Positions 1 through 44,418 of a DNA stretch of 44,418 nt are shown piece after piece. The notes below the pieces were generated by a model. That model was not told the origin of the DNA, made no database searches, and saw only the letters and a program-made list of their open reading frames with translations. This stretch comes from a virus, in IMG/VR virus record IMGVR_UViG_3300010401_000047, positions 1 to 44,418 of that record; one strand, written 5' to 3'. A program made the translations under genes and the position numbers. Position 1 is the stretch's first letter. Every line of letters begins with the position of its first letter.

Positions 1-684
1 GACGCGTCGGCCGGAACGGTGGACGTGGCCGCGCTCGCGGGGCAGGACGCCTGGGGCGCGCTCGATCTCTCCACGACCGAAGACCTCACGGCGTGGGTGA
101 TGGTCTTCAAGTGGCTCGAGGAAATCGACGGGGAGGACGTCTCGGGGCTGAAGGTCCTGGCCAGGTTCTTCTGCCCGGAGGAGACCATCGCCGAGAAGTC
201 GAAGCGGCACGGCGCGCCTTACGCCCTCTGGGTGAAGCAGGGCCTGCTGACGGCCACGCCCGGGAACGTCATCGACTACGAGGCCATCCTGGCCCAGGTG
301 CGGAAGGACGCCGAGACGTACCGAATCCTGGAGATTGGGTTCGACCGCTACGGCGCGACCCACCTCGTCCAGACGCTCGAGCGCGAGGCCTTCAAGATGG
401 TCCCGATCGGCCAGGGCTTCGCGAGCATGAACGGGCCGACGAAAGAGCTGATCACGATGACGCTCGGCAAGCGCCTGCACCACGGCGGCAATCCGGTGCT
501 GCGCTGGATGGCGGACAACATGGCTTTGAGGACGGACCCGGCCGGCAACCTGAAGCCGGACAAGGAGAAGTCCTCCCAGAAGATCGACGGCATGGTCGCC
601 CTCATCATGGCGCTCGACCGCGCGATCCGCACGGGCCAGAAGAAGAGCGTCTACGAGACGCGGGGGATGGTGGCCATCGGATGA
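1..684 (+). CDS. terL: terminase large subunit, C-terminal (nuclease) part, cut by window edge
   Basis: The reading frame is open from base 1, so the gene begins outside the window. The visible 227 residues carry WGALDLSTTEDLTA, the acidic first strand of the RNase H-like nuclease of HK97-type large terminases, and end in a basic tail. This domain cuts concatemeric phage DNA during packaging at the portal. The N-terminal ATPase part of what is probably the same gene lies at the other end of the window (from 43981). The two parts sum to about 373 residues while relatives usually have about 550, so the middle is missing. The stop overlaps the portal ATG (ATGA junction), as expected for translational coupling. 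Confidence 0.88.
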   Translation, partial: DASAGTVDVAALAGQDAWGALDLSTTEDLTAWVMVFKWLEEIDGEDVSGLKVLARFFCPEETIAEKSKRHGAPYALWVKQGLLTATPGNVIDYEAILAQVRKDAETYRILEIGFDRYGATHLVQTLEREAFKMVPIGQGFASMNGPTKELITMTLGKRLHHGGNPVLRWMADNMALRTDPAGNLKPDKEKSSQKIDGMVALIMALDRAIRTGQKKSVYETRGMVAIG

Positions 685-1976
685 AGCTCCGACTCCTTGA
701 ACGGCTCCGGCTGGCGATCCGCGGAGAGGTGACCGAGACGGACGTGAAGCGCCTGCTCGGCGAGCGCTACGTCATGACGGCGACGGGCATCCGTGTGACC
801 GCCGAGACGGCGCTGCGGGTCTCGGCCGTGAAGGCCTGCGTCCGCGTCCTAGCCGAGGCCATCGCCAGCCTACCCGTCAGGATTTACCGCCGCTTGGACG
901 ACGGCGGGAAGGAGCCGGCTACCGATCACCCGCTCTATAGCCTGCTGGCCACGAAGGCGAATTACTTCCAGACGGGCTTTCGCTTCCGAGAGTTCCAGGT
1001 CGCGCATCAGTTGCTCCGCGGCGCCGGGTACGCGTTGAAGAACGAGGTCCGAGGGAATATCGTCGAGCTCCTCCCCATCCATCCGGACAGGATCAAGCTG
1101 AACGTCGCGAAGGGCGGCGCCATCAGCTTCGAGATCACCAGGGACGACGGCTCGCAGTTCGAGGTGCCGCAGGACAGGGTCCTCCATCTGCCTGGGCTTT
1201 CCTCCGACGGATTCCGAGGGCGGTCGGTGATCCAGGACCACCGGGAGACCCTGGCTCTGGCCGTGGCGCAGGAGATGTTCGGCGCGAAGTCCTACGGGAA
1301 CGGCGGCACGAAGCGCGTCGTGCTCGAGCACCCCGGGGTCCTGTCCGAGGGCGCCCGCTCGAACATGGTGAAGTCCTGGAAGGAAAACTACGGCGGGATC
1401 GAAGCCCTGCACCTGCCGCTCGTGGCCGAGGAAGGCACGAAGGTGAAGGAAATCTCGATGACGGCGGAGGACCTCGAGTACATCGAGTCCCGCCGCTTCT
1501 CGATCGCGGAGATCGCCCGCATCTTCGGCGTGCCGCTTCACCTGATCGGCGAGCTCGACCGCTCGACGAATAACAACATCGAGATGCAGGAGCTCGAGTT
1601 CGTCATCCACACCCTCCGCCCCTGGTGCGTCCGCTGGGAGCAGGACCTGGACATGCAGCTTCTCAAGGGCGACCCGAAGTACTTCTTCCGCTTCTCTCTC
1701 GACGGTCTCCTCCGGGGGAACACGAAGGACCGCTACGCGGCCTATGCGGTCGGCCGCCAGTGGGGCTTCCTCTCGGCGAACGACATCCGGGCCCTGGAGG
1801 ACATGAACGGCATCGGGCCCGAGGGCGACAGGTACCTCGAGCCGACGAATATGGTGAAGGCCGGCGATCAGCCGGATACCCAGCCCGCGGACGATCCGTC
1901 GAAGGTGAGCGCCCTCGCGACCGCCTTCCGCGTGTTCGTCCCGAAGAACGGGCACAAGCGCGGAGTGCACCCATGA
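681..1976 (+). CDS. phage portal protein (HK97 gp3-like)
   Basis: A 431-residue protein of normal length for the HK97-family portal, the dodecameric ring at one capsid vertex through which DNA enters and leaves. Recognisable stretches are the N-terminal SAVKACVRVLAEAIASLPV and, near residues 275-300, ARIFGVPLHLIGELDRSTNNN, a hallmark of this family. The ATG at 681 overlaps the terminase stop, and the next gene starts on the last ATGA of this one, so terminase, portal and protease are coupled. The order terL-portal-protease-capsid supports the assignment. Confidence 0.92.
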   Translation: MKLRLLERLRLAIRGEVTETDVKRLLGERYVMTATGIRVTAETALRVSAVKACVRVLAEAIASLPVRIYRRLDDGGKEPATDHPLYSLLATKANYFQTGFRFREFQVAHQLLRGAGYALKNEVRGNIVELLPIHPDRIKLNVAKGGAISFEITRDDGSQFEVPQDRVLHLPGLSSDGFRGRSVIQDHRETLALAVAQEMFGAKSYGNGGTKRVVLEHPGVLSEGARSNMVKSWKENYGGIEALHLPLVAEEGTKVKEISMTAEDLEYIESRRFSIAEIARIFGVPLHLIGELDRSTNNNIEMQELEFVIHTLRPWCVRWEQDLDMQLLKGDPKYFFRFSLDGLLRGNTKDRYAAYAVGRQWGFLSANDIRALEDMNGIGPEGDRYLEPTNMVKAGDQPDTQPADDPSKVSALATAFRVFVPKNGHKRGVHP

Positions 1977-3016
1977 ACCGATTCCTAGAACTCCTGGCCG
2001 CCCACGCTCACGAACCGTGGGCGATGCTCGCTGAGGCCTTCCAGGAGATGAAGGCGAAAGCCGCCGAGCGGAACGACGTCGGCGCGAGCGCCAAGTCGAT
2101 GATGGCCCTGCCGGGCACGGCCGTGCGGGTGGACAAGATCGCCATCATCCCGATCCAGGGAACCATCTTCCCGAAGGCGAACGACATGACGGCCTACTAC
2201 GGGCTCGTGACGGCCGACGTTCTGCGGCGCGAGGTCCAGGCCGCGGCGAACGACCCGTCCATCGAGGCCATCATCCTGGACGTGGACTCGCCCGGCGGCG
2301 TGGTGACGGGCGTCTCCGAGGCGGCCCAGGCGATCCACGAGGCGGCCCAGCAGAAGCCGGTCGTCGCGGTGGTGACCGGAATGGCGGCCTCCGCCGCCTA
2401 CCACCTGGCGTCCCAGGCCTCCGAGATACTGGTCCTGGGGTCCGGCATGGCCGGGAGCATCGGAGTCTTCATCGCCCACTGGGACATGTCGAAGGCCCTC
2501 GAGCGCTACGGCGAAAAGGTGACCTTCGTGCATGCCGGGAAGTTCAAGGTGGACGGGAACCCCTTCGAGCCCCTCTCGGAAACGGCCCGCGCCGACATGC
2601 AGCAGAAGGTGAACGCGATCTATGAGAGCTTCGTGGCCGACGTCGCCCGCGGCCGCAAGCGGAGCGTGGCCGACGTGAAGGCGAATTTCGGCGAGGGGCG
2701 GGTGCTCCTCGCCAAGGACGCGGTCGCCGCCGGGATGGCCGACTACATCGGGACGATGGGTCAGGCCGTGTCGCGGCTTCTGCGCTCCCAGAAGGGCGGA
2801 TCCATCGGGGTCCGGGCGTTCACGACGGTGAGAGAATTCGAGGCCTTCCTTCGGGATGAAGGCAGGTGCTCGGCCGCGGAGGCGAAGCGGATCGCCGCCG
2901 CCGGCTACAAGGCCAGCGATCCCCGGGACGGGGAACGGGCCGAGACCTCGGGGGAGATGGACGCCGACGCGATGGCCGCGGCGCGCGATTTCATCGCCTC
3001 CTGTCCGCAGCCGTAA
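1973..3016 (+). CDS. S49-family (SppA-like) head maturation protease
   Basis: A 347-residue serine peptidase expected to cleave the capsid delta domain or scaffold during head assembly. The sequence shows the S49 signature ILDVDSPGG, a nucleophile in GMAASAAYH (Ser140 by my count) and the dyad lysine in HAGKFKVDG (Lys190), followed by NPFEPLSE, typical of the family. After about residue 285 comes a tail with REFEAFLRDEG and SAAEAKRIAAAG, an alpha-helical motif common in phage S49 proteins. The ATG overlaps the portal stop and the major capsid gene follows within 20 bases. Confidence 0.9.
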   Translation: MNRFLELLAAHAHEPWAMLAEAFQEMKAKAAERNDVGASAKSMMALPGTAVRVDKIAIIPIQGTIFPKANDMTAYYGLVTADVLRREVQAAANDPSIEAIILDVDSPGGVVTGVSEAAQAIHEAAQQKPVVAVVTGMAASAAYHLASQASEILVLGSGMAGSIGVFIAHWDMSKALERYGEKVTFVHAGKFKVDGNPFEPLSETARADMQQKVNAIYESFVADVARGRKRSVADVKANFGEGRVLLAKDAVAAGMADYIGTMGQAVSRLLRSQKGGSIGVRAFTTVREFEAFLRDEGRCSAAEAKRIAAAGYKASDPRDGERAETSGEMDADAMAAARDFIASCPQP

Positions 3017-3036
3017 GCCCAAGGAGGGCTCATCAA

Positions 3037-4374
3037 ATGGACGAGGAACTGAAGAAGCTGCTCGCGGCGGCGAAGACCCTGAACGAGAACCTGACCAAGG
3101 AGCTCGAGAAGGCCGCCGAGGAGCGCAAGGCGCTGGGCCGCGTGAGCGCGGAGACCCAGGAGAAGTGCGACAAGCTCGAGAAGGCCGTCGGCGACGCCGT
3201 CGCGGCCGGCCAGAAGCGCTGGGACGACATCGAGGCCAAGATCAACCGCGGCGAGCTCTTCGGCGCCGGCGGAAAAGAGGACCCGATCAAGGCGGAGTGC
3301 GAGGCGTTCAACCGCAACATGCGGATGGACCTCGCGGCCCGCGGCCACATCGGCTCCCGGCGCCCGCTCGACGTGGAGGGCTACAAGGCCTACAAGGTGG
3401 CCTTCAGCGCCTATCTGCGGCGCGGCAAGGCGGCCGAGATGGCCCCCGAGTTCATGGCGGCGCTCTCCGTGGGCTCCGACCCGGACGGCGGCTACTTCGT
3501 GCCCGCCGACATGCAGGCGCGCATCATCAAGCAGGTCTTCGAGACCTCGCCCCTGCGCGGCCTCGCGAGCATCATCACGACCTCCCGGGATCGGGTGCAG
3601 TTCCCGCTCGACCTCGACGAGTTCGCCCACGGCGGCTGGGTGGGGGAGACCGGCACGCGCGCCAACTCCAACACCGCCAAGGTCGGCGAGGCGGAGATCC
3701 CCGTCCACGAGCACTACTCGATGCCCCTGGTGTCGAAGAACCTGCTCGCGGACGCGGACTTCGACGTCGAGGCCTGGATCGGCCAGAAGGTCGGCGACGC
3801 CCTCGGCCGCGCGGAGAACGTGGCCTTCGTGACCGGCGACGGGGTGGCGAAGCCGAAGGGCTTCACGACCTACGCCGCCGGCACCCCGACCGCGTCCGAC
3901 TGGAAGAAGATCGAGCGCGTGAACACGGGCGCGGCTTCGTCCTTCGCGGCCGACCCGGACGGCCCGGACGTCTTCATCGACCTCCTGGGGGCCCTGAAGC
4001 AGGGGTACGCGCCCAACGCCTGGGCGATGAAGCGCACGACCTTGACGGCCGCGCGCAAGCTCAAGGACGAGAACGGGCAGTACCAGCTGGTGCAGGTCTC
4101 GGCCGGCGCCGGTCGCCCCGGCTTCGAGATCATGGGCCTGCCGGTCGTCCTGATGGACGCCATGGACGCGCTCGGCGCGAACAAGCTGCCGGTCGCGCTG
4201 GCGGACTGGAAGGAGGCGTACACGATCGTGGACCGGGCGGGCATCTCGCTCATCCGCGACGAGTACTCGAAGAAGACCACCGGTCAGGTGGAGATCCTCT
4301 TCTCGAAGAGGGTCGGCGGCGCGGTGCTGAACACCGAAGCCATCAAGCTGGCGAAGTGCGCGACGAACTCGTAA
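3037..4374 (+). CDS. major capsid protein, HK97 fold
   Basis: A 445-residue protein with a charged, coiled-coil-like N-terminal segment (residues about 1-75), the expected removable delta domain, followed by the HK97-type body. SVGSDPDGGYFVPADMQARI marks the start of the mature domain, and the GWVGETGTRANSN and SKNLLADADFDVEAWI blocks are typical of phage capsid family proteins. A strong ribosome site, AAGGAGGG at 3021-3028, sits 8 bases before the ATG, consistent with high expression. It follows the protease directly, the standard order. Cleavage near residue 100 is expected from the family; no cleavage site was assigned here. Confidence 0.93.
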   Translation: MDEELKKLLAAAKTLNENLTKELEKAAEERKALGRVSAETQEKCDKLEKAVGDAVAAGQKRWDDIEAKINRGELFGAGGKEDPIKAECEAFNRNMRMDLAARGHIGSRRPLDVEGYKAYKVAFSAYLRRGKAAEMAPEFMAALSVGSDPDGGYFVPADMQARIIKQVFETSPLRGLASIITTSRDRVQFPLDLDEFAHGGWVGETGTRANSNTAKVGEAEIPVHEHYSMPLVSKNLLADADFDVEAWIGQKVGDALGRAENVAFVTGDGVAKPKGFTTYAAGTPTASDWKKIERVNTGAASSFAADPDGPDVFIDLLGALKQGYAPNAWAMKRTTLTAARKLKDENGQYQLVQVSAGAGRPGFEIMGLPVVLMDAMDALGANKLPVALADWKEAYTIVDRAGISLIRDEYSKKTTGQVEILFSKRVGGAVLNTEAIKLAKCATNS

Positions 4375-4410
4375 TCCGAGCCTGAACGCACGAGGAAAAG
4401 GAGAAAACGC

Positions 4411-4818
4411 GTGATCAAGAGAGACCTCAAGAACAACCTGGACACCGTCCAGTCCCTCGCGCCGAAGGCGAGGACCGCCAGCGAGAACGGCGCCGCGGTG
4501 GACCTCGCCGGCTATGGCGCGGCGATGGTCGTGTTCGACTTCGGCCTCTTCACGAACGGCAGCTTCACGCCGTCCGTCGAGGAGTCGGACAGCGAGAACT
4601 CGGGCTTCGCGGCCGTCTCCGCGGGGGACCTGGAAGGCTCCCTGTCGGTGGTGGACAGCAACACCGAGGACAACGTCCATCAGCGGGTCGGCTACAAGGG
4701 GAACAAGCGGTACATCCGCGCGGTCCTCTCCGAGGGGAGCTCGCCGGCGCCCGGCACCGGGTGCGTGGCGGCCGCCTCCGTCGTCCGGGGATGCCCGGAC
4801 GTCGCGCCGCTGGCCTGA
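4411..4818 (+). CDS. small capsid-associated protein, possible head decoration
   Basis: A 135-residue protein starting with GTG at 4411 after AAAAGGAGAAAA. It opens with IKRDLKNNLDTVQSLAPKA and contains a beta-rich core around VDLAGYGAAMVVFDFG and VEESDSENSGFAAVSAGDLEGS. I recognise this pattern from small proteins encoded just after the capsid gene in many siphoviruses, whose role is not firmly established; decoration or stabilisation of the capsid is the usual suggestion. Position and size support this. The C-terminal 25 residues, with two cysteines, look divergent. Confidence 0.6.
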   Translation: MIKRDLKNNLDTVQSLAPKARTASENGAAVDLAGYGAAMVVFDFGLFTNGSFTPSVEESDSENSGFAAVSAGDLEGSLSVVDSNTEDNVHQRVGYKGNKRYIRAVLSEGSSPAPGTGCVAAASVVRGCPDVAPLA

Positions 4819-4822
4819 GAGC

Positions 4823-5440
4823 ATGACGCAGGCGCCTGATCGCCTGCAGGCTGAGTGGGCTGGGGCCGCCGTCGCCATCTTGGGCGGCGGCCCCAGCCTC
4901 ACGGCTTTGCAGGTCGAACACTGCATGGGGAAGGCCCGAGTCATCGCCATCAATGACGCGGCGCGTCTGGCCCCGTGGGCGGACCTGCTCTACTTTTGCG
5001 ACGAACGCTGGTACCGCTGGCACGAGAAGCTCGTGCGCGGCTTCGCCGGGATGAAGGTGACCCTCGAGAACTACCGCCTCCGGGACGAGGTCCCGGGCCT
5101 GCTGTGCCTCGAGCGCCACGACGAGGCCGGCTTCTGGCCACACCCGGACGGGCTCTGCACGGGCTCGAACAGCGGGTACCAGGCCCTGCAGGTGGCCGCG
5201 CATCTCGGGGCGCGGAAGATCGTGCTGCTCGGCTTCGACATGAAGCCCGCGGCGGATGGACGGAATCACTTCTTCGGGGAGCACCCGGATCGTGTTCGCC
5301 CGGCGTTCGGGCTGTTCCTCCGGAGCTTCCCGGCCATAGCCCGGCACCTGGCCGACCGCGGCATCGAGGTCCTGAACGCGACGCCCGAGTCGGCCCTGGA
5401 CTGCTTCCCGATGCGCGGGCTCGCGGAGGCCCTCGCGTGA
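4823..5440 (+). CDS. MptE-like / DUF115-type protein, first gene of a sugar-modification cassette
   Basis: A 205-residue protein with a Rossmann-like start, VAILGGGPSL (residues about 17-26), and a second signature, GSNSGYQALQVAAHLGARKI followed by VLLGFDM. Both are typical of the 6-hydroxymethylpterin pyrophosphokinase MptE-like / DUF115 superfamily, which is related to sialyl- and motility-linked glycosyltransferases. In phages such genes usually sit with other glycan genes, and a nucleotide-sugar or sugar-transfer role is more likely than pterin synthesis (inference). It is the first of four overlapping or nearly overlapping genes inserted between capsid and connector genes. Confidence 0.65.
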   Translation: MTQAPDRLQAEWAGAAVAILGGGPSLTALQVEHCMGKARVIAINDAARLAPWADLLYFCDERWYRWHEKLVRGFAGMKVTLENYRLRDEVPGLLCLERHDEAGFWPHPDGLCTGSNSGYQALQVAAHLGARKIVLLGFDMKPAADGRNHFFGEHPDRVRPAFGLFLRSFPAIARHLADRGIEVLNATPESALDCFPMRGLAEALA

Positions 5441-6222
5441 TTCCCATCAGCTACTCGGTCCCGACGGAGAAGTCATCGCCGCGCTTTTGCGCGGCCTTCG
5501 CTTGGGGATGCGGCGGACGGGTCGTGGACAACGCCGTTCTGGGCGAAGGCGCGCTCGCGCTTTTCGGGAGCGTCAAGCTCTGGCCTATGCTCGAGCAGGC
5601 CAGGCGAGAGGGTCGGGACTGGTACTACGGCGATCACGGCTACTTCCACCGGAGCGACCGATTCGGCCTCGAGACGGGCTACTTCCGCGTCACCCGCAAC
5701 CGCTTCCAGCACGACGGCGTGAGCGGGCCCGCCGACCATGCGAGAGCGCGGGCCCTTCGGCTGGAAGTGCGGCCCTGGCGCACGACCGGATCCCACATCC
5801 TGGTGTGCCCGCCGGACGCCGTGTTCGCGGACCTGATGGGGCTCGACGCCAAGGCCTGGGAGATGGACGTCATGATCGCCATCCGGAAGCACACGGACCG
5901 GCCCGTCCGCTTCCGAGACCGGCTGAGCGCGACGAAGGGCCGGACGCTCGAGCAGGACCTTCGGGATTGCTGGGCGATGGTCACGTTCATGTCGAACGCA
6001 GCGGTCGAGGCCGTGCTCGCCGGCATCCCCATCTTCGCTCTGGGGAACTGCGCCGCCCTCGCCATGGGTTCATCGGACCTCGCCAAGATCGAAGCGCCAT
6101 CCATGCCGGAAGGCCGGGAGAGGTGGGCGGCGGTTCTCGCCGCCAACCAATGGACGCTCCGCGAGATCGCGGACGGCCTGTGCTGGAGCCAGATCGGCGA
6201 TCCGGAGGCCGTGCCGGCATGA
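5437..6222 (+). CDS. capsule-polysaccharide-synthesis-like glycosyltransferase candidate
   Basis: A 261-residue protein whose GTG start overlaps the previous TGA. The C-terminal half contains WAMVTFMSNAAVEAVLAGIP then FALGNCAALAM, the pattern of a GT-B fold acceptor loop seen in Kdo-transferase and capsule-export-linked proteins, where a conserved Ser-Asn-Ala-x3-Glu-Ala segment binds the nucleotide. The N-terminal half contains WYYGDHGYFHR. The substrate cannot be read from sequence. Tight overlap with the MptE-like gene upstream and the FkbM methyltransferase downstream suggests one glycan pathway. Confidence 0.5.
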   Translation: MIPISYSVPTEKSSPRFCAAFAWGCGGRVVDNAVLGEGALALFGSVKLWPMLEQARREGRDWYYGDHGYFHRSDRFGLETGYFRVTRNRFQHDGVSGPADHARARALRLEVRPWRTTGSHILVCPPDAVFADLMGLDAKAWEMDVMIAIRKHTDRPVRFRDRLSATKGRTLEQDLRDCWAMVTFMSNAAVEAVLAGIPIFALGNCAALAMGSSDLAKIEAPSMPEGRERWAAVLAANQWTLREIADGLCWSQIGDPEAVPA

Positions 6223-6923
6223 TCGTGTGGAACGGGATTCATTTTCCGAACGGTGAACTCCACCTGCAGGAGTGGATGAGCAAGGTGGACCGCCGCGACG
6301 ACCTGGGACGCCTGACTTACCAGGCGCACAAGCTCGACGCCGCCATGGCGCACGTCCGAAAACGCCGTGTCGCGGTCGATGTGGGCGCCCACGTCGGGCT
6401 CTGGAGCATGCAGCTCGTGCGGATGTTCGGATTCGTTCACGCCTTCGAGCCCATGTCCGAGCACCGGGCCTGCTTCGAGCGGAACGTCGTCCCCGGCGTC
6501 GGGCGCGTGACGCTTTATCCGTTCGCGCTTGGAGCCGCGCCCGGAAAGGTGCAACTCGCGAGGTGGTCGCCGGACTCCTCCGGCGACACCGGCGTGGACC
6601 CGGAGGCCGAGCAAGGGAGCAAGCGCACCCGCCCGGCCGAAGCGATCCGGGAAGATGCGGACCTCCGCACGATCGACAGCTTCGGTCTGGAGGACGTGGA
6701 CTTCATCAAGATCGACTGCGAGGGCTACGAGCTCTTCGTCCTGCAGGGCGCCGTCGAGACGCTCCGCCGGTGCCGTCCCTGCATCATCGTCGAGCAAAAG
6801 CCCGAGACTGGGATGCAGAAGCGCTACGGCGTCAAGCCGGGGGCGGCGGTGGACTTCCTGAAGGGCCTGGGCGCGAAGGTCCGCGCCGGGATCCAGGGCG
6901 ACTTCGTCATGAGTTGGGGCTGA
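6219..6923 (+). CDS. FkbM-family methyltransferase
   Basis: A 234-residue class I SAM-dependent methyltransferase. Motif I is VAVDVGAHVGLWSMQL (residues about 50-65), the acidic loop is HAFEPM, and the FkbM hallmark is DFIKIDCEGYELFVLQGA near residues 165-182. FkbM relatives methylate hydroxyls on sugars or polyketides. Its place between two glycosyltransferase-like genes argues for capping a phage- or host-linked sugar (inference). The ATG overlaps the previous stop by ATGA. Confidence 0.8.
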   Translation: MIVWNGIHFPNGELHLQEWMSKVDRRDDLGRLTYQAHKLDAAMAHVRKRRVAVDVGAHVGLWSMQLVRMFGFVHAFEPMSEHRACFERNVVPGVGRVTLYPFALGAAPGKVQLARWSPDSSGDTGVDPEAEQGSKRTRPAEAIREDADLRTIDSFGLEDVDFIKIDCEGYELFVLQGAVETLRRCRPCIIVEQKPETGMQKRYGVKPGAAVDFLKGLGAKVRAGIQGDFVMSWG

Positions 6924-6925
6924 GA

Positions 6926-7741
6926 ATGGGATGCGGTGACGAGCTGATGGCGATGGGCCAGGCCGAGACCCTCTGGAGGGCTACCGGCCGACGCGTAGTC
7001 ATCGTTGGGCAGGATGGCGCGCCCCGATGGTCGGACCTGTGGCGCGGACACCCCGGGATCGCCGGCCGGGCCGAGGCCGGTTCGTCCCAGATCGTCCGAC
7101 TCGTCAACGGGCCGGGTGCGAGGCCCTACCTCCGAGACTGGCGGACCTGGGGCGGACAGCCGCAGGCGACGTTCACGGCCTGGCGCGCGGCTGACCATCT
7201 CGGCACGATGCCGCTCAGCGTGTCGGAAGCCGCCAACGCGGCCCGGCTGGCCGCCGGCCTTGACCGGTTCGTGATCATCGAGCCCCACTTCGGCCGGACG
7301 TCGAGCCCCAACAAGGGCTGGGGCTTGGAGCGCTACCAGGCGCTCGTGGACGCGATGCCAGGCGTCTGCTTCGTGCAGGTCGGGCCGGCCGGGACCCCGG
7401 TGCTCCGCGGGACGTCCGGGCTGATCGAGACGCCCAGCTTCCGGGATGCGTGTGCCGTCATGGCTCGCGCGGCGGCCTACATCGGACCGGAAGGCGGCCT
7501 CCACCACGCCGCGGCGGTCTTCCGGCGGCCGGCGGTGGTCCTGTTCGGCGGCTTCACGTCGCCGCTCAACACCGGCTACCCGTTCCAGGTGAACCTTTAC
7601 CAAACCGGCCCGGAGTCGCCGTGCGGCCGGTACGCGCCGTGCGGCCACTGCGCGGCGGCGATGGCCGAGATCAGCGTGCCGATGGTCGTCGCGGCCCTGG
7701 CCGGCGTTCTCGAGAGGCAGGAGGCCCGCTGTGGAAGGTGA
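6926..7741 (+). CDS. glycosyltransferase family 9 (heptosyltransferase-like)
   Basis: A 271-residue protein with the GT9 donor-binding end AAYIGPEGGLHHAAAVFRRP and VVLFGGFTSP, as in ADP-heptose:LPS heptosyltransferases, plus CGRYAPCGHC, which resembles the Cys-rich segment of that family. The N-terminus MGCGDELMAMGQAETLWR matches the Gly-x-Gly-Asp acceptor-side loop. It would transfer a sugar from a nucleotide donor; acceptor unknown. It ends 10 bases inside the connector gene that follows, so the cassette is transcriptionally embedded in the head operon. Confidence 0.75.
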   Translation: MGCGDELMAMGQAETLWRATGRRVVIVGQDGAPRWSDLWRGHPGIAGRAEAGSSQIVRLVNGPGARPYLRDWRTWGGQPQATFTAWRAADHLGTMPLSVSEAANAARLAAGLDRFVIIEPHFGRTSSPNKGWGLERYQALVDAMPGVCFVQVGPAGTPVLRGTSGLIETPSFRDACAVMARAAAYIGPEGGLHHAAAVFRRPAVVLFGGFTSPLNTGYPFQVNLYQTGPESPCGRYAPCGHCAAAMAEISVPMVVAALAGVLERQEARCGR

Positions 7742-8327
7742 GCTCGAACTCGTGACGGACGGCGCGGCCGAGCCGGTTTCGACGGCCGACCTCAAGGCGC
7801 ACATGAAGGTGGACGGCTCGACCGAGGACGCCTACATCGCCGGTCTCGAGAAGGCCGCGCGCAGACTCGTAGAGCGCCTGACCGGAAAGCGCCTCATCAA
7901 ACAGACGTGGGCCTACTGGCTGCACGCTTTCCCGGCCTGCGGCGAAATCGTGCTCCCGATCGGCCCGGTCTCGGCCGTGACGGGGGTATCCACCTTCGAC
8001 GCGGCGAACACCGAGGCGTCCTTCAGCGCCACGAACTACTTCGTGGACGTGAAGTCCCAGCGCGCCCGGGTCCTGCTGAAGGCCGGCGCGTCATGGCCGT
8101 GCCCGGCGGACGGTCTGCGGGTCGCCAACGGCGTGAAGGTCGCGTTCGAGGTGGGCTACGGCACCGCGGGGACATCGGTGCCGGCGGAATTGATCCACGC
8201 GGTCAAGCTGCTCGTCGCGGAGTGGTACGCGAAGCGCGAGGCCTCGGCGGAGGCCAGCTTCAATCAGATCCCGTTCGGCATCCGGGCGCTGATCGCGCCC
8301 TACCGCACCTGGGGGACGGTCCTCTGA
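7731..8327 (+). CDS. head-tail connector protein (HK97 gp6-like)
   Basis: A 198-residue protein starting with GTG at 7731 after GGCAGGAGG. It contains PVSTADLKAHMKVDG and AYIAGLEKAARRLVERLTGK, the helical N-terminal bundle of the gp6-like connector family, followed by a beta insertion (LPIGPVSAVTGVSTFD) and a final helix with LLVAEWYAKRE. Such proteins form the ring below the portal. The length is normal and the stop overlaps the next start. Confidence 0.85.
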   Translation: MEGELELVTDGAAEPVSTADLKAHMKVDGSTEDAYIAGLEKAARRLVERLTGKRLIKQTWAYWLHAFPACGEIVLPIGPVSAVTGVSTFDAANTEASFSATNYFVDVKSQRARVLLKAGASWPCPADGLRVANGVKVAFEVGYGTAGTSVPAELIHAVKLLVAEWYAKREASAEASFNQIPFGIRALIAPYRTWGTVL

Positions 8328-8686
8328 TGATCGAAGCCGGCCGACTGAACCGCCGCCTCATCTTGGAGCGCCCGAATAATTCAGCGGGAGCCGCCGGCGC
8401 GGTCGTGGAGGGCTGGACGACGGTCGATACGGTTTGGGGCGAGCTCCGGGCGACCGGCGGGCGCGAAGCGTACACCTCCGGGAAGATGTCGGACGAGGTC
8501 ACGCACCGGGCGCGCATCCGATTCCGGACAGACGTCAAGAACGACTGGCGCGTCCGCCTGCAGGACACCGCCACGAGCCCACCGGTGGAGAGGAAGTTCC
8601 GAGTGGTCGCGGTGATGAACCCGGACGACGGTCGCGAGCAGCTTCACCTGATGCTGAAGGAGTTTCCGGTGGGGGGCGGTGCCTAG
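8327..8686 (+). CDS. head-tail joining/stopper protein (SPP1 gp16-like)
   Basis: A 119-residue beta-rich protein. LNRRLILERPNNS at the start, then GELRATGGREAY and THRARIRFRTDVKNDWRV, match the phage head-tail joining family, which closes the portal channel after packaging. Size and place after the gp6-like connector agree. Translation is coupled to the gene before it (TGATG). Confidence 0.83.
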   Translation: MIEAGRLNRRLILERPNNSAGAAGAVVEGWTTVDTVWGELRATGGREAYTSGKMSDEVTHRARIRFRTDVKNDWRVRLQDTATSPPVERKFRVVAVMNPDDGREQLHLMLKEFPVGGGA

Positions 8687-9089
8687 CTTCAAGCTCGAGG
8701 GGCGGGCCGAGGTCCTGCAGGCGCTCCGGAAGCTCGGCGACCGCGCGCCGGCGATGGCCGTAGCGGCCGTGAAGAAAGCCGCGCCCATCTTCTCGGATGA
8801 GATTCGGCGGCGGGCCCCGGTCCGGACGGGCCTGCTGAAGGCGAACATCTCGGAGAAGGTCACCTCCACCCGCAAGGTGGTCATCGCCAGATCGGGCCCG
8901 CTCAAGGGCATTCCGGACGGTCGCGCCGTCTTCACCGAGTACGGCTTCCTGCACAACCGGACGGGAAAGCGGATACCGCCGCGGCCGTTCATGCGGCCCG
9001 CCTTCGAGTCGAAGAAGGGCGAGGTCGAGGCGTCCGTGGTCGAGACGCTTTCAGAGGAGATCGCGAGGACGGCCCGTGCCAGCGCCTAA
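8679..9089 (+). CDS. HK97 gp10-like neck/tail-completion protein
   Basis: A 136-residue protein beginning with GTG at 8679, overlapping the previous stop by 8 bases. The central signature RAPVRTGLLKANI (residues about 47-59), followed by the charged beta strands and RIPPRPFMRPAFES, identifies the HK97 gp10-like family, which joins tail to head. An N-terminal amphipathic helix, VLQALRKLGDRAP, is also typical. Confidence 0.86.
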   Translation: MPSFKLEGRAEVLQALRKLGDRAPAMAVAAVKKAAPIFSDEIRRRAPVRTGLLKANISEKVTSTRKVVIARSGPLKGIPDGRAVFTEYGFLHNRTGKRIPPRPFMRPAFESKKGEVEASVVETLSEEIARTARASA

Positions 9090-9486
9090 GACCGTAGACG
9101 ACGCGCTCCATGCGAAGCTGACGGCCGCAACCGGCGTCTCGAGCATCGTCAGCACGCGGATCCACCCGGACCGGGCGCCCGATGGCGTCGCGGCGCCATA
9201 CATCGTTTTTCAGTTGATCTACGCCGATCAGGATCAGACCCTCGCGGGAGCCGCCGGCCTGGCCGAGCACCTGTTCCAGATCGACTGCTACGCGAAGGAC
9301 GCGGCGAAGGCCAAGGAACTGGCCCAGCGCGTCGTGCTGGCGCTCCATGGCTTCCAGGGAAGCGCCGGCAGCGTGACGATCCGCGCCCTGCGGGCGAACC
9401 TCGGGCCGAGCTTCTTCTTCGAAGAGACCAAGATGTACCAGCGCGTCGTCGAGGCGCGCTTCACGATCGAGGGGCCGCTGTCATGA
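9076..9486 (+). CDS. tail-completion/terminator protein (DUF3168-like)
   Basis: A 136-residue protein with GTG start inside the previous gene's end. DDALHAKLTAATGVSSIV at the start, RIHPDRAPDGVAAPYIVFQ, then HLFQIDCYAKDAAKAKELAQ are the recognised blocks of the DUF3168 tail terminator group, which caps the tail tube at the head end. Its position directly before the tail tube gene is standard. Confidence 0.83.
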   Translation: MPAPKTVDDALHAKLTAATGVSSIVSTRIHPDRAPDGVAAPYIVFQLIYADQDQTLAGAAGLAEHLFQIDCYAKDAAKAKELAQRVVLALHGFQGSAGSVTIRALRANLGPSFFFEETKMYQRVVEARFTIEGPLS

Positions 9487-9508
9487 GCCCACAACCAGGA
9501 GGCATACG

Positions 9509-9925
9509 ATGACGATGTACGCAGCGAAGGGATCGAAGTTCAAGCGCAGCAACAATGCGAGCCCCGAGACGTTCTCCGACGTCGCGCAGGTCCGCTCCAT
9601 CGAGGGCCCCGGCATGAAGCAGGAGGCGGTGGACCTGTCCCACCACGGCTCCGCGGCCCGCGAGTACGGCGCCGGCCTCGTGGACAGCGGGGAAGTCTCC
9701 CTGGTGCTCCTGTTCGACCCGGGCGACGGCACCCACGACGCCAACTCCGGCCTCATCGCGGACCTGACGGTCGGCGGCACCGGGCGCTACCAGATCGAGT
9801 TCCCGGACGGGTCCACCGCGACCTTCACGGCGCTCGTGACGGAGTGCGCGCCCTCCGCGCCGCACGACGGCGCCCTGACGGCGAACGTCTCGCTCAAGGT
9901 CAGCGGCTCGGTCACCTGGGCCTGA
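9509..9925 (+). CDS. major tail (tube) protein
   Basis: A 138-residue, beta-rich, Cys-poor protein with a good ribosome site (AGGAGG at 9497-9502). FSDVAQVRSIEGPGMKQEAV, then HGSAAREYGAGLVDSGEVSL and QIEFPDGSTATFTALVTE, resemble short tail tube proteins of siphoviruses, which polymerise into the DNA conduit around the tape measure. Its size is at the small end of the family. Placement between terminator and tail chaperone fixes the role better than sequence alone. Confidence 0.82.
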   Translation: MTMYAAKGSKFKRSNNASPETFSDVAQVRSIEGPGMKQEAVDLSHHGSAAREYGAGLVDSGEVSLVLLFDPGDGTHDANSGLIADLTVGGTGRYQIEFPDGSTATFTALVTECAPSAPHDGALTANVSLKVSGSVTWA

Positions 9926-9926
9926 G

Positions 9927-10316
9927 ATGGGCGATCCGAAGCGCCTCAGCAAGACGGACATCCTGCAGGCCGACGACCTGGAAAAGCGCGACATCCACGT
10001 CCCCGAGTGGGGCGGGATCGTCACCATCCGGGCGTTGACCGGCAAGGAGCGCGACGAGTTCGAAGCCAGCGTGATGGTCCGGACGGGGAAGGAGTTGACG
10101 GTCAACCCGCGCCGGCTCCGCGCGAAGCTCGTCGCCGCCTCGATGATCGGAGAGGACGGCAAGCGCCTGTTCTCCGACAAAGAGGTCGATGACCTGGCCG
10201 CGAAGTCCTCGGCGGCTCTCGATCGCGTCTTCCGCGCCGCCCAGGAGCTCTCGGGCATCGGCGAGAAGGAGATCGAGCGCATCGAAGAGGATTTAGAGGA
10301 AACCCCGGCCGCCTAA
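9927..10316 (+). CDS. tail assembly chaperone, upstream frame (gpG / gp13-like)
   Basis: A 129-residue acidic protein. IHVPEWGGIVTIRALTGKER is the family's N-terminal beta part, and the C-terminus is helical and highly charged (EIERIEEDLEETPAA). In siphoviruses this protein and a longer frameshifted form guide tube assembly around the tape measure. The next bases in the -1 frame clearly continue as the partner domain (see following entry), so part of the product is expected as a fusion. I see no canonical X-XXY-YYZ heptamer before the TAA at 10314. Confidence 0.75.
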   Translation: MGDPKRLSKTDILQADDLEKRDIHVPEWGGIVTIRALTGKERDEFEASVMVRTGKELTVNPRRLRAKLVAASMIGEDGKRLFSDKEVDDLAAKSSAALDRVFRAAQELSGIGEKEIERIEEDLEETPAA

Positions 10317-10318
10317 CG

Positions 10319-10683
10319 CGGTTCCGCCTGGCGCTCGCGCTGGGCACGACGGTCGGGGAACTCCTGGGCAGGATCACCTCCCGGGAGTTGGCGGAGTGGG
10401 AAGCCTTCGGACGCATCGAGCCGTTCGGCGAGCGGGTGATGCACCTGATGCTCGCGCAGCTGACGGCGGTCGTCGCGAACGCGAACCGGGGCAAGGAGGG
10501 AAGGAGATCAAGGCGGCGGACCTCCTCCCGCGATTCGATAAGGGAGAAGACCCATCGTGGGAAGACGTGAAGGAGCGGTTCAAGGCGGCCTCGGAGGAAC
10601 CACGTGGCGGTAAACGTCGGGACCCTCCGTCTAAATCTGGCCGTCGATCTGAAGGCGTTCGACAGCGGCCTCCGAGCCGCTGA
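10319..10683 (+). CDS. tail assembly chaperone, downstream frameshift part (gpT / gp14-like), itself split over two frames
   Basis: No good start codon explains this segment. In the -1 frame relative to the gene before, bases 10319-10500 encode RFRLALALGTTVGELLGRIT, then RELAEWEAFGRIEPFGE and LTAVVANANRGKEG. This is the classic partner domain found in HK97 gp14-type chaperones. The conserved tail EIKAADLLPRFDKGEDPSWE then appears in yet another frame, again -1, with the change near 10493-10506 in AAGGAGGGAAGGAG. The last frame runs to 10683, overlapping the tape measure start by 80 bases, so true termination is uncertain. Either two slips occur or one base is missing here. Confidence 0.6.
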
Positions 10684-12961
10684 GCGATCGCTGGACAAGA
10701 CCGCCAAGCAGTTCAACACGATCGGCTCCGCCCTGTCGAAGACCATCACCCTGCCCGTCCTCGGCGCCGCCGCCGCGGTGGCCAAGCTCGGCTCGGACTT
10801 CGAGAGCCAGATGCACAAGATCGAGGGGCTCCTCGGGGCGAGCAGCGGGGAAGTCGCCGGCTTCAGCAAGGCCATCCTCGAGATGGCAGGACCTACCGCC
10901 AGGGCGCCCAAGGAGCTCGCGGCCGCCATGGACAAGATCGTGGACGCCGGCTTCAAGGGCGCCCAGGCGGTGGACATCCTCCGAGCCTCCGCGAAAGCGG
11001 CCGCCGCGGGCCTGGGGGAGACCTCCCGGATCGCCGATACCGTCACGGTGGCGCTCAACGCCTACGCGCGGGAGCATCTCTCGGCGGCCCAGGCGACCTC
11101 TATCCTCATCGCGGCCGCCCGGGAGGGTCGCGGGTCGCTGGAGGAGCTCCAGCCGGCGTTCAACAAGGTCGGTCCGGTCGCCGCCCAGTTGGGGGTCCGG
11201 TTCAACGAGGTGGCGGCCTCCATCGCCGTGATGACGAACGCCGGCCTGGAGGCGGGGGAGGCGGCCTCAACCCTCCAGCGCGTCCTTTCCGTCATCCTGC
11301 GGCCCTCGGCGGACGCCCAGCGCGCCCTCCGGGAGATGGGACTCAGCGCCGACGGACTCCGCCGGCAGATCGCGGACAAGGGCCTCCTGAGCGCCCTCCA
11401 GACGCTCGAGGGAGCCTTCAAGGGGGACGAGGCGGCCATCGCGCAGGTCTTTCCGGGCATGAAGGCCCTCGGAGGCACGATCTCGTTGCTCGGCCAGGAC
11501 GCCAACAAGGCCCGGGCGGTCTTCCAGACGCTCGCGAGCACCGGGGTGGGCGACCTGGACAGGGCATTCTCCACCATCCAGAAGGATGCCGCCTTCAAGT
11601 TCCAGCGGGCCCTCGCCGAGATCCAGGCGATCGGCATCGAGCTCTGGGGCACGCTCCGGAACCTCGCCGTGCCGGCCTTGGACGCCCTCGGGTCCTCGCT
11701 CAAGGGCATTCAGACCTGGCTGACCGGCATGGACAGCGACATGCGGAACCTGGTCCTCGTCCTGGCGGTGGTCGGGGCGGCCGCGGGGCCGGCTGCGCTC
11801 GGAATGTCGGCCTTCTTCAAGGCGCTTTCCGGCGGGTTCGCCATCCTGCGGGCGATGACGGCCCTCATCTTCGGCCTGACGCTCCCGGTCCTGCAGGCCG
11901 TGGCCGTGACCGCGGTCTTCGCCGCCGCCGCGATCTTCGTCTACAACCGCTGGCGCGCGATGGCGGAAGGCCTGCAGATCATCTGGGAGGCCATCGCGGA
12001 CTCCTGCCGCGAGGTGTTCCAGATCAAGGTCTTCGCCATCATCAAGTGGTCGCTCGAGCGCCTCGGCGACCTCCTGCGCAAGTTCGGAGTCACGGTCGGA
12101 GCCCTCGTCGTCCCCGCCCTCGACTTCGCCGGAGGCGAGGTGAAGGACTTCGCGGCGAACCTCAAGAAGGACTTCGGCGACAGCGCCGACGCGGCCGTCC
12201 GCTCGATGGCCGAGATGGCGACGAAGCTCCTGCAGTCGCTCAAGGTGGCCGTGCCGGAGATGAACGTTCAGACGGAGGCCGCTGCCCGGGGCATCCAGAA
12301 CATGGGGCGCGAGACCGCCAAGGTCGCGGAGACGGTGCCCAGCCTCTGGCAGCGGATCGCCACCGCCGTCGGCCAGTCGGCGGAAGCGATGGCCGCCGAC
12401 ATGAAGAAGGCCATGAACGGCATCGGGGCCTCGGTGGACGAGACTATGTCCGGGATGCGGCGCCTCCGGGACGAGACGATGTCGAGCCTCGGAAGCATGA
12501 CGGGCCAGCTCGTGAGGGGAGAGATCAGCTTCGCGCACTTCGTCGAGAACGTGGTCGCCGGCATCACGATGATGATCGCGAAGATGATCGCATTCCGGGC
12601 GCTGGCCCCGGTCTTCGGAGGCCCCTTCGCCGGATCCTTCCTGGGCGGCTTCGCGACCGGCGGCTTCATCAGCCCCGGCGACTTCGGCTTGGTCGGAGAG
12701 CGCGGCCCCGAGTTCATCAGCGGCGGCCGGAGCGGCGTGACGGTGACGCCCATCAGCACCACGGCATCGGGCGGCGGACGGCAGGGCTCCTCCATGTCCT
12801 TCGTGAACAGCTTCAGCGGGATGGACTTCGGCGACGAGACCCACGCCCGCCGGATCGCCCGCATGATCCTGCGCCAGGTGCGCGACGGCGCGCCCGAAGG
12901 GCTGGACCTGGCCGCGGCCGTGGCGACCCGCTCGGAGCAGCGCAAGCGGAGGGCGTTCTGA
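10604..12961 (+). CDS. tail tape measure protein
   Basis: A 785-residue protein starting with GTG at 10604 after TCGGAGGAACC. It sets tail length and is ejected with the DNA. The N-terminal 110 residues match the phage minor tail/TP901 pattern (FESQMHKIEGLLGASSGEVA). Residues about 130-240 carry ALNAYAREHLSAAQAT and NEVAASIAVMTNAGLEAGEA blocks. A hydrophobic zone follows near 380-450 (VLVLAVVGAAAGPAALGMSA and LTLPVLQAVAVTAVFAAAA) and likely spans membrane during ejection. The C-terminus has FATGGFISPGDFGLVGERGP, a motif common at the end of tape measures. It is the longest late gene but one. Confidence 0.9.
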   Translation: MAVNVGTLRLNLAVDLKAFDSGLRAAERSLDKTAKQFNTIGSALSKTITLPVLGAAAAVAKLGSDFESQMHKIEGLLGASSGEVAGFSKAILEMAGPTARAPKELAAAMDKIVDAGFKGAQAVDILRASAKAAAAGLGETSRIADTVTVALNAYAREHLSAAQATSILIAAAREGRGSLEELQPAFNKVGPVAAQLGVRFNEVAASIAVMTNAGLEAGEAASTLQRVLSVILRPSADAQRALREMGLSADGLRRQIADKGLLSALQTLEGAFKGDEAAIAQVFPGMKALGGTISLLGQDANKARAVFQTLASTGVGDLDRAFSTIQKDAAFKFQRALAEIQAIGIELWGTLRNLAVPALDALGSSLKGIQTWLTGMDSDMRNLVLVLAVVGAAAGPAALGMSAFFKALSGGFAILRAMTALIFGLTLPVLQAVAVTAVFAAAAIFVYNRWRAMAEGLQIIWEAIADSCREVFQIKVFAIIKWSLERLGDLLRKFGVTVGALVVPALDFAGGEVKDFAANLKKDFGDSADAAVRSMAEMATKLLQSLKVAVPEMNVQTEAAARGIQNMGRETAKVAETVPSLWQRIATAVGQSAEAMAADMKKAMNGIGASVDETMSGMRRLRDETMSSLGSMTGQLVRGEISFAHFVENVVAGITMMIAKMIAFRALAPVFGGPFAGSFLGGFATGGFISPGDFGLVGERGPEFISGGRSGVTVTPISTTASGGGRQGSSMSFVNSFSGMDFGDETHARRIARMILRQVRDGAPEGLDLAAAVATRSEQRKRRAF

Positions 12962-13773
12962 ACCTCCAGGCGAAGGCCCCTCCCATTTTCGCGAACGGGA
13001 CCTTCCTGACCCGCTTCGCCGATGACGCGGACGACCTCATCCTCTCCCACGCCACCTCGCTCAGGCACCGCCTCTACGACATGAGCCGCCGAAGCTACAT
13101 CACCTTCGCGGGTTCGGAGGCCGAGGGAATCTCCATCCTGGCCGGCATCTATGACGAGGGCGGACGCCTGGCAAGGGAGATCGACCTGATCGCCATCCAG
13201 AACCACAACCTGGCCGACCTGACGGTGGACGGCTCCGAGGACAACGGCTCGACCTTCACCGAGATGGCGAGCGAGTCCGCGCTGACGGAAGCGGACACGA
13301 TCATCGCGCTCAGCAGCCCCATCGCGGCGGACAAAGTCCGGCTCACGGCCTCGGAGACCCAGGACTCAGGCGAGGCGAAGCAAATCGGAACACTGATCCT
13401 TGGGAGCGAGCTTCTCCAGCCGAGGGTCGGCCTGGCATCGTTCGACCCCATCGCGAACAGCGGCGTCATCGAGGACCGGATGGGCGACGGAACGCCGCGG
13501 CGGGCCTACGTCTACAACGCCGACGCCTCCTACATCCTCACCGATTACGAGATCGGCTTCCGTGGTCTGACGGACGACGAGGTGGACGAGTTCGAGGACA
13601 AGCTCCTGCATGCCGGCGAGCCGTTCCTCTTCATCCCGTTCCCGGCCGAGCGTCCGAACATCATCGCCCGCGTCGAGGTAGTCGCGTCCTCCTGGTCGCG
13701 CCGGTACCTCAGCCTGAACCGGGGGGCCGGCCTGGCCCTGGACTTCACCCTTCGCGATATGGGCGGCGCGTGA
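12958..13773 (+). CDS. tail tip / distal tail-like protein with discoidin-like domain
   Basis: A 271-residue reading frame that begins in phase at CTG 12958, overlapping the tape measure stop as CTGA. No ATG, GTG or TTG is available before ATG 13081, which would remove conserved-looking sequence (KAPPIFANGTFLTRFADDA). I therefore favour the CTG. The segment AREIDLIAIQNHNLADLTV resembles the jelly-roll (F5/8 or discoidin-like) fold seen in tail-tip proteins, and the C-terminal LSLNRGAGLALDFTLRDM suits a distal tail protein. Position straight after the tape measure supports a tail-tip role. Confidence 0.6.
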   Translation: MNLQAKAPPIFANGTFLTRFADDADDLILSHATSLRHRLYDMSRRSYITFAGSEAEGISILAGIYDEGGRLAREIDLIAIQNHNLADLTVDGSEDNGSTFTEMASESALTEADTIIALSSPIAADKVRLTASETQDSGEAKQIGTLILGSELLQPRVGLASFDPIANSGVIEDRMGDGTPRRAYVYNADASYILTDYEIGFRGLTDDEVDEFEDKLLHAGEPFLFIPFPAERPNIIARVEVVASSWSRRYLSLNRGAGLALDFTLRDMGGA

Positions 13774-16307
13774 TCGAAGTCTCCGACGCCTTCAAGGCGG
13801 CGTGGGCCTCGAAGACCTGGAAGTCCTACCGCCGAGACGTCCGGATCCGCAGGCGCTACTGGAATGGTTCGGACTTCGTCCTCGAGGATGAGTTCACGAC
13901 GCTCCGCCCGGCCGACGTCAAGCGGGTCTCACCCATCATCCAGGCCGTAGACTCCGAGTTCCAATCCATCTTCCTGATCTCGGAGTTCACCATCGAGGTG
14001 GCCTCGCCGAACGGTGAATGGATGGTCAGCACCGGCAGCCCTTCGTTCTTCGCGATCGACGATACCGCGGCCGCCGGATACGAGCCCGTCAGCAGCGAGG
14101 TCGCGGTGGATGTGACGCTCGAGCTCGCGGACGGGAGCGAGGAGCCCGCGACGATCTTCACGGGGGTGCTCCGGAAGGCCCCGGCGATGAACTCGAACGA
14201 CCTCACGGCGACGCTCGTCGTCGCCAGTCGGGCGCTCCTGCTGGAAAGGTCCGACGCGGAGAACATCTTCGACGCGGTCACGCTGGAGGACTGCGTGCCG
14301 CCGACCGGCGACGATTCGAACATGGACTTCGCGACGACCTCGAAGGGAGTCGCGGCGATCGAGGACTTCCAGGTGAACGGCGACAGCGTCCCGCAGGGCC
14401 GCGATGACGCCCTCCTGCAGTACACCTCGAGGGACGTCGGCGAGGACATTCCTGCCACCATCTCCACGACCCAGCCTCCGGAGGTCGGCCAGACGGCCAA
14501 GTGGTCCGGGCGACTGTGGAAGCAGGACATCAAGGTCGAGGACTTCGTCGAGGCGGTCCTGGACGAGGCCGGCATCGTGGAGCGCTCGATCTCGCCCGTC
14601 TCGTACCCCATCCCGCTCTCGGCCTACAAGCGCGTGGACAGCCAGGTGGAGTGGGAGGCTGGCACCACGCAGACGCTCCTCGACACCACGACCGAGCCCG
14701 GTTCGATCATGAACCGATGGCGGCTGCTGGACCCCTTCACGACGTCGGTGTACCAGGCCTGGCAGTTCATCAACCTCGCCGGGCGGTGGAGCGTGAGCGG
14801 GGGGCGGCTGAAGTCCGCGGCCGGGGCCGGAGGAAGCGGCGGCCCGCTGGCGATGTTCCCGTTCACTAAGAACACCGGCACCTGGAGCTTCAAGTGCGAG
14901 ATCACGGCGGCCGGCCTGACCGTGGTCTGCTTCTTCCTCGAGAGCAGCAACGCAACGGACGGATTCGGAAACCCCACCGGCCAGGGCTATATCCTTGCCG
15001 TCTCGCGCGGCTCGAGCCCGACGCCGGACACGGTGACCCTTTACCGGCACAACGGGAACTGGGCGATCGGGGCGAACAGGACGACCATCCTGACCGTGGC
15101 AGTCGCGACCTCCGGAGACAATCGGTGGTCCGTGACGCGGGACGAGAACGGTTCATTCGAGGTGTTCAAGAACGGCGTCTCGATCGGTACGGTCGATGAC
15201 CCGACCTATTCCACGGCGGCCTATTTCGGATGGGAGACCGGCGTCGCCGCGGACGTCTACTTCGACGACCTCTTCTGGAGTCCGCTCCTGATCGGCGACG
15301 AGACGCCCGACATCTCGGACTCGGTCTGGGAGGGCATCTTCGACCTCCTCGAGGCTCCGCCCTCGCTCCTGGCCCTGGATCGCCTGCAGGAGTTGAACGG
15401 CGGCGCGACGACGTTCAAGACCGCCGGCGCGGACGAGGATCCGATGAGCCCCGGGAACCCCGGGACCTTCGACGCCCTGGTGGAGGTGGAAGCTGTCACG
15501 CGCCAGATGCTCTCGACCGCGAAGCGGTTCCTCAAGGTCCAGGCGACCATGACCCCGAAGGCGCCGTCGAGCCCAGACGAGCCGACCATACTGCGCCTGC
15601 TCCAGGCGAACTACAGCACGCAGGACCTCTTCATCACCGTGGCGAACCTCTCGGGCCTGGACGGGTGGGCGGCGCTCGAGCGCTACGTCGCGCCCACGGG
15701 GTACGCGATGGGCTTCAAGGCCGACGGCACCTTCTTCCTGCGATCCAAGACGGCACCGGAGGCCGCGGCCGCCGACCTCACCCAGGAGAACTGCCTGATT
15801 GAGCTCTTGGAGTTCGACCCGGGCGACGACCGCATCAAGAACGTGGGCCGCGTCCGCTACAACGGCTACGTGGCGGAGTTCGATGGCGCCGACGCTGGCG
15901 AAGCGGAGCCGACGAGCGAGCAGCGCTTCGGGCGCATCGCGGGCAATGAAACCCTGGACGACGTCTTATACGCGAACGACGTCAGCCTGGGCGAGGCCCG
16001 AGCGGCCGCGATCTACTACGCCGGCTACCGGCGGGCCAGGCGCTGGCGCTTCCGATGCTGGCTCGTTCCGTGGCTCGAGCTCCTAGACCGCGTGAACGTG
16101 ACGTTCCTCCGAGATCGGTACGCGGCATCCCCCGTCTTCGGCGACAAGCTCATGGACAGCGAGCCGCGCCGGAGGATGGCGGTCTGGGGCGCGCCCGACT
16201 CGCCGGTCTTCGTGAGCGGACAGCTTTGCACGGTCCTGGGTTGGACCCCGGACGTGGACCAACTCGGCCAGGGGATTCTCTATGTGGAGGAAGTTCTCGA
16301 TGATTAA
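13770..16307 (+). CDS. tail tip hub / large minor tail protein with inserted lectin-like domain
   Basis: An 845-residue protein with a GTG start overlapping the previous stop. The first 300 residues (FQSIFLISEFTIEVASPNG, TIFTGVLRKAPAM) and the last 250 (RIKNVGRVRYNGYVAEFDG, RRARRWRFRCWLVPWLELLD) look like a hub-type minor tail protein of the gp27/tail-associated kind. Between about residues 310 and 510 is a Gly/Ser/Thr-rich beta sandwich (AGRWSVSGGRLKSAAGAGGS and FEVFKNGVSIGTVDD) resembling concanavalin/LamG-like carbohydrate-binding domains. The insertion reading is an inference from strand pattern. It precedes the fibre gene. Confidence 0.65.
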   Translation: MIEVSDAFKAAWASKTWKSYRRDVRIRRRYWNGSDFVLEDEFTTLRPADVKRVSPIIQAVDSEFQSIFLISEFTIEVASPNGEWMVSTGSPSFFAIDDTAAAGYEPVSSEVAVDVTLELADGSEEPATIFTGVLRKAPAMNSNDLTATLVVASRALLLERSDAENIFDAVTLEDCVPPTGDDSNMDFATTSKGVAAIEDFQVNGDSVPQGRDDALLQYTSRDVGEDIPATISTTQPPEVGQTAKWSGRLWKQDIKVEDFVEAVLDEAGIVERSISPVSYPIPLSAYKRVDSQVEWEAGTTQTLLDTTTEPGSIMNRWRLLDPFTTSVYQAWQFINLAGRWSVSGGRLKSAAGAGGSGGPLAMFPFTKNTGTWSFKCEITAAGLTVVCFFLESSNATDGFGNPTGQGYILAVSRGSSPTPDTVTLYRHNGNWAIGANRTTILTVAVATSGDNRWSVTRDENGSFEVFKNGVSIGTVDDPTYSTAAYFGWETGVAADVYFDDLFWSPLLIGDETPDISDSVWEGIFDLLEAPPSLLALDRLQELNGGATTFKTAGADEDPMSPGNPGTFDALVEVEAVTRQMLSTAKRFLKVQATMTPKAPSSPDEPTILRLLQANYSTQDLFITVANLSGLDGWAALERYVAPTGYAMGFKADGTFFLRSKTAPEAAAADLTQENCLIELLEFDPGDDRIKNVGRVRYNGYVAEFDGADAGEAEPTSEQRFGRIAGNETLDDVLYANDVSLGEARAAAIYYAGYRRARRWRFRCWLVPWLELLDRVNVTFLRDRYAASPVFGDKLMDSEPRRRMAVWGAPDSPVFVSGQLCTVLGWTPDVDQLGQGILYVEEVLDD

Positions 16308-18540
16308 GCTCCTGCTCCTGCTGGCGGCCATGCTCCCGGCGCAGGCCGATACCGGGTGTTCGAACACGACGGGGTCCCTCATCTTGAAGAAGCCGCGGAT
16401 CGGCATCACGCCGCTCTCCGACGCCATGCGATGCATCAACGACGACCTCGACTCCCTGTCGTCCTACGTCGCGCTCGACTCCGCGACGGCCCACCTGGCC
16501 TCGACCCAGACGTTCTCCGGCCGGAACAAGTTCACGGACATCGCGCTCTTCACCGGCGGCGCCCCGTTCAACGGCGAGACGGCCGGCGTGGGCCTCTACT
16601 ACGCCTCCAGCATCGGCCACGTCTCGAACTGGACGACCGTCAGCGGGGGCATCGGGGTCCTCGGCGAAATGGACTTCCACGCCTCGCCCGCCGTGTTCGA
16701 CGCCACAGTCCAGGCGACCCTCTTCTCCGGCTCCGGAGCGAGCCTGACCAATCTGCCGTGGTCGAGCTTGACGGGCTTTCCGTCCGGGTGTTCCCCGGGA
16801 TCCTTCGTGACGACCGTCGGCGGAACACTCACCTGCGGGACCCCCACCTCCTACCCTCTCGTCCTCTCGGTCGCATCGAACACCTTGAACGGCTACATCC
16901 TGTCGAGCACCCAGGTCGTGACTGGATCGGTCACGGTTCAGGGTAGGTTCCAGGCGGACTCCCTAATCTATACGAACGGCACATCGGTCGGCATCGGCTC
17001 GTCTAGCCCCTCCGGGAGCTATGCGCTCGACGTGGTGGGGAACGTCAGACTGTCTGGGAACCTCGCGGCCAGCGGCGGGAGCAGCATCATCTCGGCCGCG
17101 AACTTCCTCGGCACCGGGAACGGAGGCGTGGACCTCCGCTTCCAGCCCAACGGTGGTCAGACGAACTTCTTCAACGGCGACGGCGCGGCGGTGGTATCCA
17201 TCACGGGTTCGGTATTGGACGGAAAGATGGGCATCGGCACGACGTCCCCGGCCACCTATTTGAACGTGAAGCAGATCGCGGCCGGGACCGACGTCCTGCG
17301 GCTGGACAGGGTCGCCAGCGCCACGGGGAACCCACTCGTGCTCTACAGCAGCGGTGGCTATTACCTCGGCGGCTTCACCTGGGACGAGAGCGACAACCTG
17401 GCCCGCCTGAAGCTGATCAACCCCGCGGACACGAGCCAGTTCCACACGGCCTCGTACGCTAACTTCATCTTCGGGAATGGCGGCATCAGCGCGTCCCTCT
17501 CGTATAACTCGGCCGGGTTTTCATTCAGCTCCGGCTCATCGACGAGGACGGTCTCATTCGTCACGGGCTCGACGGGCCTGATCCATCTCAACAAGCGAAC
17601 CAGCTTGGGCGGATCGACGAACCCGAGCTTGGCGGCTGCTGAGATCTATGCCGTCTCAGGCGACTCCGTCGCTCTTCAGGTGTCATCCGCCGGATTCAAG
17701 GCCATGGAATTGACCTCAACGGGCAACCTGGCGATCGGCGGAACCATGTCTGGGTCGTCGATTTCCGGAGGTACTTTCGGGGCCGTGAACGGATCGGCCC
17801 TGACGAGTATCACTGCCGCGAATCTGAGCGCCGGCAGCCTGCCCAGCGGCGTGATCGCATCATCTCTCGCCGCGATCACGACGGCAGGCACCTACGGCAG
17901 TGCGACCGTTATCCCGACCTTTAACCTGCGCGCGGACGGAAGGATCACGTTCGCCTCGAGCAATACCGTAACGGCTGGGGTCTCATATCCTCTAGACCTC
18001 GCGACCTCCTCAAACGTCGCGACAACCCTGCCGATGGATCACGGTGGAACCGGAACGACGTCGCTCACGAACAAGTCTGTGATCTTCTCGAACGGCTCCT
18101 CGCTGACACACGACCCGAGCTATTTCGCGTACGAACGCGGGTCAAAAGCAGCTTCGCTATCTCTTGGTACCGGCTCTCCATATACGGATTACACGGTGCT
18201 CACGATGCAGGGTCTGAACAACGCTGGCAACAACGGCATGATCTTCATGGGTCCGACCGGCCTGCTTCTTATGGGCCTCTACATGCAAGAGGGATCGGGC
18301 AACGAAACCGGGAACCACGGCGAAGACGGTGGCGCGGTCTTCTATATCAAGCAGCAGTGGAACAACTCTGGCGTGCAGGACACTCGGACGGTGTTCTCGA
18401 TCGACACCCGAGGAGACCGAACCTACATCCTGACCGGCGGAGCGCTCTGCCTCTCGCCGACGAATCACGTCCTGTCGAAATGCACCTCGGCCGTGGATTC
18501 GTCAGGAAACTGCACCTGCCCCGAGCCGGCAGGCTACTAA
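16300..18540 (+). CDS. tail fibre-like protein with Sec signal peptide
   Basis: A 746-residue protein. I chose ATG 16300 over ATG 16282 because GTGGAGGAAG lies at a good distance upstream and the chosen start gives a textbook signal peptide: Lys3, LLLLLAAMLP, then AQA before Asp17. The rest is a Ser/Thr/Gly-rich repetitive shaft with SVGIGSSSPSGSYALDVVGN and KMGIGTTSPATYLNV motifs typical of trimeric fibres and secreted fibre-like proteins, and SATAHLASTQTFSGRNKFT near the start. The end, LSPTNHVLSKCTSAVDSSGN plus CTCPEP, is Cys-rich. Codons from about 16.9 to 18.5 kb are visibly more AT-rich than in the head genes, suggesting separate ancestry. Host receptor binding is the likely role. Confidence 0.75.
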   Translation: MIKLLLLLAAMLPAQADTGCSNTTGSLILKKPRIGITPLSDAMRCINDDLDSLSSYVALDSATAHLASTQTFSGRNKFTDIALFTGGAPFNGETAGVGLYYASSIGHVSNWTTVSGGIGVLGEMDFHASPAVFDATVQATLFSGSGASLTNLPWSSLTGFPSGCSPGSFVTTVGGTLTCGTPTSYPLVLSVASNTLNGYILSSTQVVTGSVTVQGRFQADSLIYTNGTSVGIGSSSPSGSYALDVVGNVRLSGNLAASGGSSIISAANFLGTGNGGVDLRFQPNGGQTNFFNGDGAAVVSITGSVLDGKMGIGTTSPATYLNVKQIAAGTDVLRLDRVASATGNPLVLYSSGGYYLGGFTWDESDNLARLKLINPADTSQFHTASYANFIFGNGGISASLSYNSAGFSFSSGSSTRTVSFVTGSTGLIHLNKRTSLGGSTNPSLAAAEIYAVSGDSVALQVSSAGFKAMELTSTGNLAIGGTMSGSSISGGTFGAVNGSALTSITAANLSAGSLPSGVIASSLAAITTAGTYGSATVIPTFNLRADGRITFASSNTVTAGVSYPLDLATSSNVATTLPMDHGGTGTTSLTNKSVIFSNGSSLTHDPSYFAYERGSKAASLSLGTGSPYTDYTVLTMQGLNNAGNNGMIFMGPTGLLLMGLYMQEGSGNETGNHGEDGGAVFYIKQQWNNSGVQDTRTVFSIDTRGDRTYILTGGALCLSPTNHVLSKCTSAVDSSGNCTCPEPAGY

Positions 18541-18550
18541 GGAGAATCGC

Positions 18551-18832
18551 ATGAAGAAGACTCTGGCGGTCTCATCGTTGCTGGCGATCTACCTGCTGTT
18601 TAGGAACTCGGACGGCACGCTGCAGGGGATCATCAATGCCCCGTCTGCGCCTCCGGTCCCGAGCGCGTGGACCGCCGTCCCGATCAACTCGACGGCGACG
18701 GTGAAGACGATCATGGGCCGGCTCGCAAGCGGCGGGAACATCACTCTCGTCAATGGCGTCGTGACCGAGACGAAATCGGTCGTCGTCATGCAGACCCAGA
18801 CGCAAAGCAGCAGCCCATCCGACCTGAAATAG
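18551..18832 (+). CDS. small secreted or membrane-anchored protein
   Basis: A 93-residue protein with an excellent ribosome site (AAGGAG 10 bases before ATG, overlapping the fibre stop). The N-terminus MKKTLAVSSLLAIYLLF is a signal peptide or single membrane anchor; the rest is Thr/Ser/Val-rich and beta-prone (STATVKTIMGRLASGGNITL). I do not recognise the family. Following a fibre that also carries a signal peptide, it might be a fibre partner or a lysis-associated envelope protein; neither can be decided. Confidence 0.6.
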   Translation: MKKTLAVSSLLAIYLLFRNSDGTLQGIINAPSAPPVPSAWTAVPINSTATVKTIMGRLASGGNITLVNGVVTETKSVVVMQTQTQSSSPSDLK

Positions 18833-18841
18833 GGGGCCGAT

Positions 18842-19243
18842 ATGTCCCAAGTGATGGCGCTGCTGCCGTACCTCGGCCTGGGCACGATCGTGGCCAGCAT
18901 CTCGAGCGTCTGGACGCGGCGGCGGCTCGCCAAGGTGGACACCGAGGCCCAGGCCGAGCGTGCCCCAATGGCGGCGATGCAGGCGATGGTCCAGCAAGCG
19001 ATCGCGAGCGCCTCGGCCGCCAATGCCCAGGTGAAGACGCTGATGGAGAACCACCTGGCCCACGACCGCGAGGACCGCGACCGGCTGATCGAGGTCCTCA
19101 CCCGCCAGACCGCGGCCATGGAGCAGATGGCCAAGGACCTGATGGAGCACCGGACGGAGGAACGCCAGCGTTCCGAAGCGTTCCATCTGCGCTTGAACGC
19201 CATCGAAGGGAGCCTCGGCCGGGTAGAGGGCCAGACGCGGTGA
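18842..19243 (+). CDS. membrane-anchored coiled-coil protein, possible holin or spanin-type lysis protein
   Basis: A 133-residue protein with one N-terminal hydrophobic stretch (VMALLPYLGLGTIVASISSV, residues about 4-23), then Arg-rich WTRRRLAK and a long Ala/Glu/Arg/Gln-rich helix that should form a coiled coil to the C-terminus (TRQTAAMEQMAKDLMEHRTE). One membrane segment followed by a soluble helix fits i-spanin-like or atypical holin proteins, and the next gene is a cell-wall hydrolase. No second membrane segment is visible, so a classical holin is not certain. Confidence 0.55.
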   Translation: MSQVMALLPYLGLGTIVASISSVWTRRRLAKVDTEAQAERAPMAAMQAMVQQAIASASAANAQVKTLMENHLAHDREDRDRLIEVLTRQTAAMEQMAKDLMEHRTEERQRSEAFHLRLNAIEGSLGRVEGQTR

Positions 19244-19794
19244 CGAAATCCTGGTGGGACGAGCTTCTCGACTTCCTGGCTGGCCTCTGGGCCCAGCCGG
19301 CGGGGGCGCCGGCCGAGGCGTCTGCAGGCGTGGCCGTGCCGATCTGCGCCACCGGGTACGATCGGGACGCGGAAGAGGCTGGCAAGAGGGTCGCCATCGT
19401 CGCCTTCTGCGAAGAGCAGCTGGGCAAGCCCTACCTCTTCGGCACCGAGTGCGATCCGGCGGGGCCGGCCTGCGACACCTGGGACTGCAGCGAGCTCACC
19501 GAGAACGCCTACGACCGCGCCGGGGTCCGCCTTCCGGATGGGAGCGGCGCCCAGCGCGCCTTCTGCCGGCGGGTACTCGAGCCCAAGGCCGGCGACCTGG
19601 GGTTCCTGGACCCGAACGCTCACGGCGTCGGGCACGTCGAACTCTACGACGGCGCCGGGTCCACCATCGGCGCGGAGGGCGTGAAGGCGAAGGCCGTCCG
19701 CAGGATCCCGAGGACCTGGATCGAGACCCATCCGCGGTTCGCCGGCTGGTACCGGCATCCGAACTTCGCGCTCCCCCTGGAGGAGCGCGCGTGA
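19240..19794 (+). CDS. NlpC/P60-type peptidoglycan hydrolase (probable endolysin)
   Basis: A 184-residue protein starting at GTG 19240 on the previous TGA. The catalytic region has EEQLGKPYLFG, then DTWDCSELTENAYDRAGV with Cys83 as nucleophile, and GVGHVELYDG with His132 as partner, followed by WIETHPRFAGWYRHP. The usual Asp-Cys-Ser-Gly reads Asp-Cys-Ser-Glu here. The enzyme would cut peptide cross-links of the wall at lysis. The N-terminal 40 residues are Ala/Pro-rich with Trp residues and no clear signal peptide, so release through a holin is expected. A virion-associated tail hydrolase is the alternative. Confidence 0.78.
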   Translation: MTKSWWDELLDFLAGLWAQPAGAPAEASAGVAVPICATGYDRDAEEAGKRVAIVAFCEEQLGKPYLFGTECDPAGPACDTWDCSELTENAYDRAGVRLPDGSGAQRAFCRRVLEPKAGDLGFLDPNAHGVGHVELYDGAGSTIGAEGVKAKAVRRIPRTWIETHPRFAGWYRHPNFALPLEERA

Positions 19795-20042
19795 GCCTTT
19801 GGCAGGTGGTCTGGATCGGCTACTCCTGCGCCTGGCCCCTCAAGGCGCTTCCCGACCGGTTGAAGCCGCTCCTCTGCAGCGCCGGCCCCGATCAGCGCAT
19901 CTATGAGATGCGCCAGGCGGCCGACGCCAAGGTCCGCGAGCTCGGCCCGGGGCCCTCCCCGCGCCTGTTCGAAGTGACGCCGCTCGGAACGACGCTGGAG
20001 AAGAAGGTTCACTGGCGCTTCCTGGCGGACATCGAGCCATAA
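19791..20042 (+). CDS. small hypothetical protein
   Basis: An 83-residue protein with GTG start on the hydrolase stop codon. It has a mildly hydrophobic N-terminus (LWQVVWIGYSCAWPLKALP), a charged middle and a Trp-rich end (EKKVHWRFLADIEP). No family is recognised. It sits in the lysis block and may be part of it. Confidence 0.55.
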   Translation: MSLWQVVWIGYSCAWPLKALPDRLKPLLCSAGPDQRIYEMRQAADAKVRELGPGPSPRLFEVTPLGTTLEKKVHWRFLADIEP

Positions 20043-20054
20043 CCGGAGGCTGAC

Positions 20055-20423
20055 ATGGACTGGATGAACCCCAAGGCCTGGGCGAAGGCGCTCCTGCGCC
20101 GCGCCGCCCTGATGCTCCTGAACCACGAGCTCGACTCGCTCGCGCTCGATGCGAAGGCCGCGATCGCCAAGAGCGGCCCGGGCGCCCTCGTCGGTCTCGG
20201 CGACAAGGCCCAGGAGCGGATCATCGGCGGCCTGAACTGGCTGGGCGCCAAGGTCCCGTTCGTGAAGGGCTTCACGGACGACTGGGCCAAGGCCGTGCAG
20301 GACGAGGGCGACAAGCTCGAGGAGCGCGCCGCGAAGTACGTCCTGGACGAGGGCCCGGTGGGCGTGGATCACGCCGTGGCCGCGGCGAAGGCGCTTCTCG
20401 CCTCCCGGCTCGGGGCCGCCTGA
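20055..20423 (+). CDS. hypothetical amphipathic-helix protein of the lysis block
   Basis: A 122-residue Ala/Lys/Leu-rich protein preceded by CCGGAGGCTGAC. The helices are amphipathic (KAWAKALLRRAALMLLNHEL and AVAAAKALLASRLGAA), without an uninterrupted membrane segment. No family recognised. Position after the hydrolase suggests a lysis or virion-release role, unproven. Confidence 0.6.
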   Translation: MDWMNPKAWAKALLRRAALMLLNHELDSLALDAKAAIAKSGPGALVGLGDKAQERIIGGLNWLGAKVPFVKGFTDDWAKAVQDEGDKLEERAAKYVLDEGPVGVDHAVAAAKALLASRLGAA

Positions 20424-20430
20424 TCGGCTG

Positions 20431-20580
20431 ATGCTCCGCCGCTGGCGGGCGAGGAAGGGAGACGCATCGAGGCCCTTCCGACCGAGGCTGAAGCCGCTCC
20501 CGGTCGGATGGACGGTGGCCTGGGACCTCATCCGCCAGACCTTCCGCCGGATCCGCGACGTTCGAGAGAGGAAGCCCTAG
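20431..20580 (+). CDS. very small basic protein
   Basis: A 49-codon gene with ATG at 20431, 7 bases after the previous stop. The product is strongly basic (Arg/Lys-rich MLRRWRARKG, then RLKPLPVGWTVAWDLIRQTF). Tight spacing on both sides makes it a plausible gene; function unknown. A peripheral membrane role is possible given the Trp-rich amphipathic centre. Confidence 0.5.
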   Translation: MLRRWRARKGDASRPFRPRLKPLPVGWTVAWDLIRQTFRRIRDVRERKP

Positions 20581-20582
20581 CG

Positions 20583-20774
20583 GTGGCCAGGCGGCCGCGG
20601 GGCGCCATGCACCCGGCCTACAGGAAAGCCGTCTCCGGCTTCGCCCTCTGCTATCTGGTGATCCGGCTCGAGCGGCACGATCCAGGGAAGTACTGGCGGG
20701 CCTTCGCGGCCTTCATGCGCCACGGCGGGCCCTGGAGGACGGGGGAGTCCTGGCCGCGGTACATTAATAGTTAA
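20583..20774 (+). CDS. small hypothetical protein ending inside an inverted repeat
   Basis: A 63-residue protein from GTG 20583, or from ATG 20607. It contains a short hydrophobic stretch, SGFALCYLVIRLE, and ends with tandem stops TAATAG. Its last codons lie within the conserved repeat copy at 20754-20789, so the C-terminal residues may be an accident of the repeat. No family recognised. It is the last gene of the late operon. Confidence 0.5.
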   Translation: MARRPRGAMHPAYRKAVSGFALCYLVIRLERHDPGKYWRAFAAFMRHGGPWRTGESWPRYINS

Positions 20775-20789
20775 TAGTCGCGCGCGCGA
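20754..20789 (-). repeat. inverted repeat copy A with CG palindrome at the late / repressor operon boundary
   Basis: Read on the minus strand, this contains TCGCGCGCGCGACTATTAAC, then TAT, one differing base, and AATGTACCG. The same stretch occurs on the plus strand at 42216-42250, differing at two positions over about 35 bases, so the two copies are inverted relative to each other, 21.4 kb apart. The alternating CG core is palindromic and could form a hairpin or Z-DNA. The minus orientation follows the end of the leftward repressor/moron operon (stop at 20919). Confidence 0.85.
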
Positions 20790-20854
20790 TTGACGTGCCT
20801 CAGCCCGCGGACCTCGGAGAAGAAACGCCGCCAGCGCCGACGTTCCTCGCGCGG

Positions 20855-20890
20855 CATATAAGATAAGAAGAGAGTAAGATAAGACAAGTA
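20855..20890 (+). repeat. AT-rich purine repeats, copy A (CATATAAGATAAG element)
   Basis: In a gene-free stretch, 20775-20918, an AT-rich block begins CATATAAGATAAGA and repeats GTAAGATAAGA about 20 bases later. The same CATATAAGATAAGA occurs in the same orientation at 42317. The surrounding DNA is two thirds GC, so the block is compositionally striking. It could be a phage-specific regulatory site, a DNA-unwinding element or a binding array; sequence alone does not decide. Nothing else was found in 20775-20918 apart from the repeat copy at its left end. Confidence 0.7.
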
Positions 20891-20918
20891 CCCCCTACCC
20901 CCTGACCGCGCCGGAAGA

Positions 20919-21311
20919 TCAGTACCCAGGAGGAGGCTGGGAGAGCCTCTGGATCTCGTCCAACTGATCCCGCTTCGCGTTCGCGACCGAGCCCGTCAGA
21001 TCGGCGAACCGGACGATGAGTAGGCCGCTCCCCGCGGCCGCGGCGAGCAGCCCGTCCCCGCTCCGAGCCGCGCTGGCCGTGCCCACGACGAGCGCGGCCG
21101 TGATCGCCAAGTAGAACGCCCCGGTGCCTGTCGCGTCCTGGTAGAACCACCCGCCGCCCGGCATGAAGATGCCGTACGCGAGAGCCATCGTGGGATCGGG
21201 CTGGGCCTTGAAGACGTCGAGGTCGAGCTTGCCGGCGGCGGAGCACGGCGCCGCGGCCAGCGTTGCCGCGATGACTCCCGCGATCAGTCGGCCAGCCGCC
21301 CTCGAGGCCAT
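20919..21311 (-). CDS. secreted/membrane moron protein downstream of repressor
   Basis: A 130-residue protein on the minus strand. It has a signal peptide (RLIAGVIAATLAAAPCSAAG, residues about 8-27) and a Gly-rich hydrophobic middle, ALAYGIFMPGGGWFYQDATG, then a membrane segment FYLAITAALVVG. The GGGWFYQ pattern resembles small TM2/DUF5683-type envelope proteins. AAGGAG lies 5 bases before ATG 21311, just after the repressor stop, so the two form one leftward operon likely expressed in lysogeny. Superinfection exclusion or lysogenic conversion is plausible (inference). Confidence 0.7.
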   Translation of the reverse strand: MASRAAGRLIAGVIAATLAAAPCSAAGKLDLDVFKAQPDPTMALAYGIFMPGGGWFYQDATGTGAFYLAITAALVVGTASAARSGDGLLAAAAGSGLLIVRFADLTGSVANAKRDQLDEIQRLSQPPPGY

Positions 21312-21320
21312 TCGATCTCC

Positions 21321-21728
21321 TTACCCCTTCGCATGTGGAAGCCGCTTCCCGAGCAACTTCTCTACGGCCTCGGTCAGCGCTTCAACCTTCTCGCGGAGCT
21401 CCGCCAACCCTTCGTCAAGGATTTCTATACGCGGATCGGGTTCGCCGAGCAACTGCTCGCCGCCCTTGATGTCGCGGTAGTGCTGCGCGAGCCCGGCCGG
21501 ATTGTGGCGCGGATGCGGAGCATTCGGATCAGCGCGCCAGCCTGTTCCACCGAATAGCTTGTCCAGCTTCGGGACGTACTGCGGCGGGATGCGGTCGAGC
21601 TTCTCGAATCGCGTCACTACGCTGGGGTGCACGCGGAGGGCGTTGGCGACCTCGTACTGCTTCAAGTGGCGGAGCTCTCGCGCTGCCTTCGCGGCACGCC
21701 CCGGCACGACGGGGCTGAACGGTTTCAT
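21321..21728 (-). CDS. XRE-family transcriptional repressor (putative immunity repressor)
   Basis: A 135-residue protein from ATG at 21728 on the minus strand; a TTG start at 21788 would add 20 residues but overlap the operator. Residues about 10-60 form a helix-turn-helix: AARELRHLKQYEVANALRVH followed by PSVVTRFEKLDRIPPQYVPK. The C-terminus is a coiled coil (LDEGLAELREKVEALTEAVE), suggesting dimerisation. It lacks the peptidase domain of CI/LexA-type repressors, so control by RecA-driven self-cleavage is not expected. It faces the rightward early genes across the operator at 21782-21799. Confidence 0.8.
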   Translation of the reverse strand: MKPFSPVVPGRAAKAARELRHLKQYEVANALRVHPSVVTRFEKLDRIPPQYVPKLDKLFGGTGWRADPNAPHPRHNPAGLAQHYRDIKGGEQLLGEPDPRIEILDEGLAELREKVEALTEAVEKLLGKRLPHAKG

Positions 21729-21762
21729 CTTCGAGCGAGCCTCACGCGGCCTGCACGTCGGC

Positions 21763-21799
21763 TTGACATGCTGGCAGATTTCTGGCAATATATTGCCAG
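21763..21799 (+). promoter_or_regulatory. rightward early promoter with 18-bp palindromic operator
   Basis: A perfect -35 hexamer, TTGACA, lies at 21763-21768. An AT-rich -10 region (AATATA or TATATT) follows 18-20 bases later within CTGGCAATATATTGCCAG (21782-21799), a perfect 18-bp palindrome. A further half-site, CTGGCAGA, lies at 21771-21778. An operator over the -10 region opposite an XRE gene is the usual arrangement for repression of early genes. The longer-than-ideal spacing makes the exact promoter elements uncertain; the palindrome itself is clear. Confidence 0.75.
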
Positions 21800-21805
21800 G
21801 ACCCT

Positions 21806-22057
21806 ATGAAACCCTCCGCGATCCGCCAGGCCCACACCTGGGCATCCCCGACGAGAAACCGATTCGGCCTTGGCCTGCTACTCGGCGAGCCGGCCAAGAC
21901 CAAAGCGCCAGCGAAAGCAAAAATCCTGCGGAGGGTTTCGCAAGTAGCTGGCGCCTCCATTTTAGCCCTCCCTCACACCACCTTCAAGCCGGAAGTTTTC
22001 CCCGCGACGAGGGGAGAACTTGCCCCTGCCCGAGGGGGAACTTTCCCATGGCTCTGA
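21806..22057 (+). CDS. possible small leader ORF after the operator
   Basis: An 83-codon frame from ATG 21806 with AGGA 7 bases upstream, starting just after the palindromic operator and overlapping the next start by 10 bases. The predicted product is basic and Ala/Pro-rich (AKTKAPAKAKILRR) with no recognised family. The same DNA holds several inverted repeats, so it could instead be an untranslated regulatory leader. Low confidence as a protein. Confidence 0.3.
   Translation: MKPSAIRQAHTWASPTRNRFGLGLLLGEPAKTKAPAKAKILRRVSQVAGASILALPHTTFKPEVFPATRGELAPARGGTFPWL
21808..21939 (+). repeat. long-range perfect 12-bp inverted repeat plus nested 8-bp repeat in the leader
   Basis: GAAACCCTCCGC at 21808-21819 is the exact reverse complement of GCGGAGGGTTTC at 21928-21939, 108 bases apart. 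A second, interleaved pair is GCGCCAGC at 21905-21912 with GCTGGCGC at 21947-21954. The first arm covers the start codon of the small leader ORF, so pairing in RNA could hide it. As DNA, the arms might be operator half-sites. Function unproven. Confidence 0.65.
21993..22047 (+). promoter_or_regulatory. hairpin and palindrome just upstream of the Cro-sized gene
   Basis: AAGTTTTCCCC (21993-22003) and GGGGAGAACTT (22011-22021) pair over 11 positions with one G-T wobble around a 7-base loop. The related palindrome-like GGGGGAACTTTCCC lies at 22034-22047, ending at the ATG at 22048. The repeated GGGGA-AACTT words look like binding sites of a second regulator, perhaps the Cro-sized protein itself, or a translational control hairpin. 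Confidence 0.6.
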
Positions 22058-22314
22058 AGGGCGCCGACTTCATCAAGGACGCGATCATCGCGCGATACGG
22101 CGGCGAGGTCAAAGACGCCATCGCGAAGTTCTGCGTCGAGTACCCCGAGTTCGAACCCCAGCAGATGCGCGACCTCTTCAAAGGGCGGAGCCGCCCGATC
22201 GGCGACTTCATGCTCGCGCTAGGGCGCGCGCTCGGCTTTCCGCACATGCCGCCCGAGTGGTGGGGCTGGGGCGACAAGAAGAAGCCAGCCCCGCGTTCTG
22301 GAGGGAAATCATGA
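22048..22314 (+). CDS. small possible regulator, Cro-like by position
   Basis: An 88-residue protein, the first clear rightward gene after the operator region. Helical segments ADFIKDAIIARYGGEVKDAI and PQQMRDLFKGRSRPIGDFML, then LALGRALGF, could form a helix-turn-helix, but I cannot assign a family firmly. The Trp-rich end (PEWWGWGDKK) is odd. The usual ribosome site is replaced by GGGGGAAC, part of the palindrome just before ATG. Confidence 0.6.
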   Translation: MALKGADFIKDAIIARYGGEVKDAIAKFCVEYPEFEPQQMRDLFKGRSRPIGDFMLALGRALGFPHMPPEWWGWGDKKKPAPRSGGKS

Positions 22315-22799
22315 CGACCAAGTCGAAGCACACGCCGGGGCCGTGGAGCATTGCAGAAGGCTGGAGAATCTCTCCCAAGGACCTGCCGGTGATCGGCATC
22401 ACCTCCGGGAGCCTCAAGGGCGACGATGGAAAGGGCATCGCGTGGATCGCATGCCACGGTCTCGACGCCGAACAGAACGCCCGCCTCATCGCCACTTCGC
22501 CGGACCTGTTCGAGTTCGTCAAGGAGATTGCGGATGAGCCCTGCTACGAGCAACCTGGCGAGTTCCCGGAGCCGGGCGAGTCCGGGATCGCGCCGTGCCG
22601 GTCGTGCCAAGCGCGCGCGCTCATCGCGAAGACAGAGCCTGAGCCGAGGAAGGCGGAGAAGGTGCCGCCCTGCGGCCTGCGGCACTGCAAGTGCGGCAAG
22701 ACCAAGGCGCACAAGCCCTCGGAGAAGGACCTCGAGAACGCCCGCGAGATCGGCCAGGCGCAGCGCGAGGCGCGCCGGCGGGACGGCGCGGGAGAATGA
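22311..22799 (+). CDS. HTPGPW-type phage accessory protein with Cys-rich tail
   Basis: A 162-residue protein with GGAGG 7 bases before ATG, overlapping the previous stop. It opens with SKHTPGPWSIAEGW and has GLDAEQNARLIATSPDLFEF, signatures of a widespread phage/prophage family of unknown role (HTPGPW near the start, ARLI-x3-P later). The C-terminal half adds CRSCQ and CGLRHCKCGK clusters that could bind zinc. Early-operon position only; no function assigned. Confidence 0.65.
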   Translation: MTTKSKHTPGPWSIAEGWRISPKDLPVIGITSGSLKGDDGKGIAWIACHGLDAEQNARLIATSPDLFEFVKEIADEPCYEQPGEFPEPGESGIAPCRSCQARALIAKTEPEPRKAEKVPPCGLRHCKCGKTKAHKPSEKDLENAREIGQAQREARRRDGAGE

Positions 22800-22966
22800 C
22801 CGTGGCCACCGAGATCGTGACGGTTTGCTACGTCTGCCACCCGAAGCGGCGCACCGGCAACGTATCGCACGGCCTCTGCAGGAAGCATTACCTCACGGAA
22901 TCCGAGCGGTACAAGATCATAACCCCGGCCGAGAAACAGGAGCTCGAAGACCTCCGAAAGCGCTGA
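22796..22966 (+). CDS. small zinc-ribbon-like protein
   Basis: A 56-residue protein with ATG overlapping the previous stop (ATGA). CYVCHPKRRTGNVSHGLCRK then HY gives a Cys-x2-Cys and Cys-x3-His set suitable for one zinc site, followed by a charged helix. A nucleic-acid-binding or adaptor role is likely but unspecific. Bases 22967-23059 hold no gene that I can support. Confidence 0.55.
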   Translation: MTVATEIVTVCYVCHPKRRTGNVSHGLCRKHYLTESERYKIITPAEKQELEDLRKR

Positions 22967-23059
22967 CGTCCAGGCCTCGACACCACGATTCGCTCCCATG
23001 ACCCCGCCCCGAAAGCCCACCTTTGCCGCTCGAACCACGACCCAGGAGGGAGCGTCCGC

Positions 23060-23326
23060 GTGACGCTCTGCGACCCCGATGAACTTAAAGACGAAGCCAG
23101 GAAGGAAGCCGCGGCGAAAGCGCTCCGGAGGGGCCGCGAGAAAGCGAACCGGCGACGGCGCGAAGGCCCGCCGGGCGACCCGCCGGAACCGGAGCCGTGC
23201 GAGACCTGCGGCTCCCAGGACTGCGCGGGCGATGGCGACTGCCCGCTGGCGCCCCAGAAGTGCCCCGAGTGCGATCGCGAAGGATGCGACGGCACCGGAG
23301 ACTGCCCCGGCTACTACGTCCGTTGA
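23060..23326 (+). CDS. Cys-rich small protein
   Basis: An 88-residue protein from GTG 23060. It has a basic helical N-terminus (AKALRRGREKANRRRREG) and a C-terminal half built of two similar Cys units, CETCGSQDCAGDGDCP and CPECDREGCDGTGDCP: an internal duplication with four cysteines each. Two zinc-binding knuckles are likely. No family recognised. Confidence 0.55.
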   Translation: MTLCDPDELKDEARKEAAAKALRRGREKANRRRREGPPGDPPEPEPCETCGSQDCAGDGDCPLAPQKCPECDREGCDGTGDCPGYYVR

Positions 23327-23372
23327 CGCGGTCGGCGGCACCACGAACGACGACTGATCCAGGAGAGAGACC

Positions 23373-23852
23373 ATGTCCGAGGAACGAGCCGAGCAGCTTC
23401 GAAAGCAGATGGAGCAGATGCAGAGGGAACTGGAGATGATGCAGGGCGGCGGGTCGGGCGGCGCCGGCGAGGGCCCCGCGTGGCTCGGCGCTCCGCGCGC
23501 CGGGAACGGAAGCTCGAAGATGATCGGCTGGAGCGTCCCGATTGAGATCCCGGTCGAGGGCCGCTTCGGCCCGTGCCTGGTCACGGTGGACCTTTCCTTC
23601 ACGATGGAATCCTGGAACGACGCGCCCAGCGTGATCCAGAACCTGATGCGCCAAGGCATGAAGGTCCGGAACTTCCAGCCTCGCCAGGACGGCGGCGGCA
23701 ATGGCGGCGGCAACGGTGGCGGTGGCGGGGGCTGGGGCAACCGCGGCGGCGGTGGAGGGAACTGGGGCGGGAACCGCGGCGGCTGGGGCAACCGGGGAGG
23801 CGGCGGGAATTGGGGCGGGAACGGTGGCGGATGGGGCGGCAACCGGTACTGA
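23373..23852 (+). CDS. early protein with Gly/Trp/Asn/Arg-rich low-complexity tail
   Basis: A 159-residue protein with GGAGAGAGACC before ATG. Residues 1-25 form a coiled coil (RAEQLRKQMEQMQRELEMMQ), residues about 48-105 a small folded part (VPIEIPVEGRFGPCLVTVDL), and residues 109-159 an almost pure repeat of GGG, GGW, GN and GNR units. Such tails are seen on RNA- and single-strand-DNA-binding proteins. It directly precedes the replication genes, so an SSB-like or RNA-binding role is possible; no known fold is evident and the acidic tip of typical SSB proteins is absent. Confidence 0.65.
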   Translation: MSEERAEQLRKQMEQMQRELEMMQGGGSGGAGEGPAWLGAPRAGNGSSKMIGWSVPIEIPVEGRFGPCLVTVDLSFTMESWNDAPSVIQNLMRQGMKVRNFQPRQDGGGNGGGNGGGGGGWGNRGGGGGNWGGNRGGWGNRGGGGNWGGNGGGWGGNRY

Positions 23853-23853
23853 G

Positions 23854-24642
23854 ATGCCAGCGATTGACCCGAAGCCGAGCATCCTCGCGCCCATCATCGA
23901 GAACACGGCGGGCGCGCGACACCTGGTCCTCGACATCGAGACCCGAAAGGCCCCGAAGGAGCAGATCGAGCTCTCACAGCGCTTCTGGAAGCCGCCGTCG
24001 AACGTCAAGGACCCGAAGAAGCTCGCGGCCCGGAAGAAGCAGGGCCTGGCCAAGCTCGAAGAGGAGGCGGCGCTCTTGGACGGCGCGCCGATCGGGTGCA
24101 TCGCGTTTAAGACGGAGTCCGAGGGCGCGATCTTCTACTGGGGAAAGCCCAAGACGGCCTTCACCTCCATCCCGAAGGTGCCGGCGAAGGTGTTCGGGTT
24201 CGCGGACGAGCGCGAGATGCTGATCGGCATCCGGGAGTGGACGGACGCGCGGGCGATGGCGACGACGATCATCGTCGGGTTCAACATCATCAACTTCGAC
24301 CTCCCGAAGCTCCGGATCGCCTACTTGCGGAATCGGCTGCGCCTCCCGCTCCTGTTCATGCCCGACGCGCGGGCGGTCGGCGTCGAGGTTTACGACGTGA
24401 TGCTGAAGCACTGCCGCTTCTTCAGCACGGAGAACGCCGGCGAGCGGTACGTGAAGCTCGAGGAGGTCGTCGCCCGCCTCGGCCTGCCAGAGTACAAGGG
24501 CATCGTCACCGGGCGGGAAGTTCCCGACCTCCTGGCGAAGGGCCACATCAAAGAGGTCGCCAGCTACAACTGGCTCGACGTCGCCAGCATCTACTGGGTG
24601 TTCCTCGCACAGACGGGCCAGTACGAGGACCAAAAGCAGTGA
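23854..24642 (+). CDS. DEDDy 3'-5' exonuclease (PolB-exonuclease-like)
   Basis: A 262-residue protein. The three exonuclease motifs are visible: Exo I LVLDIETR (Asp27, Glu29), Exo II IVGFNIINFDLP (Asp149) and Exo III YNWLDVASIYWVF (Tyr238 to Asp242), the tyrosine defining the DEDDy group. It should degrade DNA 3'-5' and act as a free-standing proofreading or recombination nuclease, since no phage polymerase was found. The gene starts 2 bases after the Gly-rich protein. Bases 24643-24733 hold no gene that I can support. Confidence 0.82.
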   Translation: MPAIDPKPSILAPIIENTAGARHLVLDIETRKAPKEQIELSQRFWKPPSNVKDPKKLAARKKQGLAKLEEEAALLDGAPIGCIAFKTESEGAIFYWGKPKTAFTSIPKVPAKVFGFADEREMLIGIREWTDARAMATTIIVGFNIINFDLPKLRIAYLRNRLRLPLLFMPDARAVGVEVYDVMLKHCRFFSTENAGERYVKLEEVVARLGLPEYKGIVTGREVPDLLAKGHIKEVASYNWLDVASIYWVFLAQTGQYEDQKQ

Positions 24643-24733
24643 TCCCCTTGGCCGATGGCGCGACCGGGACGCGCTCGATTAGCAGTCCGGCTACGACTGC
24701 CGTCGGCCACTCAATCTGAACGGAGACTCGATC

Positions 24734-24898
24734 ATGGACAACACCTTCAACCTGAAGCTGACGAAGCCTGAAATCGACGCGCTCGCAAGGGTGCTGCCGA
24801 AGGCCGTGCGCGGATCGAAGCCCATCGAGGGCTCGCCGGAGGCCAACAGCCTCCTGGACAAGGTCATCGACACCTGGAAGGACTCGAACAAGAACTGA
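24734..24898 (+). CDS. very small hypothetical protein
   Basis: A 54-residue protein with CGGAGACTCGATC before ATG. The sequence (LTKPEIDALARVLPKAVRGS, LLDKVIDTWKDSNKN) is helical and charged and well behaved as coding DNA. No family recognised. Its stop is the first base pair of the hairpin that leads into the replisome organiser. Confidence 0.55.
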   Translation: MDNTFNLKLTKPEIDALARVLPKAVRGSKPIEGSPEANSLLDKVIDTWKDSNKN

Positions 24899-24930
24899 AG
24901 CCTGTTCAGGCGCGCCGCGTGAACAGGCTT
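24898..24930 (+). promoter_or_regulatory. perfect 11-bp hairpin enclosing the start codon of the replisome organiser
   Basis: AAGCCTGTTCA at 24898-24908 and TGAACAGGCTT at 24920-24930 are perfect complements around an 11-base loop, GGCGCGCCGCG. The GTG start of the next gene (24919-24921) is at the loop/stem edge, so folding would trap it. It may control translation of the replication gene, be a protein-binding operator, or attenuate transcription. No ribosome site is visible upstream of this GTG, which fits structural control. Confidence 0.7.
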
Positions 24931-25614
24931 TACGTGAAGTTCCAGACCACCTTCTGGACCCACCCCAAGGCGTTGAATGCCATGCGGATGCTGGGCGTTG
25001 ACGCGATCCGCTTCGGCGGCATGATGGCCCGCCTCTGGTCCTTCGCCCGCGACAACACCCGGAACGGCGACCTGGCGCCGTGGGGCGAGGCCTACCTCGC
25101 GAGCCTCCTGCTTTGGGGCGGATCCCCGGCCGACCTCTTCAAGGCCCTCCGGGAGTGCGGCGTGGACGGCAAGGCGGGCTTCCTGACGGGCATGATGATC
25201 CACGACTGGAAGGACGTCACCGAGGAGCCAGGCAAGCGCCGCCGGAACCTGGGCGAGCAGGAGGACCTCCCGCTACCGACCGAGGACCCGACCGACTACG
25301 AGGGCATCCGGCAGGCCTGGAACAAGCGCGCGGAGGCGCTCGGCCTGCCCGCCGTCCGCGAGGTCACCCGCTCGCGGAAGGTGAAGATTCGGGCCCGCAA
25401 CCTGACCGCCGAGACGATCGAGAAGGTCCTCGAGGCCGCGGCCAAGCAGCCCTTCCTCAGCGGGGCGAGCCAGGGCGGCTGGCGGATGGACTTTGACTGG
25501 CTGATCCGGAACGACGAGAACGCGACGAAGGTCCTCGAGCTCAAGTACGCCTCCTCCAGGGGAGGCCAGGCGCAGAAGGACGAGTACGCTGGCCTGCGGG
25601 GCAAGCCGTCGTGA
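24919..25614 (+). CDS. phage replisome organiser / helicase-loader-type replication protein
   Basis: A 231-residue protein starting at GTG 24919. The N-terminal part (YVKFQTTFWTHPKALNAMRM, AYLASLLLWGGSPADLFKAL) resembles the winged-helix DNA-binding domain of phage replication initiators. The C-terminal WRMDFDWLIRNDENATKVLE is the conserved end segment of O/DnaD-like organisers. It would bind the origin and load the DnaB-type helicase encoded immediately after it (4-base overlap). Confidence 0.78.
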   Translation: MNRLYVKFQTTFWTHPKALNAMRMLGVDAIRFGGMMARLWSFARDNTRNGDLAPWGEAYLASLLLWGGSPADLFKALRECGVDGKAGFLTGMMIHDWKDVTEEPGKRRRNLGEQEDLPLPTEDPTDYEGIRQAWNKRAEALGLPAVREVTRSRKVKIRARNLTAETIEKVLEAAAKQPFLSGASQGGWRMDFDWLIRNDENATKVLELKYASSRGGQAQKDEYAGLRGKPS

Positions 25615-26930
25615 AGATCGTGGAGAAGGTCCCGCCGAACGCGCCGACGGCCGAGATGGCCGTCCTCGGCTCGATGATGATCGAGAAGAAGGCCTGCGAC
25701 GCGGCGCTCGCGATCGTCGAGCCCGAATGGTTCTACCACGAGCCCAACCGGATACTGTTCCGGGCGCTGTCGGAACTGCGCGAGGACGGCCGGGGCGTGG
25801 ACATGGTGATCGCCCTCGAGTACCTGAAGGACCGCGGCCTCCTGGAGAAGGTCGGGGGGGAGTCCCAGCTGGCCGAGATGGTCGCCAAGGTGTCCACCGC
25901 GGCCCACGTCATCTACTACTGCGGCATCGTGCGCGAGCGCTGGCTCGATCGCCAGATCCTGGCCAAGGCGACCGAGATCGCCCAGTCCGGCTCGGACGAC
26001 TGGCCCGCCCTGGCCGAGAAGCTCCGCCGCTACTGCGTCGAGCGGGAGACCTCCGGGAAGGTCGCGGTCCACGCGATCGACAAGGGCATCCACGACTGGA
26101 TCGACAGCCTCGGCAAGCGCGCCGGCGGGTCCGAGCTCTTCACGAGCGGGTACCCCACGATCGACAACCGCATCGGATTCCTGATGCGCGGGGATTGGCT
26201 GACCATCGGCGCCAGGCCCAACCAGGGCAAGACCGTCATGGCGATCGAGGTCGCCCTGCACCTCGCCACGAAGCACAAGCTGCGGGGCATCTTCTTCACC
26301 GGCGAGATGAAGTTCCGGGCGATCCTGGAGCGGATGATGTCCAACCGCGCCGAAATCCCGCACAGCCGCATCCGGGTCGGCAAGCTCGACGAGCGGGACT
26401 GGCAGAAGCTGACGAACGCCGCTGGCGACCTGGCCGATCTCAACCTGGCCATCTCCGACGAACCCCAGCCGAGCATCCAGCAAATCGAGGCGGCGGTCCT
26501 CTCCTATCGGGCGGACTTCGTGGTGCTCGACTATCTCCAGCGCTGCACCTTCCCGAATAGCTCGAAGGACCCCCGCTGGAACATCAACGCCTTCCTCAAG
26601 CGATGGGACACCTTGCTCGCCCAGCATGGCCTGATCGGCGTGATGGTCTCCCAGTTCTCCCGCGAGATCGAGAAGGACCGCAAGCGATCGCCGCGCCTGT
26701 CGGACCTGGCCGAGAGCGGCAACATCGAGCAGGACAGCGACAGCGTCGTCCTCCTCCACAACCCCGAGCCCGAGAACGAGAAGCCGGACGGGGCGGAGCT
26801 CGAGGCGATCGTGGCCAAGTCCAAGTTCGGAGCGAAGGGCATCGTGCCGCTGACCTTCAACAAGCGCATCCTCCGGATCCGCGAGAGCTACCAGGACGAT
26901 CAGACCGAGCTTGGAGGTGGGGACCTATGA
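25611..26930 (+). CDS. replicative DNA helicase, DnaB family
   Basis: A 439-residue protein from GTG 25611. The N-terminal domain begins NAPTAEMAVLGSMMIEKKA, as in DnaB. The RecA-like core has Walker A GARPNQGKT (residues 200-208), GIFFTGEMKFRAILERMMSN (motif H1a region), Walker B FVVLDYLQ (about 302-309) and the DnaB-4 motif VSQFSREIEKDRKRSPRLSD. The hexamer unwinds the fork ahead of host polymerase. Bases 25853-25859 are a G7 run inside KVGGESQL; the frame is intact there. Confidence 0.93.
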   Translation: MKIVEKVPPNAPTAEMAVLGSMMIEKKACDAALAIVEPEWFYHEPNRILFRALSELREDGRGVDMVIALEYLKDRGLLEKVGGESQLAEMVAKVSTAAHVIYYCGIVRERWLDRQILAKATEIAQSGSDDWPALAEKLRRYCVERETSGKVAVHAIDKGIHDWIDSLGKRAGGSELFTSGYPTIDNRIGFLMRGDWLTIGARPNQGKTVMAIEVALHLATKHKLRGIFFTGEMKFRAILERMMSNRAEIPHSRIRVGKLDERDWQKLTNAAGDLADLNLAISDEPQPSIQQIEAAVLSYRADFVVLDYLQRCTFPNSSKDPRWNINAFLKRWDTLLAQHGLIGVMVSQFSREIEKDRKRSPRLSDLAESGNIEQDSDSVVLLHNPEPENEKPDGAELEAIVAKSKFGAKGIVPLTFNKRILRIRESYQDDQTELGGGDL

Positions 26931-27574
26931 AAAGGCGGAGGAGCATCGTCGTCGCTTACGACCCGGGGATCAAGTACGCGGGGCTCGTGGCCGTCAACGT
27001 CGCCGGCGGGACGGAGAAGCCGCCAGTTGTCGCGATCAAGTCCGTGGCGAGCTCGCGGGACGACTCCGCCGCGCGTCGGTCGCTCGACTCGATGCGCCGC
27101 CTGCGCCTGCAGGCCCGAGCGCTCCTGGAGTTCTTGGACGAGCACGGCGCGCGGGTGCTGATCGGCGAGGTCTCGGACGAGGGCGCCAGGAGCGCCGCGG
27201 CGGCGGCCGGGATGGCCTACGCCCGCGGCATGCTGGCGATGGTCGAGGAGATTCGCCCCAGCCTGCCCTGCGTCTGGGTGACGCCGAACGATAGCCGGAA
27301 CGCCGTGGTGCCGGAGGACGAGCGCCGCGCGATCCGAGAGATCGCCAAGGGCGCCGTCTTCAAGAGTGGTGCGAACGCCGGCAAGAAGAAGCCTGGCGAG
27401 ATGGGCAGGCTCCTGAAGGAGGCGGTCATCGAGCACGTCGGGCGACGGTACCCTGGCGTCTTGGACCCCTTCGAGAGCGAGGCCGACCGCCAGGCCGTGG
27501 CGGATGCCCTCTCCATCTACGAGGCGGGGAAGGGCTCCCATGTCGTCCGGCTTCTGGCGGGCGAGCGCGCCTGA
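26927..27574 (+). CDS. RuvC-like Holliday junction resolvase
   Basis: A 215-residue protein whose ATG overlaps the helicase stop. The RNase H-like active site is recognisable: first acidic residue in VVAYDPGIKYAG (Asp12), second in VLIGEVSDEG (Glu81), and final acidic pair in ESEADRQAVADALSIYEA (Asp187, Asp193). It should resolve branched DNA before packaging. It pairs naturally with the helicase and exonuclease. Confidence 0.8.
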   Translation: MKRRRSIVVAYDPGIKYAGLVAVNVAGGTEKPPVVAIKSVASSRDDSAARRSLDSMRRLRLQARALLEFLDEHGARVLIGEVSDEGARSAAAAAGMAYARGMLAMVEEIRPSLPCVWVTPNDSRNAVVPEDERRAIREIAKGAVFKSGANAGKKKPGEMGRLLKEAVIEHVGRRYPGVLDPFESEADRQAVADALSIYEAGKGSHVVRLLAGERA

Positions 27575-27576
27575 CT

Positions 27577-27861
27577 ATGGATTCCGAGCGGCGTGGCCCG
27601 GGTCGGACGAGCGAGGCGTTCTGGCCGGCGCACGACACCACCGTCTGCACCTGCCGGCGGGTCGTCAAGGTGAGCCACGCCGGCGCGATCATCTACCGGA
27701 CCTGCAGGTGCGGCACCGCGCCGACCTGCCTGAACTGCTCCCGCCCGCTTTCCGGGTGCTCGTGCCCCACGAAGCACGGCCAGCGGATCGTCATCGGGGA
27801 GCGGACCTTTATCGTCGTACGGGCTATCGAGCCCGCATCTGAGCGAAAGGAGTGGACCTAA
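27577..27861 (+). CDS. zinc-ribbon-like small protein
   Basis: A 94-residue protein 2 bases after the resolvase stop. Cysteines are grouped as CTCRR, TCRCGTAPTCLNC and GCSCPTKH, giving two plausible zinc sites. The C-terminus is a beta hairpin (QRIVIGERTFIVVRAIE). No family recognised. Confidence 0.55.
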   Translation: MDSERRGPGRTSEAFWPAHDTTVCTCRRVVKVSHAGAIIYRTCRCGTAPTCLNCSRPLSGCSCPTKHGQRIVIGERTFIVVRAIEPASERKEWT

Positions 27862-27863
27862 CC

Positions 27864-28295
27864 ATGGGACCGAAAGAGCCGCTGGCGGCGCGTCCGCCGG
27901 CGAAGCTGAAGAAGGGACGGAAGGAACCGGCGGGCTCGAGGGGCAAGACCCCGGAGATCCCGCTGCCGGGTGAGGAGGGGGGCAAGCAGCGCGCCGTGGG
28001 CACCCTGCCGGGAAACAAGGAGCCCCAGGTGGTGAAGGGCAACGGCAAGCCGCCGGCGCTCGTCGTCGAGCGCGCGACTCGCCTCGCCGACCTGGAGGAT
28101 AAGCGGGACGACATCAAGGCCGAGATCGACGAGGCTCGCGGTGAGCTCGCGGACTCGATGAAGGCGAACGACGTGATCCACTACGTCCACAAGGGCGAGC
28201 CGGGCCGCGCGATCCGCCAGTACGACCTCGAGACGCTGACCCGCCTGCGCTCGAAGAAGTCGAAGGACGACGTCGGCGGGACGTCGGAGGACTGA
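27864..28295 (+). CDS. hypothetical basic protein with C-terminal coiled coil
   Basis: A 143-residue protein. AAGGAG at 27847-27852 favours ATG 27864 over an in-phase GTG at 27852. Residues 1-70 are Lys/Pro/Gly-rich and likely disordered (LKKGRKEPAGSRGKTPE). Residues about 75-110 form a coiled coil (DLEDKRDDIKAEIDEARGEL). No family recognised. It is followed closely by the RRM gene. Confidence 0.6.
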   Translation: MGPKEPLAARPPAKLKKGRKEPAGSRGKTPEIPLPGEEGGKQRAVGTLPGNKEPQVVKGNGKPPALVVERATRLADLEDKRDDIKAEIDEARGELADSMKANDVIHYVHKGEPGRAIRQYDLETLTRLRSKKSKDDVGGTSED

Positions 28296-28298
28296 CGC

Positions 28299-28562
28299 AT
28301 GACGGTCAACAAGCGGCTGTTCGTGGGGAGCCTCCCGTACGACACCACGCAGGAGCAGCTGGAGGAGATCTTCAGCGCCGTCGGCAAGGTGGTCGCGACG
28401 AAGGTGATCATGGACAAGTTCACCGGCCAGTCGAAGGGCTTCGGGTTCGTCGAGATGGGGACCGAAGAGGACGCGCTGAAGGCGATCCAGACGCTCAACG
28501 GCTCCAAGCTGGGCCGGCGGGACATCATCGTCAGCGAGGCGCGGCCGAAGGTGCAGGCATGA
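28299..28562 (+). CDS. RNA-recognition-motif (RRM) protein
   Basis: An 87-residue protein consisting of one complete RRM domain: RNP2 LFVGSL (residues 7-12), the helix TTQEQLEEIFSAVGKV, RNP1 KGFGFVEM (residues 46-53) and the closing strands GRRDIIVSEARPKVQA. The aromatic residues Phe8, Phe48 and Phe50 that stack on RNA bases are all present. RRM proteins of this type occur in cyanobacteria and some other bacteria; in a phage they are rare to my knowledge. It should bind single-stranded RNA, or possibly DNA. No Gly-rich tail is attached, but a Gly-rich protein is encoded 5 kb upstream. Confidence 0.88.
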   Translation: MTVNKRLFVGSLPYDTTQEQLEEIFSAVGKVVATKVIMDKFTGQSKGFGFVEMGTEEDALKAIQTLNGSKLGRRDIIVSEARPKVQA

Positions 28563-28627
28563 AGCCCGGGGGCCGCGGCGCGTCTCTTGAGCCAGCGCGA
28601 CCGCGGCCCCCGGCCCGGGAGGGGAAC

Positions 28628-30469
28628 ATGAAGATGCTGAACATTTCGCCGGACCTGAAACTGCCGCTCGATGCGGTGACGCAGACGTTCGGAATCCTCG
28701 CCGTCCGCGGCGCGGGCAAGTCGAACGCGGCCGTCGTCATGGCCGAGGAGATGCACAAGGCCGGCCTGCACTGGGTCGTCATCGACCCCAAGGGCGACTG
28801 GTGGGGCATCCGGAGCGCCGCGGACGGCAAGGGCCCGGGCCTCCCGGTCGTCATCTTTGGGGGGCGCCACGGGGACGTCCCGCTCGAGCCCACCGCCGGC
28901 GAGATGATCGCCGACCTCGTGGTCGATCAGAGGCTGAACAGCGTCCTGGACGTCTCGCAGTTCACGGACGGGGAGCGGAACCGCTTCCTCGCTGCCTTCG
29001 CCGACCGCTTCTACCGCAAGAAGGACGAGACCCAGCCGCCGACCCACCTCTACGCCGAGGAGTGCGACGAGTATATCCCGCAGAAGCCCATGCGGGAGCA
29101 GATCCTGCTTGTCCACTTCTTCCAGCGCCTCGTGAAGATGGGCCGCGCCCGCGGCATCGGCGTCTCCCTCATCAGCCAGCGCTCGGCGGTCGTGAACAAG
29201 AACGTCCTGACCCAGACGGAGAACCTGATCGTGCTCCGGACGACGTCGCCCCAGGACCGGGCCGCCGTCGCGGCCTGGCTGGACTACCACTCGGAGAAGG
29301 CCGACATCCTGCAGTCCCTGCCGAGCCTCGAGAGCGGGCACGCCTGGATGTGGTCGCCCCACTTCCTGAAGGTGGTCAAGCGGATCGTGTTCCGCCGGCG
29401 GGAGACGTTCGACTCGGGCGCGACGCCCTCGGTGCGGTCGCACGGCCGCGCGCCGGCGACCCTTGCGGACATCGACCTGGGCGAGCTCCGGACGAAGCTC
29501 GCCGCGACCATCGAGCGGGCCAAGGCCGAGGACCCCAAGGAGCTCCAGCGCAAGATCATCGGCCTCGCGCGGGACCTGGCCACCGCGAAGGCGCACAAGT
29601 GCGCGCCGGCGGCCAGCGCGCCCAAGGTCGTGGAGGTCCCGGTGATGAAGGACGCGCAACTGAAGCGCCTGGAGACGGTGGCGGCCAAGCTCGAGCGGGC
29701 CATCGCGGCCGCGGACAGCGCCGGCCTGGTCGTCCGCGAGGAGCTCCGGAAGGTCGCGGAGGCCGTCCACGACAAGCTGAAGACACTCCAGCCCGCGGAG
29801 ATCCGCAAGGCCGCGGGGATCGCGGCGCCGCTCCCGCACCACGCTGGCGGGCCCCAGATCATGCGCCCGATAGCGCGCGGGGCCGAGGCCGTCGTGGGCC
29901 TCAACCGGGCGCCCGGGGGCTACATCGGCGTGGGCAAGGAAGCGTCCACGTTCATCGAAGCGAACCGCCCGCTCCTGGAGTCGGGCGAGACGCTGAACGC
30001 CGGGGAGCGGAGGATCCTCGAGGTCTTGGGGCGCGCCTACCCGCTCCACCGGACGAAGGCCCAGATCGGGACGCTGGCCGGCATGACGCCATCCGGCGGC
30101 ACCTTCCGGACATACTTCCCGAAGCTCAAGCGCCTGCGCCTGCTGGCCGAGAACGACATCGGCGTGGTGATCACGCCAGAGGGCCTGGCCGCGATCGGCG
30201 GGAAGCCCGCCGAGATGGGGCAGCAGGACGTCGTCGAGATGTGGCGACGCTCGCTCAACGCGGGCGAGCGGAAGCTTCTCGACCTGCTGATCAACGCCAG
30301 GGACGGCATGACGAAGGAGCTCCTGGCCCGCGCGGCGGGCATGGAGCCTTCTGGCGGGACGTTCCGGACGTACCTGCCGGTCCTGAAGCGGAACGGCCTC
30401 GCGCAAGAGCGCGACGGTTTCATCTATCTGGGCGATGCGCTGATGCTCGCCGAGGAGAGGCAAGCATGA
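28628..30469 (+). CDS. HerA/VirB4-type ATPase with two C-terminal winged helices
   Basis: A 613-residue protein from ATG 28628 (GGGAGGGG upstream). Walker A is VRGAGKSN (residues 26-33) and Walker B HLYAEECDEY (140-149), with Glu-x2-Asp-Glu as in HerA. SLISQRSAVVNKNVLTQTEN and LRTTSPQDRAAV carry the sensor and arginine region. A helical linker follows. Residues about 456-525 and 543-605 are two related winged helices, each with PSGGTFRTY-x-P-x-LKR. HerA ATPases translocate DNA, usually with NurA nuclease, which is not seen here. Roles in DNA processing, repair or host takeover are possible. Confidence 0.8.
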   Translation: MKMLNISPDLKLPLDAVTQTFGILAVRGAGKSNAAVVMAEEMHKAGLHWVVIDPKGDWWGIRSAADGKGPGLPVVIFGGRHGDVPLEPTAGEMIADLVVDQRLNSVLDVSQFTDGERNRFLAAFADRFYRKKDETQPPTHLYAEECDEYIPQKPMREQILLVHFFQRLVKMGRARGIGVSLISQRSAVVNKNVLTQTENLIVLRTTSPQDRAAVAAWLDYHSEKADILQSLPSLESGHAWMWSPHFLKVVKRIVFRRRETFDSGATPSVRSHGRAPATLADIDLGELRTKLAATIERAKAEDPKELQRKIIGLARDLATAKAHKCAPAASAPKVVEVPVMKDAQLKRLETVAAKLERAIAAADSAGLVVREELRKVAEAVHDKLKTLQPAEIRKAAGIAAPLPHHAGGPQIMRPIARGAEAVVGLNRAPGGYIGVGKEASTFIEANRPLLESGETLNAGERRILEVLGRAYPLHRTKAQIGTLAGMTPSGGTFRTYFPKLKRLRLLAENDIGVVITPEGLAAIGGKPAEMGQQDVVEMWRRSLNAGERKLLDLLINARDGMTKELLARAAGMEPSGGTFRTYLPVLKRNGLAQERDGFIYLGDALMLAEERQA

Positions 30470-31095
30470 TTCCCGCGACCCTACCGCCTCGCATCCGGAC
30501 GCTGCCGAAGGACCCGGCTAGCGGGTACCCCGTGCCATGGTTCGTCGCCTGGTTCGACGGCAAGCCAGACTTCCGCGTGGTGGACCACGTCAAGCTCGTC
30601 CGCGCGGTCAAGGAGCGGCGGTGCATGATCTGCGGCGGCGTCCTCGGCCGATACCTCGCCTTCGCGATCGGGCCGATGTGCGCCATCAATCGCGTCTCGA
30701 GCGAGCCGCCGTCCCACACCGACTGCGCGACCTTTGCCGCGAAGGTCTGCCCATTCCTCGCTAACCCGAGCAAGCCCAGGCGCGAGACCGACCTGCCAGA
30801 GAACGACGGCATGGCCGGGGAGGGCCTCAAGCGTAACCCGGGCGTCGTCCTCGTCTGGGTGACGAAGCACTACGCGCCTTTCAGGGCGCCCGGCGGGGCT
30901 GGCGTTCTGTTCCAGATCGGGCCGGCCGAGGAGTGGTTCTGGTTCGCGCAGGGGCGCGAGGCGACCCGGGCGGAGGTGCAGGCCTCGATCGACAGCGGCC
31001 TTCCAATCCTGAAGGAGGCGGCGAAGGTGGACGGCGCGGAGGCCGCCCTGGAGCTCGCCGCGGCCAGCGCCCTGCGCTACTTGCCGAAGGAGTGA
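30466..31095 (+). CDS. conserved Cys-containing protein of unknown function
   Basis: A 209-residue protein, ATG overlapping the previous stop. It has GYPVPWFVAWFDGKPDFRVV, then ERRCMICGGVLGRYLAFAIG with PMCAINRVSSEPPSH and DCA. This arrangement (Cys-x2-Cys, Cys, His-x2-Cys) recurs in a bacterial and phage family that I recognise by pattern but for which I know no function. The cysteines likely bind zinc. The second half is a beta-rich domain with WVTKHYAPFRAPGG. Confidence 0.65.
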   Translation: MIPATLPPRIRTLPKDPASGYPVPWFVAWFDGKPDFRVVDHVKLVRAVKERRCMICGGVLGRYLAFAIGPMCAINRVSSEPPSHTDCATFAAKVCPFLANPSKPRRETDLPENDGMAGEGLKRNPGVVLVWVTKHYAPFRAPGGAGVLFQIGPAEEWFWFAQGREATRAEVQASIDSGLPILKEAAKVDGAEAALELAAASALRYLPKE

Positions 31096-31097
31096 CG

Positions 31098-31307
31098 ATG
31101 CCGAGAGACGCGAGAAGGGAAGGAAGACAGGTCTGGGCCGGCACGAAGCCCGGCCCTGTCCACTACAAGGGCCGCGGGAGCGAAGACACCGCCTGCGGCA
31201 TCTGGGTCGTAGGCGGCTCGTTCCAGTGGCGCCTGGTGACATGCAAGAAGTGCCTCCGGACCCGGGCCCGGATGGACCGCTTCAAGAAAGCCCCGGTGGA
31301 GGTCTGA
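31098..31307 (+). CDS. small zinc-ribbon-like protein
   Basis: A 69-residue basic protein with GAAGGAG before ATG 31098. VHYKGRGSEDTACGIW and VTCKKCLRTRARM give a Cys plus Cys-x2-Cys pattern, as in small recombination-directionality or regulator proteins with one zinc ribbon, though no family is certain. It is the first of three consecutive Cys-rich small genes with overlapping junctions. Confidence 0.55.
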   Translation: MPRDARREGRQVWAGTKPGPVHYKGRGSEDTACGIWVVGGSFQWRLVTCKKCLRTRARMDRFKKAPVEV

Positions 31308-31588
31308 TGATCACGTTGATCCAGAAGTGCGACAAGTGCGGCGAGTCGTGGGACGCCAGCAAAGAGAACGCGGAGCAGCTCTGGGAAGTCGGCATCACCT
31401 TTGCCTGCCACCCCGTCCGGTCGGAGTACCGATCGGCGCCGACCGAAGATCGCCAGACGGACTGGTGCAGGCCGTGCATGGTCAAGGCCGGTCTGCTCGG
31501 GACCGAGAAGGAAAAGAAGGCCCTGCCTCCGGAGCATAAGTGCCCGACGCTGGAAGAGCTCATCGTCGAGATCGCGAGGAACTCCTGA
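31307..31588 (+). CDS. zinc-ribbon-like small protein
   Basis: A 93-residue protein. CDKCGESWDASKENAEQLWE opens the zinc site, which probably closes with ACH and DWCRPCMVKAG. The C-terminus is a short acidic helix (LEELIVEIARNS). No family recognised. ATG 31307 overlaps the preceding stop (TGATG). Confidence 0.55.
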   Translation: MITLIQKCDKCGESWDASKENAEQLWEVGITFACHPVRSEYRSAPTEDRQTDWCRPCMVKAGLLGTEKEKKALPPEHKCPTLEELIVEIARNS

Positions 31589-31938
31589 TGCCGAGGCTCC
31601 CAGAGAAGTGCCTCATCTGCGACGAGCCGTACCGCGTCGCTTGGCTGGACCTCCACGGCATCGCCGGATGCATCACCTGTGGGGCGCCATACCAGGTCTT
31701 CTTTTACGAGGGCGATGGCGCTGACGCGAAGCGCGTCGAGAAGCCGGTCGAGTTGAGGATCATGCCCGAGTGCGTGGAGTGGACGCGGTCCTACTGGAAG
31801 GCGAACCGGCGACACGTCTGCCCCGGAGCCTTCGTGCTGCAGGGATCGAGGTCAGACCGCGCGGATCGTGAGGACTACGAAGCCTTCAGAACCTGGCTCG
31901 AGACCCATCCGGTCCCTGCCGTGGTGGCGGAACCCTGA
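31588..31938 (+). CDS. zinc-ribbon-like small protein
   Basis: A 116-residue protein with ATG at 31588, again joined to the previous stop by TGATG. CLICDEPYRVAWLDLHGIAG then CITCG is a clear four-Cys zinc ribbon (Cys-x2-Cys, Cys-x2-Cys) enclosing a His. A helical C-terminal part contains YWKANRRHVCPGAFVLQGS. No family recognised. Twenty-two bases separate it from the C5 methyltransferase. Confidence 0.55.
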   Translation: MPRLPEKCLICDEPYRVAWLDLHGIAGCITCGAPYQVFFYEGDGADAKRVEKPVELRIMPECVEWTRSYWKANRRHVCPGAFVLQGSRSDRADREDYEAFRTWLETHPVPAVVAEP

Positions 31939-31960
31939 CCATGGGCGACGAGGATCCGGA

Positions 31961-34189
31961 ATGCTGACCGCTCCGCCGCCTGCCCGCACCGTCCCGTTCC
32001 GGCTCGCGCCGGACGGCGTCTACGAGGTCGTCGCGGCGGACCTGTTCTGCGGGGCCGGCGGGACGTCCACCGGCCTGGTGGAGGCCGTCGAAGAGCTCGA
32101 GCGGGAATACGGCGTCGAGATTCGGCTGAAGCTCACGGCCGTGAACCACTGGGACGTGGCCATCGAGACGCACAGCGCGAACCACAAGTTCGCCATGCAC
32201 CACTGCAGCGGCCTGACCGGCATCGACCCGCGCCAGGTGATCCAGGGGCCGCTCGACCTCCTGGTCGCCTCGCCGGAATGCACCCACCACTCGAACGCCC
32301 GCGGCGGCAAGCCGATGGACGATCAGTCGCGCTCGAGCGGCGACGACGTCGTCCGCTGGATCGCGGCCCTCCGGCCGCGCATGGTCCTAATCGAGAACGT
32401 CCGCGAGTACCGGACCTGGGGCCCGCTCGGAGCCGATGGGCGCCCGCTGAAGCGGCGGAAGGGCGAGCTCTTCCAGAAGTTCCTGGCCGACATCCGGGCC
32501 CTCGGATACTCCACTGAGGACCGCCTGCTCTGCTGCGCCGACTACGGCGACCCGACGACCCGGACCCGCCTCTTCATTTTCTGCAAGCTGGGCGGCGGCG
32601 CCATCGCCTGGCCGCCGGTTACCCATGCCCGCAACCCGGAGGAGATGCTGATCGCCGGGATGGCGAAGTGGCGCACGGCCCGCCAGGACGTCATCGACTG
32701 GTCCGACCTCGGCCAGAGCATCTTCAACCGCAAGCGGCCCTTGAGCCCGAACACGCTGCGCCGCATCGAAGCGGGCCTCAAGAAGTACTCCGGCATCAAC
32801 CTGGGCGGCTTCCTGGTGAAGCTCTACGGCACGAGCAGCGCGGCCTCCGCCGACGCGCCCGTGCCCACGGTGACAGGCGGGGGGAATCACCTCGGCCTGG
32901 CCGTCCCATTCCAGATCCGGACGGACTGCACCGGGGGCAAGACAGCGGGGTTCCGGGGCATCGACGACCCCGCGGCGACCGTTGTCGGGAGTGGCGGCCT
33001 CGGCGTCGTCCAGCCCGAGGCTTTCGTGGTGACCAACGCCCACGGCGTCCATGACCTGAAGGAGAACGAGCGCCGGGCGCGGTCTGCGGACGAGCCCATC
33101 GGCACGGTGACGGGCTCGAACGAGTTCGCCGTGGCCCAGCCATTCCTGATCGGCCAGCAGTCGGAGGCCGCGCCGCGCTCCGCTGACGAGCCGGTGCCCA
33201 CCGTGGCGGCGAAGGGCGCGATCGCCAAGGTCGAGCCATTCATGGTCGCCCACTTCGGCGAGCGGGACGGCCAGGAGCCCCGGACGCACAGCGTGGACGA
33301 CCCCACGCCGGCGGTCACCTCGAGGGGCGCCGCCGAGCTCGCCCAGCCATTCGTCACCGAGTACCACGGGGACGCCGAAGGCGCGGAGCGGGTCCGCCCT
33401 GTCAACGAGCCGATCCCAACGCTGGACTGCGCGAACCGCTTCGGCCTGGCCCAGCCGTTCGTGATGAGCGCCGGCGGGCCCGAGGTCGGCCCGCGGAGCA
33501 CCGAGGACCCGACCCCGACCGTCCTGACGCGCGACCACCTGGGCGTCGCCGCCCCGTTCGTGGTGGGCGCGGGCGGCCCGGAGCGGGCCGGGGAACCCCG
33601 GTCGGTGGACGAGCCGCTGAAGACGGTCCTCGCCAGCGACCGGAGCAAGGCGGTCATCGTCCCGGTGACGCACCCGGACAAGCCGGGGGACGACCCGGCC
33701 ACGCGCACCCGGAGCGTCGATGAGCCTATCCCGACGATCACGACCGCCCGCCGCGGAGAGCTCGCGCTGGCGGAGGCCTCGTTCATCCTGCCGAAGCGGG
33801 GGCGCTTCGGGAACAACCAACCGCGCTCGGTCGAGGATCCGGTGCAGACGGTCGTCCCGCACCACGGCGCGGGCTACGTCGTGTCCGCGATGCTCGTCCA
33901 GTACAACGGAACGGCGGACGCGCAGAGCGTCGAGAAGCCCCTGCCGTCGCTGACGGCGAAGCCCCGCTTCGCGCTCCTGGTCACGTTCACGAACGGCCAG
34001 AAGTGCCTGCTCGACATCCTTTTCCGGATGCTCCGCCCTCGCGAGCTGGCGCGCGCCCAGAGCTTCCCGGACTCCTACCAGTTCATCGGCACGACCGAGG
34101 ACGTCGTGAAGCAGATCGGGAACGCCGTCCCGGTGAAGACCGCCAGGGCCCTCTGCAAGACCGCCCTGACGCAGGGGGCGCTGGCATGA
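31961..34189 (+). CDS. DNA (cytosine-5) methyltransferase with 11-unit repeat array in the target-recognition region
   Basis: A 742-residue protein. Motif I is DLFCGAGGTSTGL (residues 27-39), motif IV ASPECTHHSNARGG with catalytic Cys107, motif VI LIENVREY (Glu145-Asn-Val), motif VIII DPTTRTRLF, and at the far end motif IX RELARAQSFPDSYQF and motif X GNAVPV. Between VIII and IX, from about 32840 to 33965, the space is filled by a repeat of about 30-35 residues with core RSVDEPIPTVT and spacer AQPFV; I count 11 units. It methylates cytosine C5 in a specific site, probably to protect phage DNA from host restriction. The array makes it almost twice the usual length. Confidence 0.88.
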   Translation: MLTAPPPARTVPFRLAPDGVYEVVAADLFCGAGGTSTGLVEAVEELEREYGVEIRLKLTAVNHWDVAIETHSANHKFAMHHCSGLTGIDPRQVIQGPLDLLVASPECTHHSNARGGKPMDDQSRSSGDDVVRWIAALRPRMVLIENVREYRTWGPLGADGRPLKRRKGELFQKFLADIRALGYSTEDRLLCCADYGDPTTRTRLFIFCKLGGGAIAWPPVTHARNPEEMLIAGMAKWRTARQDVIDWSDLGQSIFNRKRPLSPNTLRRIEAGLKKYSGINLGGFLVKLYGTSSAASADAPVPTVTGGGNHLGLAVPFQIRTDCTGGKTAGFRGIDDPAATVVGSGGLGVVQPEAFVVTNAHGVHDLKENERRARSADEPIGTVTGSNEFAVAQPFLIGQQSEAAPRSADEPVPTVAAKGAIAKVEPFMVAHFGERDGQEPRTHSVDDPTPAVTSRGAAELAQPFVTEYHGDAEGAERVRPVNEPIPTLDCANRFGLAQPFVMSAGGPEVGPRSTEDPTPTVLTRDHLGVAAPFVVGAGGPERAGEPRSVDEPLKTVLASDRSKAVIVPVTHPDKPGDDPATRTRSVDEPIPTITTARRGELALAEASFILPKRGRFGNNQPRSVEDPVQTVVPHHGAGYVVSAMLVQYNGTADAQSVEKPLPSLTAKPRFALLVTFTNGQKCLLDILFRMLRPRELARAQSFPDSYQFIGTTEDVVKQIGNAVPVKTARALCKTALTQGALA

Positions 34190-34413
34190 CGGTGCGCGAG
34201 GCGGACGCGCTCCTGGACTGCGACCGGTGCGGCCCGGGCGTCGAGCACATCGAGCAGGCGCCGGTCGCTCTCGGGAGCTATTCCGGTGGCCCGAACCGAT
34301 CCCGTTACCGGTGCGCGCGCTGCGGGGCCCAGCGGACGGTCTCGAACAACGCCGGATCGAAGAACCCGCCGCGGGCGCGATGGACGCCCCGGCGACCCAA
34401 GGAGAGAACGTGA
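34186..34413 (+). CDS. small zinc-ribbon protein
   Basis: A 75-residue protein with ATG overlapping the methyltransferase stop. LDCDRCGPGVEHIEQAP and YRCARCGAQRTVSNN form a four-Cys zinc ribbon, followed by a basic tail (RARWTPRRPKERT). The type is common in phage DNA-binding accessories. It lies between two methyltransferases. Confidence 0.6.
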   Translation: MTVREADALLDCDRCGPGVEHIEQAPVALGSYSGGPNRSRYRCARCGAQRTVSNNAGSKNPPRARWTPRRPKERT

Positions 34414-34973
34414 TCGACGTCGCGCACTACAACAAGCAGTTCAAGAAGTACCCCGACCTCAACGAGTCGAAGGGATGGATTCACGGCGTCTGGTACTGCG
34501 GCGCCTTCTACACGTCCAGCCTGTACGGCCAGTACCCGCCGACCTTCCTGAAGCGGGCGCTCGCGCTGTTCCCGACCGTGAAGGAGGACCGGATCATGCA
34601 CCTGCCCAGCGGCACCCTGACGGGCCCGGGCATGACCGTGGACCTGATCCGCGACGAGATCAGGAAGCCGAAGGTCCAGGCCTCCGCCGAGAAGCTCCCG
34701 TTCGAGGACAACTCCTTCGACCTCATTCTCTCGGACCCGCCCTACAGCAAGGAGGACTCGAAGAAGTACGGGTGTCCGCCGTTCCCGCTCCGTGGCATGT
34801 TCCAGGAGGCCCGCCGGGTGCTCGCACCCGGCGGATATCTCGGGCTCCTGCACTTCTTCTACCCGACCTTCCGGCGGGCCGACTGGCAGATGGTCGCGAT
34901 GATCGGCGTCTGCACGGGCTCGAACCGCAAGGCCCGCCTCTTCACCATCTTCCGGAGCACCAAGCAGGCGTGA
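34410..34973 (+). CDS. class I methyltransferase with DPPY motif (adenine/cytosine-N4 type)
   Basis: A 187-residue protein from GTG 34410 (AAGGAGAG upstream). The catalytic motif is LILSDPPYSKEDSKKYG (DPPY, residues about 110-113), followed by EARRVLAPGGYLGLLHFFYP, the usual post-motif strand. The SAM region is weakly represented by GTLTGPGMTVDL. DPPY points to amino-methylation of adenine or cytosine in DNA, though RNA targets are possible. It is shorter than most DNA methyltransferases and lacks an obvious target-recognition domain. Confidence 0.68.
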   Translation: MIDVAHYNKQFKKYPDLNESKGWIHGVWYCGAFYTSSLYGQYPPTFLKRALALFPTVKEDRIMHLPSGTLTGPGMTVDLIRDEIRKPKVQASAEKLPFEDNSFDLILSDPPYSKEDSKKYGCPPFPLRGMFQEARRVLAPGGYLGLLHFFYPTFRRADWQMVAMIGVCTGSNRKARLFTIFRSTKQA

Positions 34974-35692
34974 AGAGCTTCACCCACTCGAAGCCGTTCC
35001 GCGGGGAGACCGACGTCTGGCTGACGCCGCCAGAGATCATCGACGCCCTCGGGCCGTTCGACCTGGACCCGTGCGCGGCCCCAGAGCCGCGGCCGTGGCC
35101 GACCGCCCGGGTCCACTACTCCGAGGCCGACAACGGCTTCATGCGGCCCTGGGAGGGGTTCGTGTGGATGAACCCGCCCTACGGGCCCCAGCTGGGGGAC
35201 TGGCTCGGGCGCCTCGCGGGGCATCCCGGCGGCGGGATCGCGCTGACCTTCGCCAGGACGGAGACCGAGGCCTTCCACAGGCACGTCTGGCCGGTGGCCT
35301 CCGGCCTCTACTTCCTGCGCGGCCGGCTCACCTTCTATAGGCCCGACGGCACGATCGGGCCGGGCAACGGCGGAGCGCCCAGCGTCTTGAGCGGGTTCGG
35401 CGACGAGGCGCTACGACGCCTCGCGAGTTCCCCGCTGAACGGCCACCTGGTGGTGAGCTCGGCGGCGATCATCCTGCGAGCGGACGGGAGCGCCGCCCAG
35501 ACGTGGCGGGAAGCCCTCGAGGACGCGCTCGCCGGTAGGGAGCTACGACTCCGCGACATCTATCGCGCCGCGGAGGCCACGCCCAAGGTGCGACGCGCGA
35601 AGGCCCACGGCCACAACTGGCGCTCGCAGATCCGGCGCGCCCTGCAGGTCTACTTCAAGCCCGTCCAGCGCGGCGTCTGGGCGCCGGCATGA
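34970..35692 (+). CDS. phage Dam-like DNA N6-adenine methyltransferase
   Basis: A 240-residue protein from GTG 34970, overlapping the previous stop. DVWLTPPEIIDALGPFDLDP followed by CA, and GFVWMNPPYGPQLGDWLGR with the NPPY catalytic motif, identify the phage Dam family (PF05869 type). The C-terminal 45 residues (RDIYRAAEATPKVRRAKAHG, then QIRRALQVYF) are a separate small helical domain seen in some relatives. It would methylate adenine in phage DNA, shielding it from restriction. Confidence 0.85.
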   Translation: MKSFTHSKPFRGETDVWLTPPEIIDALGPFDLDPCAAPEPRPWPTARVHYSEADNGFMRPWEGFVWMNPPYGPQLGDWLGRLAGHPGGGIALTFARTETEAFHRHVWPVASGLYFLRGRLTFYRPDGTIGPGNGGAPSVLSGFGDEALRRLASSPLNGHLVVSSAAIILRADGSAAQTWREALEDALAGRELRLRDIYRAAEATPKVRRAKAHGHNWRSQIRRALQVYFKPVQRGVWAPA

Positions 35693-36654
35693 CCAAGGAG
35701 AGCGGCATGAAAACGAAGCAGGCAGGGCCCGGCGCGTTCGAGCCGGCGTTCCCGATCGAGAAGGTGAAGCCCGCGAAGTACAACCCGCGCAAGCTACTGA
35801 AGCCCGGCGACCACGACTACGAGGCGCTGAAGCGCGGCATCTCGGAGTTCGGGATGGTGCAGCCGCTCGTGATCAACAGCGTGAACGGCGTCCTCGTCGG
35901 CGGGCATCAGCGCCTGCAGGTCCTCAAGGACTTGGGCGCGACGTCTGCGCCAGCGGTGCTCGTGCCGATCGCTGACGAGAAGCGCGAGAAGGCGCTCAAC
36001 CTCGCCTTGAACCGCATAGGCGGCGAGTGGGACGAGGAGAAGTTGCGCGCGCTCTTGACCGGGCTCGATGCGGACGCGTTCGACTTCGAGCTCACCGGCT
36101 TCGCCGATGCGGAGCTTCGGAAGCTCATCGAGTGGCAGCCTGGCCTGCCTGGCTTCGACGAGAATATTCCGACGAAGCCGTCGCGCCCGATCACGAAGGC
36201 GGGCGACCTGTATCTCCTCGGCGAGCACCGTCTTTTCTGCGGCGATGCGACTGTACCCGAGCACGTAAAAATCGCCACGGGGGGGGGGTACTCCCCGGAT
36301 GCTCTTCACGGATCCTCCGTGGAACGTGGCGATCGGCGGCGACAACAATCCGAAGCACCGACAGCGGCCGGGCCTCAAGAACGACGACCTCGGCGCGGAC
36401 TTCGGTTCGTTCCTCCAGGCTTGGGCGAAGGCGGTTCTCCCGTGCATCGAGGGCGACATCTACTGCGTCATGGGATGCGGGGAGTGGCCGACCATCGACG
36501 CGGCGCTTCGCGGCGCCGGCATCCACTGGTCCGCGACCATCGTCTGGGTCAAGGACATGTTCGTCCTCGGGCGCTCGAACTATCACCGGCGCTTCGAGCC
36601 GATCTGGTACGGCTGGCCCGAAAAGGGGCGCAGTTCTTTCCGTGGCGGGCGTGA
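35689..36654 (+). CDS. ParB-like domain, N-terminal half of a ParB-methyltransferase broken at a G10 tract
   Basis: ATG 35689 overlaps the previous stop, but AAGGAG at 35695-35700 favours ATG 35707. VKPAKYNPRKLLKPGDHDYE and EFGMVQPLVINSVNGVLVGG followed by HQRLQVLKDLG are a ParB/Srx nuclease-like domain, then a helical linker and DLYLLGEHRLFCGDATVPEH, the normal entry to the methyltransferase domain. At 36279-36288 ten G residues shift the frame; after this point the frame runs out of homology to its stop at 36654. With nine G residues the protein would continue into the next entry as one chain of about 410 residues. Confidence 0.8.
   Translation: MTKESGMKTKQAGPGAFEPAFPIEKVKPAKYNPRKLLKPGDHDYEALKRGISEFGMVQPLVINSVNGVLVGGHQRLQVLKDLGATSAPAVLVPIADEKREKALNLALNRIGGEWDEEKLRALLTGLDADAFDFELTGFADAELRKLIEWQPGLPGFDENIPTKPSRPITKAGDLYLLGEHRLFCGDATVPEHVKIATGGGYSPDALHGSSVERGDRRRQQSEAPTAAGPQERRPRRGLRFVPPGLGEGGSPVHRGRHLLRHGMRGVADHRRGASRRRHPLVRDHRLGQGHVRPRALELSPALRADLVRLARKGAQFFPWRA
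36279..36288 (+). repeat. G10 homopolymer inside the ParB-methyltransferase gene
   Basis: A run of ten G, second longest in the window, located between the ParB domain and the catalytic DPPW motif. The run is one base longer than the reading frame needs. Homopolymers of this type cause slipped-strand phase variation in some methyltransferase genes, and are also a frequent site of sequencing error. Confidence 0.9.
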
Positions 36655-36940
36655 CCTCGACGACGTCTGGGAGGTGCCGCGGCCTCGCAAGTCCGACGAG
36701 CACCCGACCATGAAGCCGGTGGACCTGGTCGTGCGCGCCGTGAACAACAGCAGCCGCCGTGGCGACCTGGTGCTGGACAGCTTCGGCGGAGCAGGGGCGA
36801 CGCTCCTCGCCTGCGAGACGCTGAAGCGCCGGTGCGCGATGATTGAGCTTGAGCCCGGGTATTGTGACGTGATCGTGAAGCGTTGGGAGATGGCGACGGG
36901 CAAGAAGGCCGAGCGCGAGACGGCCAAGGGGAAGCGCTGA
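36299..36940 (+). CDS. DNA methyltransferase domain, C-terminal half of the broken ParB-methyltransferase
   Basis: The frame opens before ATG 36299 and holds the amino-methyltransferase part: LFTDPPWNVAIGGDN (motif IV DPPW), a middle TRD-like region around FVLGRSNYHRRFEPIWYGWP, then HPTMKPVDLVVRAVNNSSRR and VLDSFGGAGATLLACE (motif I after motif IV, the beta-class order). As separate translation it would need ATG 36299, which lacks a ribosome site, so it is probably made only when the G tract is nine long. It modifies adenine or cytosine N4 in DNA. Confidence 0.8.
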   Translation: MLFTDPPWNVAIGGDNNPKHRQRPGLKNDDLGADFGSFLQAWAKAVLPCIEGDIYCVMGCGEWPTIDAALRGAGIHWSATIVWVKDMFVLGRSNYHRRFEPIWYGWPEKGRSSFRGGRDLDDVWEVPRPRKSDEHPTMKPVDLVVRAVNNSSRRGDLVLDSFGGAGATLLACETLKRRCAMIELEPGYCDVIVKRWEMATGKKAERETAKGKR

Positions 36941-36941
36941 A

Positions 36942-37145
36942 ATGGACCTGACACCGGAGAACAAGGCGAAGATTAACGACCTGGACTACGAGCAGCTTCT
37001 GTCGCGCTGGCGGAACGCGCCAAGCGGCGACCCGTGGTTTCAAGGCGAGACGGGCGACTACTGGGCCGCCCGGATGAAAGAGCTTCGCGAGAAGGGCGCC
37101 GACCACGTCGCCGCCTCGAAGAGCGTCGGATGGGAAGGCCGATGA
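36942..37145 (+). CDS. small conserved phage protein
   Basis: A 67-residue protein 1 base after the methyltransferase stop. LLSRWRNAPSGDPWFQGETG then DYWAARMKELR and ADHVAASKSVGWEG follow a pattern that I have seen in small phage proteins near ParB-methyltransferases. Function unknown. The Trp/Asp-rich segment suggests a folded helical protein. Confidence 0.65.
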   Translation: MDLTPENKAKINDLDYEQLLSRWRNAPSGDPWFQGETGDYWAARMKELREKGADHVAASKSVGWEGR

Positions 37146-37294
37146 GAGTAGACCTGGGCGACGGCGTGTACGCCGACCTGCTGAGGGACGGCGTCGTGAT
37201 CGACAAGGGCATCGGCGAGCCGCTGAAGCTCCGCGCCGCGCAGGTCGTCCGCCTCGTGACGGCCCTCGAGCGCCAGGTGGGGCTTCGACCATGA
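37142..37294 (+). CDS. very small hypothetical protein
   Basis: A 50-residue protein with ATG overlapping the previous stop. The sequence is beta then helix (VDLGDGVYADLLRDGVVIDK, LRAAQVVRLVTALERQ). No family recognised, but both ends overlap neighbours by four bases, strongly suggesting a real gene. Confidence 0.55.
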   Translation: MRVDLGDGVYADLLRDGVVIDKGIGEPLKLRAAQVVRLVTALERQVGLRP

Positions 37295-37758
37295 ACCGAA
37301 CCGAGCACCTTCTCTTCATCGTCGCCGAGGAAGCGGCCGAGGTAGGCCACCGCGCGAGCAAGGCAGCGCGCTTCGGGCTTAACGAAGTCCAGTCCGATCG
37401 GAGGGTGTCGAACCGCGACCGCCTGCTGGGTGAGTTCGCCGACCTCTGCGGCGCGCTCGAGCTTGCGACGGGCTCGACGGTCGAGCAGATCGTCCACGAC
37501 CTCCGTCCGATGTTCGAGGCGAAGAAGGCGAAGATCGAGGAGTTCCTCCGCTACTCGGCGGAGCAGGGCACATTGAGCGAGCTCCAGATCGGCCAGGAGC
37601 TCTACTACGGCATGGTGAACGACGGCGGGGCGCTGATCCGCCGCACGGCCGAGGGCTACGAGCTCTACGAGATCCCGCTGTACGGCGGAGAGCCGCGCTT
37701 CCACAAGACGCTCCTGACCTTGGGCGAGGCGCAGGGCATCGCGGACGGCTGGACGTGA
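37291..37758 (+). CDS. MazG-like nucleotide pyrophosphohydrolase candidate
   Basis: A 155-residue protein. LLFIVAEEAAEVGHRASKAA (Glu-Glu-x2-Glu) and RLLGEFADLCGALELATG (Glu-x2-Asp) give the metal-binding pattern of MazG/HisE-type NTP pyrophosphatases, in the usual spacing of about 35 residues. The C-terminal 55 residues (ELQIGQELYYGMVNDGGALI) are an added beta-rich part. Phages use such enzymes to adjust nucleotide or ppGpp pools; the substrate is not readable. Confidence 0.65.
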   Translation: MNRTEHLLFIVAEEAAEVGHRASKAARFGLNEVQSDRRVSNRDRLLGEFADLCGALELATGSTVEQIVHDLRPMFEAKKAKIEEFLRYSAEQGTLSELQIGQELYYGMVNDGGALIRRTAEGYELYEIPLYGGEPRFHKTLLTLGEAQGIADGWT

Positions 37759-37910
37759 ACCAATTGCTGGCCCGATTGCTCGAGGTCGCGCGGTACGCGA
37801 AGCGCGTCCGGACGGCGGAGAAGAACTGGCTCGACCCAGCGCCGCACGACCTCCGCTACCTCGACGAATCGGTCGCGCTGTGCGACGAGCACGGGGACAT
37901 CCCATCGTGA
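37755..37910 (+). CDS. very small hypothetical protein
   Basis: A 51-residue protein starting with GTG 37755 on the previous stop and ending on the next GTG. It is helical (LLARLLEVARYAKRVRTAEK) with an acidic end containing ALCDEHGD. No family recognised. Overlap at both ends supports it. Confidence 0.55.
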   Translation: MNQLLARLLEVARYAKRVRTAEKNWLDPAPHDLRYLDESVALCDEHGDIPS

Positions 37911-38116
37911 AGGTGAAGCTCTGTGCCCGATGCCAGCACCGCAGGCCCGTGGCCCTCTTCTGCCGCGACCGACGAAGGCCTGACGGACGGAGCCCCTATT
38001 GCCGGGCATGCCGCATGGCCGTCTTGAGGCGGTGGAGGAGAGAGAACCCGGATCAGTACCGGACCTACAACCGCGAGCGGATGCGCCGCTACCGGGCGGC
38101 CAGGAGAACGGCATGA
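37907..38116 (+). CDS. zinc-binding small protein of the CxxC...CxxC phage type
   Basis: A 69-residue protein from GTG 37907. LCARCQHRRPVALFCRDRRR and SPYCRACRMAVLRRWRRENP form a four-Cys zinc site followed by an Arg/Tyr-rich helix (YRTYNRERMRRYRAARRTA), a layout seen in HNH-related and phage zinc-ribbon proteins that bind DNA. No HNH catalytic motif is present. Confidence 0.62.
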   Translation: MKVKLCARCQHRRPVALFCRDRRRPDGRSPYCRACRMAVLRRWRRENPDQYRTYNRERMRRYRAARRTA

Positions 38117-38337
38117 AGCCCTACGGCGGGAAGCGGAAGGCGCGGTGCCCAGTGAAGGGGCATGGGACCCGGTGTGGCGTCGCGAAGGACATCGCCCACG
38201 AGCAGGTCACCGATCCGGGCCGTAAGAAGCGCGCTCGCCGCGAGGCCATCCGTGAGATTAACCGCGCTGTCGCGGAGATGATCGAACGGTCGCTGACGCC
38301 CGATCAGAGGGCTTGCCGCGACAAGGGGCTGATCTGA
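38113..38337 (+). CDS. small basic hypothetical protein
   Basis: A 74-residue protein with GGAG before ATG 38113, overlapping the previous stop. It is Lys/Arg-rich with two central Cys residues (KARCPVKGHGTRCGVAKD) and a charged helix (ARREAIREINRAVAEMIERS). It may bind zinc or nucleic acid. No family recognised. Confidence 0.55.
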   Translation: MKPYGGKRKARCPVKGHGTRCGVAKDIAHEQVTDPGRKKRARREAIREINRAVAEMIERSLTPDQRACRDKGLI

Positions 38338-38918
38338 TGGGCTGGAAGAGCGGGCTGAACCGGAAGGCGGACAAGCCGCTCTTGACCTCGTCGCCCATCT
38401 GGCGCGGGGTCGTCATCGAGCACCACGACCCGCGCGAGGCCCAGGACTACGTCTGTGACAAGCGCGAGATGTGCAAGCACTGCCGGGTCGTCACGGAGCA
38501 CGTCGTGCGCCGCGGCGAACACGTCGAGATCAGGACCTGCCAGGCCTGCAAGCGCGATCGCCACATCTGGCTCGCGGACGAGCAGGAGCAGCTGCCGGAC
38601 GACACGAAACCCAAAGGAGACGAACCGATGGCCAAGAACGAGACCGTGACCGTGACAGAAGACCCCATGACGACGAGGATCCGCGAGCTCGCGCGCGAGG
38701 AGATCGCCGCGACCGAGCCGCGGGGGGGGGGGCATCTCGGAGCAGGACGTGCGCGATCTGATCGCCGAGATGTTCGAGAAGGCGGCCGGCGCCCTGCGCG
38801 TGGGCACGACCGAGCGGGCCGAAGGCCGGGAGCCTGCCGCGTCGCCGTGCGAGCGGACGCCCGGATGCTCGAAGCTGGCCGGCCACCGCGGCCGATGCCC
38901 CAAGGGCTGACCGCATGA
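38337..38918 (+). CDS. Cys-rich protein interrupted at a G11 tract
   Basis: ATG 38337 follows the previous stop as TGATG. The N-terminal part has CDKREMCKHCRVVTEHVV and CQACKRDRHIWLADEQE, likely a zinc site. An internal ATG at 38629 has AAAGGAG upstream and may start a second product. At 38722-38732 eleven G shift the frame. With ten G the frame would read GGGISEQDVRDLIAEMFEKA, then SPCERTPGCSKLAGHRGRCP with stop at 38910, a sensible continuation with more cysteines. As given, the frame runs to 38918 with implausible Arg-rich sequence. Function unknown. Confidence 0.55.
   Translation: MGWKSGLNRKADKPLLTSSPIWRGVVIEHHDPREAQDYVCDKREMCKHCRVVTEHVVRRGEHVEIRTCQACKRDRHIWLADEQEQLPDDTKPKGDEPMAKNETVTVTEDPMTTRIRELAREEIAATEPRGGGHLGAGRARSDRRDVREGGRRPARGHDRAGRRPGACRVAVRADARMLEAGRPPRPMPQGLTA
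38722..38732 (+). repeat. G11 homopolymer inside a Cys-rich gene
   Basis: The longest single-base run in the window. It is one base longer than the reading frame on both sides requires, exactly as in the methyltransferase gene at 36279. Phase variation or homopolymer miscount are the two explanations. Confidence 0.9.
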
Positions 38919-39025
38919 AGCCCGTCACGAACCGATGCAAGCGGTGCCAGAAGCCCACGAGCACGACCCCGGCCGGCCTGTGCCGCCGGTGCGCCGCCCG
39001 CGTGGCGAAGGCGGCCAAGACGTGA
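38915..39025 (+). CDS. tiny zinc-ribbon protein
   Basis: A 36-residue protein from ATG 38915: RCKRCQKPTSTTPAGLCRRC with four cysteines in two Cys-x2-Cys pairs, then AARVAKAAKT. It is enough for one zinc ribbon and no more. It is well spaced in the operon; the next GTG overlaps its TGA. Function unknown. Confidence 0.5.
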   Translation: MKPVTNRCKRCQKPTSTTPAGLCRRCAARVAKAAKT

Positions 39026-39534
39026 GCGAGCATCCGCTGGAGTGCCTGCGCCGTTGCGTCGAGTGTGGGGCGTGCGAGTGTGGGACTGCCGAAGAATTGA
39101 AACGGCTTCGGGCCGAGGTGGTCGCGCTGGACTTGAAGTACACCGAGACGCTAGAAACGTGCCGCGCCGAGACTGTGCGGGCCAATATCGCCGAGTCCCA
39201 GGCCGACCTCTACAAGCGCAATTGGCAGGACACGGAAAAGACCTGCGTCGCCTCCGAGTTCCAGACGGCGGCGACCCTGAAAGCGTGGGACGATCTCCAA
39301 GCTATCGAGGACTCGGACTCCCCTGACTTCCAACCCGCGCTTGAGAGGATGGACAACGCCGTTCGTGCCTCCGATGCCGGGAAGCTCCTTCTCGGCGCTT
39401 CGCGCGCCATGGTCAAGGCATTCGACGAGATGACGGACGGGCATCACGGGATCACCATCCACATCGGCCCCGGAACACGTTCGTTCGAGCGAGCCGTCGA
39501 GGCCAGGAACAAGCTGAACGAGGCGGCGAGATGA
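39022..39534 (+). CDS. hypothetical coiled-coil protein with N-terminal Cys cluster
   Basis: A 170-residue protein from GTG 39022. CLRRCVECGACECG lies at residues about 8-21, then a long helix (EELKRLRAEVVALDLKYTET) and a helical C-terminal part. Codon choice is less GC-biased than in neighbours (GAATTG, GAAACG). No family recognised. Confidence 0.6.
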   Translation: MSEHPLECLRRCVECGACECGTAEELKRLRAEVVALDLKYTETLETCRAETVRANIAESQADLYKRNWQDTEKTCVASEFQTAATLKAWDDLQAIEDSDSPDFQPALERMDNAVRASDAGKLLLGASRAMVKAFDEMTDGHHGITIHIGPGTRSFERAVEARNKLNEAAR

Positions 39535-39947
39535 AGGCGATCGTGATAAAGCAGCCGTTCGCGGGCCTGATCCTGACGAAGGCCAAGAGCGAGGAGTTCC
39601 GGTCCTGGCGGCCGCCTCGGGCCATCTTCTCCGAAGGCATCAGCGAGCGCTTCCTGATCGTGGCCGGCAAGAGCCCTGACCCGCGCATGAAGGGACGGAG
39701 CGACATGGACGGGGCCTGCTACATCCTCGGCCAGGCCATCGCCAGCGCGCGCATCGAGGCCGTGCGCCAGCCGACGCCCGAGATGTGGATCGAGCCAGGA
39801 TGCCCGAGCGGGTACACGGGCTGGGCCTGGAAGCTCGTGGACGTCGAGAAGGTGCCGCCGTTCTGCGTGACCGGCCGGCTCGGCTTCTTCGAGGTCGAGG
39901 CCCCGTCCCACATCATGGCCCAGATGGCCGCGGCGGAACCGACGTGA
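39531..39947 (+). CDS. ASCH-domain protein
   Basis: A 138-residue protein with ATG overlapping the previous stop. KAIVIKQPFAGLILTKAKSE then EFRSWRPP is the ASCH/PUA-like opening (beta strand, hydrophobic helix, Lys-x3-Glu-x-Arg), followed by RFLIVAGKSPD and AIASARIEAVRQPTPEMW. ASCH proteins bind RNA or modified bases, and some act on acetylated cytidine. A role in sensing modified nucleotides suits a genome with four methyltransferase genes, but is inference. Confidence 0.72.
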   Translation: MKAIVIKQPFAGLILTKAKSEEFRSWRPPRAIFSEGISERFLIVAGKSPDPRMKGRSDMDGACYILGQAIASARIEAVRQPTPEMWIEPGCPSGYTGWAWKLVDVEKVPPFCVTGRLGFFEVEAPSHIMAQMAAAEPT

Positions 39948-40444
39948 GGCGCCTGCTCTTCCTGGACTTCGACGGCGTCCTGAACGGCGCCGTGTGCTGG
40001 GAGACGAAGCACGCCCATACCGAGATGGACAAGACCGAACCCGATCGGCATTGGGCGCTCTGCCCGGAGATGGGCGAGCAGCTCAAGCGGATAGCCGACA
40101 CGGTGCCGTCGCTGGAGATCGTCGTGTCGAGCACATGGCGGCTCGGGACGCCGATCGAGAAGCTCCGCGCCCTCCTAGCGCCCTTCGGCATCGCGGGCGA
40201 GAGGGTGATCAGCGCGACGCCTCGCTTCGGCGGCCAGATTCGAGGCCTTGAGATCGCGGACTGGCTCGTGAAGAACGGGGCGTTCGAGTCGCGCATCGTC
40301 ATCCTGGACGACGACCGCGACATGGGCGTCCTGTGGCCCCACCTGATCTGGACGGACTTCAGGAAAGGCCTGACGCCCGCCGATGCGGACGAGGCGATCA
40401 AGCGGCTGACGGCGGTTCTCCCCGTCGATGGGCGACCCCTCTAA
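39944..40444 (+). CDS. HAD-superfamily protein
   Basis: A 166-residue protein from GTG 39944, overlapping the previous stop. LLFLDFDGVLNGAVCWETKH carries the HAD motif I (Asp-Phe-Asp-Gly-Val), IVVSSTWRLGTPIEKLRALL motif II, and RIVILDDDRDMGVLWPHLIW the acidic motif IV. The length and SSTWR pattern match the small HAD proteins common in phages. Phosphatase action on a nucleotide or DNA end is plausible. Confidence 0.82.
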   Translation: MRRLLFLDFDGVLNGAVCWETKHAHTEMDKTEPDRHWALCPEMGEQLKRIADTVPSLEIVVSSTWRLGTPIEKLRALLAPFGIAGERVISATPRFGGQIRGLEIADWLVKNGAFESRIVILDDDRDMGVLWPHLIWTDFRKGLTPADADEAIKRLTAVLPVDGRPL

Positions 40445-40612
40445 ATGATAGAGTCCGTCGGCGCGCAGGAAAAGCCGAGCACCCAGCGAGAGCGGGGGCG
40501 GCGTTTCTGGTCGCGCCGGTACCGCGAGCCCGTCTCCGCCGCCGGCGCGATCGAGATGTCCCGAAACCTCCCTCCCCTCTTCGACCTCCTCATCCGCTGG
40601 GCCCGGCACTGA
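40445..40612 (+). CDS. very small hypothetical protein
   Basis: A 55-residue protein from ATG 40445, just after the HAD stop. RERGRRFWSRRYREPVSAAG is Arg/Trp-rich, followed by a hydrophobic amphipathic end (LPPLFDLLIRWARH). No family recognised. It precedes the integrase by 14 bases, the position often used for an excision regulator, but there is no direct evidence for that. Confidence 0.5.
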   Translation: MIESVGAQEKPSTQRERGRRFWSRRYREPVSAAGAIEMSRNLPPLFDLLIRWARH

Positions 40613-40626
40613 CCGCGAGCCGATCC

Positions 40627-42198
40627 ATGTCCACGAAGGCCGTCATCTACGCGCGGGTGTCCTCCCGCGAGCAAGCCGACGAAGGCTATTCCATCGAGTC
40701 GCAGCAGAAGCTCCTGCGCCGGTTCGCCGAGGACCGCGGCTATGAGATCACGGCCGAGTTCGTGGACGTCGAGAGCGCGAAGACGTCGGGCCGCGAGCAG
40801 TTCAAGGCGATGCTGGCCCACCTCCGTCGGCACACCTCCGTCACGACGATCCTCTGCGAGAAGACCGACCGCCTCTACCGCAACTTCCACGACTACATCG
40901 AGCTCGACGTGGACGGCGGCGGCCTGACGCTCGTCCTGGTGAAGGAGAACGTCGTGTTGAGCAAGGAGTCGCGCTCGCACGAGAAGCTCGTCCACGGCTT
41001 CAAGGTGCTCCTGGCGAAGAACTACATCGACAACCTGAAGGAGGAGACGGCCAAGGGCCTCCTCGAGAAGGCCGAGCAGGGATGGTTCCCGCAGCAGGCG
41101 CCCGTCGGCTACCGGAACAACAAGGCCGAGAAGACCATCGAGCCCGACCCGGCGAAGGCCGCGTTCATCAGGAGGCTGTTCGAGCTCTTCGCCAGCGGAA
41201 CGTACACGATCGACACGGCCCGCGCCCAGATCACGATGGAGGGCCTGCGCTCGAGGACGGGCCGGATCCTGTCGCGGAGCGAGATCCACCACATCCTGTC
41301 GAACCCAATCTACTACGGCGTCTTCCGTTGGCAGGGCGCGCGCTACGACGGCAAGCACGAGCCCATCATCGACCGCCCGCTCTTCGACGCGGCCCAGGCG
41401 GCCATGAAGCGCCACAACAAGCCCAGGAAGACGAAGCACGACTTCCCGTTCCGCGGCCTGCTGACGTGCGGCCGTTGCGGGTGCGCCTACACCGCCGAGC
41501 TCAAGAAGGGCAAGTACGTCTACTACAGATGCACGACGTCGAAGGGGAACTGCTCGCGCGACTACATCCGCCAGGAGGACCTCGACGAGAAGCTCGCGGC
41601 CGCCGTCAAGGCGATCCATATCGACAAGGACGTCATCGACGAGATGCTCGAGACGATGCGCGAGAGCCACGGCCAGGAGAAGGCATACCACGACGCGGCC
41701 GTCGCCTCGCTCCAGGCGGAGTACCGGCACCTGCAGGGCCGAATCGATAAGGCCTACGAGGACAAGCTCGACGGTCGGATCACCGAGGACTTCTGGAAGG
41801 CGAAGACCGAGGCGTGGCGCACGGCCCAGGAGAAGGCCCGCGGCGCGATCGCCGCGCACGAGAAGGCGAACCAGGCCTACTTCGAGCAGGGCGCCGACCT
41901 GCTACGCCTGGCGTCGAGGATGTATGACCTCTACCGAGTTCGAAGTCTGTCCGAAAAGCGCCAGCTGCTCGATCTGGTGACTTCGAACTTTACCGTCACA
42001 GGGAAATGCGTCGTGCCTGTTTACAAAAAGCCCTTCGACATTCTCGTCGAAGGGCTCGCTTGTCCAAATGGGCTGCCCCGATTGGACAACCTTCGCAACT
42101 CCCTGCAGGGATGGCTCCGAGACGCGGTCGCGATCCAGAGCGCCGCGGCCTCCACGCGGGCGATGTTCGCTGCCTCGGGACACCTCGCCATGTGCTGA
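40627..42198 (+). CDS. large serine recombinase (phage integrase)
   Basis: A 523-residue protein. The catalytic domain begins AVIYARVSSREQADEGYSIE with nucleophile Ser12, and CEKTDRLYRNFHDY completes the active-site region. The recombinase domain contains APVGYRNNKAEKTIEPDPAK and RTGRILSRSEIHHILSNPIY. The zinc ribbon is CGRCGCAYTA (from Cys281) with YYRCTTSKGNC. A coiled coil (AEYRHLQGRIDKAYEDKLDG) lies in the C-terminal third. It would catalyse attP x attB integration; no excision factor was recognised. A repeat-rich 475-base gap follows. Confidence 0.9.
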   Translation: MSTKAVIYARVSSREQADEGYSIESQQKLLRRFAEDRGYEITAEFVDVESAKTSGREQFKAMLAHLRRHTSVTTILCEKTDRLYRNFHDYIELDVDGGGLTLVLVKENVVLSKESRSHEKLVHGFKVLLAKNYIDNLKEETAKGLLEKAEQGWFPQQAPVGYRNNKAEKTIEPDPAKAAFIRRLFELFASGTYTIDTARAQITMEGLRSRTGRILSRSEIHHILSNPIYYGVFRWQGARYDGKHEPIIDRPLFDAAQAAMKRHNKPRKTKHDFPFRGLLTCGRCGCAYTAELKKGKYVYYRCTTSKGNCSRDYIRQEDLDEKLAAAVKAIHIDKDVIDEMLETMRESHGQEKAYHDAAVASLQAEYRHLQGRIDKAYEDKLDGRITEDFWKAKTEAWRTAQEKARGAIAAHEKANQAYFEQGADLLRLASRMYDLYRVRSLSEKRQLLDLVTSNFTVTGKCVVPVYKKPFDILVEGLACPNGLPRLDNLRNSLQGWLRDAVAIQSAAASTRAMFAASGHLAMC

Positions 42199-42215
42199 GT
42201 CTAGGGGACGTACAG

Positions 42216-42250
42216 TCGCGCGCGCGACTATTAACTATAAATGTACCGGG
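42216..42250 (+). repeat. inverted repeat copy B with CG palindrome, just after the integrase
   Basis: TCGCGCGCGCGACTATTAAC, then TATAAATGTACCG, matches the minus-strand sequence of 20754-20789 with two differences. AGTCGCGCGCGCGACT at 42214-42229 is a perfect 16-bp palindrome. It begins about 18 bases after the integrase stop, in sense orientation with that operon, just as copy A follows the leftward operon. A shared terminator, a recombination site or an origin element are the candidates. Confidence 0.85.
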
Positions 42251-42316
42251 GAAAGCCCGGATTGTCTGCCGAAAGGAGAGCGAGGAACGACGTCAGCGAA
42301 AGCGAGATTCGACGAA

Positions 42317-42350
42317 CATATAAGATAAGAGTCAGATAAGATAAGAGTAC
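42317..42350 (+). repeat. AT-rich purine repeats, copy B (CATATAAGATAAG element)
   Basis: CATATAAGATAAGA followed by GTCAGATAAGATAAGAG repeats the element at 20855 in the same direction. It lies upstream of the late operon, in the gene-free stretch 42199-42673, which otherwise contains copy B of the CG repeat, a hairpin and a promoter candidate. No tRNA or coding region is supported there. Binding of a late activator or an unwinding role is possible. Confidence 0.7.
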
Positions 42351-42571
42351 ACTACTACTACAGCGATCAGCGACCTTCGGAATCAAGGAAATCGAAGACC
42401 GTACGATCGCGACGAACGACAGCCTGGCCCAACGGCCAGGATTCCGCCGCGGCCTCCGCCGCCACCGCTGCAAGCGCGTCAAGCCTCGAGGAGGCGATCC
42501 CCGCCCTGGAGCGCCCTCCGAAATGCAAAAAGTCGAGATGAATTGAAAACAGCCCCTCCTGCAAGCGTGCT

Positions 42572-42597
42572 CTCGTCGATAGGCATTTCTCGACGAG
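42572..42597 (+). promoter_or_regulatory. hairpin upstream of the late operon
   Basis: CTCGTCGA (42572-42579) and TCGACGAG (42590-42597) are perfect complements around a 10-base loop. No T run follows, so it is not a standard terminator. It lies about 40 bases upstream of the promoter candidate and could be an activator or repressor site. Confidence 0.45.
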
Positions 42598-42637
42598 GAA
42601 GTGCATCTAGACAGTGTGCGGGGAATGTGGCAAGAAG

Positions 42638-42666
42638 TTGCGCTCGTTGCACCCAGCCAGTAGAAT
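42638..42666 (+). promoter_or_regulatory. candidate late promoter
   Basis: TTGCGC at 42638-42643 and TAGAAT at 42661-42666 are separated by 17 bases, the ideal spacing for a sigma70-type promoter. Transcription would begin near 42673, at or next to the TTG start of the HNH gene, giving almost no leader. It is the last gene-free point before the terminase and head genes, so it may drive the late operon. Confidence 0.45.
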
Positions 42667-42673
42667 TTGAGCG

Positions 42674-43219
42674 TTGCCGAGAAAGCCGACGAGCCCCTGC
42701 AAGCAGTTCCCTTGTCCGAACATGGCCGAGCCCGGCCGTGGAGCTTGCGCGTCCCACCTGTCCGACCAAGCGAAGATAGAGGACCACGATCGCGGGAGCA
42801 GCGCGAAGCGCGGGTACGGCGCGCAGCACCGCGCCTGGCGCAAGCTCGTCCTGCACCGCCATCCCGTCTGCGTGATCCAGGTGCTGTGCAACGGCGCGCT
42901 CTCCATCGTCGCCGACCACATCGTCCCGCTCAACCGCGGCGGTACGTTCGCTGAGACCAACGGACAGGGCGCGTGCGAGGACTGCCACAACTGGAAGCGG
43001 GCGACGCTCGACAAGCGCGCGATGACGCTCGAGCAGATCCTCGCGGCCCAGGACACGGCCAGGCAGACGAAGCATCTTCAGCCGGACGCCCACGTCGCGG
43101 ACGAGCGCGCCGACGCGGACGGGGGTAGGGGGGGTGAAATCCTCGGAGGAAAAAGCCCGCGACCGGCCCCCTGCCTTCGCGCGCGTGGCCGCGAAATTCA
43201 GGCTGGGGGGGTCGCGTGA
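42674..43219 (+). CDS. HNH endonuclease next to terminase
   Basis: A 181-residue protein from TTG 42674; the N-terminal PRKPTSPCKQFPCPNMAEPG matches the usual start of terminase-linked HNH proteins, so this weak start is preferred. The catalytic region is RAWRKLVLHRHPVCVIQVLC, ADHIVPLNRGGTFAETNGQG and ACEDCHNWK: Asp-His and the zinc cysteines are present. HNH proteins of this kind assist the large terminase in cos-site cleavage in HK97-like phages. The C-terminus is Gly/Arg-rich. Confidence 0.8.
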   Translation: MPRKPTSPCKQFPCPNMAEPGRGACASHLSDQAKIEDHDRGSSAKRGYGAQHRAWRKLVLHRHPVCVIQVLCNGALSIVADHIVPLNRGGTFAETNGQGACEDCHNWKRATLDKRAMTLEQILAAQDTARQTKHLQPDAHVADERADADGGRGGEILGGKSPRPAPCLRARGREIQAGGVA

Positions 43220-43494
43220 CCGAGGAGCCCTCTGTGGAAGTCGCCGCCAGACTCGAGATGCAGGCCGGCCCCGCCGGCGCAATGCTCCTCTTCCACGGGA
43301 TGCCGGACGAGCTTTCCAAGGCCGTACACGTCCCGCTGGCGCTCAAGGTCAAGGCCGAGTGCGGCGAGGACTACCTCGTGGTGACCTGCCCGACCCAGTG
43401 GTGGCGAGCGGTCGCCGCGCCGGATGCGACGATGCTCGGCGGCCGGTACAGCGAGGCGCAGGCGAAGAGGCTGGCGGAGGCCTTCTCGCGATGA
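43216..43494 (+). CDS. small hypothetical protein between HNH and small terminase
   Basis: A 92-residue protein from GTG 43216, overlapping the HNH stop. SKAVHVPLALKVKAECGEDY and VVTCPTQWWRAVAAPDATML suggest an alpha/beta fold; no family is recognised. It ends on the start of the small terminase (ATGA), and a role in packaging is possible. Confidence 0.6.
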   Translation: MTEEPSVEVAARLEMQAGPAGAMLLFHGMPDELSKAVHVPLALKVKAECGEDYLVVTCPTQWWRAVAAPDATMLGGRYSEAQAKRLAEAFSR

Positions 43495-44021
43495 AGCGCG
43501 GCCGCAAGACCATCCCCTCGGAGAAGAAGCGCCTTGCTGGCAACCCCGGGAAGCGGCCTCTTCCGGCCGAGACGCGCAAGGCCAAGCTCGACGCCGGCGC
43601 ACCGAGCGAATGGCTCGACGCGGAAGCGAAGGCGGAATGGCGCCGCGTGATCGACGAGCTCCGCCGGCTCGGCACGTTCACGGTCCTCGACCGGGCCGCG
43701 CTCGAGGGCTACTGCAGGACCTACTCCCTTTGGGTGAAGACCCACAAGCAGATCGCGGAGCTCCCGGGCCTGGTGGTGAAGAGCCCGAGCGGGCACCCGA
43801 TGGAAGTTCCGCACCTGACGATCGCCCGCAAGCTCGGAGAGGACATGCGTAGGTGGGCGGTCGAGTTCGGCATGACGCCCTCCTCTCGCGCGAGCCTCTT
43901 CGGTTCGGAGTACGAGCCGCCCAAGCCTTCCGCCAACGATCCCGCAGCGCTGACCGCGGTCGAAAACGTCCAGGTCAGCGATGAGCGAAGAGCAGCCTCC
44001 GTCATCTTCCACGAAGCCTGA
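43491..44021 (+). CDS. terS: terminase small subunit (P27 family)
   Basis: A 176-residue protein. The opening GRKTIPSEKKRLAGNPGKRP and the later TVLDRAALEGYCRTYSLWVK mark the P27-type small terminase, which recognises the packaging site and feeds DNA to the large subunit. GHPMEVPHLTIARKLGEDMR and FGMTPSSRASL are further family blocks. The large subunit starts inside its last 41 bases. Confidence 0.88.
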   Translation: MKRGRKTIPSEKKRLAGNPGKRPLPAETRKAKLDAGAPSEWLDAEAKAEWRRVIDELRRLGTFTVLDRAALEGYCRTYSLWVKTHKQIAELPGLVVKSPSGHPMEVPHLTIARKLGEDMRRWAVEFGMTPSSRASLFGSEYEPPKPSANDPAALTAVENVQVSDERRAASVIFHEA

Positions 44022-44418
44022 GACGCTGCCGCACTGGCGCGTCCGGTACGCCGCCCTCCTGCGGGAGGCGAGGAAGTCCGGCGTCCGCTTCGAACGGGCG
44101 TCCGCGAACCGCGTCGTCATCTTCATCGAGGGCCTGCTCCGCCACGTCAAGGGAGAGTGGGCGCGGAAGCGGTTCAAGCTCATGCCGTGGCAGCGGAAGC
44201 TCCTCCGGACCTTCTTCGGATGGAAGCGCCCGGCCGACAACGAGGGCCGCCGGTACCGCCTCTTCCGGGTCCTCTACCTCGAGGTGCCCCGCAAGAACAC
44301 GAAGTCCACGCTGGCCGCGGCGATCACCCTGTACCTGACCTGCGGGGACAGCGAAGAGGGCGCCGAGGTGTACGGCGCCGCCGGCGACAAGGAGCAGGCG
44401 AAGATCGTCTTCAACGTC
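43981..44418 (+). CDS. terL: terminase large subunit, N-terminal (ATPase) part, cut by window edge
   Basis: The gene starts at ATG 43981, overlapping the small subunit, and runs off the window after 146 residues. LMPWQRKLLRTFFGWKRP is the adenine-binding region and VLYLEVPRKNTKSTLAAAIT the deviant Walker A (Arg-Lys-Asn-Thr-Lys-Ser). The following VYGAAGDKEQAKIVF fits HK97-type large terminases. Walker B and the start of the nuclease domain are not in the window. The rest of the gene is at base 1. Confidence 0.9.
   Translation, partial: MSEEQPPSSSTKPETLPHWRVRYAALLREARKSGVRFERASANRVVIFIEGLLRHVKGEWARKRFKLMPWQRKLLRTFFGWKRPADNEGRRYRLFRVLYLEVPRKNTKSTLAAAITLYLTCGDSEEGAEVYGAAGDKEQAKIVFNV

What the first reader, a model, noticed from the sequence alone, without database searches (positions are those of the whole stretch)
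20754..20789. Inverted pair of about 35-bp repeats with CG palindrome at the two operon boundaries
The same sequence occurs at 20754-20789 (minus orientation) and 42216-42250 (plus orientation), with only two differences, flanking the entire early region. Each copy follows the end of the operon transcribed towards it (leftward repressor/moron; rightward integrase), which suggests a duplicated terminator. Because a serine recombinase gene abuts copy B, the pair could also be recombination sites able to invert the 21.4-kb early block. The alternating CG core could form Z-DNA or a cruciform.
Basis: partly seen in the sequence, partly recalled or inferred. Interest (0 to 1): 0.75.

Follow-up and report, generated by a model that had tools for sequence, protein, structure and literature searches.

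The report
Duplicated regulatory element bracketing phage genes
A 44-kb temperate phage genome carries the same short DNA element, flipped, at both edges of its structural-gene operon, each time followed by a second shared AT-rich repeat; it is probably a pair of gene-control sites, not the sites its integrase uses.

Summary
A 36-bp (up to 47-bp) element, X, occurs inverted at 20754-20799 and 42205-42251 with two differences over the 36 bp. It is the only strong repeat in the genome and is far beyond chance.

Y lies just right of each X, in direct orientation, and holds two 16-bp-spaced ATAAGATAAGA units. These are the two most AT-rich 40-mers of the genome.

On the circular genome the X-Y units bracket the late operon exactly.

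The recombination-site reading is not supported. Integrase relatives in Elusimicrobiota genomes stop matching at 42076-42078, where a host tRNA-Gln begins. That places attP at about 42060-42089, inside the integrase gene, not in X.

The terminator reading is weak. X has no U-tract, its hairpins are no stronger than background, and the conserved part is mostly outside the stem. The CG palindrome is also unremarkable by length.

Best reading: a duplicated protein-binding control element at both borders of the late operon. No copy of X was found outside this record, so comparative proof is lacking. Interest is modest.

The parts
20754..20799 (+). X element, copy A (AT arm GGTACATTAATAGTTAATAG, CG core TCGCGCGCGCGA, short tail); overlaps the stop codon of the last rightward late ORF (stop at 20772-20774)
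42205..42251 (-). X element, copy B, inverted; its 36-bp core begins about 15 bp after the integrase stop
20816..20898 (+). Y element, copy A: ATAAGATAAGA / GTAAGATAAGA, 16 bp apart, inside an about 83-bp stretch alignable with copy B
42275..42358 (+). Y element, copy B, same strand as copy A; ATAAGATAAGA twice, 16 bp apart; the most AT-rich 40-mer of the genome
40333..42198 (+). large serine integrase (Resolvase, Recombinase and Zn-ribbon domains); last gene of the early block
42060..42089 (+). attP inferred: TTGTCCAAATGGGCTGCCCCGATTGGACAA, inside the integrase gene 3' end
   Evidence: homology of integrated relatives stops at 42076-42078 where tRNA-Gln(CTG) starts
20607..20774 (+). last rightward ORF of the late operon (55 aa from ATG; 20508 if the longer ORF is used)
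   Evidence: no family match
20919..21311 (-). last ORF of the leftward operon, converging on X/Y copy A
   Evidence: no family match
21321..21788 (-). HTH_3 protein, probable repressor
   Evidence: PF01381, E 5e-5
42674..43219 (+). HNH endonuclease, first gene of the late/packaging operon to the right of X/Y copy B

Best explanation
X and Y form a two-part cis-regulatory cassette of a temperate phage, present once at each border of the late (packaging, head, tail) operon. X is most likely a sequence-specific DNA site bound by a phage or host regulator that sets or insulates the limits of late transcription: copy B lies between the integrase and the late operon start, copy A between the late operon end and the converging lysogeny operon. 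Y, AT-rich with 16-bp-spaced direct repeats, is probably a companion binding or melting site. Shown: sequence, copy number, positions, orientation, absence from the collections searched, and (by comparison of junctions) that attP is a different site. Inferred: protein binding and a role in late-operon control. Not shown: the binding protein, transcripts, and the direction of action.
For: Only two copies of each motif exist, all at the two late-operon borders. X is near-identical including its non-hairpin AT arm, while its flanks are unrelated, which fits recognition of DNA sequence rather than of a stem. Y accompanies X at both places at similar distance, and its AT-rich units are the two most AT-rich 40-mers of a 67.6% GC genome. 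Multi-copy intergenic palindromic elements in either orientation are seen in phiC31, whose module order (late, repressor, early, int, then packaging) is similar.
Against: No relative carrying X was found, so conservation with function cannot be shown. X is inverted while Y is direct, so the pair is not a simple duplicated cassette. X does not match the probable repressor operator CTGGCAATATATTGCCAG at 21782-21799. No sigma-70-type promoter was found near copy B. No candidate binding protein is identified.
Confidence: 0.45

Rival explanations
1. X is a duplicated transcription terminator. It stops leftward lysogeny transcripts at A and rightward integrase or read-through transcripts at B, so both copies protect the late operon.
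For: Position and orientation fit: with respect to the operon leaving the early block, both copies read CG hairpin first and AT-rich tract second. Copy B has a 6-bp stem (-8.7 kcal/mol) and a second small GC hairpin behind it.
Against: No U-tract; no hit in terminator scans. Copy A's stem in this direction is 4 bp, -4.2 kcal/mol; 32-48% of random 30-mers of the genome fold as well. In the opposite direction the stems are stronger (-6.9, -11.3) but no T-rich tail follows. A real terminator-like structure of this phage (42029-42055, minus strand, -22 kcal/mol with TTTTT) looks quite different.
Confidence: 0.25
2. X/Y marks replication control: AT-rich direct repeats as melting sites or iterons, X as initiator or fork-arrest site.
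For: The Y units are the two most AT-rich 40-mers of the genome, with direct repeats. The phage encodes an O-like/DnaD-like initiator and a DnaB helicase.
Against: Two sites 21 kb apart; neither is near the initiator gene; cumulative GC skew has no turning point at either site.
Confidence: 0.1
3. The two X copies are recombination sites (of the serine integrase or another recombinase) that invert the 21.4-kb early block.
For: Inverted orientation; integrase gene adjacent to copy B.
Against: The integrase's attP is mapped to 42060-42089 by relatives joined to tRNA-Gln, and X has no resemblance to it. No second recombinase was found among the ORFs scanned; not every small ORF was scanned.
Confidence: 0.03
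4. Module-boundary remnant: X and Y are traces of past module exchange or of an insertion with inverted ends, without present function.
For: Exact location at module boundaries; 36-bp inverted ends around a 21.4-kb block resemble transposon geometry.
Against: No transposase recognised, no target duplication visible by eye, equal GC of both blocks (67.5 and 67.7%). X is kept nearly identical while neighbouring Y has diverged, which suggests selection on X.
Confidence: 0.12

Closest known systems
phiC31 (Lomovskayavirus) repeated intergenic palindromic elements (CCTACTCACGTGAGTAGG family) and a second repeated intergenic motif (GGGTTGCCGACTCCCTTAC)
   Same: Temperate phage with large serine integrase and similar module order; near-identical short elements between genes in both orientations.
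   Different: Many copies across early and late regions; true full-length dyads; unrelated sequence. Here only two copies, an asymmetric AT arm, and a distinct companion repeat Y. That such phiC31 elements are repressor operators, terminators or early promoters is from memory, not tested.
Cluster A mycobacteriophage (L5-type) stoperators
   Same: Asymmetric repressor-type sites in intergenic regions oriented with transcription (own knowledge).
   Different: 13-bp sites in a few dozen copies (own knowledge); here 2 copies of 36-47 bp, and the probable repressor operator is a different palindrome.
Phage intrinsic terminators at convergent operon ends
   Same: Position at operon ends, small GC stem next to an AT-rich tract.
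   Different: No U-tract, stem no better than background.
Serine recombinase sites (integrase attP/attB; hix/gix-type inversion sites)
   Same: Paired, inverted, near a serine recombinase gene.
   Different: The integrase's attP is another sequence inside the gene; invertible segments of hix/gix systems are a few kb (own knowledge) and need a dedicated invertase.

Membership tests
Serine integrase attachment site | Lies at the point where phage homology is lost at the host junction in integrated relatives | tested here: not met
   Junction at 42076-42078 with tRNA-Gln in L156 and L159, same tRNA-Gln junction in L093 and L162; X lies about 130 bp away
Intrinsic (rho-independent) terminator | Stable GC stem-loop | tested here: not met
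   Stem energy equals background: 32-48% of genome 30-mers fold at least as well
Intrinsic (rho-independent) terminator | Run of T directly after the stem | tested here: not met
   Scans and reading of both strands
Transcription terminator of any type | Transcript 3' ends at the site | not testable with these tools
   No RNA data
DNA inversion site pair | Inverted orientation of two near-identical sites | tested here: met
DNA inversion site pair | Both orientations of the intervening DNA in a population | not testable with these tools
   No reads held
Phage repressor operator | Same sequence at the repressor's own promoter region | tested here: not met
   TTAATAG-type motifs occur only in the two X copies; region 21780-22050 has a different palindrome
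Phage regulatory site of another kind | Bound by a regulator | not testable with these tools
   No binding data
Replication origin | AT-rich direct repeats | tested here: met
   Y units
Replication origin | Strand-composition turning point | tested here: not met

The most novel reading that the evidence does not exclude
The two inverted X sites, each with its Y neighbour, are bound by one protein that bridges them, closing the late operon in a DNA loop in the prophage (B lies about 130 bp inside one prophage end, A at the operon's far end), so that the whole structural module is silenced or insulated as a unit.
Probability: 0.07. Interest if true: 0.6.

Novelty: new member of a known kind. Interest (0 to 1): 0.3.

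Why it matters
Temperate phages must keep the late operon silent in the lysogen and open on induction. A pair of near-identical sites that bracket exactly that operon, with a companion AT-rich repeat, is a compact and testable candidate for such a control element in a phage whose integrase points to Elusimicrobiota. It does not by itself reveal a new mechanism, and the recombination reading that made the finding most exciting is not supported.

Tried and rejected
X was not found in IMG/VR (three exact patterns), in 341 Elusimicrobiota genomes with up to 3 mismatches (only chance-level 3-mismatch hits for the shorter pattern), in 20 related virus records (one chance-level hit inside unrelated sequence), in the phage collection (one 19-bp chance match) or in plasmids. 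Y's paired pattern hit three AT-rich viral contigs with longer TAAGA arrays, judged unrelated low-complexity, and nothing in 44 Elusimicrobiota genomes. Close relatives were sought by integrase, terL, major head protein and DnaB: none close in IMG/VR (best terL 55%, head protein 37%). Elusimicrobiota genomes held only distant head-protein matches and one distant terL match, so the host assignment rests on the integrase alone. No Rfam family. Z-DNA/cruciform: palindrome length is within chance. Transposon ends: no transposase recognised, no target duplication seen by eye. Chance repeat: excluded.

Full report
Setting. The window is an IMG/VR virus record of 44,418 bases, 67.6% GC. Its two ends hold the two parts of one large terminase gene, so it is read as a circularly permuted phage genome with a small gap there. 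Going round the circle: HNH endonuclease (42674), small terminase, large terminase, head protein (2866-4374), connector and tail genes, up to a last rightward ORF ending at 20774. Then come two leftward ORFs (21788-20919, one with an HTH_3 domain), then a rightward early block with an O/DnaD-like initiator, DnaB, three DNA methyltransferases and, last, a large serine integrase (40333-42198).

Observation. The inverted repeat exists as described, with two differences over 36 bp. It is far beyond chance: no shuffle holds the 22-mer, and the pair scores 58 bits as a self-match against a maximum of 48 in 60 simulated genomes, with the next real self-match at 36. With one gap it extends to 47 columns, X (20754-20799 and 42205-42251; z about 14.6). 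The CG palindrome itself is not special: 12-bp palindromes are as frequent as expected and the longest ones lie within the simulated range. So the signal is the repeated sequence, not the palindrome.

Right of each X lies a second shared stretch, Y (20816-20898, 42275-42358), on the same strand in both places (z about 8.4). It holds two ATAAGATAAGA-type units 16 bp apart, found nowhere else in the window; these are the two most AT-rich 40-mers of the genome. So X is inverted and Y is direct. The X-Y pairs bracket the late operon on the circle.

Not the integrase's site. A relative of the integrase (59% identical) in an Elusimicrobia metagenome-assembled genome abuts a tRNA-Gln(CTG); two others in Woesebacteria and Levybacteria genomes do the same. 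DNA alignments of window int with copies in other Elusimicrobiota genomes end at 42076-42078, exactly where tRNA-Gln begins. The window has TTGTCCAAATGGGCTGCCCCGATTGGACAA there (42060-42089), an inverted repeat around the shared GGCTGCC. This is attP, by inference from junctions. X lies about 130 bp further on and would end up near the end of the prophage away from int. It shares no sequence with attP. No second recombinase was recognised among the ORFs scanned.

Not a standard terminator. In the direction proposed, copy A folds to -4.2 and copy B to -8.7 kcal/mol, values that a third to a half of random 30-mers in this genome reach. No T-run follows, and scans for terminators find nothing at X. 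In contrast, the integrase gene's 3' end holds a -22 kcal/mol hairpin with a T5 tail on the minus strand. X's long AT arm, outside any stem, is conserved in 19 of 20 positions. That fits recognition as DNA better than as RNA. Termination helped by a factor cannot be excluded; position and orientation fit it well.

Search for relatives. No copy of X was found in viral contigs, phages, plasmids, 341 Elusimicrobiota genomes or 20 related virus records beyond chance level. No close relative of the phage itself was found with four proteins. The comparison that would decide function is therefore missing. Absence in these collections is weak evidence, since the phage's own group is hardly sampled there.

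Judgement. The most economical reading is a duplicated, sequence-specific control element at both borders of the late operon (0.45). Rivals are an atypical terminator (0.25), a module-boundary remnant (0.12), a replication element (0.10) and inversion sites (0.03). phiC31, with similar module order, also carries repeated intergenic elements in both orientations, but many of them and with different sequence. The element is thus an example of a known general kind, phage-specific repeated intergenic control sites, with an unusual two-copy layout.

Noticed in passing
42029-42055 (minus strand) and L093, L156, L157, L159, L162: The integrase codons for the conserved YKKPFDILVEG motif double as a terminator-like hairpin on the minus strand (-22 kcal/mol, TTTTT tail), directly behind the host tRNA-Gln after integration. 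Relatives keep the stem with paired changes (weaker in L093 and L156), as if the phage supplies a new terminator for the tRNA gene.
   Followed up: partly
42060-42198 and L093, L156, L159, L162: attP lies inside the integrase reading frame: the free form reads on for about 40 codons, while in four integrated relatives the host tRNA-Gln supplies a TAG stop right after the crossover, so integrase would have a long viral and a short prophage form.
   Followed up: partly
36279-36288: A run of 10 G coincides with the frame break in a ParB-domain/N6-N4 DNA methyltransferase fusion (phrog_498 continues from the 35689 frame into the 36299 frame): assembly error or phase variation. A second run of 11 G lies at 38722-38732 in ORF 38313-38918.
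   Followed up: partly
21782-21799: Single perfect 18-bp palindrome CTGGCAATATATTGCCAG at the start of the HTH repressor ORF, a probable operator.
   Followed up: no
40333-40620: Integrase relatives align only from about residue 97, so the first ~95 codons of the annotated ORF may be untranslated or a private extension.
   Followed up: no
39785-40444: ORF before the integrase matches HAD_SAK_2 (HAD domain of Swiss Army Knife RNA repair proteins, E 3.6e-24), unusual for a phage early operon.
   Followed up: no
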